DNA of 64,000 nt. It comes from Spirometra erinaceieuropaei. Taxonomy: Eukaryota > Platyhelminthes > Cestoda > Diphyllobothriidea > Diphyllobothriidae. Below the pieces are notes generated by a model. That model was not told the DNA's origin. It saw nothing but the letters and a program-made list of their open reading frames with translations, and ran no database searches. Shown one piece after another: positions 1 through 64,000 of the stretch. The stretch's first letter is position 1. Every line of letters begins with the position of its first letter. The position numbers and the translations under genes are program-made. The stretch lies in the NCBI GenBank assembly GCA_902702965.1, contig CACRXP010000010.1:459571-523570 (forward strand), written 5' to 3'.

Positions 1-358
1 CGACCGAAGGCTTGACTGGCTTTCGAGATCCTGCTGGCGACTTCGTCATCAATCTTGGTGTTGTGGGAGAGGGTACTGCCCAGATACGGGAAGTTCTCTA
101 CCACTTGCAGTTGATTTCCGTTCACGCTGATTTGCGGCGGCGCGTTGGGGGCTGTGGCTGAGTTGGGCGGCGGTTGGTGCATCACCGCCGTCTTCTGCGT
201 GTTGATAACCAGCCCAAAGTTCTCGCAGGCGGCGGAGAATAGGTCCATGCTCCGTTGCATCTCCGCTTCGGAGGTGGTGTTCAGGGCGCAGTCGTCGGCG
301 AAGAGGAGTTCGTGCACGGTAGTTGTGGATACGCGCGATTGGAAGTTCATGCGCCGTT
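1..358 (-). mobile_element. Non-LTR retrotransposon (LINE) reverse transcriptase fragment
   Basis: The minus strand carries one open frame that runs off the left window edge. It starts near 358 and encodes the palm region of a LINE reverse transcriptase, including the catalytic FADD box (HELLFADDCALNT) followed by the downstream motif FPYLGSTLSHNTKIDDEVAS that marks the end of the RT palm in this class. No stop or frameshift is seen in the roughly 118 codons visible. The enzyme would copy the element's RNA at a nicked genomic target. The open frame ends abruptly near 358 on the upstream side, so the copy is 5' truncated, as is common for LINEs. Only the sequence left of the window can show whether the 3' end is intact. 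No host gene is associated. Confidence 0.9.
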
Positions 359-1865
359 TATAGGTATGTACACTGCTTAAAAATGCCCTATAAAGCAACC
401 CAATTGCCTTTACCCCTTATCCGTTTCTATAATGATGTCAGAGGCAACTACTTACTAGCCTGTCCAAGCACTTTTACAAAAAAACAGTAATCCTCTGGAA
501 GTAACTTCTTCTGGTTTCTCTGTAGTGAAGAATTGGATATCGATGTTAACAGCATTGCCAAAAAGATGAAAGCAGTGATTTTGCCGTGTGCGAAATCTGG
601 CCTCGACCCGACTGCCGTTCGTGAACATCCAGACTTTTGGGGGCCCCTTCTGGTCGTCATTCTTTTTTCTTTTGTCTCCTTGGTTGGGCAACTTCGGGTA
701 ACTGCCTACTATTTATACTCGAATTTTCTATTCTCAGGTTGTTTCTTGGATAATTGCAATATGGCTAGCTGGTTCTTTTATCGTATATTTCATTACTCGT
801 TCTTTGGGAGGCGAGGTCAGTTGCGGTTTGTATCGAGTGCTTTTTCTAGGTTGCATACGCTCAATGCCTTGGAGTGATTGGTTATTGCCTCTTGCCGCAG
901 TTTCTCATGTGTGCCGTCAGTTCACTCTTCAATTTAATTGCATGGCACGGCTTCGGGCTGTTTGTTGCGGTAAGCTGTTGTTTTCTGCGACTTATTGTGC
1001 CTGCTTCAGTTTCTGGGTACGATCTGGTCTGCCTACAGTGCGGGCAAAATGTTGTCGATGGGGGGTCTGCAGAATCGATGCAGCCTGGTTGCCTATCCTG
1101 TCGGCTTGCTATATGTATACTTTTTATCCCTTTATACGGGGGCGTGAACTCACCCCATGCTTTTCCCCACCCAGTCTTTCCTCCTTTCGCCCTGCATGAA
1201 TCTCACCCATTATTTTGCCGTGCCAATGTAGTCTTAAACATCTTCTGTGTTGCATATTTTGAAAAAAATCTCATGATCAGCCGGCCACTTTTTGGACATT
1301 TCTTTCGGACTACCAAATTACGGCTTGTCAGCCGCTGGCTCCAGTGTTTGAGATTACGTCAAGTCTGCCGCCGTGTCTGCCTCTCTTGCCGGGCTCCATA
1401 TTTTGCTGTCAACGATCCAAACGCTTAGCAGTCCAACTCTCCTCACAGAGTCTTTTTGCGTCTGGGGTTTATCCAAATTCAAGTTATTAAATACTGTTCT
1501 GGAATAGACTTTAGCTAACACTCTTACGTCCGTTTAATTCTATCCCCCTTCCAATCGAGGTTACGGTAGGGGCTTCCATGCTCAGATCGTTTTGATAGCT
1601 ATATGCATTATTTGTCATCGTTTTTGTTGGCGTTTATAGGTCATTGCCTTGGTAAAAACGCCACAATGAAGACGACTCGTGACAGTGATTGTGTGACACA
1701 TTCGTGAAGAACGTGGTTGAACTGTTGATCTCTTCGTGTAGTACCTATGAAGGACAGCTTCGGCAGCTCAACCGTAGTATCCGGCGGCGTCCGCCTTGTG
1801 CCCGCAGCATGGCAGGCGCAGGGACGGTGTCTTACGAATCAGTTAGTTTACCGTGGTAGTCTACT
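359..1865. other. Intergenic, no feature recognised
   Basis: About 1.5 kb with overlapping short ORFs in several frames, none resembling a known protein and none flanked by convincing splice signals. No repeat shared with the rest of the window was noticed. Confidence 0.5.
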
Positions 1866-1867
1866 TT

Positions 1868-1955
1868 CGCAGTACCTATCGCACTATTTCTTCCCTCACC
1901 CTCCTGGGCCCGGTGTTGAGAGAGGGAGCAAGGAAGACCGGAGGCAGGATCGTAA
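1868..1955 (-). repeat. Family A dispersed repeat, short fragment
   Basis: The block around CTCCTGGGCCCGGTG followed by AAGACCGGAGG matches the same block at about 31545-31595, where it belongs to a longer family A copy in the same orientation. Only about 90 bp are recognisable. 'Minus' here means opposite to the copies at 32.8 and 13.2 kb. Confidence 0.5.
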
Positions 1956-2589
1956 TCGTGACAAGTGCTTGTGAAGATTAAAACAAAAGAGGTTCTCTTA
2001 TCTCAGGCGGCCCAAGGACCTAGACGCTTGGTCGGCGCTACCAAATGCAAGCCATTGGTAGACAACAGCCAATTAGAGTATCTGTATCAGCATCGGGACT
2101 TCAAAATAGGTTAGTTAGGCTATCCCCTAAAACAGGACTAATGCAGTTTTGCTGGATCCAGAAGCATCAGTCGATGACCTCTCGATTTCCCCTAAAGGGA
2201 CGACTTGTGTTTTCAATAGGTTCTCATTCCAGTTCTGTGCCGCCGGACCTCCATGATTTTTAGTCAAAAAGCATAGATATAATGGTCTACAAATGTCGGT
2301 AAGGGTCCAACTACTTCACACTTGTGCATTTTTGCCATCTCTCCTAAACTGTAGGTGGCTGGCCTTTTTCATCTGTAGTCGACCGTAATCGGAGAGTTCA
2401 ATGCGTTGACGATGGGCATGCTAATTTTTTTGTCGAATGGTAGTAAAAAACCAGTTTTTCACATGTCACGAATGCGAATTCGACACAAAATTTAAAAATG
2501 GGCATTCCGGGCGAAATAGAGACTCCCTAGCATGAATACGCAAAGGTTGACGGTACACTCGAGATTCAGAAGAGTTGGATGGCCCACTG
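1956..2589. other. Intergenic, no feature recognised
   Basis: No gene, RNA or repeat was recognised in this stretch. Confidence 0.4.
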
Positions 2590-3330
2590 AGTGTTAAGTT
2601 CGGTGCTTCGGCCATCACGAGCGACGACATCCACCGCTGATCCGTGCGGTGAGCGCAGGTGCGACTTGCGCTGCGTCCGTCGCTTTCTCCGATCACCCAC
2701 CGTCTTCCGATGACAAGTCAAATTTAAGATGACCGAAGGTGGGTGTAGACGCAGTTGCTGGTACAGCCAGACAGCCCATCTACATATGTCACGCAAGAAC
2801 TTGTCCTGATCCGCACATGTAGCAGGCTTCATTTAGGGATCTTACGTCGTTGAGAGTGCCCTGAGGGCTACGTTAGGCAGAAGCCATGTACCAGTCGACC
2901 ATCCCAGTCTGTCAACACATTGATGATGAGGTTGGCGTGGCTTGAGAGCCTCCGGCTACTGCATGCGATACGCATGTGTGACAGTAGTTAGGGCGGCCCG
3001 GAGTTTGGACAGCCAGTATGGTCTCCATTCTGGTTCAAATACACATTTGCAGTTCTGCCCATCCAGGGGCTGTGTTTGTGTGTGTGCCTGTAGTGTGTGG
3101 TGTAAGGGATGACCGGTGATGTTTTCCACTGGGTCCTCATATATGCGCATGTGACCGACTAGGCTCATGCGGTGTCTGAATTTGTGAATATGGAATTCTA
3201 TGTCATTGCTGGTGTTGATAGTGCTCTTTCCCGTAGATACTGAGTGGGTTGGGCTGTTATGACGGTGGATTCGGGGATGACTGACTAATCCTATGCCTGC
3301 CTGAGACGTTAGTTAGCCGTGCGGGCATAC
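2590..3330 (-). repeat. Family A dispersed repeat, long copy
   Basis: This stretch aligns by eye with 11.28-11.83 kb and 22.16-22.40 kb. Shared landmarks include GAGAGCCTCCG, then CGCATG(T/C)(G/A)TGACAGTAGTTA, and a TATGG(T/C)CTCC block. Near 2590-2740 it holds the antisense form of the family A block best seen at 33.1-33.2 kb (GACGACATCCACCG). Short ORFs inside are not conserved between copies, so it looks non-coding. Ends are approximate. Confidence 0.6.
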
Positions 3331-3559
3331 TGGTAGGTGTTGGGTGTTTACAAATGGCCCGTGGGACACGAGATTTGCGTGCATCCTCCGTTGGTTTAGT
3401 CTTTTCTATACGATGGGTGTTGTGGATTGCTAGTCCAATTCCCACTGCTGTCCATCAGGCCTATCGAGGATGAGTGAGGCTCGCCGTGGTATCCTGTTTG
3501 ACCTGTAGATGCTTGAGTGAGATCTTCAGGGTGTAATTGCAACGACTCTTTGCCGCCGC

Positions 3560-4060
3560 CTAAAACGGGCCACGCAGTGGATGCGCTAGACCAACAAGAG
3601 AGTTTGATCGGGGTCAGGCAGGCGTTATTAGAAATTTGCATCCATGATAAATGCCAATACTGGGGGTATGGTGGCACACCCATTTGTAAGCCCACACCGA
3701 GCCAGTTGGGATCCTAGCCGCCCCTTTTTGTGTAAAATCGCGGTCAGTTGTACTTTGTGGACTAAGGTGTGCGGGGGCACGCCCAGGCGCAGGTTTCCGC
3801 CGCGCCTGCCGGCCGCGTCCTTTCCCTTCTCCGGTCTTCTTAATTCTGTCACAAAACCGGGCAGAGGTGGAGGAGAGAATGCAGCAGGTGCTGCGCAAAT
3901 ACAAGTCACCGTCGCTGCTCTCGCCCGGCTGTGGACCACACGGTGGGCGTCGTCGGAAGGGGCGATCGAACTGTCATAACGATGGTTTCGTCTGCCTCGC
4001 CCGAGAACGCCGGCAACGACGTAGGCAGGGAAAGCTGCTTGGGGAGGCTGTCGTCTTCCA
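3560..4060 (+). repeat. Family A dispersed repeat
   Basis: Sense copy. It shares with 32.76-33.2 kb the order GGATGCGCTRGACCAACA, GGCAGGCGTTAT, then CCGGGC-AGG-GGAGGAG, a CTGCGCAARTA block and GGACCACACGGTGGGCGTCG. Internal ORFs of up to 152 codons differ from copy to copy and are not supported as genes. Confidence 0.65.
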
Positions 4061-5204
4061 TCTCCATGAAGTGGCCGTTCTATCACAGTTTAATCCGCCC
4101 AAACGGCGTAGGTATAGGGGATACAGGCCCTTCTGTGGACTTTAATGTTTAGGACACTTTTCTGCTGTGGTAAAAATGATTTAGCTTCTTCACTTGGCTT
4201 TCGTGGTTGTCCAACGCACTGTCCCACACATTGTCAGGATGACGGCTCAGCATATCTTAAGTTTCGCGGTGGTTCTAAACGGAATGTTGAGGCCAGTCAA
4301 AGGTCTGACTGGCTTTGGACATGCGATGGGCAATTTTATTTTCGATCTGAATATTTACTGAAATTGCACTTATCAGGTAGGCTAGCCCGTTCATAGATGC
4401 TGGGCGAGTTCTGTTATCTCTTGTTATTTGTAGTCATCATTTGGCAAACGTTAGCGAATGACTACTGTCTTCTCGATGTTGGGGATCGGTCCACAGTTTA
4501 TGTAGCCGTGGGCAAAAAGATTTACGCTCCGTTGCACTTCCGTTTCCGTCATGATGTTAGGCGGGGAATCATTCGCAAATGGGCGGTAATTACACTGACC
4601 TTAGCGACTTACGCGGTTTCCTGCATGCGGTGGATGTTGGGCCGTTTGATAGACTGCTAATCACGGTAGACCTCCATCGGCGTGGTGGAGGGCATAAGAC
4701 TGAATGGAATGGGGACGATTTCCAAATTCCGGTTCACAGCACTTGTTAGTGCAAAGGCTTCCGAGACTGCACAGCTACCTGTGGTGTGCACCATCTTGTC
4801 GTGTAGTTGACTTATAATTTGCCTGTATCACTGGACATGAAAATCTCGGCATCATTCTTTTCGGAGTTCGTGACAGTTTACTGTATTAAAGGTCTTTTTC
4901 GGGTCTGCGGAGGTGATGTAGCGGCTGTTCCTCATTCCCTGACATTTGCCTTGCAGTTAATGAGCGATGGTTCTGTGCTTCCTCGGGAATTCAGATCGTC
5001 CCTCAGTCATAAGCCATTGGTTGATGTGAAGGTTCGGACGATTAAGTGGGACAGTGAAATCCACAATCTGGGAGAAGAAAACTGCGAATAGGCTATCTTG
5101 AAATCTATCACTTTGCTGCAAAGGGCTTAGAGTAAGCCTCTACTGTGTTTACAGCAACGCGAGTAAAATCCGTTCATTCGCTTTGTGCCGGCCCTATGCC
5201 CGGA
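4061..5204. other. Intergenic before the LINE remnant
   Basis: Short ORFs up to about 90 codons, none recognised. Any 5' part of the LINE that becomes legible at about 5205 is not recognisable here. Confidence 0.4.
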
Positions 5205-6099
5205 TATGAGTCGCCTATAACGGCTGCGAGGATCGATCATATAGCGGCGGACACCGACTGACTGCTCTCGACTATGCCGACGATATCGCCTTACTTGCTT
5301 CAAGTTTTAGTTATCTGTGGTCTATGGTGTCACGGGCGAACGAGGTCGCTAAATCGGTCGGTTTATCCATAAACGCTGGGAAGACCAAAGTGTTTTCAAG
5401 CTGCATCCCTGACCAGGAGAAGGCACCCCTCGGGATTGATGTCTGTCAACGCGAAGAAGCAGACAGTTTTAAATACCTCGGGACGAGTCTGCTGCCTAAT
5501 AGACAGAGTAAGGACAACATCGTCTCCCGAATCGATGCTGCCCACTGGGTTTTCTCAAGTCTTCGCAAATGCCTATGGGTCCGACGTGACCTCTCCGTCG
5601 CCACTCAGATTCGCGTGTATCGTGCATCTGTCCGGTCTGTCCTTCTCAACGGTTGTGAATGCTGGGCTTTGCGTGTGGAGGACGAGCGAAAACTGGAGGT
5701 ATTTGACCACCACTGCTTGAAGACCATTCTTCGAGTGAAGTTCACCGACTCCGTCCCAAATGAGACAGTCTGCGCTCGCTGCGACAACATCGCAAAGATA
5801 ACTCAGACCATCCAAGAAAGACGACTGAGGTGGTTTGGGCATGTTATTCGTCGTCCACTTCAGGAGCTCAGTGTTACTGCCCTCTATCCGGCACCGTTAC
5901 CCCATTGCGGAGGCGTCGAAGAGGGGGTCAGTTCAAAACCTGGCTCGACACAGTTCGTCAAGACATGGAGGTGGTTCTTGGACCTTCGGTATTCGGTCCA
6001 CGTCGTTGGCGAAGGGAATGGGTTGAGCTGTCCAGATCTGCTGCCGCGGATCGTCACGCGTGGAGAGGTACAGTTCTTGACATCATCGAGGTCGGCTAG
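5205..6099 (+). mobile_element. LINE reverse transcriptase, 3' part, frameshifted
   Basis: C-terminal half of a non-LTR retrotransposon ORF. The catalytic box LDYADDIALLASS lies at about 5268-5306. It is followed by GLSINAGKTKVFSS, FKYLGTSLLPN, then the thumb segment (LRKCLWVRRDLSVATQIRVY, LLNGCECWALRVEDERKLEV, RLRWFGHVIRRP). Near 5895-5905 a single-base indel moves the frame: the conserved tail (LRRRRRGGQFKTWLDTVRQD, then FGPRRWRREWVELSRSAAAD, ending DIIEVG and a stop at 6097-6099) continues in another frame. Upstream of the YADD box the reading soon meets a stop, so the copy is 5' truncated and dead. The family differs clearly from the FADD-type fragment at the left window edge. Hammerhead-bearing SINE sequence begins less than 50 bp after its stop codon. 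Confidence 0.92.
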
Positions 6100-6142
6100 A
6101 TCAGGCATGATCGCAGCCGTATCAAGTACAAGTTCAAGTATA

Positions 6143-6187
6143 TAGCGCCTGACGACGGCTAATAAGCCAGAAATAGCCATTCCAGTC
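6143..6187 (+). ncRNA. Hammerhead-like ribozyme motif, degraded
   Basis: Core CTGACGA at 6149-6155, stem II CGGCTAATAAGCCA (three G-C pairs, six-base loop), GAAA at 6170-6173, stem III ATAGCCAT (one mismatch in the palindrome), then T6181 as the expected cleavage base and CCAGTC. The 5' strand of stem I is disrupted (AGCGC in place of GACTGG), so this copy is probably inactive. Confidence 0.55.
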
Positions 6188-6215
6188 TCCCTTGTCTTTA
6201 TCCGTAATAACATAC
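6143..6215 (+). mobile_element. Family B SINE-like element, 3' fragment
   Basis: Only the ribozyme segment and about 25 bp downstream (CTCCCTTGTCTTTATCCG, matching CTCCCTTGTCTTTGTCGG in other copies) are present; the tRNA-like head is missing. It starts directly behind the short LINE tail, whose last bases are TCAAGTACAAGTTCAAGT-like. Confidence 0.7.
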
Positions 6216-6469
6216 TGCATACAGCGGAAGTGTCCACCTGCACACAAAGTAAGTTTGTTGACTAACGCTCTAGCGGGGCCAGTACTAGCTATTATCAGCG
6301 GAAACTTGTACCTTTGAGGAATAGTCTAATAACTGAAGACCCAGATATATCCTGAGGCGAATTCCTCGATGTCGCTCACGTTGACTTGTCTTCGATCGTT
6401 GAGCACGATGATCTCGGTTATTCATAGATATTTTGGCAGATTTTGAATAATTCATATTGACCCAATTGT
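6216..6469. other. Intergenic
   Basis: Nothing recognised. Confidence 0.4.
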
Positions 6470-6561
6470 GAAAAACCCTGCCCCTCGGTGGGATTCGAGC
6501 CCACGCAGTCAGTGAAAGGCTTTAGTACAGCCAACGCTCTAACCACTTGAGCTACGAGGCC
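6470..6561 (-). tRNA. tRNA-like gene or pseudogene with Pol III terminator
   Basis: Read on the minus strand from 6561: GGCCTCG, TA, a D arm with GCTC/GAGC pairing (A box TAGCTCAAGTGGTTAGAGC), an anticodon arm GGCT-GTACTAA-AGCC, an extra-long variable region, a perfect 5-bp T stem (GTGGG/CCCAC, 6488-6504) with loop CTCGAAT (B box), and CGAGGGG. Eight bases past the acceptor is a run of five T (6471-6475), a Pol III terminator. Problems: the first two acceptor pairs are G-G mismatches, and the loop gives ACT as anticodon, which is not a normal elongator. It could be a decayed serine-type or intron-bearing tRNA, or a SINE founder. It differs from the tRNA-like heads of family B. Confidence 0.5.
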
Positions 6562-7864
6562 CCGCCGAACAACGCGAGTTTAATCAAATTTGGGTCAAGT
6601 TACCCGACCAATTTACTGCAACGTCCGGAATCCACCAAATTGAGTCGATACGGAAAGGATCTCGATTATCTTTCCTCACAAGGGACCTCTAAGATGCATG
6701 GAGGGGGTGAACTACCTACGTAAACATTTTGAAAACCGAGGAAACACCTTGCCTTACCCGGTTACGAAATAACTTTATGAAGCCCACTTTCTCGGGCCTC
6801 CAGGTAACACCAAGAACCAGGACATGAAGAGTCGTATAGCAACCTCTGAGGTGCGCATAGATTTCAGCCACAGGCCAGTAGACGGAAGTCGTCAGCTGCA
6901 GTGTAAGCTGATTATAGGTGTGACAGAATTGGCTGTAAGAAGCACATCTAACAGTTGACCATCCATAGCTCATCTCTCACACTTCTGATTGACAACAGCG
7001 ATCTCTTTTGTGAGAGCGTTGCTGAAAACCTAACAATAACACCAACCTTCCCCCCGAGGTGCTAGGAAAGAGGTCTAGTGGGGGTTGACTGCATCATAAT
7101 GGCCAATGTAATGCCTCGGGAAATCGGTAAAATGAATTTGACCAGTAAGTCGGAGGCTTTCATACGGCGAGTACTTAAGCGTTTTATCGATCTCTTTTGC
7201 AGTGAGGAGGGGAATATTGCTCCGGAACAAGGGAGACCGCCTTCGTATAGCAGGTAATGAAGCTTGTGCGTTCAGAACGTCAAGTCTCTGGGCAACTTTG
7301 GGTACCATACTGCGAGAAGTACCTACGGTTGAAGAACGTGGACCAGTCTGGAAACACCCATTGCTTTGGGAGAATCCAACATCCCATTCCTGGAGACGAT
7401 AATAGTTCCGCCTCAGGCTATTCATATTTTTAGATTTTTCTAACTGAAACGGTATTCTTGCCTAGGCACTTTCTATGTTTGGCAGCAGCGCAGGTTTCTC
7501 CCTTATGGAGGAACAGAGATCTAGCTGGACGCGAGTCCTCTCCTCGATGCGATTTATGAGGGGCCAGCGCACCACCAGCAGCATTTAATGAAGAACCCCC
7601 ACAGAAAATTCCACAATTTTGGCGTAGTCGAGTTTTAGAAGGCCTCAGGGTTTCGTTTGCTCTTCATACAGGATGGGTTATCTAGGTGTTTGTGCCCTGT
7701 GTTTGAGGACCAGGAGTCGGGCAAAATTGCACCTTAATTTGGCCTTATGAATGTGAGATCCAAGCCGGTGTGTGAAATCCCGGTACACTGAGGGGGACCG
7801 GATCGTGTGTGGCACGCGTAGACGAATTGTTTAACTTCCTCGGCCACTCCCCGGGCCAACATCC
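6562..7864. other. Intergenic
   Basis: No gene or repeat was recognised in these 1.3 kb. The longest ORF (116 codons, minus strand, 7075-7425) resembles nothing I know. Confidence 0.4.
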
Positions 7865-8020
7865 GGTCATTTTGACATTGGGGTGGGAAGGAGGAGACTA
7901 CGACAAATGCTGCACATGTCCGTCATCACCATAAACTAATCCACGCGTAAGTCGCCTGTGCTACACCCACCTCGTGAGGCGCATAGTGGACGTCGTCGCT
8001 AGCGACGGCCAAAGTCTCAC
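7865..8020 (+). repeat. Family A fragment, sense
   Basis: GGTGGGAAGGAGGAG, a TGCTGCACATGTC block, AATCCACGCGTAAGTCG and GTGGACGTCGTCG occur in the same order as in the family A copy at 33.06-33.19 kb. Confidence 0.55.
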
Positions 8021-8551
8021 TCACCATATGATTGTAAGCGCGGAATGTTTCAGTAATTTTCCATTGTTTGCCTTAATGATGCCGGATGGCTATTACTAGG
8101 ATTCGTAAAGATGTTCCAAGGTCTGGGGAGGGCGGACGTGAACTAGGATTGGGGGGGCTTGCGGATTTGCCAGTCCGTATTACCTTGAACAGCTAATATG
8201 CACGGTCTCCTACAAATCTCTGTACAAAGGCATCGTTTTTATAAAATGTTCACCACGAATAGGCGGATTAACTCTGGACGGCCACTTCTGCCGCATGAAT
8301 GAAAATATTAAGTCGAATGCTTCCAGTCCGCTGTAAGATGAAAGAAGGCTTCTGCGTCAGTTGCCTTTAGTCGTTATTTGTGTTGCCAATTTTTATTAGC
8401 AGCCCTGCTTGCGAGGTTTCCATGCCATCCTCGAGACATGCGCCTAGAAAAAGTGCATTTGCTTTAGTTCCACTGAGAAGGGCCTTTCCTAGTGTGCATC
8501 ATTATCACGATTTGGGTAAAAGAATACCTATTGCTACAGGATAATACTGAC
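8021..8551. other. Intergenic
   Basis: No feature recognised. Confidence 0.4.
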
Positions 8552-8870
8552 AGGATGGTAGTTGGTAGCCCTGCCCACTGGTTCTACGATTTTACCTACT
8601 GGCTCGATTTCAGTAGCTGCGATTACGCTCTCATTATGTCTGGGAGTGCACGCACAGAAGCCCTGTCAGGATGACTTTCTTCTTCACTTTAACCGCCCCG
8701 AGAACGAGGCGCTGCAAAAATGTCTATATAGACTCATCGTATTTCACCCCCACACGGATATCTTTAATAAATGGTGAAAGATTTATCCTAGGCGGATAAT
8801 GATTCATCATGCTTCTCATTTTGCTTCTAATTACATGCGCGCACAGTATTAATTGCATCAGATTAATTGC
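8552..8870 (+). repeat. Family C repeat, copy 1
   Basis: About 315 bp that match the reverse complement of 53.30-53.62 kb at roughly 85-90% by eye. It begins GGATGGTAGTTGGTAGCCC and includes the long shared run around CGAGAACGAGGCGCTGC and CTATATAGACTCAT. A frame of about 70 codons is open in both copies, but most differences between them change amino acids and a 1-bp indel breaks the frame. I therefore read it as non-coding mobile DNA. Confidence 0.7.
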
Positions 8871-8944
8871 ATAGGTACTGTCCTAGGCGGATTGGAGCGG
8901 GTCTCCGTTTCGTCGGTTTGCCTGCGTCCTTGGATCTTTTTACT

Positions 8945-9100
8945 CCAGACCTCCAGTGGTCCATTAGCTTCCGTCAGCCAACTTTACCCAACCCTGGGTT
9001 TTGGGGGGACCTGAGGCTCGAACCGGCGTTTATTGTTTATTAAATCCGACGCTCTAATCATTGAGCCACGGGTTCGTTGTCCTGTTAGTTGGGATAGGCT
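8945..9100 (-). mobile_element. Family B SINE-like element, decayed copy
   Basis: On the minus strand, AACCCGTGGCTCAATGATTA (A box) and GCCGGTTCGAGCC (B box, about 9015-9027) form the tRNA-like head. GGGTTGGGTAAAGTTGGCTG continues into a degraded hammerhead region (CTGACGG core, GAAA lost). The anticodon stem is not intact. Confidence 0.6.
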
Positions 9101-9349
9101 ATTTTAACTATTGTACTTTATGGCGCGATCTAGAGCTCTGCAGGCAATCACACGGCCATTAATTAGAGCGTCGTGCTTGACATCTCAACTGTCGATTCTG
9201 ACGATGTCCATCGTATGCCCACATTATGGGTGCAGGGGTGGTGACTTGCGCGTGGACTGGCTTATAATGATTGTAGCCTTACGCAATGTCTACCGCACTC
9301 TATCCCGCCTGACCCACCTGAGCTTGGTGTCAAGACACAGTCAAAAAGA
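9101..9349. other. Intergenic
   Basis: No feature recognised. Confidence 0.4.
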
Positions 9350-9620
9350 CTAGAGGTGGGACCAGGTGCAGGTGGATGGCGCGGCGTGAACCTGCACCTA
9401 GGTGTACCACCACACCCTCTGGTTCACCCACAAAGGACCACGACTTTACACAATAAGAGGAAAAGGGGACAAATGATCCCACCGAGTTGGAGGGCCACAG
9501 AGTCCAAATTAAGGAGAAGCCATTGCAGCCGGCCCCTCCATCCACCAGTCGGACATTCCACCCAAACAGACACAGCGATGACTGCAAGGTCCGACTCATC
9601 CCATCAGTTGGCAGCCTTCT
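9350..9620 (-). repeat. Family A fragment, antisense
   Basis: A GGTGCAGGTGGATGGCGCGG block followed by CTGCACCTAGGTGTACC resembles the antisense family A copy at 31.59-31.66 kb and the complement of the 32.97-33.01 kb segment. Divergence is higher than in the other copies. Confidence 0.4.
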
Positions 9621-9756
9621 AAGCCACGACTTTTAATGCACCGTGATAGCCTCAAGTGCATCAGATTGTGGTGAGGGATTGCGCGCTGAGCGTTAATTTC
9701 ACTCTCCGTTCAAATTTTCGGTGCACCGGTTGATTGTGCTGGCCAGTCAACCAACT

Positions 9757-10160
9757 GATGCTGGGATCGGGAGAGGTGGTAGAGGGACGCTCACCAATTG
9801 TGTTACGGAGCTCATTCGTCGCGTTGTGCCTTACGGACTCTCTCTCGAGCCCAACCAGCAGCCGCACAGCGGCGCATGATATAGGCAGAATGGTATTGCC
9901 GACAAAGTCAAGGGAGACTAGAATGACCATTCCCAGCTTGTTGGACGTCTTCAGTCAGTCATACCTAGCCCTGAAGTGTGGAACACCTGCGGATTGATCC
10001 CATGACCTCTTAGAAGTCCAACCCCCCTAACCACTGAGCCACGGGCTCGTTGTCCTGTCGGTTGCGATCAGGAATATGCGGTGGTAGAGGGGCGCTCACC
10101 GATCGTTTTACGGAGCTTACTCGTCCCGCTGTGCCTTAAGGCTCTCTCTTCACCTTGTTG
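9757..10160 (-). mobile_element. Family B SINE-like element with block A on both sides (about 1.3 units)
   Basis: Read on the minus strand the order is block A (about 10160-10073), tRNA-like head (about 10050-9985, with GTGGCTCAGTGGTTAG as A box), ribozyme region (9960-9916), tail, then block A again (about 9855-9762). The two A blocks share GTAGAGGG(A/G)CGCTCACC, TTACGGAGCT and TGTGCCTTA(A/C)GG. Equivalent bases sit at 9779 and 10084, a period of 305 bp. This is a head-to-tail multimer rather than a simple monomer insertion. Confidence 0.75.
9916..9960 (-). ncRNA. Hammerhead-like ribozyme motif, degraded
   Basis: Minus strand: GACTGA, core CTGAAGA, a weakened stem II, GGAA in place of GAAA, TGGTCATT, then CTAGTC. 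It is recognisable by alignment with the 62.7 kb copy but unlikely to cleave. Confidence 0.45.
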
Positions 10161-11279
10161 CAGGCTAGTTCGTTTGTGACCAGAGCGGGAAAGGATAATT
10201 CAGACTTCCAGAAGGAGCAGTCACTTTGGAAGACAAGAGGAGGTGGAGAGGGGATAGGAATGGAGATTATTTTTATTTCGTTCATTTTCAGACCGTGTAT
10301 TGAATATCCGCTACCTGCGATCAGCTTGTCAAAGATTGCCGAAATTTCATGACCTAGTCCGTTTACCACTAGGAGGTAAGGAGCGTTCCCTTGTATAGAA
10401 GTTCTGGGTCATGTCCTGCGGCTCCTGAGTTTTGTTAAGGTCCGCGTTCTTAGTGTATTGAGGAGTTGACCTGAGTTAGTCTGAGGGATCTACGGCATCA
10501 CACGTTGCTCCCTCTCTAGGACTTTGATTTTGGAGGGGATGGGTAAAACTTAATGAAGGAATAACCAGCTGTGGGACGCACACATACATGAGACTTGACC
10601 GCCTAGTTTAACTCCCGATAAACGACCGTCACGAGGATGTGGCCACCGTGTCTCTTGAAACGGCAGCTGAAAGTTGGGTGTCAGAAAAAGCAGAACGAAA
10701 GTATCTACAATTTCCAACGATGTGTTCGATGGTAACTGCAAATGTATTCCCGTTGAACGACTGACCAAACGCATCGAAAAATCTAGCATGTTTCTAAACG
10801 ACTGCACTTGCCTCCGGCGTACTCTCCCAAAAGCCCGATAACGAAGGAGGAGGTTCACTACAGTCGCGGTGAGTTGTGTGTGAGCGTGTAGCTCCTTGAT
10901 CGTGAATTGGCCTTCCGCCTCTGGACCTGCACCGCGCTAGGCACAATGAGATCACGACTCCCGGGCGGCCGGAAAGTGCAGCTACTAAGGCGCTGGCGAA
11001 CTCCGCCTCGGCTCAGTCAGTACATGGAGCTCACACTGACCGATTCTCCTACGACACTTACTCATTCCCGTCCATATCACCCTAGCGGGGAGGGCCCCAC
11101 AAGACCAGTACCGGTTGTGGGTTAGGCGGCTGTACAGAATGCAGGATTCGTGCTACACTTTGATTTATTTGGCCTCCTTTGTTCACTCTGTACATACGCA
11201 CAACAAGCTGGTTTGTAGTGGGACAGACTTACACAACATAGACCGCTCTCCGCCCCACTCACTCACCGTTTATAATATT
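10161..11279. other. Intergenic
   Basis: No gene, RNA or shared repeat recognised. Confidence 0.4.
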
Positions 11280-11830
11280 AATAAAGGGTCAGAAAGACCG
11301 GAGGTGGGTGTGGGCGCAGGGGTTGGTTAAGCAAATCTACCCGTCTGTGCGCGTTACGTAAGATCAGATCTCTATCTCCACACGTGTCAGACTTGAATTA
11401 CGGATGGTGTCTCGGATATCGTACAGGTGTGACTTCCGTAAGGCCACATTAAGAAGGGTCTATTGAGGCCTGGCTATCGGGTCCTGTGTAGGACCCAGTT
11501 ACAACTTATCTTCCAATCCGTGACGGCTAACGCTAGTTAGAGGGATTCTGGTGAGGTATGCGTCGACTTGTTATGAGAATGGGTTCGTCAGTATCGGCCC
11601 CACTTCCTCTCTCCCCCTGCAATGCATCAGTCAAATGCTTGTGTCTGTCAATTAACATATGATGAAGTGGGACACACTGACTCACGTGGTTGGAGAGCCT
11701 CCGTCCATCGCGTGCCACACGCATGCATGACAGTAGTTAAAGCAACATACAGATTAAAAGCAGTCCGATTAACGCGTGCCACGATGCCGTATGGCCTCCG
11801 TTTCAGCTCAAACACAGTCTTATGGCGCAG
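11280..11830 (-). repeat. Family A dispersed repeat, long copy
   Basis: It begins with AGAAAGACCGGAGGTGGGTG, continues with a segment shared with 22.25-22.36 kb (a GGCCACATT-AGAAGGG block), and ends with the segment shared with 2.93-3.05 kb (GAGAGCCTCCG through CATGACAGTAGTTA). The same order of blocks in several copies shows that this is one composite repeat. Confidence 0.6.
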
Positions 11831-12999
11831 CCATTTTTACTGCTGATTGAGCGCACATAGGAGGAAATAGGCGCATACGGTGCTAGAATGTCAATAGGTA
11901 GCGTGGCCATTAAAGGTGAACAAATCAGTAAATTACTTTACTGGGTACCCCCTAGGCTACTATCAAACAAGTAAAAGCAAATTTTACAGTGAATTCTAGA
12001 AAGGGTAGGCATACTCTGTATAGGATTCAGCTCATAGTCATGAAAAACGGTTAGCAAACTGCGAAAAACTCCTTATTCAAAAAGACAAAATGAATATTAA
12101 GTGATTAGATTGTAGGGAGAAAAAGCCTGTCGCTTATGAAAGGGTAAATATGCGGTTCGAACAGAAATGGCCTGCATGCGGTAGTGTATGGGGAATTCGA
12201 GACGACCATCGACAATCAGATTCCTTGGATCGAATGAGGCTATCCGCCTTAAAGTGACGAACCCCGAGGAACCCAGATGCGATCGATCATAGTCCGCTCA
12301 GAATCCAGCCGAGGATGAGACATTAAACGCTAGGTCGGTCACCAAAGTGTAGAGGGGAGAATGCGACCCTGAGATCTCTTTGCAGACCGACCAAACTACT
12401 AGCAAATGGCGAGAGCAGAGGATTCACACCGTGATCGTCAACAGACCACTCGCCATTCATTTGTGTCGAGAGTATGTCGGGCATCTACGCACAGGTTCCC
12501 GAGTCACTGTAATACATTTGCAAATGGTCGAAAAGAGTAACGCCTGCTTGCGGTGTGCGGTCACAATGTGGAAAAAACTGGCAGAATATCTGCATTGGCG
12601 TTTGTGGGATGAGGGTGATTGTGGTTGCTCTATGTGTGTGGGCAACCCTCCCACTGCAGTTAGAAATATAATGTCCTACCATTTTGAGCAGAAACTGAAG
12701 CTCAGTATTACAGTGACGATGGGTGGAATACATGGCCTTTGTGATTTTGTTGGTGGTGGCGAAATTTTGCCTCGTGAGGCTGAGCGCGGTGGGTTGTCGT
12801 GATGTAGGACTCTTAGATATTCTGTAAATCTAGGTGGTGTCCTTAATCGCAGCTGACGATGCAAACCGGTTGATAAGTTTGGGCAGGGACTCATTGCATT
12901 CTTGATTTATATGATTTAGACCTCGTTTTTCCCCGTTACAGGCAAGCTTTATAGACAGAACTTCAGGCTGACAGATCTCCAGTGAGGTTCCCCACATCT
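11831..12999. other. Intergenic with one unrecognised ORF
   Basis: A 140-codon plus-strand frame (12380-12802) is open but resembles nothing known and has no splice context. I do not call it a gene. The rest is featureless. Confidence 0.35.
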
Positions 13000-13500
13000 C
13001 TATATCGATGTACTAAACGGGCTACGTGGAAGATGCCCTGGACCAACACGTGGGCCATGTCGCATTTTGGAAGGCGTTATGGGATTGCATGCCGTAAAAA
13101 TGTCAACATTTTGGTGTGAGGTGGCAGACCCGGTTGCTGGCAGACATCGCGCACACTAGGACCTCGTCCGTCCTTTCATTGATGTTGACCAAAAAGCTGG
13201 TTATTTGTTGTGTAAACCAGTTGATGTGGTGTGGAGCGCCAAGGTGCGGGCTCGACCGAGCAGTCCACTTGAACCCTCCCTGGTCTTCCTGACTCTGTAT
13301 TGACACCTGGTCCAGGTGTGGGGGGGGGAAGGGAAGGATGCAGACGCGGCGCAAGTCTATCATCAGTATATACTAATTCAGACTGAAGTCACCGTGCTTG
13401 TTGCACCTTGCTGTGTAGCACACGGTAGACATCGTCGAAATCGACGGTCGAAATGTCGTATCGATGCACTGGTGCTTGAGGGAGGTCTTCACAGTTTCTT
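13000..13500 (+). repeat. Family A dispersed repeat, sense
   Basis: Blocks in order: GGACCAACACGTGGGCCATG, GGCGTTATGGGAT, ATGTCAACATTTTG, GTGGCAGAC, GTGGAGCGCCAAGGTGCGGG, CTTCCTGACTCTGTATTGAC, then TGCTGTGTAGCACACGGTAG. All are present in the 32.76-33.2 kb copy in the same order. Confidence 0.7.
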
Positions 13501-14446
13501 AACAGTGCCGCCGTTGTCCATCTCTACTAACATGCAGAGCAACGTCGCTCTAGAACAATTATTTTGTCAGGAGCTCGTCAGCCGTCCTGACGAGTTAGCC
13601 GATCCATCGGGGTTGTATCTGCCTCCGCATGATGTAGGTGTAGGAAGTGTCTGTGCTTTCCAGGGCTTCAGTGTTGCGGATCCTTTCCTGCCACCACGTC
13701 TTGATTATTTGTCGAGGAAGCCGTTGTGCGAATGACTTAAGTTCTTTGCTTGACTTTCGTATATTTAAAATGATCGCCTCTTATCAAAAAATACGGACTT
13801 ACCGCCTTCACTGGAGTTTGTTTGATCAACGATATGAAGACCGATGGAATTAGTATCGGAAGCCATCGAATGTTCCACTGTGACATACGTCAACGCTAAG
13901 ATGTAAGTTTTCAAGTACATATATCCAATAAAATTTCGATTGCTAGTATTAAGTACTCGATGTAATAATCCGAAACAGGGGATTGATTTTGGTCGTTTCA
14001 GAAACAGATGATGTATAACTCCCAATTAATGCTTTGTCCCTCATCCCTCATGCTCGAACAAACACTAAAGTAGTGCGATTAATAGACTTATTCTTCAGCC
14101 CCCAGACAACGCTGTCCAAACAAAGTTGACAGTAAGTCATTTGGCAAAACACACGCAATCTAGACAATGGTGCTCTATGTGGACCGCCAGATATATAGTG
14201 GCAAATAGAAATCGTGTTATACAAATTAGAAGAAATGCCCGGCATCGATCAGCGATTTGTTCATTCGCGTAAGGTACCTTGGATAATAATATACGCAACT
14301 TCTAAATTGGGAGTTTTTGAAAAAATGGTGATCTGCGAATAAAACAATGAAAGCCACTTTTGAAACTGAAAGTGATGACAGAGTGCAGGAACACTCCCTT
14401 TCAAAAAATCTTCAGATGAAGTGGACAACTTAACAAAGGAGCAAAG
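13501..14446. other. Intergenic
   Basis: Becomes A+T-rich toward 14 kb; nothing recognised before the candidate gene. Confidence 0.4.
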
Positions 14447-17051
14447 ATGAAATTTTTTGAGGTAAGGATCACACTATAAAGTCAAATCAGCATGCGAAAA
14501 CGAAGTGTCATTATAGTGCGTCGAGGGATGCTGCGTTTCGAAGACCCACGGTGAGGCCTCGACATGTCACTGGCCAGAATGGAATTCTGATGAGGGTTTA
14601 CGGTAAGAGAAAGGCCGCTGCTTGGAGCATGCACTTCAACATGACCCCGATTACTTCTCTTGAAAGTTGCTTAGGGACGACGTCACATTTTGTAATGGGT
14701 AAGATGCATGAACTGAAAAAGTTGGCAATTCTGCTGAATGGGGAGGGGGACGTAGAAAATGAAACCACTCGTGCAGAGGGAGAGGTGGGTGGATAAAACC
14801 TCAATGGACTTTTTCAATGTCATATAGAAAGCATACACTGGATAATAAAGGTATCACACAACTTAAGGTCAATTGTGGAATTTATGTTATTGGTCTAGTA
14901 GATGAGTTGGCCATTTGGTCTTTAGTAGGTTGCCGATAGACATTGAGGACATAGATAAAGGGGGGCCACTTGACTCATTAGTCAACCAAATAGCTTCTTC
15001 GCAGCGCAAAAATCTGGCCGTCTTCCATCGCAACATTAGGACGTTATTTACACACGAAATTACCGCATCACCCCGATGCTTACCCCTTTCCTCCGATATG
15101 TTTGGCGTCAAGTTAATGTTACTTCGTCATTTCTAATATTTCAGATAGTCAAATTTCGGTCACTGTAATAACACTACGTGACATTTGGGCAAGGAAAATG
15201 TTTCGTTCATTAAACTTGAATGCTAGGCTTTGGGCACTCATGCTCACGCACCCCAATTCTACGTCAGCAGAATTCCCAGTCGCGTTCGTTACTGTTGTGG
15301 GGTCTTACTGCCTCCATACGAATGTCATTTTTACAGACCTGCCTGGCTCCTTGATAGGTTTCACTAACTTTACTCACTTCGAGCAGAATATTAGGCGTGC
15401 CGGCTTCTTCCTGTTGTCTCATCGAGCGACTAGTTTCACGATGGTGTCTGCATCGGTTGCGTAGCTGTCATCTTTAGTATTACTGGCTATTCAACTTAAG
15501 CGTCGCATTTTTTGAACTACATTCCTCCTTGTAGATAGTCAGGTTGAGTTCGCCTGTCTTTAGTTTTTATTTTTACTCCTAAACAAACTCCCAGCTTTTC
15601 AGCCATCCCACTGGAGAGTATTCCGTTTGAATAGACTGTTTACGCCTGTTCGGTATTAGTTGCATAGATAAAATCAGTTTAGTTTGCTCTTTGCTCTCCA
15701 ACGCAATTTCAGGAGGTCGCAGTCGCAGTGTTCCTGTTTCTTATTCAGTCCATATTCGGGTATGGAATACTCGCATAACATTTATTTCCATCTCTAGATG
15801 GAATAACTGATTACATAGGCCGTGAGAAGAAGTGAGGTCCTCTGAAGCATGCTCGTCACATCAGATTTTATTTTATGCAGGCAAGTCCTGGAAAACAAGA
15901 CTTTTTGCGGTTCCGGTATCTTTATTGCGGCTTCCCGAAGAATTCTCTTTATGAAAACAAGGACAATTTGCAGAATCATTTTTGGATCTAAATTTTTGTT
16001 GCTAGCTAACTAACCTGAGCGATTCACAAGTGTTAATTTTAATTTTGGGCTACCACTGTGGATTTTTTCATTTCTTTAGCCACGATTTCTTGTTTTCTCA
16101 TTCAACAAAGTTGGGCGAACATGAGTACAAAAATCGCTCGGGCGACCTAGGTATATAATTTAATGGCACAAGCGAGCTATCGGTATTTGCATTTAAATGT
16201 GAAGACAAATTATGTAATTAACTGTAACCTACGCGCCACTAGTCCTGCAGGGACGTGCGAACGTTCTTCATCATTATTTATAGGTCTGGTGCTTGCAGGG
16301 GTAACTTTGACCATGATTTTAGTGAGTTAAACGTAGTGCCCTGTTTTTTGTTAATCTGGATTCCCTATGGAATAATAGGTTAAGTTTGCTCTGTTTTCGC
16401 TTCACAAGTCTTCCTTATGAGTCATGACGCTGGATTTGAAGATTTGGACTAATTCGACGCCTGAGGTCCCATAAATATGCCATAAAATAAACTAAAGAAG
16501 AAACAAGACACTCCAGCTCAGATATTCCGTTGTTCGCCGCCTTTGCTGCCGAGCGAGAACTCCTGCGACTCTGCCTGTGTGCATTGGGCGACCAGTAAGG
16601 TCTGCACGGACGGTACAGGTAGCCCCTTCAATGGTGTTAACTTTGACAGTTGATATTTGGTATCATTGCTCAAAGCTCCATGCAGAATAATCAGGCGTGC
16701 CTTTATCAGGGATCTCGTTAGAGTTTTCCAGCTATTTCCGCGTTTGTACTTTTCTTATCTTGCAGTTAAATTGTGCGTTTTTATTACCTGACGCTTTCAG
16801 GCACTGTCAAACTTAAGACTTTACTTCCAATAACACCAGCTCATAACAGGATACTAACAAACAACCAAGAAAAATGTACTTCCGAAGTTTTGTCAAAACT
16901 AGATCTCACAGAACACAAACGCGAACGATACGTTGAAACGGCCAACAAGAAGACAAAAAAATTCGCTAAAATTGAAAAGGACCAGTCACACATAATCCAG
17001 GGAAATGGATATCCGCCTAGGAGGCGATTCAATAAGTCAACAATTTACTAA
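14447..17051 (+). CDS. Candidate spliced gene 1, unknown protein (about 201 aa)
   Basis: Assembled by hand from splice sites; I do not recognise the protein. Proposed exons are 14447-14461 (ATG with A at -3; MKFFE), 14517-14602, 14926-15106, 16522-16594 and 16801-17051 (TAA). Donors are GTAAGG, GTAAGA, GTCAAG (weak) and GTAAGG. Acceptors follow TTATAG, TCTTTAG, GCTCAG and CTTTCAG. Phases agree at every junction and the total is 606 nt, divisible by three. Exon 2 is Cys-rich (CVEGCCVSKTHGEASTC). Exon 3 contains IDIEDIDKGGPLDSLVNQ. Exon 4 adds more cysteines (SENSCDSACVHWAT). The last exon is Lys-rich (KKTKKFAKIEKDQ). An alternative exon 4 donor at 16619 keeps the phase. The first intron is 55 nt. 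Chance assembly cannot be excluded; exons 2, 3 and 5 are the best parts. Confidence 0.4.
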
Positions 17052-17439
17052 GTTTTCATCGAACATTGCCCATCAGTACAACCAGTCGACTTTGGTGTAT
17101 TTCCACCAATTTAGAAGGCCTAAGAAACAAGGTAGCTCTTTTCGGTTGCTGGTTATATCCGCAATGAATACTAACTGAACTGTATTGCCAAGTCAATTGA
17201 TTCGGTTTTAATAGACTGAAATGCAGGCGGTGATAGGGATTGATGGTTTAGTGTGCGTTCGAAGCTTCCACTCACGTTTGACGTAAAAGACGAAAGCTGA
17301 TTCGAGGATCGTGGACCATTTCCCTCCTCGCATTTCCTTATTTACGGTAAAGGACGCATTTTATCCATGTTGGTCGTTGAACCAATAAATTAGGTCACTC
17401 TGTGTATCTGTTATATCGATATCGTGATCGATATATACA

Positions 17440-17730
17440 TACGTAGACAGAATTGTACTACCGACAAGGACAAGGGAGACTGGAATAGCCCTTTCCGGCT
17501 TATCAACCGTCGTCAGACAGCCGTACTCGACCCCGAAGTGTGGAACACCCGGGGCTCGAACTCGCGACCTGTTAGTTAGAAGTCCAACGCCTCTAAGCAC
17601 TAAGCCACGGGCCGTTGCCTTGTGGGTTGCGATCGGAAATATACGATGGTATAGGGGACGCTCACATATCGTTCTCACGGAACTCACTCGTTCCGTTTTG
17701 CCTTACTGGCTGTCTCTCGAGTCCAGTTGG
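17440..17730 (-). mobile_element. Family B SINE-like element, one unit
   Basis: Minus-strand order: block A (about 17730-17625), tRNA-like head (17613-17541), ribozyme segment (17522-17478), tail (CTCCCTTGTCCTTGTCGG). The head has A box TGGCTTAGTGCTTAGAGG (17590-17607) and B box GAGTTCGAGCC (17553-17563). The loop around GGACTTCTAAC places TCT as anticodon, pointing to a tRNA-Arg(TCT)-like ancestor. The element could be transcribed by RNA polymerase III from these internal boxes. It abuts a second copy in the opposite orientation. Confidence 0.8.
17478..17522 (-). ncRNA. Hammerhead-like ribozyme motif
   Basis: Minus strand: GGCTGT (stem I), CTGACGA (17516-17510), stem II CGGTTGATAAGCCG (here with a proper C-G closing pair), GAAA, then AGGGCTAT in place of the stem III palindrome, T and CCAGTC. 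Stem I has one mismatch and one G-U, and stem III one mismatch. Confidence 0.6.
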
Positions 17731-17744
17731 GCAGGTTAACCTGC
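17731..17744. repeat. 14-bp perfect palindrome at the inverted junction
   Basis: GCAGGTTAACCTGC is an exact inverted repeat and sits where the minus-oriented family B copy ends and the plus-oriented copy begins. Confidence 0.85.
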
Positions 17745-17945
17745 AGTTCGCGAGTTCGAGCCCCAGGCGTTCCAAACTTCGGATTGGGTATAACTGGCTG
17801 ACGACGGCCAATAAGCCAGAAATGGCCATTCCAACCTCCCTTGTCTTTGTCGGGAGGGCTATTCTGCCTATATCATGCGCTGCTGTGCGGCTGCTAGTAG
17901 GGCTCGAGGAAGCCCGTAAGGCACAACGGGACGAGCGAGTTCCTT
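17745..17945 (+). mobile_element. Family B SINE-like element, permuted copy
   Basis: Starts inside the tRNA-like head (CGCGAGTTCGAGCCCC, the B box), continues through the ribozyme and tail, and ends with block A (CCCGTAAGGCACAACGGGAC through GAGCGCCATTCTACCATC). Block A is thus 3' of the ribozyme here, while in the neighbouring copy it is 5' of the tRNA head. A short ACAC/ATAT run follows. Confidence 0.8.
17793..17836 (+). ncRNA. Hammerhead ribozyme motif with intact palindromic stem III
   Basis: AACTGG, core CTGACGA (17798-17804), stem II CGGCCAATAAGCCA, GAAA (17819-17822), stem III ATGGCCAT (17822-17829, a perfect palindrome without loop), T17830 as cleavage base, then CCAACC. Stem I keeps only three pairs because GTC has become ACC. 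All core residues are present. Confidence 0.65.
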
Positions 17946-18242
17946 AAAAACGATCGCTGAGCGCCATTCTACCATCACACACACATATATAAGAATATTC
18001 TTTTTCATTTTTAGGCACCACTAATGAAGGGTTGAATTTCCTAGGTCTTTTTTATTTGCCGATATAGTGACTTACCCGCTTGTTAGATTTTTTGGCAGCT
18101 GATCTTTTCCCTCAAAGTGAATTAGTGCACTAGCCACTGGGTAGCTACTAGCTGAAACTTGCAATTTGTTAATAGTTTATGGCCGAGCCAACAATTGGTT
18201 GACAGGACTTACAAAACTACACAACACGCTGTTCTCTCTCAG
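17946..18242. other. Intergenic or intron
   Basis: A+T-rich; nothing recognised before the first exon of candidate gene 2. Confidence 0.4.
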
Positions 18243-21038
18243 ACGTATTCGACATGCACAATCGATATAAAAGTCCGAGGTACTCCACAGTCGTCTGCGC
18301 TCGCCCACATGCTACCGCAATATTATCATGTAATAGTGTCGCCGAGCATGTAAATACCCGCCGAACACCCTTTAGAGCCTGCCAGAGAGAGAATCACTGT
18401 CTATTTTAACGACAATATTTTCGACAAATGGGCTTTTGCCTGTTGTGGTCGCTAACGCCTTATATGGAGAATATCTTGAAAACAAAGCGTGTCGAAGACA
18501 AAATTCGGATAAAAGATGTTCGCAAGAGCAGACTGACGCTTTGCCCTTTTCGTGCGTTCTGACCGACCGTTCAAAAATGGATTGGGGAATTTTAGAACTC
18601 ATACATGTGTCATGGTGTGTTTGTCGATACTCATGAATGTACAATCCCTCAAAGGAATACCTAGCGCATGTTGTAGGGTCGTCAAACACGCAAATCTTGA
18701 TAAATCGGCATTGCATTCACCGGGCTTGCAGATTGTCCTCTTTGTGCTAATGAATCGAACCTATTCACCCGGACTGGTTTGCTGCTCTAGGAATGGGGTT
18801 CCATCGGAAGGACTCTGGTTTGCTGTGAAACCTAAGCATTCGATGAACCATTCCAATTATAAAATATTAAAAAGACTCATACGCTGTCTGAGTTTCAGTT
18901 ATTTCGGGGATATGTATTCTGCTCCACTGTAGATAAATGATGCTATAAGTTTACCAGTTGATCCTTGACACCTTAATATATTGACATTGACAAGTGCTAG
19001 ACCATCATACTGGGCAATAAATACAAAATGAAAGCCTTAGTCTGGACGGACACTGGCCCGTTTGCCGTTATCTCCGGAAGATACGCAACCGGTTTCCAGT
19101 TTGTACCAACCAGCTATACACGGACGCGACTGATGGGCTAGCGCGAGTATATGTTGCTGTTTGTGGTGGATAATTTGTGGATCAGAAGACTGATATGTGT
19201 GATTGGCTAATCCCGCCAATGCATCGTTTGTTCGAAATTTTGATTAGACGAGCTGGAGACAGGCAGTAGGCAAAAGTCTGAGACGCGACTGGAATTTACA
19301 CACTAAAATACCTTTTTGAAAAGCATAAATTACATGTTGTCTGTCGCCCCGTCCCTCTTGGGTGCTGCCATACTCGTTGCAGTATGTGAGACTGTAGACG
19401 TTTGGGACCGAGGCCTTCAGTGACTGCTTAAAATAACTAACTATGGTGGAATTTTAAGACATCAGATTGCCCTTTGTCGCCGTAGCGCGCAGCCAAAATG
19501 ATAGTTACGCTATTTTAAATCTACACCATAGGAGAAGCACATGAAGTGGAATGGACAGAACAGTGATTTAGGAATTCTCGATGACCATTCTGTTGTAGAA
19601 ATGCCAATTTTTAAGGTCGTAAATGTGTTACCTGCCTTTCAATTAAATGTACTTGTGAACGATTCTGATACTAGATGACCAGATAGTAGATTGGTGGAGC
19701 CTTATTCAGGAGTCTACCATGTAGCATACGATGTTTTCGGAGCATTTGAAATATCCAGTGTGGAGTTACGTTCTGCCGCCACCCACTTTTGATCACAACA
19801 TTGCCTATTTCAGTTCCCCCTCTGGTGCCGCTCACATCTTGGATATGCTCTCCATTGTTGCGTTGATCGCTCTAAATGAATAACGATCTTCCTCTCAGCC
19901 CGGTTGTAGAAACATACATCTGCTGGCTTATTGATAATCAACCCGAGGCTTTGCAGTAAGTTAATTCTACACTTTTAAACATCCACAGAGTATGCAATAT
20001 AGGAGACTTAGCCATTATGTATGCTGAAGAATGTGGTATCGAGGCCTCAGCGCCATTTGTTCAAAACTTCTATGAGTCCTGCCTCAAGTTTCTCAGACGA
20101 CTTGAAAAGTCTGCAGAACCCCTGAAAGTTATAAAGGCGCCAAGTAATAATATAAGTACTAACGTAAGTTTTTTTGCCTTAACTTTACTCCGTAATGCTG
20201 TTTTTGTTACATTCTAGCTTTGCCAGTTATTGGAATTGTCTCTTCGATTGGTCGTAGATTCCCCGTCCCTTCATATATTGCGAGCACTTAGCTGCCTGAA
20301 GTCCAGGAAATGACCTTGGGAAAATTATTTCGAGAATCTGGAATGAAGGAAAATACGTGAAATATAGTGACACCGAGACTGACTTTTATTCTAACTTGCC
20401 AAAAGCTCCTCTGCATCTAAGGCCAGTGAATCAGTAACTGTCCCTCGGGAACCCTGAGTATCGGCTGATTTCGTCCACTTCATTAGCTACTCTTTTTCCC
20501 CCCATATTTTGTTCCGAACTTTAACTCTCGCATTTTCTACTGTCCATGCAAGACCGTATAAGCTTGTAATAGGGTGCCTTCTCAGACGGTGGGCAGATTT
20601 AGTTTGAATCAGGCAGGATTTTTAGTGCCATCACTTTTTTATGTTTGGAACAACCTTCGGTGTTTCTTGCCTTCTACGTCGATGACATTTACTCCAGGCC
20701 CCTGCTGACGACCTCAAAAGATTTCATACGTTTCAACCACCTCAATATCACTCACTGGAGCCGCAAATGGACTACGACAGCCTGTCTGGACGTCATCGAC
20801 GTCATTCCAGTGATGACGTTAATGATGCAAAAACGATCTCAAGGGTCAGTTTTTCACGTGCTTTACTGCTTCCGAGCCTTTAGCCCTCTTTACTTGCCCT
20901 TAGAAGAGGTTATTCAGCATTTTTTCTGACATAATGATCTTTCCTGTTTAGGTGGGCAACAGTCCTTTACTATATGGCGAATACATTTATGACACAGGTT
21001 ACAAGGACAAGTCTGAAGTCGGTGTTTCGTTAAAATAA
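18243..21038 (+). CDS. Candidate spliced gene 2, 3' part (190 codons), unknown protein
   Basis: Exons are 18243-18349, 19899-19955, 19989-20163, 20698-20844 and 20952-21038 (TAA). Phases match at all four junctions and the sum is 573 nt. Acceptors follow TTCTCTCTCAG, TTCCTCTCAG, CATCCACAG, TTACTCCAG and TTCCTGTTTAG. Donors include two GTAAGT (19956 and 20164) and GTCAGT. The second intron is only 33 nt. Visible peptide landmarks are YICWLIDNQPEALQVCNIGD, MYAEECGIEASAPFVQNFYE, CLKFLRRLEKSAEP, RHRRHSSDDVND and a Tyr-rich end (LLYGEYIYDTGYKDKSEVGV). The stop overlaps an AATAAA. I recognise no domain. The protein looks soluble, with no signal peptide or membrane segment seen. The 5' end is unknown: an ATG at 19876 could also serve as start, and exons upstream of 18243 were not found. 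It may be continuous with candidate gene 1. Confidence 0.5.
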
Positions 21039-21039
21039 A
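21034..21039 (+). promoter_or_regulatory. Poly(A) signal AATAAA overlapping the gene 2 stop codon
   Basis: The hexamer begins two bases before the TAA at 21036-21038, giving a minimal 3' UTR if the gene model is right. Confidence 0.45.
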
Positions 21040-21694
21040 GCTGGGTGCAAAATTCAGTATGATGGAATTAAGTGAAGCAAGCCGTCTTAAGTAGACCACA
21101 GCCTAGGCAATCGCGTCCTAAAAGCAGGCATAAGTTACTTTCCGGTCAGCATCGAGGAGTGCGAGTTTTTCGCACTAATTATGCTTTTCCTGGTCAGAAT
21201 GCGCACAGCTAGCTTCACGCTAAGTCCACCACATTCCGTAGAGGTAATAAAAGAGAGTAAAGGTCGCGTAAATATCACATCGATAGTTGTTTTTAACTTA
21301 TTATGTATACTGGCTATCAAATACCGAGGTAGTTAGTTGTAAGCCTGTCGTTTTCGTACCACTGGAATTTGGACCTTTCCTAACTTTATATTTCTGACAC
21401 CAAGTTGATCATAAACTGCAGCCTTGGAAAAATCAAGCATATTAATAAGCTGACTGTGGTTGTTTTACAGACGATTCAACGACTGCTTGCGTAACCCATC
21501 TTATATAATGGCGAGGCCATGTGATACCGTTAATTTCGTGATCTTTTACTGTCGCTCCGCGGCTCAGCTAGCACAGAGTTTGGCTTAAATGTTCGATGAT
21601 GGACTGTCATCCAGATCTGGGGTTAAGCTACAGGTTTCTGGCGCTGGCAACCAACTCAAAAATGATCATTGAAATACTCGCCGAGATCCTGGAT
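21040..21694. other. Intergenic
   Basis: A+T-rich, nothing recognised. Confidence 0.4.
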
Positions 21695-21740
21695 ACTCTC
21701 TCTATCTCTCTCTCACCCTCTCCCTCTCTCTCTGCATTAC
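21695..21740 (+). repeat. Imperfect (CT)n microsatellite
   Basis: CTCTCTCTATCTCTCTCTCA followed by further CT and CCCTCT units. Confidence 0.9.
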
Positions 21741-21936
21741 TACCGGCTCGTCGCAATGTGGCCGCCTGCGAAGGTCCTAGCTTACTTTTTTCAAGGCAAA
21801 CTGAGGCAAGCATGTTCCGTCCCTCAACAGGACCGACGAAGCCTGACTCCCTTGTGACATATCCCCGTCGGTGGCCCTGCAGGCAGAGTGTTTAACCAAA
21901 ATACGCGTTGGAAAACTGCCATAGTTCACGTTTTGG

Positions 21937-22005
21937 GCATGATGGCAACAGATAAGTCAGAAGTGGCTGTTTCAGTCCGTCTCGTCTTTGTTGGTTCCCC
22001 ATTTG
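21937..22005 (+). mobile_element. Family B ribozyme segment, heavily decayed
   Basis: TGGGCATGATGGCAACAGAT, AAGTCAGAAGTGGCTGTTTC and CAGTCCGTCTCGTCTTTGTT follow the order of family B stem I, core, stem II, GAAA, stem III and tail, but the CTGACGA core and GAAA are lost. Confidence 0.5.
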
Positions 22006-22159
22006 CCGAGAAATTCATTGTTGAGTCTCGTTGGCTATAAGTTGGGCCACCACGCCCGACTAGGTTTACCACCGTCCCACATAGTTGGTGTAGTTGCGAC
22101 CTGCGTACGAACGCGTCTGTAGCAAGTCAAAATTTCACCATCTTCCCAAACCAACCTCG

Positions 22160-22400
22160 TTCGAATGGCGGGTGGTGAGAGGTGGGTTTGGGCGCTGTGG
22201 CCAACAAAGCTGAGTGACTCATTTGCGCGTGCCTATATGCGTACATATCTCTACTTCCGGACTTCGTTGGGGACGGTAGGATCTCGCGGAAGGGATAGGT
22301 GTCGTGGAGGCCACATTTAGAAGGGGCCATTGCATTCTGACCCTCAGTCCTGGGTAAGACCACATTATCTTGTGAGTTGGCACTACTCCAAACCACATCA
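22160..22400 (-). repeat. Family A fragment
   Basis: GAGAGGTGGGTTTGGGCGC, ATATCTCTACTTCC, GGCCACATTTAGAAGGG and CAGTCCTGGGTAAGACC match 11.30-11.51 kb in order. Confidence 0.55.
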
Positions 22401-24065
22401 TATTTATTATGGCAAAAATGCTCTGAATTATCATGTAGTGGGGTGCGTAAAAATCGACCGAACCCATTCATACACCAGTGGCCTGTTTAACTCGGTTGAC
22501 TGATTTTGGGTATTTTTCGTGATAATTACCCAGATAAGACCAAGACCCTCCGATGCCACACTGTATTCCACGACTAACAGTACAATCGCGTACGCTCCCG
22601 GATCGCTTAACCAGCCCAGTACTAATCAGTCTCTGCCTCCGGTCCCCGTAAATGAAACACCGAAACCAGCCCAAAAAGTCGAGCCGATCCTGAGTCGATT
22701 CTTCTCGTTTCAATCTCGGCCCTCCTGATGCTCAATCCCTCCAACGGTACGTGTGCTACCTTACGGTCTCTGATTGGTCTGACAACTCGATGCAAACTAT
22801 CAGCATCTCTGTTTTCCTATTATGCAAACTGTACATCAAATGTAGCTCATAAGAAAGTGATGTGTGCATTCATTTTACTCCGTCTTCAGAGAAAAGACAG
22901 AATGCTCCTTTTTGTCCGCAAGTTCGAGTATTCTCGAACATTGAGATCCCTCAGATGGGTAGAAAGCCTGTCGCCTAACGAAGTTGCCCAGAAGTTTCCG
23001 ATCACTCGAAGTGTTCCATTAGTCACTTTGCTGCTGCTTTTGGATAGCGCCTTCCAACGTCAATGACCTCGGACAGGTCTAATCAGAGACAGCTGCCGTC
23101 CCAAGCATTTCCCAAATGGTTCCGCACTGCGTGCGGAGCCTTGTTGTATGGCGAACAGCCTTCTGCGGTCTTTGACCGTTTTACAGATACCCGATTTTAT
23201 TGAGAGGTGTCAGTCCACGCCTGAAGGTACAGCCGCTGCCTTGTCCGACCTATTTTACAGCTTGCCCTCGCTGCAGGGCGTCCAATTGCGTTTCACCTGT
23301 GAGCGTGCCTGGTGGCCTGTAGCTAGCCTAACAGATGGACACCGTCTGCCCGGGGGTTTTTGTATCGTTCGCTGATCTGTTGGGTTTGAAGGGATTTATA
23401 GGACGGCTGTCGATCACGACAAAGTCACCTTAAAATCATTTGCGTTATCAGTAAACTGTACAGATGAGCATCTTGCTGTCCTCTATTCCACCGCAACCGT
23501 TATTTGGCTATTTCCTCCTTATAATTTACTGAAACCTCACGCAATGGAACCTTCATACAATCTTCAGATGAAAAGCTTCCTATTGGAGCTCTCTCAGGTC
23601 TACGTTAATTATCTAGTACATATAGTCTTCCCAAAGTTCTGTTCAACATGAGCCCGTGAACATTTTAAGTCATAATCAGTGCGTAAATTTCTCCCAAACT
23701 CTGCACAGTTAATGACCGGATTACACTTGGGTCGGTTTGTTATGGTTTAAGTTTTGTAGGATCCTTTTAGTTCATAGATCCTTTTTTAGATATGAATGTC
23801 TTGAAGTGGCTTTGCCTTCAGTGACTTAGGACATTATGTTCCCACATCAGCGTCCCACACGATATGCCCTGTTTTCCTTGTAGGCTGAAGAAAATTTCAA
23901 ACTCCTCCCTCAATGCCATTACCAGAGCCGGATGCTTTTTATTTTCTCAAAGCACTCAGGTTTCATACTATGTTCGCCAAGTAAATTGTGCTATTGCTAC
24001 CTGCCTTTGATGTTCCTTAAAATCTCGGCGAGTCACCTGCCCGCACGCGATTTCTCGATGATTCA
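22401..24065. other. Intergenic
   Basis: ORFs up to 112 codons (22728-23066) were inspected; none was recognised. A possible 34-nt intron (23225-23258, GTACAG to TTTTACAG) would join two short Cys-containing frames but is too weak to call. Confidence 0.35.
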
Positions 24066-24518
24066 TCAGATGCGGGAGTGCAACAATTCTAAATAAACCA
24101 GCTGCTCATTATCTGTTAGTAGACGTGTTGTTTCATATAAATGTGCAATGCCAGTCATCACGCGCGTCCCCACGGCAAGTACTACCGGGATAATTTTAGC
24201 CTTTTTGGCTGAGATCTTTTTCGCATACCGGCTAGCATGATAGTTGTCACCCACGCCGCCCTGATGCTGGTTGCGTGATCTGAACAGTTTTGTGTCGGTG
24301 TCCTTGCTCGGACAAAGGGTAGAAGCACGGTTCAGTGTCCTGGGAATCATTTTACTGCAGAGTTTGCCAGGAAGACTCGATAGCATTTTCAGGCTTTGGG
24401 CTTTCTTAAAAGCGTCAAAAATAAAAGCAGAGAATCTAACGGTCATATCAGTCGATCGAATTAGCTTTGCAGTAAGCCGTTCTGTCCTTAAGTTGTGAGC
24501 GTTCATCTCGTTTTGCAA
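24066..24518 (-). CDS. Unrecognised 150-codon ORF
   Basis: Uninterrupted ATG-to-stop frame, one of the longest in the window not explained by a transposon protein. It is basic, with no signal peptide, membrane segment or known motif, and no homology was recognised. At this base composition an ORF of this length can arise by chance, and it has no splice or promoter context. It is listed only because it cannot be dismissed from sequence alone. Confidence 0.2.
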   Translation of the reverse strand: MQNEMNAHNLRTERLTAKLIRSTDMTVRFSAFIFDAFKKAQSLKMLSSLPGKLCSKMIPRTLNRASTLCPSKDTDTKLFRSRNQHQGGVGDNYHASRYAKKISAKKAKIIPVVLAVGTRVMTGIAHLYETTRLLTDNEQLVYLELLHSRI

Positions 24519-24684
24519 TTTATGCCGGCGTTTTATCCGTGTTTTGTGTCCCAGCTCTCAGTTAGGCTAACGGCCTTAAATCTAAATATCCGAACTGGGT
24601 TCTAGCCATGGGTGGTGTTTACGCTATACTTAGGTCTGACGCCTCACAAAAGTGGTCTGAAAGTTCTGGTGCAAGAGACTTATC

Positions 24685-24780
24685 GGCCGGGTAGAGGAGC
24701 GCTCGCCGCTCGCGATATGGAACTCGCTTGTTCCGTTATGCCTTGGGGCCCTCTCTTGAGCCTCGCCAGTAGTCTTGTAA
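24685..24780 (-). mobile_element. Family B block A fragment
   Basis: GTAGAGGAGCGCTCGCCG, GGAACTCGCTTGTTCCGTTA, TGCCTTGGGGCCCTCTCTTG and AGCCTCGCCAGTAG follow the block A order seen at 62.89-62.97 kb. No tRNA head or ribozyme is present. Confidence 0.65.
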
Positions 24781-26404
24781 AGAACCTTGCAACGAATACC
24801 CAAACTTGTTGAGGATCTACAAGGAGGTTATTCATGGACACTTTGCATCATTCGGGAGTTTTGGAGGGTATTATATTCCAGACGCCAGGAAAGTTAAGGC
24901 CTCATAATTAAAGGGCCGGACGTTGGAGTCGTCACAGTTGCTTTTATTCCATTGTCCTCTTCGAAAAAAACTCTGTCAACGCCACTGGCACCATCACCAG
25001 TACCATCAGCAGTGACCATGTAACATATTCTTTACTATGAATGGGCCTGTGATATTCATCTCACCTGACTTGCATTTATGCTTCTTCGCTTGTGCGGTAT
25101 GATCCAACTCAGTTATTTCCCAACTGCTCTGCGGAACGACCGTGTTGTTAAGATGTTTATTTGGTAAGTGAGCGACGAGGATTGAATATGTCAGCCAACT
25201 GGAAAATAAAGCACAGGAACTCCTGCAATACGGAAAATATGTTGATATTGATTTTATCGGTAGGGCAGATGGACGCAGCAACTAACGGAATCTGTAGAGG
25301 CATCGAGAAAACTCGCACTACTGCCATATGCTTATTTTATTGTTCCAATCAGGTGTCCGAACAGACTACGCAATTTAGAATATGCGGATTAGGTCGCGTA
25401 AACGGGCGGAAAGCAGGTAATCCAGCCATTGGTTAAAGAAGGCCGGATTGGGTAATAGAGTGTGCGGCGGACAAACTTGAGCCTGGCATCAACCCTATAA
25501 TCTAATTCTGACCCAAAGCCTAACCATAACTCCAGCCCAGGCTGTGTACATTTTCTTAAGCATAGGTATAAACATAACCCTACTATAACATGCCTACTTA
25601 AATCAGATGAGTAGGTACGTTGTGGTAATCATGTGAGGCCATATATTCAATCGTTAGCGGAGGGGCTTTTGCTCCTTTGGAACAGTGACAAATTCCCTTT
25701 TTTTACGACGCCTATATTGCGCAGATAGTCTTTTCGACCATCCCCTTGAATCAGGGGAATCAGAATCCAGACCGGTATTGCATCATTAGTTAACCCGACG
25801 CCTGCACGTCCCGAAGAAGACTGCACACCGTAGACACCTGTTGGCCTTTATGTTAACGACTTACAGATTTAGTACCAACCGTTGCTAAGGCGAGGCGTAC
25901 GTTGAGGTAGCGATGACTAAGTGTGATCGGGATACGGGATACTGGTAAGTCGGTATAGGAGACGACCAGGTGTTCGAGTGAGAGCTGCGACGATGCGAGA
26001 CGAGTGATTATCAACAGATTCAGGCTGGCGGTCGTCGAGCATAACAACACTACAAGACTACAGGCAGTCATTGTGTAGGTTCACATCTCCCACTTTAGCA
26101 CGCGAGAGTGGATTTCAGGTGTTTGTCCGTACTATAGGAAGGGCTTTTAACAAATACAGTTTAGAGACAAGTAGGCAGTTTAAATGCCGTGGTTGGACGA
26201 AGACCATATATGCGCCCGCTTGGATTGGGCTGTGAAACGGCATGGACAAAATTCCCCTCAACGAAGCAGCGTTTTACAGATAGGTGCGTCACGTCTCAAC
26301 TAACAAAGACTTACAGACAAGTATAAATTTGCTGTTCAAAGGGCAAAGCTATTCTGCGCAGGGCTGATGCCTGATCGACTGAGCTCACATCCGAGGCCGA
26401 GGTA
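24781..26404. other. Intergenic
   Basis: No gene recognised. At 25.46-25.58 kb a degenerate TAACCC-like stretch (AACCCTATAATC, CCTAACCATAACTCC, CATAACCCTACTATAAC) resembles the variable region beside family C copies. Confidence 0.35.
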
Positions 26405-27304
26405 TCAGTTAATTTTCGGCTTTTTTCGTACTCGGCGTGGGCTACTTTTATGGCTCATGACCCATTTTGAAGGTGTGGGCAGCCGATCGCGGTAATTCGT
26501 CACCCCGTCGCATAGCGTATGCTCGTGTATGTGCGGTCTCAGAATGTGTTCAGTTTAGGCAGGAGGTGCTATACACTACAACCGACCGCTCCCTCAGATT
26601 TAATCGGTCCTCGATTTTCATAACCTCGCTTCGCACGTTATCTTTGGACCGCTGTGCAATCCCAACACGTAGTCGCACGACAGTACACTTGGTCTCCTCT
26701 GAAACGTCCTTAGTTCATGGCAAAGCATGCCGTATCAATGGTGGTGTCTGCGTTTTGTCTTTTGGGGAACGGACATGTGAACGTCAGCCTATAAACGCAT
26801 TCCATGTAGTCACTCCACATAAACCGGTCGAGGAGATGCCGTACCTCACGCGCTTTTTATTTCAAATTGCTGCCGTGAGCCTGGATCAGTTTGGAGAGTG
26901 TTCTCACGCAACCTCGTTTGTGAGCCACCGGGTGATTGGTGGTGCCATAGGACACATACCGCATATAACACGTAAGCAGCTCATTAAGAGTGCGACAGAT
27001 CAGACGTGGACGGCTGTTTAACGGTCGTTTCCGATCATCAGTACGTCGTAGGCTATATGAAGTGGGGTCTTAACCACAACAGTGAGGGTCATACGCTTGC
27101 TTGACATGCCAAATGGGGGCGGTCTTTTATGTCTCGTAGGATCGGCTCTACCATTAAATCGGATATTGCGGAACCCAGTGGAGTTCCTTTTATCTGCTCG
27201 TAGGTTTCTCTCGCGGAGATGAAGTGAACTTTCGAGATTACCCTCGGTGGACGATTCACAGGGTATTGGAGATACAAGGGCTTTTGTAGCTCTTTCGATT
27301 TCAT
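26405..27304 (-). mobile_element. Penelope-like element (PLE) remnant: RT fingers/palm, thumb and start of GIY-YIG endonuclease
   Basis: Read on the minus strand, it opens with YEQIKGTPLGSAISDLMVEP (about 27205-27140), the RT motif before the catalytic box in PLEs. Next comes a degraded AYDVLMI in place of the YVDD box, then the thumb signature TTNHPVAHKRGCVRTLSKLI (about 26920), EVRHLLDRFM, and after a frameshift DVSEETKCTVVRLRVGIAQR, RSKDNVRSEVMKIEDRL and VVVYSTSCLN, the start of the GIY-YIG domain. AAHTFKMGHE near 26470 is its likely continuation. There are several stops and frameshifts and an internal deletion between palm and thumb. The plus strand shows a 184-codon ORF over the same bases, which is only a shadow. 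PLE enzymes combine telomerase-like RT with GIY-YIG DNA cleavage. Confidence 0.85.
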
Positions 27305-29442
27305 ACATACCCCAAAAGAAGGAACAAGTTTAGTTTTCTCGCCAGTATGATGGGATAAAGGAGGGCCAGCCCGATATAAATAAACGATTTCTCCTATTCG
27401 TTTTTAATGTACCTCGCGGAAGGTCGATTCAGAGTGAGGCGCGTTAAAAAAATTACTGCGCTCACTTGATTTCTGCAGATTTAGCACGATTTACCGTGGC
27501 GTTCATCTCCTTAGCCAGTGGTACATACGAACTCTCCTCGTCTTTTACGCTGAAACAGCCTACTTTGCTTTGTGACCTCCAAAGGTCCCCTTTTCTCCGT
27601 AATAGTGAGGCAGGAAGTCTTTTCCTCTAACCTTTTCATCCAAAGCACTGCATCGTTTTGACATTCACATAATGGAATGACCGGAAGTTGGGAGAAAGAG
27701 GTTGCGGCCTACGTGGCTACGGTAAAAACTCCCTGGCAAGTGCGTAGGGAGGCAAGTGAAGCCACGGGACATCGATCGAGATGACGTACATCCGCCGTCA
27801 TCGGATGCTTACGAAGTCTGGGAGAAGAAGGCTGTAAACTTGAAGAGAACGCAGGTTATATTAGCCTACGTTTTCGGTCTCGTACAGGAGGCCGTCTCCA
27901 GAGACTGTGAGAAGGCAACCTCAAATGAGAAGTTTTTATGGTCGAACAACGAGGAAGAGGGGTAGGGATGGGGGGGGGGGAGGGGACGATGTCTACGGTG
28001 AGCCTGAGTCCATACCGTCTCACGGCGACGTGCATCCTAGGCTGGGAATTAGGTCGCGCCTCTTGGTCACGTGAACGAACCGCGTGGTAGCAGGGGTGGG
28101 GGGGGGGAGGAGTGTCAATGTGTCTGCTAATGGAGTTAGTATCAGGCACTCAGGCTTCCATCCAGTTATTGCATCTGCAAGTACTGCAAGTGAAGAATTT
28201 GCATTTCATAGGTCCTCGGTTTTTAGGGTCTAATTCATCGAATGTGTGAGGAGCCACGCCAATATGCCTCACCTCTCAGATCTGGTCAAAAGTGCCGCCC
28301 AGCCGATCTACTCTGCCAAGTCGAGCTTGCGTTTTGAATGTAGCGCGCTCTGCCGTCCAGTACGGGGAGATGTTTTTAGATAAGGCAGCCACTGCGGTTA
28401 CGAGAATTTAACAGACACCTGGAGGTTGGAGAGCTTTAGATTTCTCACGATCGCTTGGAAAAAAAGGCGCACACTGCAGCGACTACAGGGATAGTGCCCA
28501 CGTACTGAATGATTCACCATTTTGTCGGCACAGGTACTAGCTAAAAGCCCAACCACGTATTTCGCGAATTTTGCGCGGCTGAATGATGCAATTGCGAGGA
28601 GTTTGGCTCATCAAGGAGTTCCCCAGCGTTCTCCATGCATTTTCTGGTATACGGATTCCAACGCTTGCTTTAAATCAAAAACAAAACAGAATTAATCCAT
28701 CCTGCTGATAAAAGTGCAGTGCGTCGTTATGGTTTTTTTGTTGCTGCCAAGTTTCAGAAGATGGGCCCAGCAAAAAATGCCTCCGACACATCCCCGTCGG
28801 CTGAGTGGACAGCTTAAAAGCAGATGAGTAACGATTTTACGATTGCTACGAGGAGACCTCCAGTAATGAGTCCGATTATTAATTTCCACCCCTACGAGAA
28901 TTTGTTTGCAAAAGTATTCCCCAAGCCACCTTATGTGACGGTTAGTAAAAAAATGTTTGCCCGAAGTTTGCTGAGAAGGTCTGCTGTGTAGTCTTGCAAA
29001 AACACCTTCTTCGATGGTTATTTTCTTCGTTTAGTCGTTGTGAGCCAGCTGAAATCTCATTGGCTAACTTAGCGAAGGACCGTTTTTGGCAGAATTTAAG
29101 TGAATTAAAAGATGCCTGAACGTTGCTCCCGAGTATGTAAAGTTCAGAATTACAATATACCACCAAGAGATGCACCAGTATCACCATTGGTTGTGTTAAT
29201 ATTTAAGCAATAAGCAACAGAAGTGAACACTGAGGTTCTGTATTAATAGTAAGCTTGTAAAACTGGCTGTCCTGCTGTTTGGTCTCAGCCATCGGGAAAC
29301 CACACACACAAGCACATACAGTACTTGACTAAAACTTGGTGACACGGTAGGGATGTGGGACCGCAATGGCGTTATTGCCGTCAAGATACAACTTTCAAGC
29401 AAAGATGCGAGTTCCAGGAACTAGTTGACCAGATGAAGAAGA
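27305..29442. other. Intergenic with two poly-G tracts
   Basis: G runs at about 27969-27981 and 28096-28108 lie 130 bp apart in similar context (GATGGGGG and GTGGGGG followed by GGAGG or GAGGGG), suggesting a duplicated unit. No gene was recognised. Confidence 0.5.
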
Positions 29443-29562
29443 AGCGATCACTGGAACAAGGGCTTTATTCGCCTGACGTTCCGAATTCTCACTTGAACCC
29501 ATCATCAGAGTTCAAGTGAGTATCCGAAACGTCAGGCGAATAAAGCCCTTATTCCAGCGATC

Positions 29563-29566
<4 letters not shown>
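29443..29566. mobile_element. Foldback element D, copy 1
   Basis: The left arm (CGATCACTGGAACAAGGGCT, TTATTCGCCTGACGTTCCGA, ATTCTCACTTGAAC) pairs with the right arm (GTTCAAGTGAGTATCCGAAA, CGTCAGGCGAATAAAGCCCT, TATTCCAGCGATCAC) around the loop CCATCATCAGA. Arms are about 56 bp and nearly perfect. GAAGAAGAAG precedes the left arm and CTTCTTCTTC follows the right arm, extending the inverted repeat. The same design recurs at 58.46 kb. Confidence 0.9.
29472..29512 (-). ncRNA. PLE-type hammerhead-like motif in foldback D
   Basis: Minus strand: core CTGATGA (29508-29502), T, stem II GGGTTC-AAGTGA-GAATTC, GGAA (GAAA with one change), a 2-bp CG stem III, TC as cleavage site, then AGG. The right arm retains the unmutated GAAACGTCAGG. 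Stem I is short in this reading because the same bases also pair as the foldback. Confidence 0.5.
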
Positions 29567-29593
<27 letters not shown>

Positions 29594-29614
29594 CTTCTTC
29601 TTCATCTTCTTCTG
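29564..29614 (+). repeat. (CTT)n microsatellite
   Basis: About 15 CTT units with one ATC interruption, starting directly at the end of the foldback right arm. Confidence 0.95.
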
Positions 29615-29989
29615 ATACAACCTTCAGTCCGCTAAGAGCAACCTCACGCAATGCTGCGAGGTCAGTGCGTTCAATGAGACTCGTTTGAACAAACTGTGGG
29701 AACGCCTGCTTCATGTCTACTGCAAAGGAAGAGAAAGTTGTTGAAGTCCTTGTGACACGGCTGGTTTACGCGACAGGCCGGAGAGGAATATGCTTCTCAT
29801 TTCCCTTTATACAGATCCTACATCTAGTAAGCGAGCGATAATTTGATTCTTGAGTATAAATCGAGGTTGAGTAGAACTACTAGAAAAGGCGGCGCCGGCC
29901 TCCCGTGTGTTGTAAGTGAAGGCAGGTGTTTGGCCGCCTTCACATCTTCCTTTTTGACATCACCAATTTCCTCACGAGTAAGTGTTGCC

Positions 29990-29999
29990 ACTGCTGCTG

Positions 30000-30031
<32 letters not shown>

Positions 30032-30090
30032 ACTACTACTACTGCCCACAGTACTGCTTTTACTATTACTACTACTATTATCACCATTAT
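29990..30090 (+). repeat. Compound trinucleotide repeat (CTG/CTA/ATT)n
   Basis: Alternating runs of CTG and CTA triplets, then ACT and ATT units. The homopolymeric ORFs it produces on both strands are artefacts of the repeat. Confidence 0.9.
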
Positions 30091-30469
30091 TAACTGTTTA
30101 ATTGTCACTGCTGCCGTCGTTTTTATTAGCAAACATTATGTTTCAAGTTCAGAAAAATGACGCCAGCCAAACAAAGATTGCAGACTGGCGGCAAGATATT
30201 AACTTTTGCCGCCAGAGTTCAAAGGACAAAAATGAACTGCGATGCCAGCCCCGCGATTCCACGTAACACTTTCCTCCACTCTCCTGCTTTCTTCTCCGAA
30301 TGAGCTCGTTGGCCATTTAGCCAGAATGGAAGAATCAAAACATTAAGGCTTGATGTTGGGTTGTCATTTTTTAAGCTGCTGACTGACGTTTAGAAGGGTT
30401 CGGAAGGTTGATTGTAGCCCTCTGATGGAACCTAGCTTTCGGCAAAAATGCTCTTCCCCTTTTTTCACA
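30091..30469. other. Intergenic
   Basis: Nothing recognised. Confidence 0.4.
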
Positions 30470-31090
30470 TCAGTCCAGTCTTTTATTTGGATCGCGCGGC
30501 ACTGCACTCTGTCGGGGATGAACATGCGGTTTTTTCAGGGCCACATCTCGGACTGAATCACTGTTACAGGATTTCGATGCGTCCCCCGCCCCCCTGCCTG
30601 CTATTGACGCCCTCTCCCCCCACCCTCGACAGAAGGCAGGTGCGGTTATTGCCGCTCGAGTGCTCTGTATTACAACATCACCGGACGTGCACTGGAAGTT
30701 GGCGCTGGCCTCTTTTCGAAATGTATCGTTCCTTCCGACGGGTCGAGCTGCGCTCGACGGAGAGAGTGTGCTCTCCTTTGAAAAGGGCGAAATCTGCGCT
30801 TCCGTGCGGCAAAAAGCCAGAATTGACTTCAAGATGTTTGCGAAAGGTTTAGGTTTATTAAACAACCAGTGTTGCTGAGGGATTATTTCCCTGTCAGTCA
30901 AACCAGAGCTGAGTGGTTTGAGGAGGCTTTTGAGGAAGAGAAATTTAGAAGTCCACCTTATTACTAAGCAGGGCACTGTTGAGTTTAAATTTTCGGAAAC
31001 AGGTTTTAAGGAATTCTCAATGGAGTTGCGTTTGCTGACTGGCGGTATTCTAGGCAGAGGAGCTGGTGTTAACCACTCACTTGTTTTCAT
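30470..31090 (-). CDS. Unrecognised 206-codon ORF
   Basis: Second-longest uninterrupted frame in the window, after the LINE frame, and the longest not explained by a transposon. It is Ser/Pro-rich and basic, with no recognised motif, signal peptide or membrane segment. One frame this long is close to what chance allows in 64 kb over six frames. The region 30.5-30.8 kb is locally G+C-rich, which reduces stops. No splice or poly(A) context was found. It may be a relic of a mobile-element ORF1, but nothing in the sequence proves it. Confidence 0.25.
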   Translation of the reverse strand: MKTSEWLTPAPLPRIPPVSKRNSIENSLKPVSENLNSTVPCLVIRWTSKFLFLKSLLKPLSSGLTDREIIPQQHWLFNKPKPFANILKSILAFCRTEAQISPFSKESTLSPSSAARPVGRNDTFRKEASANFQCTSGDVVIQSTRAAITAPAFCRGWGERASIAGRGAGDASKSCNSDSVRDVALKKPHVHPRQSAVPRDPNKRLD

Positions 31091-31429
31091 GGCTCGGGGA
31101 TTTGGTCACTAGCAGTATCTGTGTGCGTTTCAGACCTAAATCAGAAGACGGTTCGCCATGTACTGTATTTTGCGGGAGCACTAATGGGCAACTTTTTACT
31201 CACTTAGCTTAACTTCCTGAGTAATGAATTCTTTAGTTGGTCAAACGAAAAAAAGAAACTGTGAACACAGCTGTCCTTAAAGGTAAGGGACAGAGGGATT
31301 GAGTTCTGACCAAGAAGGATAGACGAGAATTTGTGATTCCCGCTAACGACAAAGACTCCTCTCAACAGTAGGGAAACTTGGAGAATTTGCGCATAAATTT
31401 AGCTTAAACGTCCAGAAATTGAACGGAGT

Positions 31430-31690
31430 CTTTTGGTGACCGGCGGGACATCCGACATTTCGAGCCTCATAACCGACGACGTCCATCGTGTCCTCCACAG
31501 GAGAGACGACGACTTGCACAGCATCTGCCGCATCCTCTCCTCCTTCCCCACCTGGGCCCGGTGTCATCACGGAGTTAAGAAGACCGGAGGTGGGGTAGGG
31601 CGCAGATGGCTGGCGTGGGGAGAAGCTGCACCTTGGCGTACCGCCAGACCCCCTGGTCCTGAACTCACAACTGACCTGAATTTCACAGTA
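31430..31690 (-). repeat. Family A dispersed repeat, antisense
   Basis: GACGACGTCCATCGTGTCCT, ACGACGACTTGCACAGCATC, TTCCCCACCTGGGCCCGGTG, AAGAAGACCGGAGGTGGGGT and GGTCCTGAACTCACAA are the complement, in reverse order, of the 33.0-33.2 kb copy. Confidence 0.7.
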
Positions 31691-32588
31691 TAGAGAAGAA
31701 AACGTGATATGCTACCAAATGGGCACAAAAAAGCACACTTTGGCCATACCTTTTAAGAATACATTAGAGTTGGGAAAATTCCCATGGCAGTATTCAGAAG
31801 GCTAATTGGCGAGCACACGTTTGCTTTCGATAAATTCACGCCAGGCCAGTACATTTGCATGGGAATGTAAAAACATGGCAGTGATTGGAGAGATCGACTA
31901 AAACTTCTCGTAAAACACAGGCGAGATGTGGGGATATTGTGGGGAGGGGGGGGTAGGTGAGGTAAAAACAGTCCACGCCAGGTACGGGTTGGGAGCGGAA
32001 ATGAGCGGAGAGTTTTATGGTTAGTCGACCTTTGACCACGGTTGGTGCGGAGCCCGAATTTAGTTCTTCTGCGCGCAAGCGCTCTGTCTTCGTCTAATCG
32101 ATCTCTCTAATTACTGACATGTTTTTATTTCTACCCCGTTTTCGTATAAATATATTGACCTGACGCGAATTTATCGAAAGCAAATGCATGCTCACCAACT
32201 GGTCTTAAAAAATAAATAAAAAACTTCGTGCTACTCAAGCGGCCCTTGTTCGCTGAGTGCGGTATTTGAAGGTAGACGAAAAGAAGTGAATTTGAAAGCT
32301 AGCGTCTTGGCATGACTGCTATAACCCGGGACTATGTTGCATAGTAATCACTACTCCAATCCCACTTACGCAATCCTTCCCACCCGAAACCACGTTTCAG
32401 TAAATCGACATGAAACCGACTCATTTGGTTACTGAACCAGTTTCCTACCATAGAACCTCCGGCTGACACCCTGTTGGCTGCTCTCTGGTGTGCCCAGAGT
32501 CACCTGTCCTAGCCAGTCAGTTAGCTGCTACTGAGGCTGGGTGCAATGACTGATGCGGGGTGAAGATCAACGTCTCGGCGTGTCACTA
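31691..32588. other. Intergenic
   Basis: A+T-rich; nothing recognised. Confidence 0.4.
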
Positions 32589-32611
32589 TACCCCCCGCCC
32601 CCCCCCCCCCT
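32589..32611 (+). repeat. Poly-C tract
   Basis: Six C, one G, then about 14 C. Confidence 0.95.
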
Positions 32612-32739
32612 CAATGCCTTGTGCGAACTCCGCAAGGCCTTTAGGAGGACTTCTCAGTGTCAGCATGGCCCCCGTATTGGCCCAGAGCGTTTACAGCGTG
32701 ACTCGTTGCGAGGACGCCTGCCAAACGTTTACTATCCCA

Positions 32740-33220
32740 CAGACCCTGCTCCCAAAATGAGGCCAGGAGGTAGATGCGCTGGACCAACACGGGGGCAATA
32801 TCGGATTCTGGCAGGCGTTATCGGATTTGCGCACTATAACAGATGTCAACATTTTGAAGTGCACAGTGGCAGACGCAGTTGTCGGCGGACGTTGGCACCC
32901 CTGCGGCCCTCCCCATTGTTGTTGTTGGTTAAAAACCTGGTCATTTGCTATGTGGACCAGGGGTGGTGGAATGGAGCGCCAGGGTGCGGGCTCGACCCTG
33001 CCATCCACCTGCGCCCTCCTCCGCCTCCAATCTTCCTGACTCTGTCTTGACACCGGGCTAGATGGGGGAGGAGGAGAAAGCGCGGTAGATGTTGTGTAAG
33101 TCTACTAACTCTATAAACTAACTCACGTGCAAGTCATCGTACCTGCACCATCTTGCTGTGGAGCACACGGTAGCCGTCGTCGGAAACAGCGGTCGAACTG
33201 TCGTATCCAACGGACCGGAA
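32740..33220 (+). repeat. Family A dispersed repeat, best sense copy
   Basis: Used as reference for the family. Landmarks in order: GTAGATGCGCTGGACCAACA, GGCAGGCGTTATCGG, ATGTCAACATTTTGAAGTGC, GTTGTTGGTTAAAAACCTGG, GGAGCGCCAGGGTGCGGGCT, ATCTTCCTGACTCTGTCTTG, ACACCGGGCTAGATGGGGGA, AACTCACGTGCAAGTCATCG, CTTGCTGTGGAGCACACGGT and AGCCGTCGTCGGAAA. ORFs of 70-165 codons run through it on both strands but are not conserved in the other copies. Confidence 0.75.
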
Positions 33221-33756
33221 AAAATAGCGTTTTCTGCTGCTTCTCCTGCCCTTGGCTAAATGCTCACTAAGGGAAACGAAATTTAGATTTTCCCTGTCAG
33301 CCCACGGTCGCGGTGGCACCATACAGCAATATACTCACTGTCAAGCGGGAAGGAACATTGTCCTTTAATTCAGACCTCGTCTGGCTGTGACAAGTCCAGA
33401 AGTCACAAGGCGAAGGAGAAAAAACAGACCAACCGAGTCCTACATGTCCGCAGTGTGCTGGGTGACCATTTTCGTTTGCGGAATCCTGGTGATAGGAGGG
33501 TTTTTGTCTCACCCATTGACTATTGAAGCTTAAATCAGGACTTTTGCGGATTTCGGAGCGCCTTTACCTCGAACTACCGGGGGGAAGTAATGTATTCCTG
33601 TGGGACAGGGCTTTCTCTAGGGCAGTCGTCACTCCGCCGTGGGAGACGGACATCAAAGCCGACCAATTCCCCCTTCAGCTCTGAAGACGAAGGAGAGCAT
33701 TTCTTTAATTACAAGTCTGTCCTGTATGTGCTGACAGCAAAGTATGCTAAAAAACA
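33221..33756. other. Intergenic
   Basis: Nothing recognised. Confidence 0.4.
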
Positions 33757-33935
33757 TTGAGTAAAGAAGACAAGGAAGCCATAAAGACTGAAAAAGAGAA
33801 TGGAAATGCAACAGAAAGACAAGTTGAGTGTCTCGAAGAGCTAGGAAAATCTTCAGACAAAAGTGGTCAGTCCCCGACAAGACAAGCGAATATGAACCCC
33901 CCAATCCCGGGACCTTGCACTAATTCCCAGGGAGG
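33757..33935 (+). CDS. Possible coding exon, charged peptide
   Basis: A 58-codon frame of strongly biased, protein-like composition (SKEDKEAIKTEKENGNATER, then ECLEELGKSSDKSGQSP and NMNPPIPGPC) ends at a possible donor GTCGGT. The acceptor side is poor because a TAA lies just upstream and no pyrimidine tract is seen. It could be an exon of the gene that continues at 34.5 kb. No family was recognised. Confidence 0.25.
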
Positions 33936-34509
33936 TCGGTACTGGTGTTAAGGCTAGGATTGGTGTCAGGACTATGACACGCAAATATATACCCCTAGAG
34001 TTTTGCACATGACCATCTGGAGAGGTTCCTTTTTCGTGTCTTATCCAACTTTCAGTTTAAAACCCGAAAGAATGTGAATAGGTTCTGTTTCACTTAAAAA
34101 TTACAGTCCATATAACTTAACAATCCCTGGAATTGTTACCAGTTGAGCACCCGTTATAAAAAGTCTATTTTAAAATACTTTGAAACGGCACATATTTGCA
34201 GATGACTCATTTTTGACTGTAGGATTGCGTTAGTTTGCACGCTTCTAAAAGCGTTACTGCTGGTAGTTCCGTAATTTCCAGATTTTCACTTCCTCCCATG
34301 AATCTGACCAAAAACACAATTTGTGGGGGAACAGAGGTGAAACATACTTGGCTCACTAGAGCGGGCTGTCGCCGACGGCCCACGACTGTCCAGGTGGACG
34401 AAAAACTCAGTAGGAGAGCGATTGTACCTACTTGGATTTGCTGTTATTTCGGAAGCAATTTCATTCCAAAAATAAAGAAGATATGGGGTTTACAAGTGGT
34501 CATTCTTAG

Positions 34510-35249
34510 ATGCGGCAAGCCTCCAAGAAACATGCAAGTGCCGCGCAGGAAATGGTCTTTCATATTCAGGGCTGCAGTATGAGTCAAAGTTCAAAAAACG
34601 TTGATGGAAAAGTTATTACTGTTTAATTATTCAAAGGTATTGCTTAACCGGCTTAGTAAAGGTGATAAACGCTAGATACAGTATTGGCTTGGTAGCTCCT
34701 AAAAACATTTTTTAGGTTATTTATGACAATTTTACCGTGAAAATATAGGGGTCTGCGCAAAATATGCAATAATTGATTAAGGAGAAACTAGTAAATTATC
34801 TACCGCTGAAATAGGAATGGCAGTAAATCTGTATATTTTAATCTGCAGCTCTGCCGCTGTCAAATTTATTATCCTATGAGAGGAGCTTTTCAACCTGCCT
34901 CTAACGGCAGGTGACGTAACTGCTGAAATATGAAGACAGAAATCTGGATGATCATTTTAAGACACGAAATTTGGTGTGCATTCTAAGTTTTCGTCAGTCG
35001 CGCTCCGAAGAACTTCTTTTTCTCGTGCAGAATCCTTTCCCAAGTAGCTTTATTGAGGAATTGTTTTGCAAACTGCGGCGTAAATCAACATTACCTTGTG
35101 CTCGGGCAATGCTCTATGCCAGTAATTGTCCTAGACTGCATTTGTGCATCAGTGCGTGTCCTTCCATTAGAAGACATTAATCTGGGTGGTAAGTGACTTA
35201 CCAAAGCAATCTTCGCCTAAAAATTGTCTTTTTGTTCATAGGCTTTTAA
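34510..35249 (+). CDS. Candidate spliced gene 3, 3' part (98 codons), unknown protein
   Basis: Exons are 34510-34576, 34849-34910, 35031-35188 and 35242-35249 (TAA), with phases 2/0/2/1 agreeing at each junction. Acceptors follow CATTCTTAG, TTTTAATCTGCAG, CTTTTTCTCGTGCAG and TTTTTGTTCATAG. Donors are GTATGAG, GTGACG and GTAAGT. Peptide landmarks are CGKPPRNMQVPRRKWSFIFR, CRCQIYYPMRGAFQPASNGR, SQVALLRNCFANCGVNQHYL and CICASVRVLPLEDINLGGF at the C terminus. It is Cys-rich without an obvious repeat spacing, and I do not recognise the family. The 158-nt third exon is the best supported. Upstream exons between 33.7 and 34.5 kb are likely. Confidence 0.42.
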
Positions 35250-36689
35250 TACTGGCAAAATTATATTTGCCCAGTTGACTCACATTTTCGCGTTTTTGAC
35301 GGTCCAGATTTGGTTAGAAAAATAGTCGTTTCTTGTCAGCGTAATACTACCCTCAAGAGTTTTTAATATTTTTATTTTAATGAAGGTCGTTCATTGTTCG
35401 TTTAAGGTGTTGGATGATGTGTTCAGGTCGGTTGTTGACTGACTGGAGATATTTAGTTAATCTAGGAATGCTTTGTGAGATATGCCACACACTGCGGATG
35501 AGTCAGAGATCTTTTGCAGATCCTTGCGAATTTATACTGTGTAAATCACATAGTCCTAAAAAGTATGCCTCGAATTTCACGTTGTTAAGTGATTGTTAGA
35601 ATGTTAGTTCGTAGAAAAAACTGTTAAATATATTGTGTTTACTTGTAGAACATAAAAAGACGTTTGAAGGCATTAAAGGGGGGTTTGCGACATATATTTT
35701 ACTACAGAAATGCAAGAAACGCCGAACTGCACGTATTAGACTTCGCAACACCAGCTACGTTAATCGGAGAAGATTTGCTTTCATACCAATTAAATAGGAG
35801 CAAGGACATTTTACTTAGAAATATAGGGTATTTTATGCTGTTTTGAAAAATAAAGAGAAAACATGCCATACTTAGATGATATATTCTCCTATGAGTAATT
35901 ACTCGAAACAACTAAAAAACTATCCAGTCAAACATCGTCGTGTTGCGTAAGATCTCATTTCGTCCAGATCAGTAACTTTACTCCATTTACTTACATGGTT
36001 TTATAAGGGTTTACTAAAAGTCACACGTACAACGCTCATGTTGCGTATAGTTAGCATTTATAACGTTTTCTTTTCCGGTTTAATGTCTTCTGGGTAATTT
36101 GTATTTTATTCATACGTCCGAAGCTGGAAAGTATATGTGAACATCGCTCATTTATATCCAAGAGGGGTGAAATGAAATCAAGCATTCTAACAGAGACCTT
36201 CTGCCTATTTCGCTGCTCGTCATTATCTGAAGCTGATGTCTTTTACAATAGCTGTTATAAGTCCGAGCCACCAGTGGCATCACAGCCTGGTGCGAAATAA
36301 AGACCTGCTTTTGCGGACGACACACTGCACACAAATGCGACTTCAACCCTTTCTTCGAGGACTAGGAAAACGTCAGAGGGAAGTTTTGAACTCTGAGCGC
36401 TAAATAGCTCCTGCATTTTTGCTAAACGGCCTCAAGGATAGCAAATATCATACTGCACTAAATCAAAAGCATGGAACCAAAGACAAGTGAGGCGTTTTCG
36501 CTTTTACTGTAGTAGTTTAGTTTTCCTGACTGTGTAAAACTTGAAGAACGTCAAATGAGCACAAGAAAGACATTTTCATTTATGTTTATATAAAATATAT
36601 TCAAATCTATAAAGGCACCAAAAATCAACGGAAAAATTCATAATGCTTCAGTAGTCACCTGTCACCGAGTGTAAGTTTTGCAGATAGCC
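35250..36689. other. Intergenic, A+T-rich
   Basis: No gene or repeat recognised in about 1.4 kb. Confidence 0.35.
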
Positions 36690-36860
36690 AGGAACAAACT
36701 CTTCAAAGGCCGGCATCCTGACACAAATGTGAAATCTCGGGATTATGGAGTACAATAATAAATATTGCAACTAAACTTAGACAAAGTTTTAGAGTCAAAA
36801 CACATTTCAGAATTTCGCTTAACATTTCATGAGATAGGAAACCTGCCTGTGAAGTGTTAT
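36690..36860 (-). repeat. Family G repeat, single arm
   Basis: GGCCGGCATCCTGA through ACATTTCAGAATTTCG and CTTAACATTTCATGAG match the arm at 44.53-44.66 kb in the same orientation, with a more divergent middle. Confidence 0.6.
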
Positions 36861-39285
36861 TAATAAAGAGGGGCTGGGAAAGCAATTTCTGACCTTTTTA
36901 CCGTTATCAGCCAGCCGCGTCCTAGCTTCAGGCGGACATTTAAAATGTGTCAGCTATACCCTAGGTTTAGGCGGGGAATCGAAATTTAGACGAAAGGCAG
37001 TTACTCAGTAAACCTTTATTAATGAAACAGTCCGGGAATAAATGTACTGCTCCAGGTGGCAGATATCCTTCTTTCCAAATGCCTCCTAGGAAACCCCTCC
37101 TCGCCTCCACCAATTGTGTACTATATCTACCAATTGGCGACCTCATGACTTCCATCAAGCCGATATGAAATAAAGGAGTGGTGGTAATTCATTTAGTCTG
37201 TTCATTTATTACGCATTCAAAAGTCGGCTGTACTGGTCACTTTGTTCTGAAGGCGGACGGTCCGGATTTAATTGGGCTGCAAATCGTCTACTGAGGCTTT
37301 TGATGATGCGTGACACGTTTTGATATTGCTGTTTAAATGGGAAGGGAACATACGCAAAATAACAATTTACACTTAGAAGAGGAGGTTAAATGAAACTTCC
37401 TATCGGCAAATAAGAGCATTTTTTTAAATAAAGTGTCACGCAATTCCACGCAATGCGACGTAATGTTTACGAGTTGTAGCGGACTGCCTCCATTTGGTCC
37501 CTACAGGAGCAATAACTTCTGAAAAAGTTCATGCCGTATTGTTTTCCAGTGGCTAAAACAAATATCAGATAGCTTTGTCGGTATCAACAATGTCACATAT
37601 GGCGAACACTTCAAAGATATAAAAATAGGCCCGGTGGCGATATGTTTACCACTCTTATGGCCTGCTCGGTGGTCCAGCTGCGGGATTCACGATGCCCATG
37701 AAGATTAGGCCTTCCTAGTGATATTATGTGATTGGTCAACTGTCATCAAAGTCTCCCAATACTACCTCATCAAATATAAGTTTCCATGGCCGTCGCCGAC
37801 ACTAAAACGACTGCTGAATGAGAAAAATTCCACTTGCTAAAAGCTACGGCAGTTCCTAAAGGCCAAATAACAACTATCACTGCCAATTCCTTCTGTGTTT
37901 CTGGTATTCGATAGCCAATAATAACCCCAGCTAGGCTGGACATCAGAGCAGTGTCAGAAATGCCTCAATGTATACCAGGATTTCAACTTACACATAGTCG
38001 TGGTTGATGACGAATAGAAAACTTCGAACTTCGTTTTAACGGGCAAGAGGTTTGTGTGGTCGTAGCCCGATCCGATAGTCGAAAGCTACATGGTAGTAAA
38101 AAGTCGAAGAGTATATAACACATCCCAAAACCAACTCTATTCTTATTGGTCTGTTATGCGGAATTTAACGAGAAACTGGGCCGTTTGCAACAATGTCTTC
38201 TTTAGCGGAAACTGCACAACACTTTCCTCAGCTTGCCCAATCATGCTTAAACAATCCTTTGTTCACCCTTTCCCATGCAAGAGGGCTACAATGTTAAAGA
38301 AGCTGCCTTGGACAGGAAGTAAGACAAGCAAGTATCAGAAATAACATAAAGCCTACGGTATTTAGAAGAAGAGGGGGTGGAATGCGAGTTATGATTTGCC
38401 GGGCAACCATATCCCACTTTCGCCAGATCTAAGGGGTTCTAGGTTTTCCTTCCAGTACGCATTGTAGAAAAACGAAATGTTATATTCCATCATTGTATTC
38501 AATTCTCAATAGAAAGGGTTCTATTTAAATATATCGACATTTTACCACAGGAATGAAATATATTGTTATTTACAGAATGTCGATCGGACACGAACGTACA
38601 TTCCACGAAATGGTTCCAAACAAGATTGTCTGGTATTTTTATAAGTTTACCAAGTCACCTGTGACGCACTTTCCGCGAAGCTGTTGGCCAATTAAGGACA
38701 AAAAGTTGGTTTTCGGCAGTTAGTGAATATGATGCGGCTATTCCGCTGTGACCGATGGATTTCTTCCGAAAATTTGTGCATCAGATTCCTGTCCGTGCCT
38801 ATAGACCTTAGCACATATAAACTGATTTACCTAAAGTTAGAGATTAATTTCTGAGGAAATAAAAAGGAACAATATTCTCTACGCACTTTTTGCACTTTCG
38901 AGAATAAAATTTTATGTCGCAAATTCATGCTGAAAAATGGACAGACTGCGCTGGCCATTACTGGTTTGTTGACCGCCGTCATTCAGCAGCTGACCATTTT
39001 CAGACCGGAAAGATCTGACGAACTGGATACGGCTCATTTCAAAAGTCCTTAGGACAGAGGTTCTAGGCATGTCTGACCGACAACGGTAAATGCACTCGAA
39101 AAGTTCGCCGCAATTCCTACCCCCAGTTAACCGAAACATATGGAGGCGTGATAGGAATGACGCTTTTGTTATTGCTGCAAGGTATCACCAAGAAATACAC
39201 GACAGTGCTAATGATTCAACTGTACTAGGAATCTCGTTTTCGCTTGGAAAAGGGGCTTGTAGCAAACTATCTTGACATCCTCGCA
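36861..39285. other. Intergenic, A+T-rich
   Basis: No feature recognised. A plus-strand 84-codon frame (38090-38344) was inspected and not recognised. Upstream exons of the CUB-like gene may lie here. Confidence 0.35.
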
Positions 39286-40010
39286 TGGCAAATTATTGAA
39301 GAGGCGTTTCAAATATTAGTTTGCCACGAACAAACTTATGTGGACATTGTCTTACGTTACAAGAGCAATTATCCTATTGCTCACAAACAAAGTGCTGTCA
39401 ACAGGCTACTTAATTGAGCAAAGACGCACTGCTCTGACAGCGATAGCTACCCAAATGGGTACCCTATTAGTTCTGCACGCCGGTGCATGAGACAACAGAA
39501 ATTAAAAGAAAGAGACAAGGAACTGGATCGTCCCGATCAAACACTCAAGCCAACTACCCGAAGAAAACTTCCGTACTTGCCCGAACTCGTTGGAAGACAC
39601 CTGAGGAAACACCAAATAAAAGCGGCGCACAAACTGACGACCACACTGCGCAATCTGCTTGCACACCCTAGGGATAGAGTTAGCTATTTAGACAAGAAGG
39701 AGGTCGCCAACAAGATTCGGTGCGACGTCTGCAATGCAGTGTACTGTGATAAAACTGGAAAGTTGGTCTCCACACTCATTCACAAACACAAGCTGATTGT
39801 GAAGAGGCGAGATTTCTTATCCCACTGGAAACTGACCATAAATTTGTTTGGGGCAAAACTAGCATTGATGCTGTCTGTCCATCTTAAAAAGGCCGAGAAT
39901 TTTTGGAGGTCATACATTCCGATGAAACATGCATTGATGGGCACATTGAAATAGATACCGTTCGCAATAATCTTGGGGAAAAATGGAAAAGGACGACAGC
40001 TAATCCACAC
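39286..40010 (+). mobile_element. Penelope-like element remnant: RT thumb and GIY-YIG endonuclease
   Basis: The thumb signature YKSNYPIAHKQSAVNRLLN at about 39351-39414 is followed by one stop (39415) and, in the same frame, AKTHCSDSDS, NGYPISSARRCMRQQ, LPYLPELVGRHLRKHQIKAA and PRDRVSYLDKKEVANKIRCD. The endonuclease part reads IRCDVCNAVYCDKTGKLVST, then IHKHKLIVKRRD. Near 39835 a frameshift moves the frame and DHKFVWGKTSIDAVCPS, REFLEVIHSDETCIDGHIEI and DTVRN complete the domain. In the GIY-YIG box VxY has become VAN and YVGET has become YCDKT, so the nuclease is dead even apart from the frameshift. It is a different lineage from the 49 kb element. The palm with YVDD is not seen, so the copy is 5' truncated. 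It may lie in an intron of the CUB-like gene. Confidence 0.88.
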
Positions 40011-40035
40011 GGGCTGTTAACCCACAGCCATCCTG

Positions 40036-40073
40036 CCACTTTATTCCTGCCAATAATGGCAGGAATGAAGTGG
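40036..40073. repeat. 17-bp hairpin just 3' of the PLE
   Basis: CCACTTTATTCCTGCCA pairs with TGGCAGGAATGAAGTGG (one mismatch) around the loop ATAA. It lies about 25 bp beyond the last legible PLE residues. Confidence 0.85.
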
Positions 40074-40187
40074 CTGTATCGATTTTTAGGCTCCTTTAAA
40101 ATTTCCACTCTTTCGCACAATTGCTAAATGTCTGAAGGCTACCTAGGGAACCAGCGTCGGAATTCCAAAAGGAATTATTGCTTTCAG

Positions 40188-40411
40188 GTCTCTTTTATAA
40201 TATGCTCAGGTTATGAAATTCTCTTCGATATACAGCTGTCTAGGGGATTTGATGCTGCGGGCTACGAGGCAAAATTCCACACCGGTATTTCATCTTGCAA
40301 TCAAGTCGAATGTGCTTTCTCTGACTGTCAGTTTTCTATAATTCATTTAATGAAGACATAACTTCCAAACAAAGTTCACAATTTATCTTGCCAAAGAGCC
40401 GTCGCTACTGA
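40188..40411 (+). CDS. Candidate last exons of a CUB-domain-like protein
   Basis: Two exons, 40188-40284 and 40332-40411 (TGA), joined over a 47-nt intron (GTATTT to CTGACTGTCAG). Phases agree and give 58 residues in total. The acceptor of the first follows TTATTGCTTTCAG. The first exon reads SGYEILFDIQLSRGFDAAGY, then EAKFHT. The pattern of a hydrophobic strand, S-x-GF-x-A-x-Y is the C-terminal half of CUB domains, which are extracellular binding modules. The second exon ends NEDITSKQSSQFILPKSRRY. The rest of the domain must lie upstream, with the PLE possibly within an intron. The CUB call rests on one short motif and could be coincidence. Confidence 0.35.
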
Positions 40412-41054
40412 GTTTCCTATGCAAACCTATTTTGTGTCCGGCCCTTAAGCGGGCGTCCTGCAAACAGAAGGCTTTTAATGAAACGCCCAGTCACAAGAGC
40501 ACTGAAGGCTTATCTTTCACCTTAGAAGCTTGCTTTTTCGATTACAAATTGTGGATGTTGTGGAGAGAAAAGGAAATGCCTAGGGGAAATATATACCCTA
40601 AAAGTCGCAGTCTCAAAGTCATTTTCATATGGCCGTTAGTTTCCCCACAGGCACCGACTAGGTTTTCGTGCTTGGTCGTGTCTCAATTTGTAAGTGCAGC
40701 ACATAATTCGCTTGCCCAAGTCTTGATGAAAGCCAAGGGACGTGCCTAGGATGATGCAGAATACGTTGGATGGTGCCGAGTCTGCTGGATAGACCGTAAT
40801 TCAATAAACCATCCCTTCGTGTTCTGCACGAAAAGCTAAGCTACTAGGCTGCCATGGCAACAAAAATATTTTCCGAATGTGGCTGAACATTAGCTTAAGC
40901 TAGCGAAAGGGATGAGCTGCAATATCATCTATCGGTTTTGGTGCATACGATGTTGAGTTTCGTCTTAACAGATTTTGAAATTTTCGCCTAAAACATTACC
41001 CTCACTTGATATACATTTTTGGAATGGTAAGTAACAGGGGAGCATCCTTTGCAG
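40412..41054. other. Intergenic or intron
   Basis: A 105-codon frame at 40432-40749 was inspected and not recognised. Nothing else was seen. Confidence 0.35.
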
Positions 41055-41234
41055 ATTGGCCAACAGAAACGAGATAAATTAAATGTATTCACTAGTCTGT
41101 TCCAAGATGTACTTAACATAAAGCAAAGCCTGCCGTTGCAAAGACTGGATCTATTTTTCTTTTCATTGTGTACTTTTATTTGGGAGAAAAATAGAAACCT
41201 GTTATCCTGCCTCACAGTTGTTCGGCAGGATTAG
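41055..41234 (+). CDS. Candidate terminal exon, unknown protein
   Basis: Acceptor CATCCTTTGCAG, then a 59-codon frame to TAG, beginning IGQQKRDKLNVFTSLFQDVL and containing PLQRLDLFFFSLCTFIWEKN. A GTAAGT 27 bases before the acceptor AG would define a 28-nt intron, but the upstream frame that fits meets a stop, so the preceding exon is uncertain. No family was recognised. Confidence 0.3.
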   Translation: MGQQKRDKLNVFTSLFQDVLNIKQSLPLQRLDLFFFSLCTFIWEKNRNLLSCLTVVRQD

Positions 41235-42371
41235 TGCCCTTCCTCACCGCCGACGCTTTCAGCTGAAGTGTGGGGCATTTCCAGTGCTAATTAATTCCTG
41301 TCCGCATTAATCAGATGGATGAGAACTTCTTGCATTACACGGAGAAATAAACTTAGACTATTATCTTAGGGGTATTATTAGCGTTGAACTCAACTAGGGA
41401 GACGTCATTCCTGCCAAAATTTGTGCAATGGTTCCAAATTTTGCTATGTGAAAAAGGGGTTGAATGTGCTGGTAAATTTCAAAGCCATCATAAGTTTGAT
41501 GCTGTCATCATGCAGTACGAGGAAATATAGATATATATATAGGACAGGGAGAAGGCAAAAAGGACCTTTTTTCTTGAAAGCTGTTCGTCAGAGTTTATTT
41601 TAAAATATCGAATAGAGCAGCCAACAGGTTGCAGCTAAGTTGTGGCCTTTATTATATGCGGCGGTACGCAACACTTCGTAAACCAGATGGTCTCATTTGA
41701 CCTTTGAAGTTTTGTTCCGAATATAGAATACGCAAAATGCTTACAGTCTGCGGAACCATGAACAAAAAACACAACGAAATGTCCAGCAAATTCACATACG
41801 TCTCAAATAATCATATTACCAATATTTCGGATTCAGCGCAGATACGCTCATTAGTGCGTTTTTAATTTTCCAACTTAGTACAGACTTGCAAATTTCCTAT
41901 TGACACCTTCTAACTTTCAATGAAAAATCCAACTTGAAAACAGTTTCTTCTGGCATGGAAGCGACTCCATAGCGTCTAAAATGGCCAATCATTAATAAAT
42001 AGAAACAACGGTAAATGCCGGAAGCTGACAACCTGACCCGTCGTTTGGTTTGAAAAGGTTCATTATACGCATTTGTTTCCTCGACCTCATTTTGTAATGC
42101 TGTGTTTCAGACCAAAACGGTCAAGTTCACCCAAATAAAGTCAATAAACGCAAGTTATTTCAAATAAATCTCGGGAGGTAAACAAATTTCTGCTTTTGTT
42201 AGTGGGCATGTTCGGCGGTCTTCTTTTTCAAATTGAGCATCATTTTGAGTTTTTCTGAATTCGATCTTTTGACAGTTGGTCGACGCGTTGTGTTAGTTTG
42301 CCACCGACTGTCGTTTGGTTTGACTAGTGTAATAGCAATGGCGCTTCGGGGGTGACACAAAGTCAGGAAAT
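41235..42371. other. Intergenic, A+T-rich
   Basis: No feature recognised apart from a short AT dinucleotide run near 41526. Confidence 0.35.
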
Positions 42372-42560
42372 CTAAGGACGGATTAAGCAGTCCTTGGCGC
42401 TCACAGCCCGACAGCGTATGGTTAATTTCAACCAGACTGTCATTCCGACTAGTAATTCATTAAAATTTTGTGGGTCGATTACAAAACAGTCGTGATAAAT
42501 GACAAAATATGCCTCGTAATCCATGAACTTACTGCTTAAGTTTACGGGGACCGTAGACAT
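42372..42560 (-). CDS. Candidate terminal exon(s), minus strand
   Basis: A 62-codon frame with protein-like content: KFMDYEAYFVIYHDCFVIDP, then GMTVWLKLTIRCRAVSAKDC, ending LIRP. An internal GTAAGT near the start and an acceptor after ATTACTAG allow a spliced reading in the same phase, so exon structure is uncertain. No family was recognised. Confidence 0.28.
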   Translation of the reverse strand: MSTVPVNLSSKFMDYEAYFVIYHDCFVIDPQNFNELLVGMTVWLKLTIRCRAVSAKDCLIRP

Positions 42561-42648
42561 GGACGCTGGATCACAGAACTTTTAGGCAGTCATTAGCTAA
42601 GACTGGTCACTGAAACGATGGGCAACACATGCTTCGACATGTGGCTTA

Positions 42649-42815
42649 TTAAAGACTGTAGGTCCGTCTGAGGACCTTGTTTGAGCTGATTTGACTGTGT
42701 GCCCCGGGTAATTCGTGTGGAAAATGAAAATTTTTAGATATCCATGACTCTCCTCTAGGCCATCTGCATACGGTCACCGCTAGGAGTTCGTCGTCACTGC
42801 TGCGGCATGTTCTGC
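42649..42815 (-). CDS. Candidate terminal exon, minus strand
   Basis: The acceptor ACACATTTTTAG precedes a 55-codon frame (phase 1): RTCRSSDDELLAVTVCRWPR, then SWISKNFHFPHELPGAHSQ, ending RRTYSL. A possible donor GTCCTC lies 24 bases before the stop. No family was recognised. Confidence 0.3.
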
Positions 42816-43699
42816 CTAAAAATGTGTTTTCGGCGAAGTGATGCCAAAACTGGCTCATTCTAATTCAAACGCTTGCGGACCTTTTGTGCTACTAAACTGG
42901 AGACCGGGGAGTCAGATGGAAGTCCTCGGGTCTGTTCATACATTTTTTCCAACAGGGGTGAAATGAGCCTTCTGCAAAATATTCACGCAATCTCACGAAC
43001 TGCCCATGTGCGTGTCTTGTCTTCTGCCACAGTTTTGATCGACTGTGCCTACGTACTTCGACTAGTCGGGGAAACCAGTCTAAAGTACATCGTGTTCGCC
43101 TAGTCATGCCTTGAATTGCCCTTTTGACGTATAGACTGACTGCAGCAAAACAGTTGATTTGCGGATCTTGAGACCATGCACACAGTCATCGACAAAGCCG
43201 CAGCATTTGTCCACCAAGGGTAAAGATGCTTTATAAGGAAAGTATAATTATAAACTTCTGCTGGAGTTTGAGACCTCACAAAGCAGGCTATATGCTTAAC
43301 CATCTCATCACGTCACGTACTTGCGACGTTTTCATTACTTCTTTGAAAAGGCCTTTAGAGGTTGTGCCGAAAACCTAAGGTTTCATTCACCGATCTTAGA
43401 GGTAATAGGGGAGAATAGACCGAAAACTGCCATTCCACTTCAAATTGTCTTTGTGTGCAGTATCTCTATTGATGCAACATATCGCTTGTAGAGACATCGG
43501 TAAGGACGCACCAGGGTCATTGTGACACTGCGCCCTCGCCTCTTATATTGACGCGCTCTCGTAAATGGATGAAATGTAATCTACTTCTTTTGTAACAACA
43601 AACTGGAAAAACTTCCAAAAATGCTAAACTTTTGCTTGCAGTGTCAGATATCTGGATATCTGCATCACTCCTCGGGGATCGGGTTCCTGGCACGTTCAA
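42816..43699. other. Intergenic; ambiguous coding signal
   Basis: At 42.89-43.11 kb both strands carry protein-like frames of about 70 codons and I could not decide between them. At 43.42-43.48 kb GAAAACTGCCATTCCA followed by TTGTCTTTGTG is a possible family B relic. Confidence 0.3.
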
Positions 43700-44678
43700 G
43701 TACAGTAGGTGGGTTAACTCATGAAATGTCAGCTGAAATTCCGAAATGCGTTTTCGTTTCGAAAAGATTGCTTAAGTAGGGTTGTAAAACTAACCATCTC
43801 ACAATATAATTCTACCATAATTCAGTTGCCTCAGGCTACCGGCTTTCGAATGAACTTCCTTCTGACTGCATGCAAGAACTATATTCTGCAAAAAATGACT
43901 ACTTAACTAGCATGAATTTTCTCATTGATTTCCGATGTCCCTAAAGGTCCAATTATACTTAATGAAAAACCTGCATCCAAATATTCATTCTGTTGATCTT
44001 TCGGTAGAAAATACGTCTTCTTCTAATCTTACACTCAAAGGAAGGGTAATATTCGGCTTTAAAAATGTCTAATTGTGAGCCTTTTAAATACCGTGAAATG
44101 GCCGTACATAAAACGTCGTGTCTCTGCATTTACCAATGTGGCTTGTAAAGTTAACAACGCGGATCAAATCCAAGGCTAAATTTTATGAACCCCCTATGGC
44201 CTCCCCTCAATACCGTAGAGAAACGTGTGGTTTTCCGTACTCGGAAAATACATGGTTTGTAGTTTTGAAGCCCTGAATGCAAGTTTGACGGCAAAGCTGG
44301 TTCAAAATCATTCAAGAATCGGAAGAGCGTTTGAAAACCGGAGTATAAAATTGGGAAAAGACGTAAATTTCTACCGATTGAGCTAAAGAATGAATATTTT
44401 TGTGCATGTTTTCCATGAAATACAATTGGACTTTTAGGGGCATTGAAAATCAATGAGAAAAAATGCACGCTAAATAAGTAGCCATTTTTTGCATAGTATT
44501 ATTCTTGCATGCGTCTGGAAGGAAGTTTATTCGAAAGCCGGCATCCTGAGGTAACTAAAATATTATAAAATAAGGCTGCAAGAAAATTGGTTTTACAACC
44601 CTCTTAATTAATCTTTTCGGAAAGGAAGCAAATTTCGGAATTTCGGTTGACATTTCATGAGTTAACCCACCTGCTGCA
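43700..44678. mobile_element. Inverted-repeat element, family G arms (about 175 bp each)
   Basis: The left arm 43700-43880 (AGTAGGTGGGTTAACTCATG, AAATGTCAGCTGAAATTCCG through GAATGAACTTCCTTCTGACT and GCATGCAAGAAC) matches the complement of the right arm 44502-44678 (TTCTTGCATGCGTCTGGAAG through TGACATTTCATGAGTTAACC and CACCTGCTG). The 620-bp centre holds no recognisable protein. This could be a non-autonomous DNA transposon with long terminal inverted repeats, or two independent insertions in opposite orientation, because single arms also occur at 36.7 and 54.0 kb. Confidence 0.7.
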
Positions 44679-45296
44679 GCTGAGAGAAATTTCGCGCGAG
44701 AACGCATTATGCAACCTTAACATTTGCCCATCTATTCACCTTCTATTGGGCTCTCCTTTCTATTGCCTAATCCCACCCATAAAACTCGTATTACATAATA
44801 ACCTCGTTTTCGTTCCCGTGTGGGTCGTATACTGAATCCTTGTTGAGAAATCTGCTCAATTACGACATTTTAAATTAATTTTGGACATTAAACCTCATAC
44901 GACCGTTTTTTAGGATTTCCGAAATTTCTATTATAAACGATCCGTCTCTAACTACCCGACAGGGCTATCTACCTATCTTTTCGTCGTCCCTGCACAAGGT
45001 TAACTCAGTGTTCAAGGGTTTTCTATGGACCTATATCATAAAAACACCTTATGGGCTTTTGCGTTTCCGCATGTTTCCTTATCCCTCATCTTAACTATGT
45101 TTACAACTTCAAAGCACCACTTTCTGACTGACGCTGACGCTCCTGTATCGGCCGACTTCGACCTTATCACGATACGCGCATCTTGACAAAGTTCGCACGA
45201 GTTTCCTAAATAATAAGGAACAGCAGCTGTACACTGTCTTTTTTATGGTTCGATTCGGTAAAAAAGAATGCCGTCTGGCATTCCAGTCAGCCAAAA
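44679..45296. other. Intergenic
   Basis: A minus-strand exon-like frame (about 45116-45212, acceptor after TTATTATTTAG, reading KLVRTLSRCAYRDKVEVGRY) is possible but unsupported. Nothing else was seen. Confidence 0.3.
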
Positions 45297-45494
45297 ATGT
45301 CTACTTACTTGCATATGCGTAGGGCTTCAAAATGTTCCGCATTTAAGCGAAGGATGTTACTTGTCGCTGTGCCTGCAATAGTGTTGCCGCCTAGTTATGC
45401 AGCCCAGCCAAAAGTAGATCAGATAGTTATTGACGATTTATCTGAGTTGGCAGTTGCGACATGTACAACTCCTTTACGCCTCTCTGGATTTCAG
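45297..45494 (+). CDS. Candidate first coding exon with signal-peptide-like N terminus
   Basis: The ATG at 45297 has A at -3. The peptide starts MSTYLHMRRASKCSAFKRRM, followed by a hydrophobic stretch LLVAVPAIVLPPSYAAQ, compatible with a signal peptide or anchor, then VDQIVIDDLSELAVATCTTP and LRLSGFQ up to a donor CAG/GTGAAA (phase 0). If unspliced the frame ends at 45521. No family was recognised and no downstream exon could be assigned. Confidence 0.3.
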
Positions 45495-46453
45495 GTGAAA
45501 GTTGAGACCGGTACTGAATAATTCCCTAGGATTACCAACACACTCAATACGCAAGCAGAGGTGTATTTGCGGATTAGTTGTTGTTTGCTTTACCAGGGAG
45601 ACCAGTTGCATCCTCTTCCGATTGTGTATGCTTGACAGTGTCGATTTTTGAATAAGACATAAAGGTTTTGGGCCAAATGATTGTCATTGGTCAAGCAGTT
45701 TGGGGCAATAGACCCACCACGGGATGCTACCAAGGCACCACTTCAGAGCAAGAAATTCTTGTTAGGATGGGCAACAGAGGCAATGCGCCACTCAAAGCAG
45801 ATCTCTATAACCTAGCGAATAAAAGGAAAAAGGGGTTAGACACGTGAATCTGTACCCCCGTATGACTGGTAGTTTGGTGCCAAATGTCAGGGGTTACCTA
45901 ATCCCATGCTCTAATACAAACCCTAACCCTGACCTTAACGCCCAAGAATTGGCGCAAGGCCAAGGGTAAAACGAAAGATACTCATTTTCATGCTCAACCC
46001 TAAAGGTTTTTGCACTTGTTTAAGGACTGCCGGAAAAAGGGGGATCAACTGACGCCTTATGGGTTAGTATTTCCAGTCGGCCCATGCCCGTCGAATGTTG
46101 CGGCACCGTGGGTGTTATTGCTATTCCGGAAGCCCTGGTATTTACAAACATTTAAAGGTATACCAGGAAGTTGGAAACATTTAAACCCAAGAAAACTTAA
46201 TCAAAGTAATACCTTAATTTTGGTCAACAAATTCCATGCGGATTGAAGACCTTGGTCAAAACGCCATCGTTTCCTCTACTGTTAATTGTAAAACTTCAAA
46301 ATTAAAGGGCTTATTTTAGAGAGATGAATCTGAACAACTGGTGATAATGCCGTTGGCCAGATCTATGACATGCGATAGAACCCAAATTCAGATACGGAAG
46401 ATGGACGTGCTACTATAAGAGTCCAAGCATATTATCTAAACACTTTTTCATGA
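45495..46453. other. Intergenic with family C-related degenerate stretch
   Basis: At about 45860-45950 ATGACTGGTAGTTTGGTGCC is followed by a TAACCC-like run (CAAACCCTAACCCTGACCTT). This resembles the left end and variable segment of family C. A 78-codon frame at 46010 was not recognised. Confidence 0.35.
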
Positions 46454-47132
46454 TCATGGCCACTGGAGCAGGTCTTTGCTGAAAGTTCTGCACTGTGTTC
46501 TCCTGATAAACGTCTTATTCTCTCCTTCCTTCCTAAAGAATAGATTTTCACGAAAATAGGGAGACGTTAAAAAATAAAAGCTGAAAACTCATTAGGCCTG
46601 CCAAAGAGTTAGGTTACTTCGAAAAGGGTCCTAATCAGCAATTATTACGATAATAACGCCTGTATTTGGTTTTCCGCGACAGTTAAGTCACATTCGCCTA
46701 CCATTAATATAAACTTTAGCAAAGTTTGGGCTATTTCTCCAATATTTGCCATCTATTCTTTATCAAAAGTGTCTTACCGACAAAATAACTTGGTATAATT
46801 TAGTGGATCTCTAGTAGACGGAGAGCTATCGATTTTAAAGTCCAAATGTGCGATTGGAAACTTACGCGTTTTAATTTCTCCGAAAATTAATTCCCGATTT
46901 GGAGTATATTCCTCGACGCAAACTTTGGACTCACTTCGAAGATCTTTATGAATATCTCTGAGAAAATTAAAATGCTCAGCATGAAAACTAGAGATCGTCC
47001 CAGAAGGCACATGAGAAACACCGGAGTTCCCACCCACGAAACGAATCTCGCGGAGTTGATCCATGCAGCAGGTCGGCCAGAAAAACGCTTGTCCGGGAGT
47101 ATGGTACCTCATTAAGTATCGTTAGCTTTCTT
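46454..47132 (-). CDS. Candidate spliced gene 4, 3' part (113 residues), unknown protein
   Basis: Minus-strand exons are 47132-47022, 46987-46866, 46808-46778 and 46532-46454 (TGA). Phases 2/2/1/2 agree at every junction and the total is 1+342 nt. Donors are GTGTTT, GTAAGT and GTAAGA. Acceptors follow CTGCTCAG, GATCTCTAG, TACTAGAG and ATTCTTTAG. The first intron is 34 nt. Peptide landmarks: RKLTILNEVPYSRTSVFLAD, LLHGSTPRDSFRGWEL, EHFNFLRDIHKDLRSESKVC, EEYTPNRELIFGEIKT, and the end NKTFIRRTQCRTFSKDLLQW. The bases also allow one unspliced 112-codon frame (47112-46774), so the first intron is the weakest point. There is no recognised domain. Upstream exons above 47.13 kb are expected. Confidence 0.42.
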
Positions 47133-48279
47133 CTGAGCAGGTCATTACGAAATTAAGATGCGAGGTATTGGCCGATGAAAAGGTTCTGCTCGACCTCAGT
47201 ACCATATCCAGTTACGTAGAACCATACTTTTCCCTAAAACATGACCTTGAATAGGACCATCAATAGTTCTAGCACATATCACTTATTGACTGTGATTCCT
47301 CAAAAAATATGTGCTGTGTGCTAAACCTCCTGAACACTCGATCAAATTCTCTGAATTGGAATTCAGATAAATTGTGTGTTAGGTTACAATATGGGAAAAC
47401 GAATTTCAAATGTTGTTTTTCATTAAAAGCTGCCCTATGACAAAAAGTAAAGACAAAGCCACATAATCCGTAGCCGATTAGGCTTTTATGTATAGTAGTT
47501 CCGTCGACGTTTTCTTGAAACGATTAAAAATACTCAGTATTTACTGCCACTGAGGTATTACAAATTGTCCAAACTAAAGCCTTCAGATAGTGGAATCTGT
47601 AGCTCAGAATGTAAAAATGTTTGTCAAGATGACTATTGACCCTCTAGACCCTGGTTCAGTCTATGAGTTTATCAGCAGCCAAAGCTGGGTTATTAATGCG
47701 TGTTGACTGGAATCACCCATGAAATAACCACTTCAGTGCTCCTAGTCTTTGTAAGAATCGTTTTGCGATCATGATTGCGCGTTAATCTACTGCGGTTCCC
47801 ATGGTTTCTAGGTCTGGAACTTCAGGAGATGACGAGAATATCCATTTCAGTCCTGCAATCTAAAACAGTCATGAATAGCAGTCTCAAATGACACTGGAAT
47901 TACCACCAGGACAAAGGTCTCAAAAGATAGGTTTTCGTAGAATCGCAAATAGTTTTAAGGGAACGTTTTATTTTTCCAGACCAGAGAACTTATTAATATA
48001 CCGTGTTTCTGGGATAATTTAAATAATTAGGTCAACAGTTTGTTAAAGTTAATTGGATTTCTGCATGATTATTCTTTATCTTCAACAATAACGACAACTG
48101 AATACATTGGAAACTGCGCAGACAAACACCTACATGCTTTTAATTATTAATTATACGTTATATTATCACTTCATGAATCATAACAAAGAAGGGTATTGTT
48201 TAAATCATCTCCTAAGTGCGTCCTGCAAACCGTATAATTATATCAATAATGCAACTGCGCGAGTTTTCGCCGTGCCATA
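47133..48279. other. Intergenic, A+T-rich
   Basis: No firm feature. Further minus-strand exons of candidate gene 4 may lie here, for example behind an acceptor at the complement of about 47334. Confidence 0.3.
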
Positions 48280-48450
48280 TACCTCCGCCCTCTCGCCTCC
48301 GATTTTCTTGATAACCTCTTGACACCCGTCCCAAGTGGGGTAAGAGGGAGTGAGATGAATGCTTCGCAAGTCCAATATCGCGTGCAAGTTAACGTTTCTA
48401 ATTCCATTCTGCTGTGAAGCCCACAGTCGACATCGTCAAAAATGATAATC
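48280..48450 (+). repeat. Family A fragment, sense
   Basis: ACCTCCGCCCTCTCGCCTCC, GATTTTCTTGATAACCTCTT, GACACC-GTCCCAAGTGGGG, ATGCTTCGCAAGTCCAATAT, CTGCTGTGAAGCCCACAGTC and GACATCGTCAAAAATGA follow the order of the 33.01-33.2 kb copy. Confidence 0.65.
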
Positions 48451-48897
48451 GACCTGCTTTAGATCGATTTGGTCTAAAAACATTTACAATTCTGAACACA
48501 GAATTTCACAACGCCTGTAAATACAACTTCAACACGGCAAACAATAGCATGTAGACAATTAATGACAACGTAGTGACGGCCAGTCTGTGAAGACTTGAAG
48601 AATACTTGAATTTCCCATCTCTTTCAACGATCGTTGAGGCCGACGGATCGTACACCTAACTGATGAGTCAACTTTTTAGTGATTTTGATACACATTGTCA
48701 ATAGTCATTTGTCTACGACCAGCAGGACAAAAGTAGTTATTTCATGTGGCCGATCACTCTGCTCATGATTGCAAGAGGGACACGTTTTTTGTAGAAATAC
48801 TATGTGCAGTAATCCCTCGCAATAGCGCGCCTCCATTTTTTCGGCTTCACTCTTTCGCTGATCACAGCTATCGACATATCTAGAGTCCAGACATTGT
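48451..48897. other. Intergenic
   Basis: Nothing recognised. Confidence 0.4.
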
Positions 48898-49806
48898 ATC
48901 GCGTTTATCATCACCCGAAGAGGAAAAAGAAGAAGAAGAGAGGGCAAATTCATGAATTCACCATCAGTCAGCAAATCTTGAAGCCCAAAACCCGCTACCA
49001 ATAACACAACAGGCGGCGGTGGTGTACAGCATACCATGCCCAAATTGCAATGCGAGGTATGTTGGTGAGACGAGCAAACGCCTCGGTACAAAATTGCACG
49101 GACACCAACTTGCAAGTTGTCTTTGGTCTATGGCCACATACGAGAACTGAACCACGATTCTGCCTTTGAGAAAGCGAGGGTAATTGGCCGAGCCAATGAG
49201 AAGATGGCCAGACTGGTGCCCGAAAGTTGGTCCTCGACTGGTACACTCAACCGAGCTATAGATCTACATCCCGCCTACCAAGCGCTGCGTACAAGGCTCG
49301 GCTGAGTCCGGACAAGACCAGTAAGGCAAGCGAGCACGCGCGACCGAGAGCCAACGCTCACGGAAAAGAGCGGAGTTGGGGGCCAGGGGTCATGTGACCA
49401 TAGTCGAACACTGTCTCATCGATGCGCCCGCGAAGCTGAATGCTGCTCACCTGAACAGCAACGACCGATCTGTCCACCGGCTGACGTGGAAGAGGCCGAC
49501 CGGCACGTTGATTTGACTACAATTACGCCGACCCCAAAGGGAATAAAGGTCACGCAGGCCTGTCAGCGGTCAGCCCCGGGGAGGTCTAAGCCAGTCAGCG
49601 GCAAACAGGCATGTCAAAGTTCGTACGTCGATCACGGCTATAATACGAGGCAAGCGGCAAGATTGAACAACTCAAGACCGGCAGGAGTAAAAAGTACGCT
49701 ACTCGGATGATGGAAACGATGAAGTTTCCGAAAAGTCAGTTCGAATACAATATGGTCCATGAATTCGCCCTCTCTTCTTCGTCTTCTTCGGGAGATGATG
49801 AACGCG
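48898..49806 (+). mobile_element. Penelope-like element GIY-YIG endonuclease fragment between inverted repeats
   Basis: VVYSIPCPNCNARYVGETSK (49019-49078) is a well-kept GIY-YIG box with the PLE-typical CxxC, followed by RLGTKLHGHQLA. A frameshift near 49115 leads into AFEKARVIGRANEKMARLVP, ESWSSTGTLNRAIDLHPAYQ and ALRTRLG, stop at 49303-49305. These are the remaining helices of the endonuclease, with E (in PESW) at the expected late position. The RT part is absent. About 60 bp at 48898-48958 (GCGTTTATCATCACCCGAAG, AAGAAGAAGAGAGGGCAAAT, TCATGAATTC) recur inverted at 49745-49806 (complement GCGTTCATCATCTCCCGAAG and on). Inverted end fragments of this sort are typical of PLE insertions. The tail between 49306 and 49745 holds short non-homologous frames. 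Confidence 0.88.
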
Positions 49807-52429
49807 GACATATTTAAATATATGTAGCGAATCTTCCGCTGGTTCACGAATTTCTGTCGTCTATGCATCTTTTTACCTCTGGTACATCCTTCTGCAGTTG
49901 GTTTGTCCGGTTGAATGCAGGGGCTCTTACATAATATCTAATAGAATATAAAGGGTTTATGTTGTATAACTGTGTAAGAAATGTTTGTAGGAGTTTGGGA
50001 ACCTAAAACGCATAAAATGGTCGCAAAACATATAGTATTTGCCTCGCAAATTTTCGCTTTTTAGGAAGGATTTGAAAACGCAACCCCATGATCGAGGAGA
50101 GATCAGTCTACATGCAATTTTCTTCCGTGGTAATGATTTGCCACAGTACAGAGCTAAATTAGATTCCCACTCTGCTGTATGTAGCAAATCGAGGTTAGGA
50201 AAGACAGTATCGAAGCGCGCTGTCCACAAAAAATCTTTTGCAGTTTTTTGACAGCCCGTAAAACACACAGGCGCATTTAGGATATGTTCCATTTCCGGAT
50301 CTCTGCGAAAGTAACTTCCCATAGGTTCATTCAGGAAAGTAAAATTTGCTCAGACAAAGAATGAAACAAAAACGGAGAATCTTTTCAATACTGTTTGAAA
50401 AAGTTATAGCGTGGCAAAACGTGACAATCATTGGAGTGCATAATAATGGTATTTATTTCCCTACAAATTGAAGACGCGTTTGATTCCAAAACCAACGTGC
50501 TGCATCACGTGACCCAACCAGAATCAGTTTCCAGGCTTCCTGCCAATGCAATCTATGCCTAGTTTATAAAAGTTCGCTCAAGAATGTGGGACGTGTTCTA
50601 GTTTATGCCCGATCTTACTAGAACTGTGATTTTTAGGATGCTATTGTTGCTAAAGACGAAGTAAGTCCTTTTTATTTATAAGACGAATAATGCAGTTATA
50701 TGATTTAAAACGGACTGAATCAAATTCAGAGGAATAAATAAATTAATTTTCTCCTAAAAGCTGGTCCCTTGTCTGCGATGTTTTGGTTTGGACCACGCAT
50801 CGTAAGCGACGCATGGGACCTCCGGTTCTTTCGCACCTTCTAGCCTTAGTTAGTTCAAGTTTCGCCAGTATATACGTGTTTAAATGAATTAGTATTGGTC
50901 GACTTTTGGATTTCAACCGTAAAGACATCTTTTTGTAAGGAAGTTTTACAGGTCGTAATGAGTCAGCCGACCTACATTCCATCAGGTTTTGTCAGTCATT
51001 GTGATGAAGCTCATATCATTCGTGCGAAGAAAAAGCCCTCCTTCTCTAACAAAAGACGTGGATTTTGAGATACGTAGTTTCCTACACAGCCACAAATCAA
51101 AAACCGTTGATGCTTACATCAAGTCCATTCACAATTACACACAAAAGTGTAAAGACCGCAGCTCTTTTGCGTCCTGTTCACTTTTGTATAATAGGAATGG
51201 GTCACTTTTCAGTAATTAGAACTAAGACGCGACAAATATAACTAAATACCGTTTTCTATGCATTAAGTGTCAAAAGTGTTAATTTTTAAAAGTATATATT
51301 GAACAATTCACCTCTGCAAACGTTTTGTAGAACGGCATTTACAAGCGTACGACGCGACTAGATAATGCGCGCCCTGATTTTCGTGATCTGCATACAAACG
51401 AGTTAACTAATCAAGCTTATTTGCGAATTTCTCCGATTTTTGTGGTCACGCATATTACTGGCAGTAAAAGAACCATCCCCACGTAATTAATTGGACGAAA
51501 AGATGAAGGTCGACGCATAGATTAGCCCGGGGGACGTTTTGGCCTACCCTGGGGGGCTGTCAAGATGAACTCTCGCTGGTCTACGAATCATCCTACCTGT
51601 CATATAAGCAGTCAGTAAAGGTCAAACATTTGTCAGTGATCTCCAAGTATTTTTCATGTACTACCCATTCGGCGAAACTGGCATTCTCGTGTTTTTTTTC
51701 CGGCGCACTGGCCTGCCAGCAAGACAGAGTTGATCGTTTTGGGTGGTGTCTGGACGTTTGTTCTTCTGTTACGCTGTTGCACAAGACCCCGCAGTGTGTC
51801 CGTTAAGTGAGCGAATGCCGAAGGTCACTGTCCTTTCATATGTCAAAATTCGTGATAACTTGGTATACTTACTACCTCGACCGTGCCAGAAAATAGGTCG
51901 CCTAAGCGACACTGCTGCTTGCCAAACTTTCTGCATCTTTCTGCAAATGTTAGTGACTCGTAGACGATAGACTCCATCCGCCGACTAATGATAGATCCTT
52001 CCAGAGCATAAAAACATCAATATTCAACAAACACCATCAGCAATAACAGGGGTATTTTCTGAGAAAAGTTAATATTGCTCCACCATGCTATACTTTCTGA
52101 CAAACAAACTAGAAGCTAATGTTAAAATGGTGATTTTTGTAAGAAGCTGTTAATAAGTTATCTTGTAATCGCACAATGCTACTTACAAGCGCTGGAATGA
52201 GAATCATTTATGTCCTTTGGCGTGTTTCGCAGTATAGGTGTGAGGTGTCATAAATCAAACGCTGCTGGAATTTTGCCGAGTTTGCAGAAGAAAGAGACGA
52301 AAGTTTTTTATTCCCCACAAATTCTTAAAAATGTCTGTAGGACAAAGGAATAGGAACGTTAGCCGTAATATAGATGTCCCTGGGTTCAATGTCAAGGCGA
52401 TTGGCGTCGGGGCTTAGTTTAGAGTTAGA
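49807..52429. other. Intergenic, A+T-rich
   Basis: Several short frames on both strands (for example 49957-50322 minus and 50989-51219 plus) were inspected and not recognised. No repeat shared with the rest of the window was noticed. Confidence 0.3.
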
Positions 52430-52500
52430 ATTAGGGTTAGGTTTGGGGGTTAGATGGTAGTTGGTAGCCCTTCCGTTACCGAAAACTCCCAACTACCTGT
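52430..52500 (+). repeat. Telomere-like TTAGGG stretch joined to a family C end
   Basis: AGTTAGAATTAGGGTTAGGT, TTGGGGGTTAG, then GATGGTAGTTGGTAGCCC, the left end of family C. GTAGTTGG recurs inverted (CCAACTAC) 30 bp later, giving a small hairpin. Confidence 0.6.
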
Positions 52501-53299
52501 CTTACGGAACCGGTTGTAATAGGGGCTATACGGTTTGGGCAAATGAGTGGAGGCGTAAATGGCGCTTGTAGTGTATGCCTGGAATTGACGCTCCTGGTTA
52601 AGTGGAAGCCTAATTTAAATAAGGTGAAAAATGAAAGGAGTGTATAGAACTAAGCATGGATAATTAGTACGGTATGCGGAATAATTTCATTCTTGCCCCA
52701 GATTGGAAAGAATAACAAGTGAAGGCGAACAATCAATAGGAAGAACGCAGTGTGTATTAAGGTCATTCCGCAGTATGTGCGATAGTACTCTAACCGACAG
52801 AATAGACATGAGAACACGAGAGTTAAGCAGCGGCACGCAGGACGGCATAACGCAAGCGGGGTAAGACTTTAATGCGAAAAATATGTTTGGGCGAAAGAGA
52901 AAATCTGCAAATAATAGTCTATTGTCACTGTGGCCACATCTAGGATTAAAACTATTGCAGTAGTTGTTTGCTATACGTGAATAAAGTACTATATAATGTA
53001 AAGAGGAATTAGCACTCTGTATATGAAGTTACACTTTGTTCTGCTTGCAGAGTCCAGTCTCGTAGAAGGCGAAGGAAAGCAGGACCGCAAGTGGATAGGC
53101 CGACAGATTATTCGCGGATCCTAGAAATAATCCAGTCGTCCTACCTAGTGCAGTATCTCCAACAGAAAGGACTACTGACCTGTAGGGTCTTATGTAGATG
53201 TCGAAAGGCCATGCCCTTACAAATACTGCGACAGCACATGGATGTTTATGCCTTCAGGTAACAGCTGGGTACTGTGGCATGCAGCTTAGGATAGTACCT
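52501..53299. other. Intergenic
   Basis: Nothing recognised. Confidence 0.35.
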
Positions 53300-53625
53300 C
53301 TAAAATGAATTAGATACAGGTAACACAGTGCGCGCATGCAATTACAAGCATAATGAGAAGCATGATGAAGCATAATCCGCCTAGGAAAAATCTTTCGCCG
53401 TTTACTAAAGATTTCCGTGTGGGGTGCAATACAATGAGTCTATATAGACATTTTTGCAGCGCCTCGTTCTCGGGGCGGTTAGAGTGAAGAAGAAAGTCAT
53501 CCTGGGAGGGCTTCTGCGCGTGCACTACCAGACATAATGAGAACGTAATCACAGAGCTTGAAATCGAGCCAGTAAGTGCAATTGTAGAATCAGTGGGCAG
53601 GGCTACCAACTACCATCCTGCCGGT
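53300..53625 (-). repeat. Family C repeat, copy 2 (inverted relative to copy 1)
   Basis: Reverse complement of 8552-8870 with about 85-90% identity by eye. Its left end abuts a degenerate TAACCC-like run (53626-53680), the same association as at 52.43 kb. Confidence 0.7.
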
Positions 53626-54009
53626 TTGGGAGTAGGGGCAGAGTTAAGGTTTGCGTTAAAGGTAGAGTCAGGGCATGGGAAAATGTACGTCGCCTGTATT
53701 ACTGTGGGGGCTCTTGTTCCCCAGATGTCTTGCCGGCACGCTTCGAATGGAATACCCTTATTTGGTCACAAATATGTGGAGCTGCAATTTAAGTATGCGC
53801 AGATAAGAATTATCACGAAACCCAACCACCTCTTTTATGGATATTTTCCTTACGACAAACAAGGACCAAAAGAATGCGAGTCCGTGAGTCAGATGGTGCG
53901 GCTTCCTACTCGACCATCAGTTAACTCCGGAGTCAGTATACGGATTTCGCTGTGCATTGTTTACATTTCACGAAAAATATATGTCAAGAGGGTTTATTAT
54001 GTTACGTAT

Positions 54010-54085
54010 CGTGCCACACAATACTACGCTATTCCAGTTACTTCAGGATGCCGGCCTTCAAACGGGCTTGTTATGGGCCGCATGC
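54010..54085 (+). repeat. Family G fragment
   Basis: CCAGTTACTTCAGGATGCCG and GCCTTCAAACG match the CAGTTGCCTCAGGCTACCGG and CTTTCGAATG stretch of the 43.7 kb arm. Confidence 0.45.
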
Positions 54086-56187
54086 GTAGATAAAGTTCCG
54101 TAAATAACAACTATTTATATCGTACAAATTATTTGAATTGTCTTCCGATGTCCTTGTAGATTTAAAAATATTTTACAGACAATATGCATAAAAATATTTG
54201 TTAACTTTTTTGGCAGTAAACGCCATCCTTTTCATATTTTACGTTAAACGAAGGGGCACCACTCGTGTTTAGAAACCTCCCTAATTCTCGAACAGTTTTG
54301 GAGCCAACCAGCCGTTGCACTTGCATTTGGCGTTTAAACACTACAATCTACAAGTACGTTTTTCTACCCAGAGTACCGTAATAATGTTTTGCTAAACTTT
54401 GGATGCCTCCCAAACACGCGAAAACATTATAGTAGACGTTTTAATAGACTACAAAGTGATTAAGGCAACATCATTCCTTGACTAAGTCGAAATTAGCCTT
54501 AACGACCGACTGTAGATAGTTAAATAAAATAGCTAATTATTTGGAGCGTTCGGTATTTTATAAGACGGAAACATCCCGAATGGATTTGCAGGGACGAAAT
54601 TATAGGGTCAGTCGGGACCAAAACGAAGCATAAAATAAAATTCATATTTTAAGTGCAATTAAACAGCAAAACTATTTTGGCAGTCGTGTCCCGAGACAAC
54701 TTTGGGTTTGTTGTCGATAATGCATTTTCTATAACAAGTTCTTAAACACCTTATTTACTGACTGTCTAAACCATCAGATCAAGACCATTAATGAAAGATT
54801 TTATTGGAATTATGTATTTCTTTTGCCGTAGATGGAAGCTCGGTTTTCGTCGTCAGGTTATAATATAAAAGACCCCTGCATAAACCGATAGGAATACATG
54901 ACAAAACTGCGGTCAGTCTAATACCGGGTAAATAAAAGTATGCATTAATCATTTTTCTTTTCAGAAAAGACTTGTGTGCCGCCGCATTATCATCATTCAA
55001 AAGGTCCGAGACCCATAACATTAGACAGGCGTAATATTCACAAACGTTACCTGTTGTATCACCTAATGGAGTATAAGCTGAATATCACGCTCAAATGAAT
55101 AAAAATTTGTTCCATCTGACGCAGGAACTCTTCATTTTCTTTGTTACTCTTGCGGTACTGGGTGAAAAACGTGCATTTTTCAGGCTGTGATTAAATATGG
55201 TGTCTCTTTGCGTCGAAATGTTGTGCATGCTCCACAAGAATAACTAGAAATACAGAAGGCAGTCTGTCATGTTCAAAATGGGGCCGTGGTTTCTCCTTAT
55301 ACGTATTCTTGTGCAAATCGCCTTCAAAATGCAACAGTCTGACTCCTCCTCCAATATATACTTAGATTTTATTTGTTGTTCATGCATCGGAAGTAGTAAC
55401 TCTTCAGTTTGTTACTAATTTGCGGGTTTCGAAGGAGAATGGAGGTTTGTATTGAAGGCCGGGTTCATTAATCACAGTGGTTTAAAGAGAATTTAGCTAA
55501 AAATATTTGTTCTTTAAAAGTACACAAATCTTATCTTTTAATCTCTATCCCTTGCTCTGCCTTGTCCAGCAATTCCTGACTTAGGCTGCATGACTAAAAA
55601 GACCGCTCGAAACTGCTCAGTCGGGTATGCTCTGCAGAAATCTTTTTTCTTAAAAAACAGCAGATCAGATCCGACTTGCTGGAAGATAAGATATGAGTAC
55701 TTGGGTGCGACATCAAGCTGATTTTCCTCCGGCAGTTCTATCAAAATCATTTATCACTGTAGAATGGGTAGGGTGAAAACTTGTTTTTAATGGTCATTTA
55801 TGCTTTCACACAATCTAGATTATTTGAGAAATACGTTTTACACCATGATAATGGAGGACGTCTCTCTAGCATAATTGTCCCAGAAAGCTTCATACCTTGT
55901 AGGAGTAGTTCATATGAACCGGTGTGACGGTTTTCATACTCACTTTTAGGCGTGTAGCTTCCTTAAGCAAATATTTGGATATCGGATGAACTTTACAATG
56001 GTAATCTGATCAATGCGGAAAAAGAACGATGTTGGGAATGCTGAAAGTGCTAACATGGGAGTTGGCAGAGTAAGAATCATTTAACACTTTTCGGAGGAGT
56101 TGGTCCATTATGCAAATTTTCGGTGTAATGTGATAAAGTCAGGTCATCATCGGGAAGATGTGCGTCCGCGTGATGGGTGCTTCGCAA
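54086..56187. other. Intergenic, A+T-rich
   Basis: A 70-codon minus-strand frame (55538-55750, starting MILIELPEENQLDVAPKYSY) has protein-like composition and follows a TTCTACAG, but a TAA directly precedes its ATG. It is not called. Nothing else recognised. Confidence 0.3.
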
Positions 56188-56690
56188 AGAAACTTTAGAT
56201 TTGCCTTGGAAGAAGGACTTTACAAACGCCGAGCATTTGCAACAACATGTGCAATTCAGAGGGTTCTTCTCGGTAAGTTTATAAAAAACATAGCATAACG
56301 ACGTAGGTGACATACGGTAAAGTGGGACAAGTTTGTTTTTAAGGAGACCGACGGCCAATGGTGTCTAACTGAACCCAATGTAAAAGCGGTCTGTATTTAA
56401 CAGAGGATACAGTAAAAACTGCTTCCTGCAAAAATCGACCAAATCCATTGGGTATTGTACATACAGCCATCAAGGTATTCTAACCAACTCATCATAATGT
56501 ATCATGTTTGCCACCTGTGCACATACCCGGATATGGAAATCCGCGAAAACTCAGGTGTCTTTCTTCAAAAATACAGCCTTATGGCTCCAAGAAGGTGGAT
56601 GGTAATCAATTTCTAAATATATTTTCATGGAACAGACTGTATCTACGGAACGGTCGGAGGAGTATTTTAAAGGAACGAAGAATATGTGAC
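56188..56690 (+). CDS. Possible spliced gene with zinc-finger-like pieces
   Basis: Proposed pieces: a frame ending at 56270 before a perfect GTAAGT (KDFTNAEHLQQHVQFRGFFS; the F-x5-L-x2-H spacing of C2H2 fingers but without the cysteines); an exon from about 56476 (acceptor ATACAG) to about 56603 (YHVCHLCTYPDMEIRENSGV, FLQKYSLMAPRRWM; one CxxC); then a 34-nt intron (GTAATC to GGAACAG) and TVSTERSEEYFKGTKN to a stop. Phases agree. The opposite strand over the first piece is also open (93 codons), so the strand is not certain. Zinc-finger identity is a guess. Confidence 0.25.
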
Positions 56691-58459
56691 ATCCGAACAA
56701 TCTGTCTGGTAATCTAGAGAGTAGCGGAAAGCTGATGGGAGTCCTTATAGAGGTGACTGCTATCTTCGGCGTGGGCGACGGCAGTTCGCCCATTCAGTCC
56801 GACTGTTTGCACTTAAACGTCCCCGCTAGCAAATGGCCATGCGTGAAGCGGCCAGATTCTCAAAGGTAGAATGACATCAAAAAGTGACTAAGTTAATTTT
56901 AAGGCGTGACCTGCTATGTAAGCTATTTTCCGCATTCATGATAACTCTTCAGACAGCCCGAGAGCCACCTAACTATGTATCGTTACTTATACCCAATAGT
57001 AATCCGTACTAATATTGCAGTCCTGATGCAAAGTTATAGAAGAGATGTGTTTCTCTAGTCATATTTCGTTTTCACACATCAGACATTACCAAAAATGAGA
57101 AGACAGTCCGTAGTAGGCTTTTTATTGCTTTCTGGTTCATTGATATGGCGCCCGTGAAAGCTCATCCAAGTGAGATCAAGGGTTGCGTCCTTCACTTTGA
57201 TATATGCTGTCCTGTTTTTCTCACCTCCACACAATTTCACTCTTATCATAGTTAACATATTCCTCACCTCCCATAAATAAACACTGCGTGGTAATCGGTA
57301 GTTAGAACATGGAACATGGGTGCGTTGGGGGATAATTTCTTTCATTTGTTTCTTCCCTAAAAAATTCACCATCCTGAATTGTTCTGACAATGGGTGAGAC
57401 AGAGCGCCACTGATCAGTGTGTACATCATGTTATGTTGTCCAACTTTTGTGTCCGGCCCAATAATACAAAGTCATAGAACATCCAAGGAGTGTTCTTTTG
57501 TAAAAAAGCCCACAACACTTGGTTGGCCGATGACTCAAGTAAAAAAGCGACTGTTTTTTTCATGAAGTAAATCTAGTTCTTTATGATGCCCTCTTGCTGC
57601 CACCTAAATCATTCTTCACGCATTGCATCGCTACTTTCCCTATTCGGCGAAGTCGACAAGTATAAGAAAAAAATTTGACTGACATGTTTTGGTAGTAGCG
57701 CTCTGCAATGCTTGCCTGCCTCAGGTTTCCTTCCCGTCTGCGCATTTTTTCCTTAGTCAAAGGAAGTTAAAAAGACAATTCGCAACCAATCTTAAAAAAA
57801 TAATTTATAAACTTCCGACTTGCAGCATCATCAACATACTAGTTCCAAAGCTCATGCGCGTGTTGCTCATTGTAAATGCAGCGCGTAAAATTGAATAAGG
57901 GCAAGATATGCACCAAATCGTAAGACTCACGTCCCGGCACTCCTTGGCCTTACGTTACATAAATCGTTGCAGCGATGGCGGAAAATAGTCGAAAAATATT
58001 TGCAACGCAATACGGTAATAACTCCCTTACAGGACTGGCCAGATCCACATATGGGGCGCACACGCGAAACCCATTTGCTGTGTGGTTTGTCCTCATAAAC
58101 TAAACTGCTCACATTCAAACTCTTTTTATGGGGGCTTTAGAGTAAATACACTTTTCAACTAGCATGTTTTTATACAAAACATTAAGAAGTTAAACAGTTC
58201 TAATTGTTTTCCTCGTTCTTTGTCAAACGACTCTCGTAAAATCTACTGAATTTCGTGAATAACCGAATATATGTGTACGGTTCTTGAAGACATCTGGATA
58301 CCCAGAGTCCTAAAGAATAGTACGGAAAATTTGAGCCGAGAGATGTATTCTGTCGAACGGATTAAAAATTGTAAAAAGTACATCTTTGCACCTAGTGACT
58401 GACATTTTTCCAAAAGATTTAACTAGAAATTCGCATGACACTACGGTCTTTGAAGATGG
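56691..58459. other. Intergenic, A+T-rich
   Basis: Minus-strand frames at 57079-57429 (116 codons) and others were inspected and not recognised. Confidence 0.3.
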
Positions 58460-58572
58460 AGGCACGATCGCTGGGACAAGATCTTTATTAGCCTGGCGTT
58501 TCGGATTCCTCCTGATGATGGGTTCGAGCAGGAATTCGAGACGTCAGGATAATAAAGCTTTTGTCCCGGCGA
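58460..58572. mobile_element. Foldback element D, copy 2
   Basis: Left arm CACGATCGCTGGGACAAGAT, CTTTATTAGCCTGGCGTTTC, GGATTCCTC; right arm GAGCAGGAATTCGAGACGTC, AGGATAATAAAGCTTTTGTC, CCGGCGATCGTG. The loop contains CTGATGATGGGTTC. Arms are about 50 bp with a few mismatches. It has the same architecture as 29.44 kb, with the loop in the opposite orientation. Confidence 0.9.
58509..58548 (+). ncRNA. PLE-type hammerhead-like motif in foldback D
   Basis: Core CTGATGA (58512-58518), stem II GGGTTC (58520-58525) with loop GAGCAG and GAATTC (58532-58537; six pairs, two of them G-U), GAGA where GAAA is expected (58538-58541), a 2-bp CG stem III, TC cleavage site (58544-58545), then AGG that can pair with CCT just upstream of the core. 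One core base is changed, so this copy is probably inactive. Confidence 0.55.
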
Positions 58573-61500
58573 TCGTGTTTCCTTCTTCAATACTGCTTCA
58601 TGGGACTCGTCTCTTCGCTTCTATTGACTACGGTCTATAGTGTTCCGAAAGTTCTGTTTTTAAGATAAAATGATTTCTATGAAGTAAATTACAGGGAATA
58701 TATTCTGAATTCATCCGGAGAGAAGAAAAAAGACTGTATGCAAGCGTCGAAAAATGAGCCAGCAGAAACTATCTTTTAGAATTATGTCCCGGTGGGTCGT
58801 CTGGGATTATTTGGATGTTTTGTCGTTATATCGCTGTGTGAAACAAATCCAACCAACATCGTTCGGGTTTGTTTTTCCTCTTTTATTGTTCCATTTACTG
58901 GCGCTTGCGCCGAAATTCGGCAGAAAGGCTACCAATTGCTTCTTCTGTCATTTCTGGTGTTGTTTTCCCGAAGCCGAGCATCCAGTAGGCTTTTGCCCGT
59001 TCGTCACAGCTGAACTTCTTCAGAGTGTCACACAGCTATCTAAACAAAAGCCCCCACGTAAATCATGCCACTGTAGGTTTTATCCAAGCAACTGTAAGCA
59101 TGAATGACTACTCTGATGTATAACGTGCACGCAGTCTAACTGTAGTCCTTCCCATTTACTTTGCTACAGGTTATTTTGAGCTACTGGAAGTCGGCCTATA
59201 ACAATTACGTCCAACAACCTATTTATTTTGATATGTATATCACTTAAACAGCTTCCTGTCGCTAAGTACAAAGGCCCATCTTAACAGTAACTAATTGTCT
59301 GTTGAAGACGTTGTTCGACATGCCAGCGTCATCTATCGCCAGACCCTCAGTGGACAACTGTTCTATCTACTCTTCTCAAAAGGTCTTTAAAAATTAAGTA
59401 AATTCATTCACTCGGGAAATTGAACACTTTTAACATGTGTCTCGGCAAGACGAATTTGAGCATTTGACCGTCATAGGTTTAAATAATCAATTTTGCATAT
59501 CCTGGGCAGCCAAATTAACCTTAATTTGCAGACCATAGCACTACAGTGTTTTAAACGCAGTTTGCACCCTTTCTTTCAATCATTTCCAGAGGTTATTAAA
59601 ATACTGCACTTCTGTGTATTTATTAGGTCTTGGGAGAAGTCATAAAAGCCTTTTCTTTGGTGTCTGGGATAAAAAGTTACATAAATTATTGAAAATGTTA
59701 TAAAAAGGAAGCTGTCAGACACAACCAGCTTTGTTACTGAAACGCATTGCAGCTAATAACAGACAGCAAGAAACAAAAAAAGGATTTATAACATTGGCGT
59801 CAGAGTGAACCAAAATCATGTTAGCGTTGCCAACCATTCATTTAAGATACCGCAGAGAAGGCTGACTTTCCAGCCTGTTAAGCTGTTCATAAATGACTAT
59901 TTTTCTGGCATTCAGTACGCGCCAGTAGGAGAGAGACGGCAGTAGATTGTCGAAGAAGCATTTGGTGCAGTTTTATTCTTCGTTGGCGCTGGGCTGAAAG
60001 CGAAGGTCCATGCGTACCGTAATGGTACTCACCAGCTACCGCCAACTGGCTCAATCGTTGATGACCTTTAATTCTGCCCGAGTCAAAGCCACAGGCACCA
60101 CAGATTGGTGAATATTCCTCACATTTGCCAAATTGCCTTTTTTCCATTTACTGCAACGTTCCTACCGTATTTTTAATCTGCTAGTGGTCGCCGTTTTTGA
60201 ATTGGGTGACGGGGAATATCGATCTACTTTAGTTAAATGCCCACTGAGATTGAAGCAAGTTAATTAATCGAATGGGTGCAGGCAGCTCGGAAGCGAGGTG
60301 GTGGCAAAAAGTTTAAGGGCCTCTAAAAGGAATTATATTTCTGCGTTCTCTTGATAAAAAACGATAACAGGGAATTTTACATTATAAGGGAAATAGGCCA
60401 CACAGAAAAACTAACACCGCTTCCCAACACGAACTAATAAGGGCGTAACCGCGTACAACCAGCGAAACCCTCGAGCGAGTGGTTAATATTTTCATGCCCA
60501 AGTAAAGTTAACTCCTTAATTCCGTTTTCCTTTTACGATTTTTAAACATAAAACTTCCACAATGCTAGTAATTTGGATTTATGAACTTCAATTTCCTGTT
60601 TGTATGTACTTTTAAAACATATCGCGAAAGTTATGTCCGGTTAATTGCTGAAACCGTCGACTGTAACTGAATAGTAGTGCCTTATATACTAAACGTGAGG
60701 CACCATTCAGCACATAGGAGGACAAATTATGTTCTCGTAGTGTCCTATCTGTACGCCTTCTCATGTTTTTGTTGTTCTTAAACACTGACCCAAAAAAATG
60801 ACGGTACAGTCGTTGTTTGAGGTTATCGGTCGCAATACTTCAGTCGACTTTGGTAGACGATGCACCGCTCTTTCTAACTATTCTAAGTTGTGGATAATTT
60901 TACAGAATGTTTGTGGATCTTTCACACGCTTATTGTTGAATAAGTTTCCGCTGCCGTATTAAAAGCGTTCTGGCTTTAAGTAGGCCTCGATATCTAAGGC
61001 TTTTCCCTCCATTCTACGAGAACCACTTCATATAGTTACGCTAACAGACATTAGCCCCGAAACAACATCGATGACAATGACTTTCCTGGTACCAAAATTC
61101 GCGTCTAATTGCGTTCTAAACTGTCCGATTGTGCGCTCTCGCTCACGTTGCTGACGCCTTCCTTGTCTTCACAACCGTAAGCCCAGGCGTCTAATATTTC
61201 ACCGAGTTTGGGTTTCACATGATAAAACATCTCAAACGTCTGCACACAGACATGCCTAATAACTGGGTTTCTCTGCTACACTGAGACATATGTGTCACGA
61301 GGTATTTAATTGTCTTGTCAAAGTCTCCTCTGCGGGTGATGTGAGTGCAGTCCCCATCTGACATTACGCCCCATCTGAAACACAGACGCCTGATAGTGGA
61401 TAAAAAAGCACTCTAAAAGATTCCCCATTTTTACTGTCTCTAAGAAAGTATGCGTGCCATAAAAACGGGTAATCTTTGTAGTGGCTTTGCAAGAAAGAAT

Positions 61501-62675
61501 TGCATAGCAGCAAATTATTCCAAACAGCGGTAGCGCGATTAAGTCTGCCTGTCATTCACCTCTATTTAATGCCCTTATGGTTTACACTCTCATATGTTCA
61601 TTTTAGGTGTGAAGTTAGTTCTTTGTATTTCTCGACCAAACGGAAGTCTACAACGTTTGTCCAAGAACACTGTTTTAATATTTAATGAATATCTTATTGC
61701 TCCAACAATTTCTTTGACCTGCTTGCCGTTAGTAAATCCAGAAGGAACCTTATATGAAATAGTTTGATCATTAAGAAAAACTCGAAATACCGAAAATTTT
61801 GAGTAACATTTAAGAAAAAAATAAATGCTAACATTGTACGTTTATAAAGCAGGACTACACAACTGTGGCACATAAAATTACATGCCGTATTTCGGTGAAA
61901 AAGGCACCAGTGTTTGGGTAAATTGAGGCAATTTGGAATGACTCAGTGACGTGGAATCCGAGGGGGATATTTTACTTTGCAGCATATAGTATGAATTACA
62001 TATTGCTCTTTTATTTGACTTTTGGATACACCGCTCATCGCCATAAAAAGGATATTCAAGAGGCAAACTAAGCCTTGCGTAGAGTTTTAAAGATTAAAAA
62101 ATAACTAGTAACAGATAAAAAGAGAACGGTGGACTAGGAATCCCTTCCAATGGCTCATTATATTTGACTCCATAAAGATGTTCTTGAAATCTGTTCGAGT
62201 TCGCGTGAAGTAAAATTGATAACTACAAAAAACGGACAGTTCTTCATTTGAGTCATTCAAATGTGTCTCAACGCCGAAGATGTTTTGTTTGTTTTTTTGT
62301 CTGCCAACCTCCTCAATAGTGCGTTAGTCGGCTCCAGTGAGATGCTCCTTCCAGAAGGCTTCACACAAACCCACTTCACGTGAATTGCCAAGCCGAATAA
62401 TGGCACACAGTGAAATGTGGTATCAACGAAGAGCCCAGCGCTCATCAATGTGATCTGAACGTAATAGTGCGGCCTTTCCACTAATCAAAATACAGCCTTC
62501 GTTTGGGTCTGCTATAAGTTCCCACCATATCTGCAAAACTTGCGGTAGTGAGAGACCAATATCACCAGGAAAACATAGTTGATAACAGAGAGGGGAGAAA
62601 TCTGCTGCGGACTGTCCCATTATATGACTTAAATATTAATATGCTGACAATAAGTTTCCCAGGAGAGCCGTTAAT
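58573..62675. other. Intergenic, A+T-rich
   Basis: About 4.1 kb without a recognised gene, RNA or repeat. The longest frame (117 codons, 58754-59107 plus) contains an aromatic and Cys-rich stretch but matches nothing known. Unrecognised short exons may be present. Confidence 0.3.
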
Positions 62676-62980
62676 CGATATACTCATAGGCAGAATGACA
62701 TTACCGACAATGACAAAAGAGACTGGAATGGACATTTCTGGCTTATTAGCCGTCGTCAGCCAGTCATACCCAACCCCGAGTGGTACACCCGAGGCTCGAA
62801 CTCGCGACCTGTTTGTTAGAAGTCCACGCCTCTAATTATTGAGGCGCGAGCCCGTTGCCTTGTCGGTTTTTCGATCGGGAATATAAAATGGTAGGGGGCG
62901 CTCACCGATCGTTCTTGCGGAACTGACTTGTTCTGTTGTGCTTTATGGACTCTCTCTGGAGCCCAACCAGCAGTTTGCGA
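62676..62980 (-). mobile_element. Family B SINE-like element, near-complete unit
   Basis: Minus-strand order: block A (about 62980-62865; complement of GCGCTCACCGATCGTTCTTG, CGGAACTGACTTGTTCTGTT), tRNA-like head (about 62860-62790; B box in TCGCGAGTTCGAGCCTCGG, anticodon region GGACTTCTAAC), ribozyme (62765-62721), tail (CTCTTTTGTCATTGTCGG). Length is about 300 bp, equal to one repeat period of the 9.8-10.2 kb copy. Unit ends fall inside the sequence that is continuous in other copies, so this is a permuted monomer. Confidence 0.8.
62721..62765 (-). ncRNA. Hammerhead ribozyme motif, best stem I
   Basis: Minus strand: GACTGG (62765-62760), core CTGACGA (62759-62753), stem II CGGCTAATAAGCCA (GGC/GCC, six-base loop), GAAA (62738-62735), stem III ATGTCCAT (62735-62728; one base off the perfect palindrome), T62727 as cleavage base, CCAGTC (62726-62721). 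Stem I is a perfect 6 bp and every core position fits the hammerhead consensus. The C/A pair at the base of stem II is not canonical. Confidence 0.72.
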
Positions 62981-64000
62981 TGAAATACAAGAGATTACTG
63001 TCGGTCTGTGAACTCTCGTCAAAATTTCCACAAGCGATCAAATGGTTCGAAATGACTACCGAAATTGCTCTTTAAAGTTCAAGTGTACAGTTTTCAGTAA
63101 AAACTCACAGATAGTGTTCCTAAAGGCACTTTCCCATAATCCGTTTTTATCTAAGTAGGGATATGACGTTTAAGTCAAGCTTACGTGCTCGTTCTCATTT
63201 GGGCAATCACTGATGGATAAATGGAGTGGACTGTCAATCATCTGTTAAAACATGCATGAATTACTTACTAAACGGCCAATCGCTAAAGTTGCCATCAAAG
63301 TAAAGACCTGATTTTTCCTCAAAACTTGTAGCTTTCAGGATAGGCAACAGGAAAATTTGATTTATCATTTTCAATTTCTTCTTCATTATCTACAGGATGT
63401 TGGCGAAATCTAACGAAAAATATCACGTTCACGAGGGCTATTTGTGGCCTGCATGAATCTCCAGAATATTTTTCTTATGCTATGTAACAGTGGTTGTGCA
63501 CTTTTGAGATCTCATATTTATGGGCGATTGGGTATTGCTATAGAGAGTTACGCATTTGCCACATTGACCTTCACAGTTATTTCTTTTATATATTTTAGAT
63601 TTTGACAGGACACCATCCGAAACAGGATGCACAGTTGACGCAGATGAAGCACTGGTTGAATAGAGAAATTACTTTAATAAAGACCCTTCGGGGTCCTGTT
63701 GTAAATACAAAATCGCATTGGTGAGAGTTTTAAAATCCAACCATATTTTTAAAGATGATGCGTAGATTCTTTCAATTGTACAGTAAGGTTTTTGTAATTA
63801 TTATTTATCATTTATATGGTCGATTTTTCAGGTTACTTAAAATTCGCAACAAAGCGTTCACATATGAAGAGCCCAGGATTCAACATAGTTTGGTATGTAT
63901 AAGTGAATGGAAGTCAAATGGTTCACAATAAAGCTGCCTTGTAAACAACCGAACATATAATCCATAAATCATTTGAAGTCATAAACCGATAAAGTCTAAT
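62981..64000. other. Intergenic, A+T-rich
   Basis: Nothing recognised up to the window end. Confidence 0.35.

Follow-up and report, generated by a model that had tools for sequence, protein, structure and literature searches.

A hammerhead-like segment in a tRNA-headed repeat of the tapeworm Spirometra erinaceieuropaei

Flukes have SINE-like repeats with hammerhead ribozymes, and a 45-nt segment in a repeat of the diphyllobothriid tapeworm Spirometra erinaceieuropaei raises the question of whether tapeworms have them as well, and, if so, whether the hammerhead cuts. The segment lies near the end of a 64,000-nt stretch of genomic DNA (contig CACRXP010000010.1; the window hereafter), and the original prediction had read it as a minimal type I hammerhead ribozyme within a tRNA-headed SINE family.

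The layout, its chance expectation and the repeat that carries it

The predicted string was found exactly where it had been placed, downstream of a B box in the copy that we call c62k, where it reads GACTGG-CTGACGA-CGGCTAATAAGCCA-GAAA-TGTCCA-TT-CCAGTC (Table 1). Several corrections to the prediction were needed; among them, the segment is on the minus strand, and positions 10.1 and 11.1 hold an unpaired C.A. The predicted cut site, by hammerhead numbering, is between U 62727 and C 62726 of that strand. Read literally, stem III consists of 3 bp and a 2-nt loop, so that a single molecule could form only ~2 bp of it. A strict descriptor was written. Its letters were CUGANGA, GAAA and UH; its pairs were 6/6 in stem I, 3-6 in stem II, where the first (10.1-11.1) was unconstrained, and, within 14 nt, A15.1-U16.1 and two further pairs of stem III. 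Its sole match in the 64-kb window was the c62k segment, and when run on 400 Mb simulated with a first-order Markov model it returned 2 rows, or 0.0006 expected per window, a value that understates the true chance, since the descriptor was designed after the match was known. A looser descriptor matched 4 places in the window and 0-5 in each of 20 simulated windows, so loose matching by itself proves nothing; three of the four places (62.7k, 17.5k and a diverged one at 36.9k) belong to the SINE family. The hammerhead-like layout of the c62k segment is real and above chance. One chance fit among the thousands of windows screened would nevertheless be compatible with 0.0006 per window, and the segment could then be a conserved domain of the SINE body whose inverted repeats and letters merely happen to fit. 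We consider this rather unlikely, as the required letters come with stems of 6 bp and 4 bp and, in one copy and in the consensus, with a palindrome.

BLAST with the minus-strand c62k sequence found the repeat at six places in the window: 62.7k, 17.5k (-), 17.8k (+), 9.9k (-), 6.15k (+) and 9.0k (-, decayed). All four of the additional copies that had been predicted were located among them; in the one reported from 17793, the palindromic stem III is present as claimed, but stem I has only 3 of its 6 pairs. None of the copies in the window is complete, and the three other long ones diverge from c62k by 18-27%, indicating that these are old. The copy at 6.15k lacks the 5' side of stem I, since its homology begins exactly at CTGACGA. 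The two copies near 17.5k and 17.8k, c17a (minus) and c17b (plus), lie head to head at 17427-17976, ~10-20 bp apart. By eye, an additional 3' tail with TATATCGAT is present in c62k (62674-62694) and c17a (17427-17444) and absent from c10k and c17b; the shared tail perhaps marks a subfamily, or is perhaps linked to the template.

Table 1. Positions of the repeat copies and their parts in the window.
Feature	Position	Strand	Remarks
c62k, hammerhead-like segment	62721..62765	-	45 nt; string match and descriptor
c62k, stem I	62765-62760 with 62726-62721	-	
c62k, CUGACGA	62759-62753	-	
c62k, stem II hairpin	62752-62739	-	C10.1.A11.1 mismatch inside
c62k, GAAA	62738-62735	-	
c62k, stem III region	62734-62729	-	
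c62k, U16.1	62728	-	
c62k, H17	62727	-	
c62k, tRNA-like head	62780..62853	-	A-box-like 62832-62845; B box 62793-62803
c62k, 5' segment of unit	62890..62973	-	end of Y, and X
c17a, segment	17478..17522	-	CUGACGA, GAAA intact; C10.1-G11.1 paired; stem III broken
c17a, tRNA-like head	17540..17613	-	
c17b, segment	17792..17836	+	CUGACGA, GAAA, palindrome AATGGCCATT intact; C.A at 10.1-11.1
Y-X, downstream of c17b	17900..17976	+	5' segment placed after body
c10k, segment	9916..9960	-	CUGAAGA; GGAA replaces GAAA; C10.1-G11.1
c10k, first X	10080..10149	-	
c10k, second X	9775..9845	-	
c6k	6149..6221	+	5'-truncated copy
c9k	8963..9085	-	degenerate copy; CTGACGG, A at 10.1; remaining hammerhead part decayed
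Stray X segment, alone	24690..24762	-	
c36	36872..36916	-	diverged segment copy; CTGATAA, GAAA; flanks not detectably c62k-like
c38	38944..38987	-	diverged, decayed segment copy; flanks not clearly c62k-like
c21	21940..21995	+	diverged, decayed copy; part of segment and downstream tail

The repeat is a multi-copy, tRNA-headed unit of ~304 bp. Its B box, GAGTTCGAGCC, is exact in 3 of the 6 BLAST copies, and an A-box-like stretch lies on the same strand, both upstream of the segment. Head and segment share a strand in c62k, c17a and c10k, and likewise in c17b, in which the head is partial. The two boxes bear out the predicted tRNA-headed family, with support from ARAGORN at relaxed settings only: at these it called a tRNA in some of the heads, with identities that disagree, and in the c62k head it called none, relaxed settings included. 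Elsewhere in the window, ARAGORN reported a tRNA-Ser(ACT)-like gene at 6479-6562 (-), with an Rfam tRNA score of 29.4 against a cut-off of 29; BLAST at E up to 1 gave no link between this gene and the family heads.

A segment that we call X precedes the head, and in c10k it returns after the body, 304 bp further on, as a direct repeat whose two members are 86% identical. This copy, the only one with more than one unit in the window, comprises ~1.2 units with one hammerhead segment. The recurrence of X in c10k, together with the Y-X segment that follows the body of c17b, points to a template that was probably longer than one unit, either a concatemer or a circle. Inspection by eye for target-site duplications gave no clear result. 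The presence of X at both ends of c10k, with tRNA-like sequence inside the element, also recalls TRIM-like LTR elements of the Helenus type, which have a tRNA-like insert; the X repeats would then be the LTRs, an arrangement compatible with other readings of the segment. In Helenus, however, the tRNA-like part reportedly lies inside the LTRs, whereas here it lies between the X repeats, and we regard a TRIM-like origin as extremely improbable.

A profile built from the six copies found three diverged loci in its first round, at 38.9k (E 5e-5), 36.9k (E 5e-5) and 21.9k (E 4e-4), while none under 1e-3 appeared in 50 simulated windows (best 0.0012). The profile positions matched, 101-147 at 38.9k and 99-150 at 36.9k, nearly coincide with the borders of the hammerhead. 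Over the 45 nt, c36 and c38 are 69% identical to c62k, a level that 0 of 200 shuffles attained, and their 60-nt flanks behaved differently, with as good a likeness to c62k in 200/200 (upstream) and 103/200 (downstream) shuffles for c36, and in 15/200 (upstream, weak) and 170/200 (downstream) for c38. For c21, the segment is 60% identical to that of c62k (6/200 shuffles as good), with 89/200 upstream and 19/200 downstream. As these loci were found via the segment, its high identity follows from how they were selected, and it is the absent likeness of the flanks that is the news; that the segment occurs at 36.9k and 38.9k without like flanks argues against a chance fit within a SINE body. Upstream of the 36.9k segment, a handful of bases look by eye like the c10k linker, so decay of the flanks is possible, and at c36 and c38 the segment has either travelled between repeats as a module or outlasted flanks that decayed more quickly. 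Also upstream of c36, 36917-37000 (-) holds a B-box-like ATTTCGATTCC and, by eye, a linker-like stretch in duplicate; this may be a second tRNA-headed family that has the segment too.

The 10.1-11.1 pair and the evidence for a ribozyme

The case for a hammerhead layout, as originally predicted, is strengthened by the layout itself, by its rarity in simulation and by the presence of the segment at two loci whose flanks are not detectably like those of c62k, and it is weakened by a missing pair. Besides A15.1-U16.1, G10.1-C11.1 is given as the most conserved pair of the hammerhead in the part of PMC3088659 cited here. It is present in 0 of the 9 copies that extend over the site: position 10.1, overlooked in the prediction, is C in eight and A in one (c9k), never G. 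The partner of C10.1 is G11.1 in two of the eight (c17a and c10k) and A11.1 in six, and as CCG to CCA is the change expected from CpG decay, C10.1-G11.1 may be ancestral in the family. A non-significant profile match at 43413 (E 0.06) has G in the 10.1 column and no hammerhead core.

The remaining letters and stems are unevenly preserved. CUGANGA and GAAA are both intact in 4 of the 9 copies reaching the site (c62k, c17a, c17b and c6k), and one or both are changed in the other five (c10k, c9k, c36, c38 and c21). Stem I has all 6 pairs in c62k and c36, 5 in c17a and c10k, 4 in c38 and 3 in c17b (29/36 cells), c6k being without one side and c9k and c21 not countable. A change on both sides of stem I, A-U to G-C, gave c36 its GGCUGG/CCAGCC, the one such change in six rows. 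Covariation over these rows was not above shuffles, 238 of 500 reaching the score. In the same rows 76.5% of cells were paired, compared to a shuffled mean of 75.7 and 33-53% in slid versions, and an excess over the latter is to be expected of a structure drawn from one of the six rows. Left out of the pair count were c9k, its hammerhead part being decayed, and c6k and c21, in which one stem I side is absent; c9k was also left out of the domain alignment, and the weak profile matches at 43413 (E 0.06) and 47698 (E 0.84) entered one alignment but not the count of copies. Absent covariation is expected if copies decay after insertion, and so it neither helps nor hurts much. Pairwise identity among the four long copies was 77.4% in the 45-nt segment and 77.3-80.1% elsewhere in the unit, i.e., in these copies the segment is under no extra constraint over the remaining unit.

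Rfam hammerhead models, which the prediction had proposed as a check, gave no match at E up to 10, either on the window or on the 62.7k and 17.5k segments alone (91-base and 106-base stretches). The same models recognised 6/6 controls at E up to 1, with 21-47 bits, the gathering score being reached by none. The controls, 6 of at least 120 viral-contig stretches, had been chosen with a canonical G-C stem II and were therefore easier than even a real minimal variant, which leaves the silence of Rfam informative and the comparison unfair. With G10.1-C11.1 in 0/9 copies, Rfam negative where controls were seen and covariation within shuffles, a working minimal type I hammerhead, as the prediction had it, is not supported. 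The Rfam result, the absence of the canonical pair from 9/9 copies and the absence of both covariation and extra conservation are also what a SINE body domain with a fortuitous likeness to a hammerhead would give.

Folding was no more generous to the individual copies. For the consensus segment with G11.1, the hammerhead fold has -18.5 kcal/mol and the MFE fold -20.4, and the hammerhead is the MFE of neither consensus form (G11.1 or A11.1). In c62k the values are -10.7 and -15.4, the hammerhead again not being the MFE, and c17a and c17b gave no hammerhead fold, alone or in pairs. By bracket reading, the two-strand MFE of the G11.1 consensus is a double hammerhead in which both strands contribute to one palindromic stem III. 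Association as strong was seen in 39 of 300 shuffles of this consensus and 46 of 300 of the A11.1 consensus, and c62k dimerises poorly (290/300 shuffles as strong). Dimer energy, being ordinary against shuffles, was rejected as hammerhead evidence.

It could nevertheless be that the masters of the family do cut in spite of C10.1-G11.1, at a low rate or as dimers, and that this working variant of the hammerhead processes concatemers. The pair is formed in c17a and c10k, and CCA elsewhere would fit CpG decay of CCG. Natural departures from G10.1-C11.1 exist: cave-cricket hammerheads have compensatory changes at the pair (PMC2837043, part cited), in an axolotl hammerhead the base of stem II is U-U (passage in PMC7229834), and U-U at 10.1-11.1, also natural, supports more cutting than other mispairs, which ranks these, and so C.A too, below it (PMC3088659, same part). 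A comparison with viral contigs speaks against a working variant. It covered, among the matches listed, 182 stretches with the remaining core, 173 of them distinct, with stem closure judged by a simple rule. The stems closed, among the distinct matches listed, in 136/147 with G-C, a count inflated because the first scan required G-C, in 5/10 with U-U and in 1/2 with A-U. A scan for C10.1, which covered one stem II sequence, returned 7 stretches, 4 distinct, and 0/4 closed into a hammerhead; two further viral stretches, in which C10.1-G11.1 goes with a CGG/CCG stem II, have, by eye, no closing stem I. We think a working variant unlikely. In a fuller version, the ribozyme at work in this tRNA-headed tapeworm retroposon would be the C10.1-G11.1 hammerhead; it would act as a double hammerhead through its self-complementary stem III, process pol III transcripts of more than unit length and have passed, as a 45-nt module, from one repeat family to another, unrelated one in the same genome. 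This version we judge to be quite improbable.

Relatives among flatworm and metazoan hammerheads

The closest parallels in build are the Sm-alpha and Sj-alpha repeats of schistosomes, described in the cited part of PMC2770079 as SINE-like, high-copy and hammerhead-bearing, and in S. mansoni as tRNA-derived (tRNA-Gln-TTG); the type I hammerhead of Sm-alpha is fast-cutting (excerpt of PMC6155905). Compared by build, not by sequence, the tapeworm repeat resembles them: it is SINE-like, comes from a flatworm, and has its hammerhead-like segment downstream of a tRNA-like head that contains pol III boxes. It differs in its tapeworm host, in the C10.1 of its hammerhead and in its head, to which ARAGORN gives no agreed tRNA in place of tRNA-Gln-TTG. 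This setting, a tRNA-headed repeat in a flatworm whose fluke relatives carry hammerheads (PMC2770079, same part), also tells against a chance fit. A literature search found, among the matches listed, no description of a tapeworm SINE family with a hammerhead, so the novelty originally suggested holds for tapeworms among those matches and not for tRNA-derived hammerhead SINEs as such, given those of flukes (PMC2770079). A 25-base degenerate pattern of the segment had no match in a viral collection, and a 20-base exact one had none in a bacterial and archaeal collection that may exclude the window's own genome. The antisense frame of the repeat, compared with a protein collection in a search for copies in other species, produced 4 candidates each time, none of which scored.

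Metazoan non-LTR retrozymes, with units of ~150-300 bp and a type I hammerhead whose helix III is often weak and which cuts as a dimer (passages in PMC7761336 and PMC7229834), share with the tapeworm repeat a short unit and the type I layout. In the part of PMC7761336 cited, retrozymes seem to be without promoters, whereas the tapeworm unit has a pol III-type head, and its one multi-unit copy has one hammerhead. Minimal hammerheads with a reduced or missing stem III, which may act as dimers, are described for Penelope-like elements in the same source (PMC7761336), and Penelope is abundant in Sparganum and Spirometra (PMC8166898, part cited). The likeness is in the reduced stem III, although in the tapeworm repeat this stem is a palindrome, not absent. 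Hammerheads of Penelope elements have reportedly been treated by Cervera in 2014 and Lunse in 2017. The Sparganum and Spirometra assemblies contain 36,816 and 35,223 SINEs, respectively, and ~10% Penelope, according to the same part of PMC8166898.

Several other features of the window were recorded. Proteins of Spirometra and Sparganum (74% over 88% of the query; 88% over 71%) are the best matches of a reverse-transcriptase fragment at 5324-6142, and those of Schistocephalus and Dibothriocephalus come next (among the best 120 of 138 matches). Two 338-bp repeats, 88% identical, at 53284-53620 (+) and 8551-8888 (-), each contain a stretch resembling U5 snRNA (46.7 and 38.7 bits with Rfam RF00020, whose cut-off is 40), and are perhaps a U5-derived repeat family or copies of a U5 gene. 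At 29442-29566, with a CTT microsatellite following it, a long hairpin matches MIR7504 on both strands below the cut-off and looks like a short inverted-repeat element.

A hammerhead-derived domain and its meaning

The reading that we prefer, to which we give even chances, is that the repeat is a tapeworm counterpart of the fluke SINEs with a hammerhead-derived domain that is crippled or very slow in the sampled copies. Because 10.1 is C and not G, the ribozyme was probably crippled or very slow in the masters of these copies as well. Descent of the segment from a hammerhead, whether by this route or as a working variant, we hold to be likely; that the family consensus cuts is rather unlikely, and that c62k itself does is very unlikely. 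The element would be a short non-autonomous retroposon of a diphyllobothriid tapeworm, with a unit that runs from the 5' X through the tRNA-like head with its pol III-type boxes, the hammerhead-derived segment, the tail and Y to the next X. Pol III transcription would start from the head and yield RNA of more than unit length, in which the hammerhead would probably pair with a second one via the palindromic stem III (AAUGGCCAUU), and a cut 3' of U 62727 would free a unit-length RNA, to be copied by the reverse transcriptase of a putative LINE or Penelope helper. The Pfam search that bears on such a Penelope enzyme covered five ORFs from the window.

If the family is inactive, it would be a ribozyme fossil inside a spreading element, and a warning that matching the core letters without a check of 10.1-11.1 over-calls hammerheads. 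If it is active, SINEs with hammerheads would be a feature of tapeworms as well as flukes, the retrozyme-like elements would gain a pol III-driven one, and the requirement for G10.1-C11.1 would be loosened.
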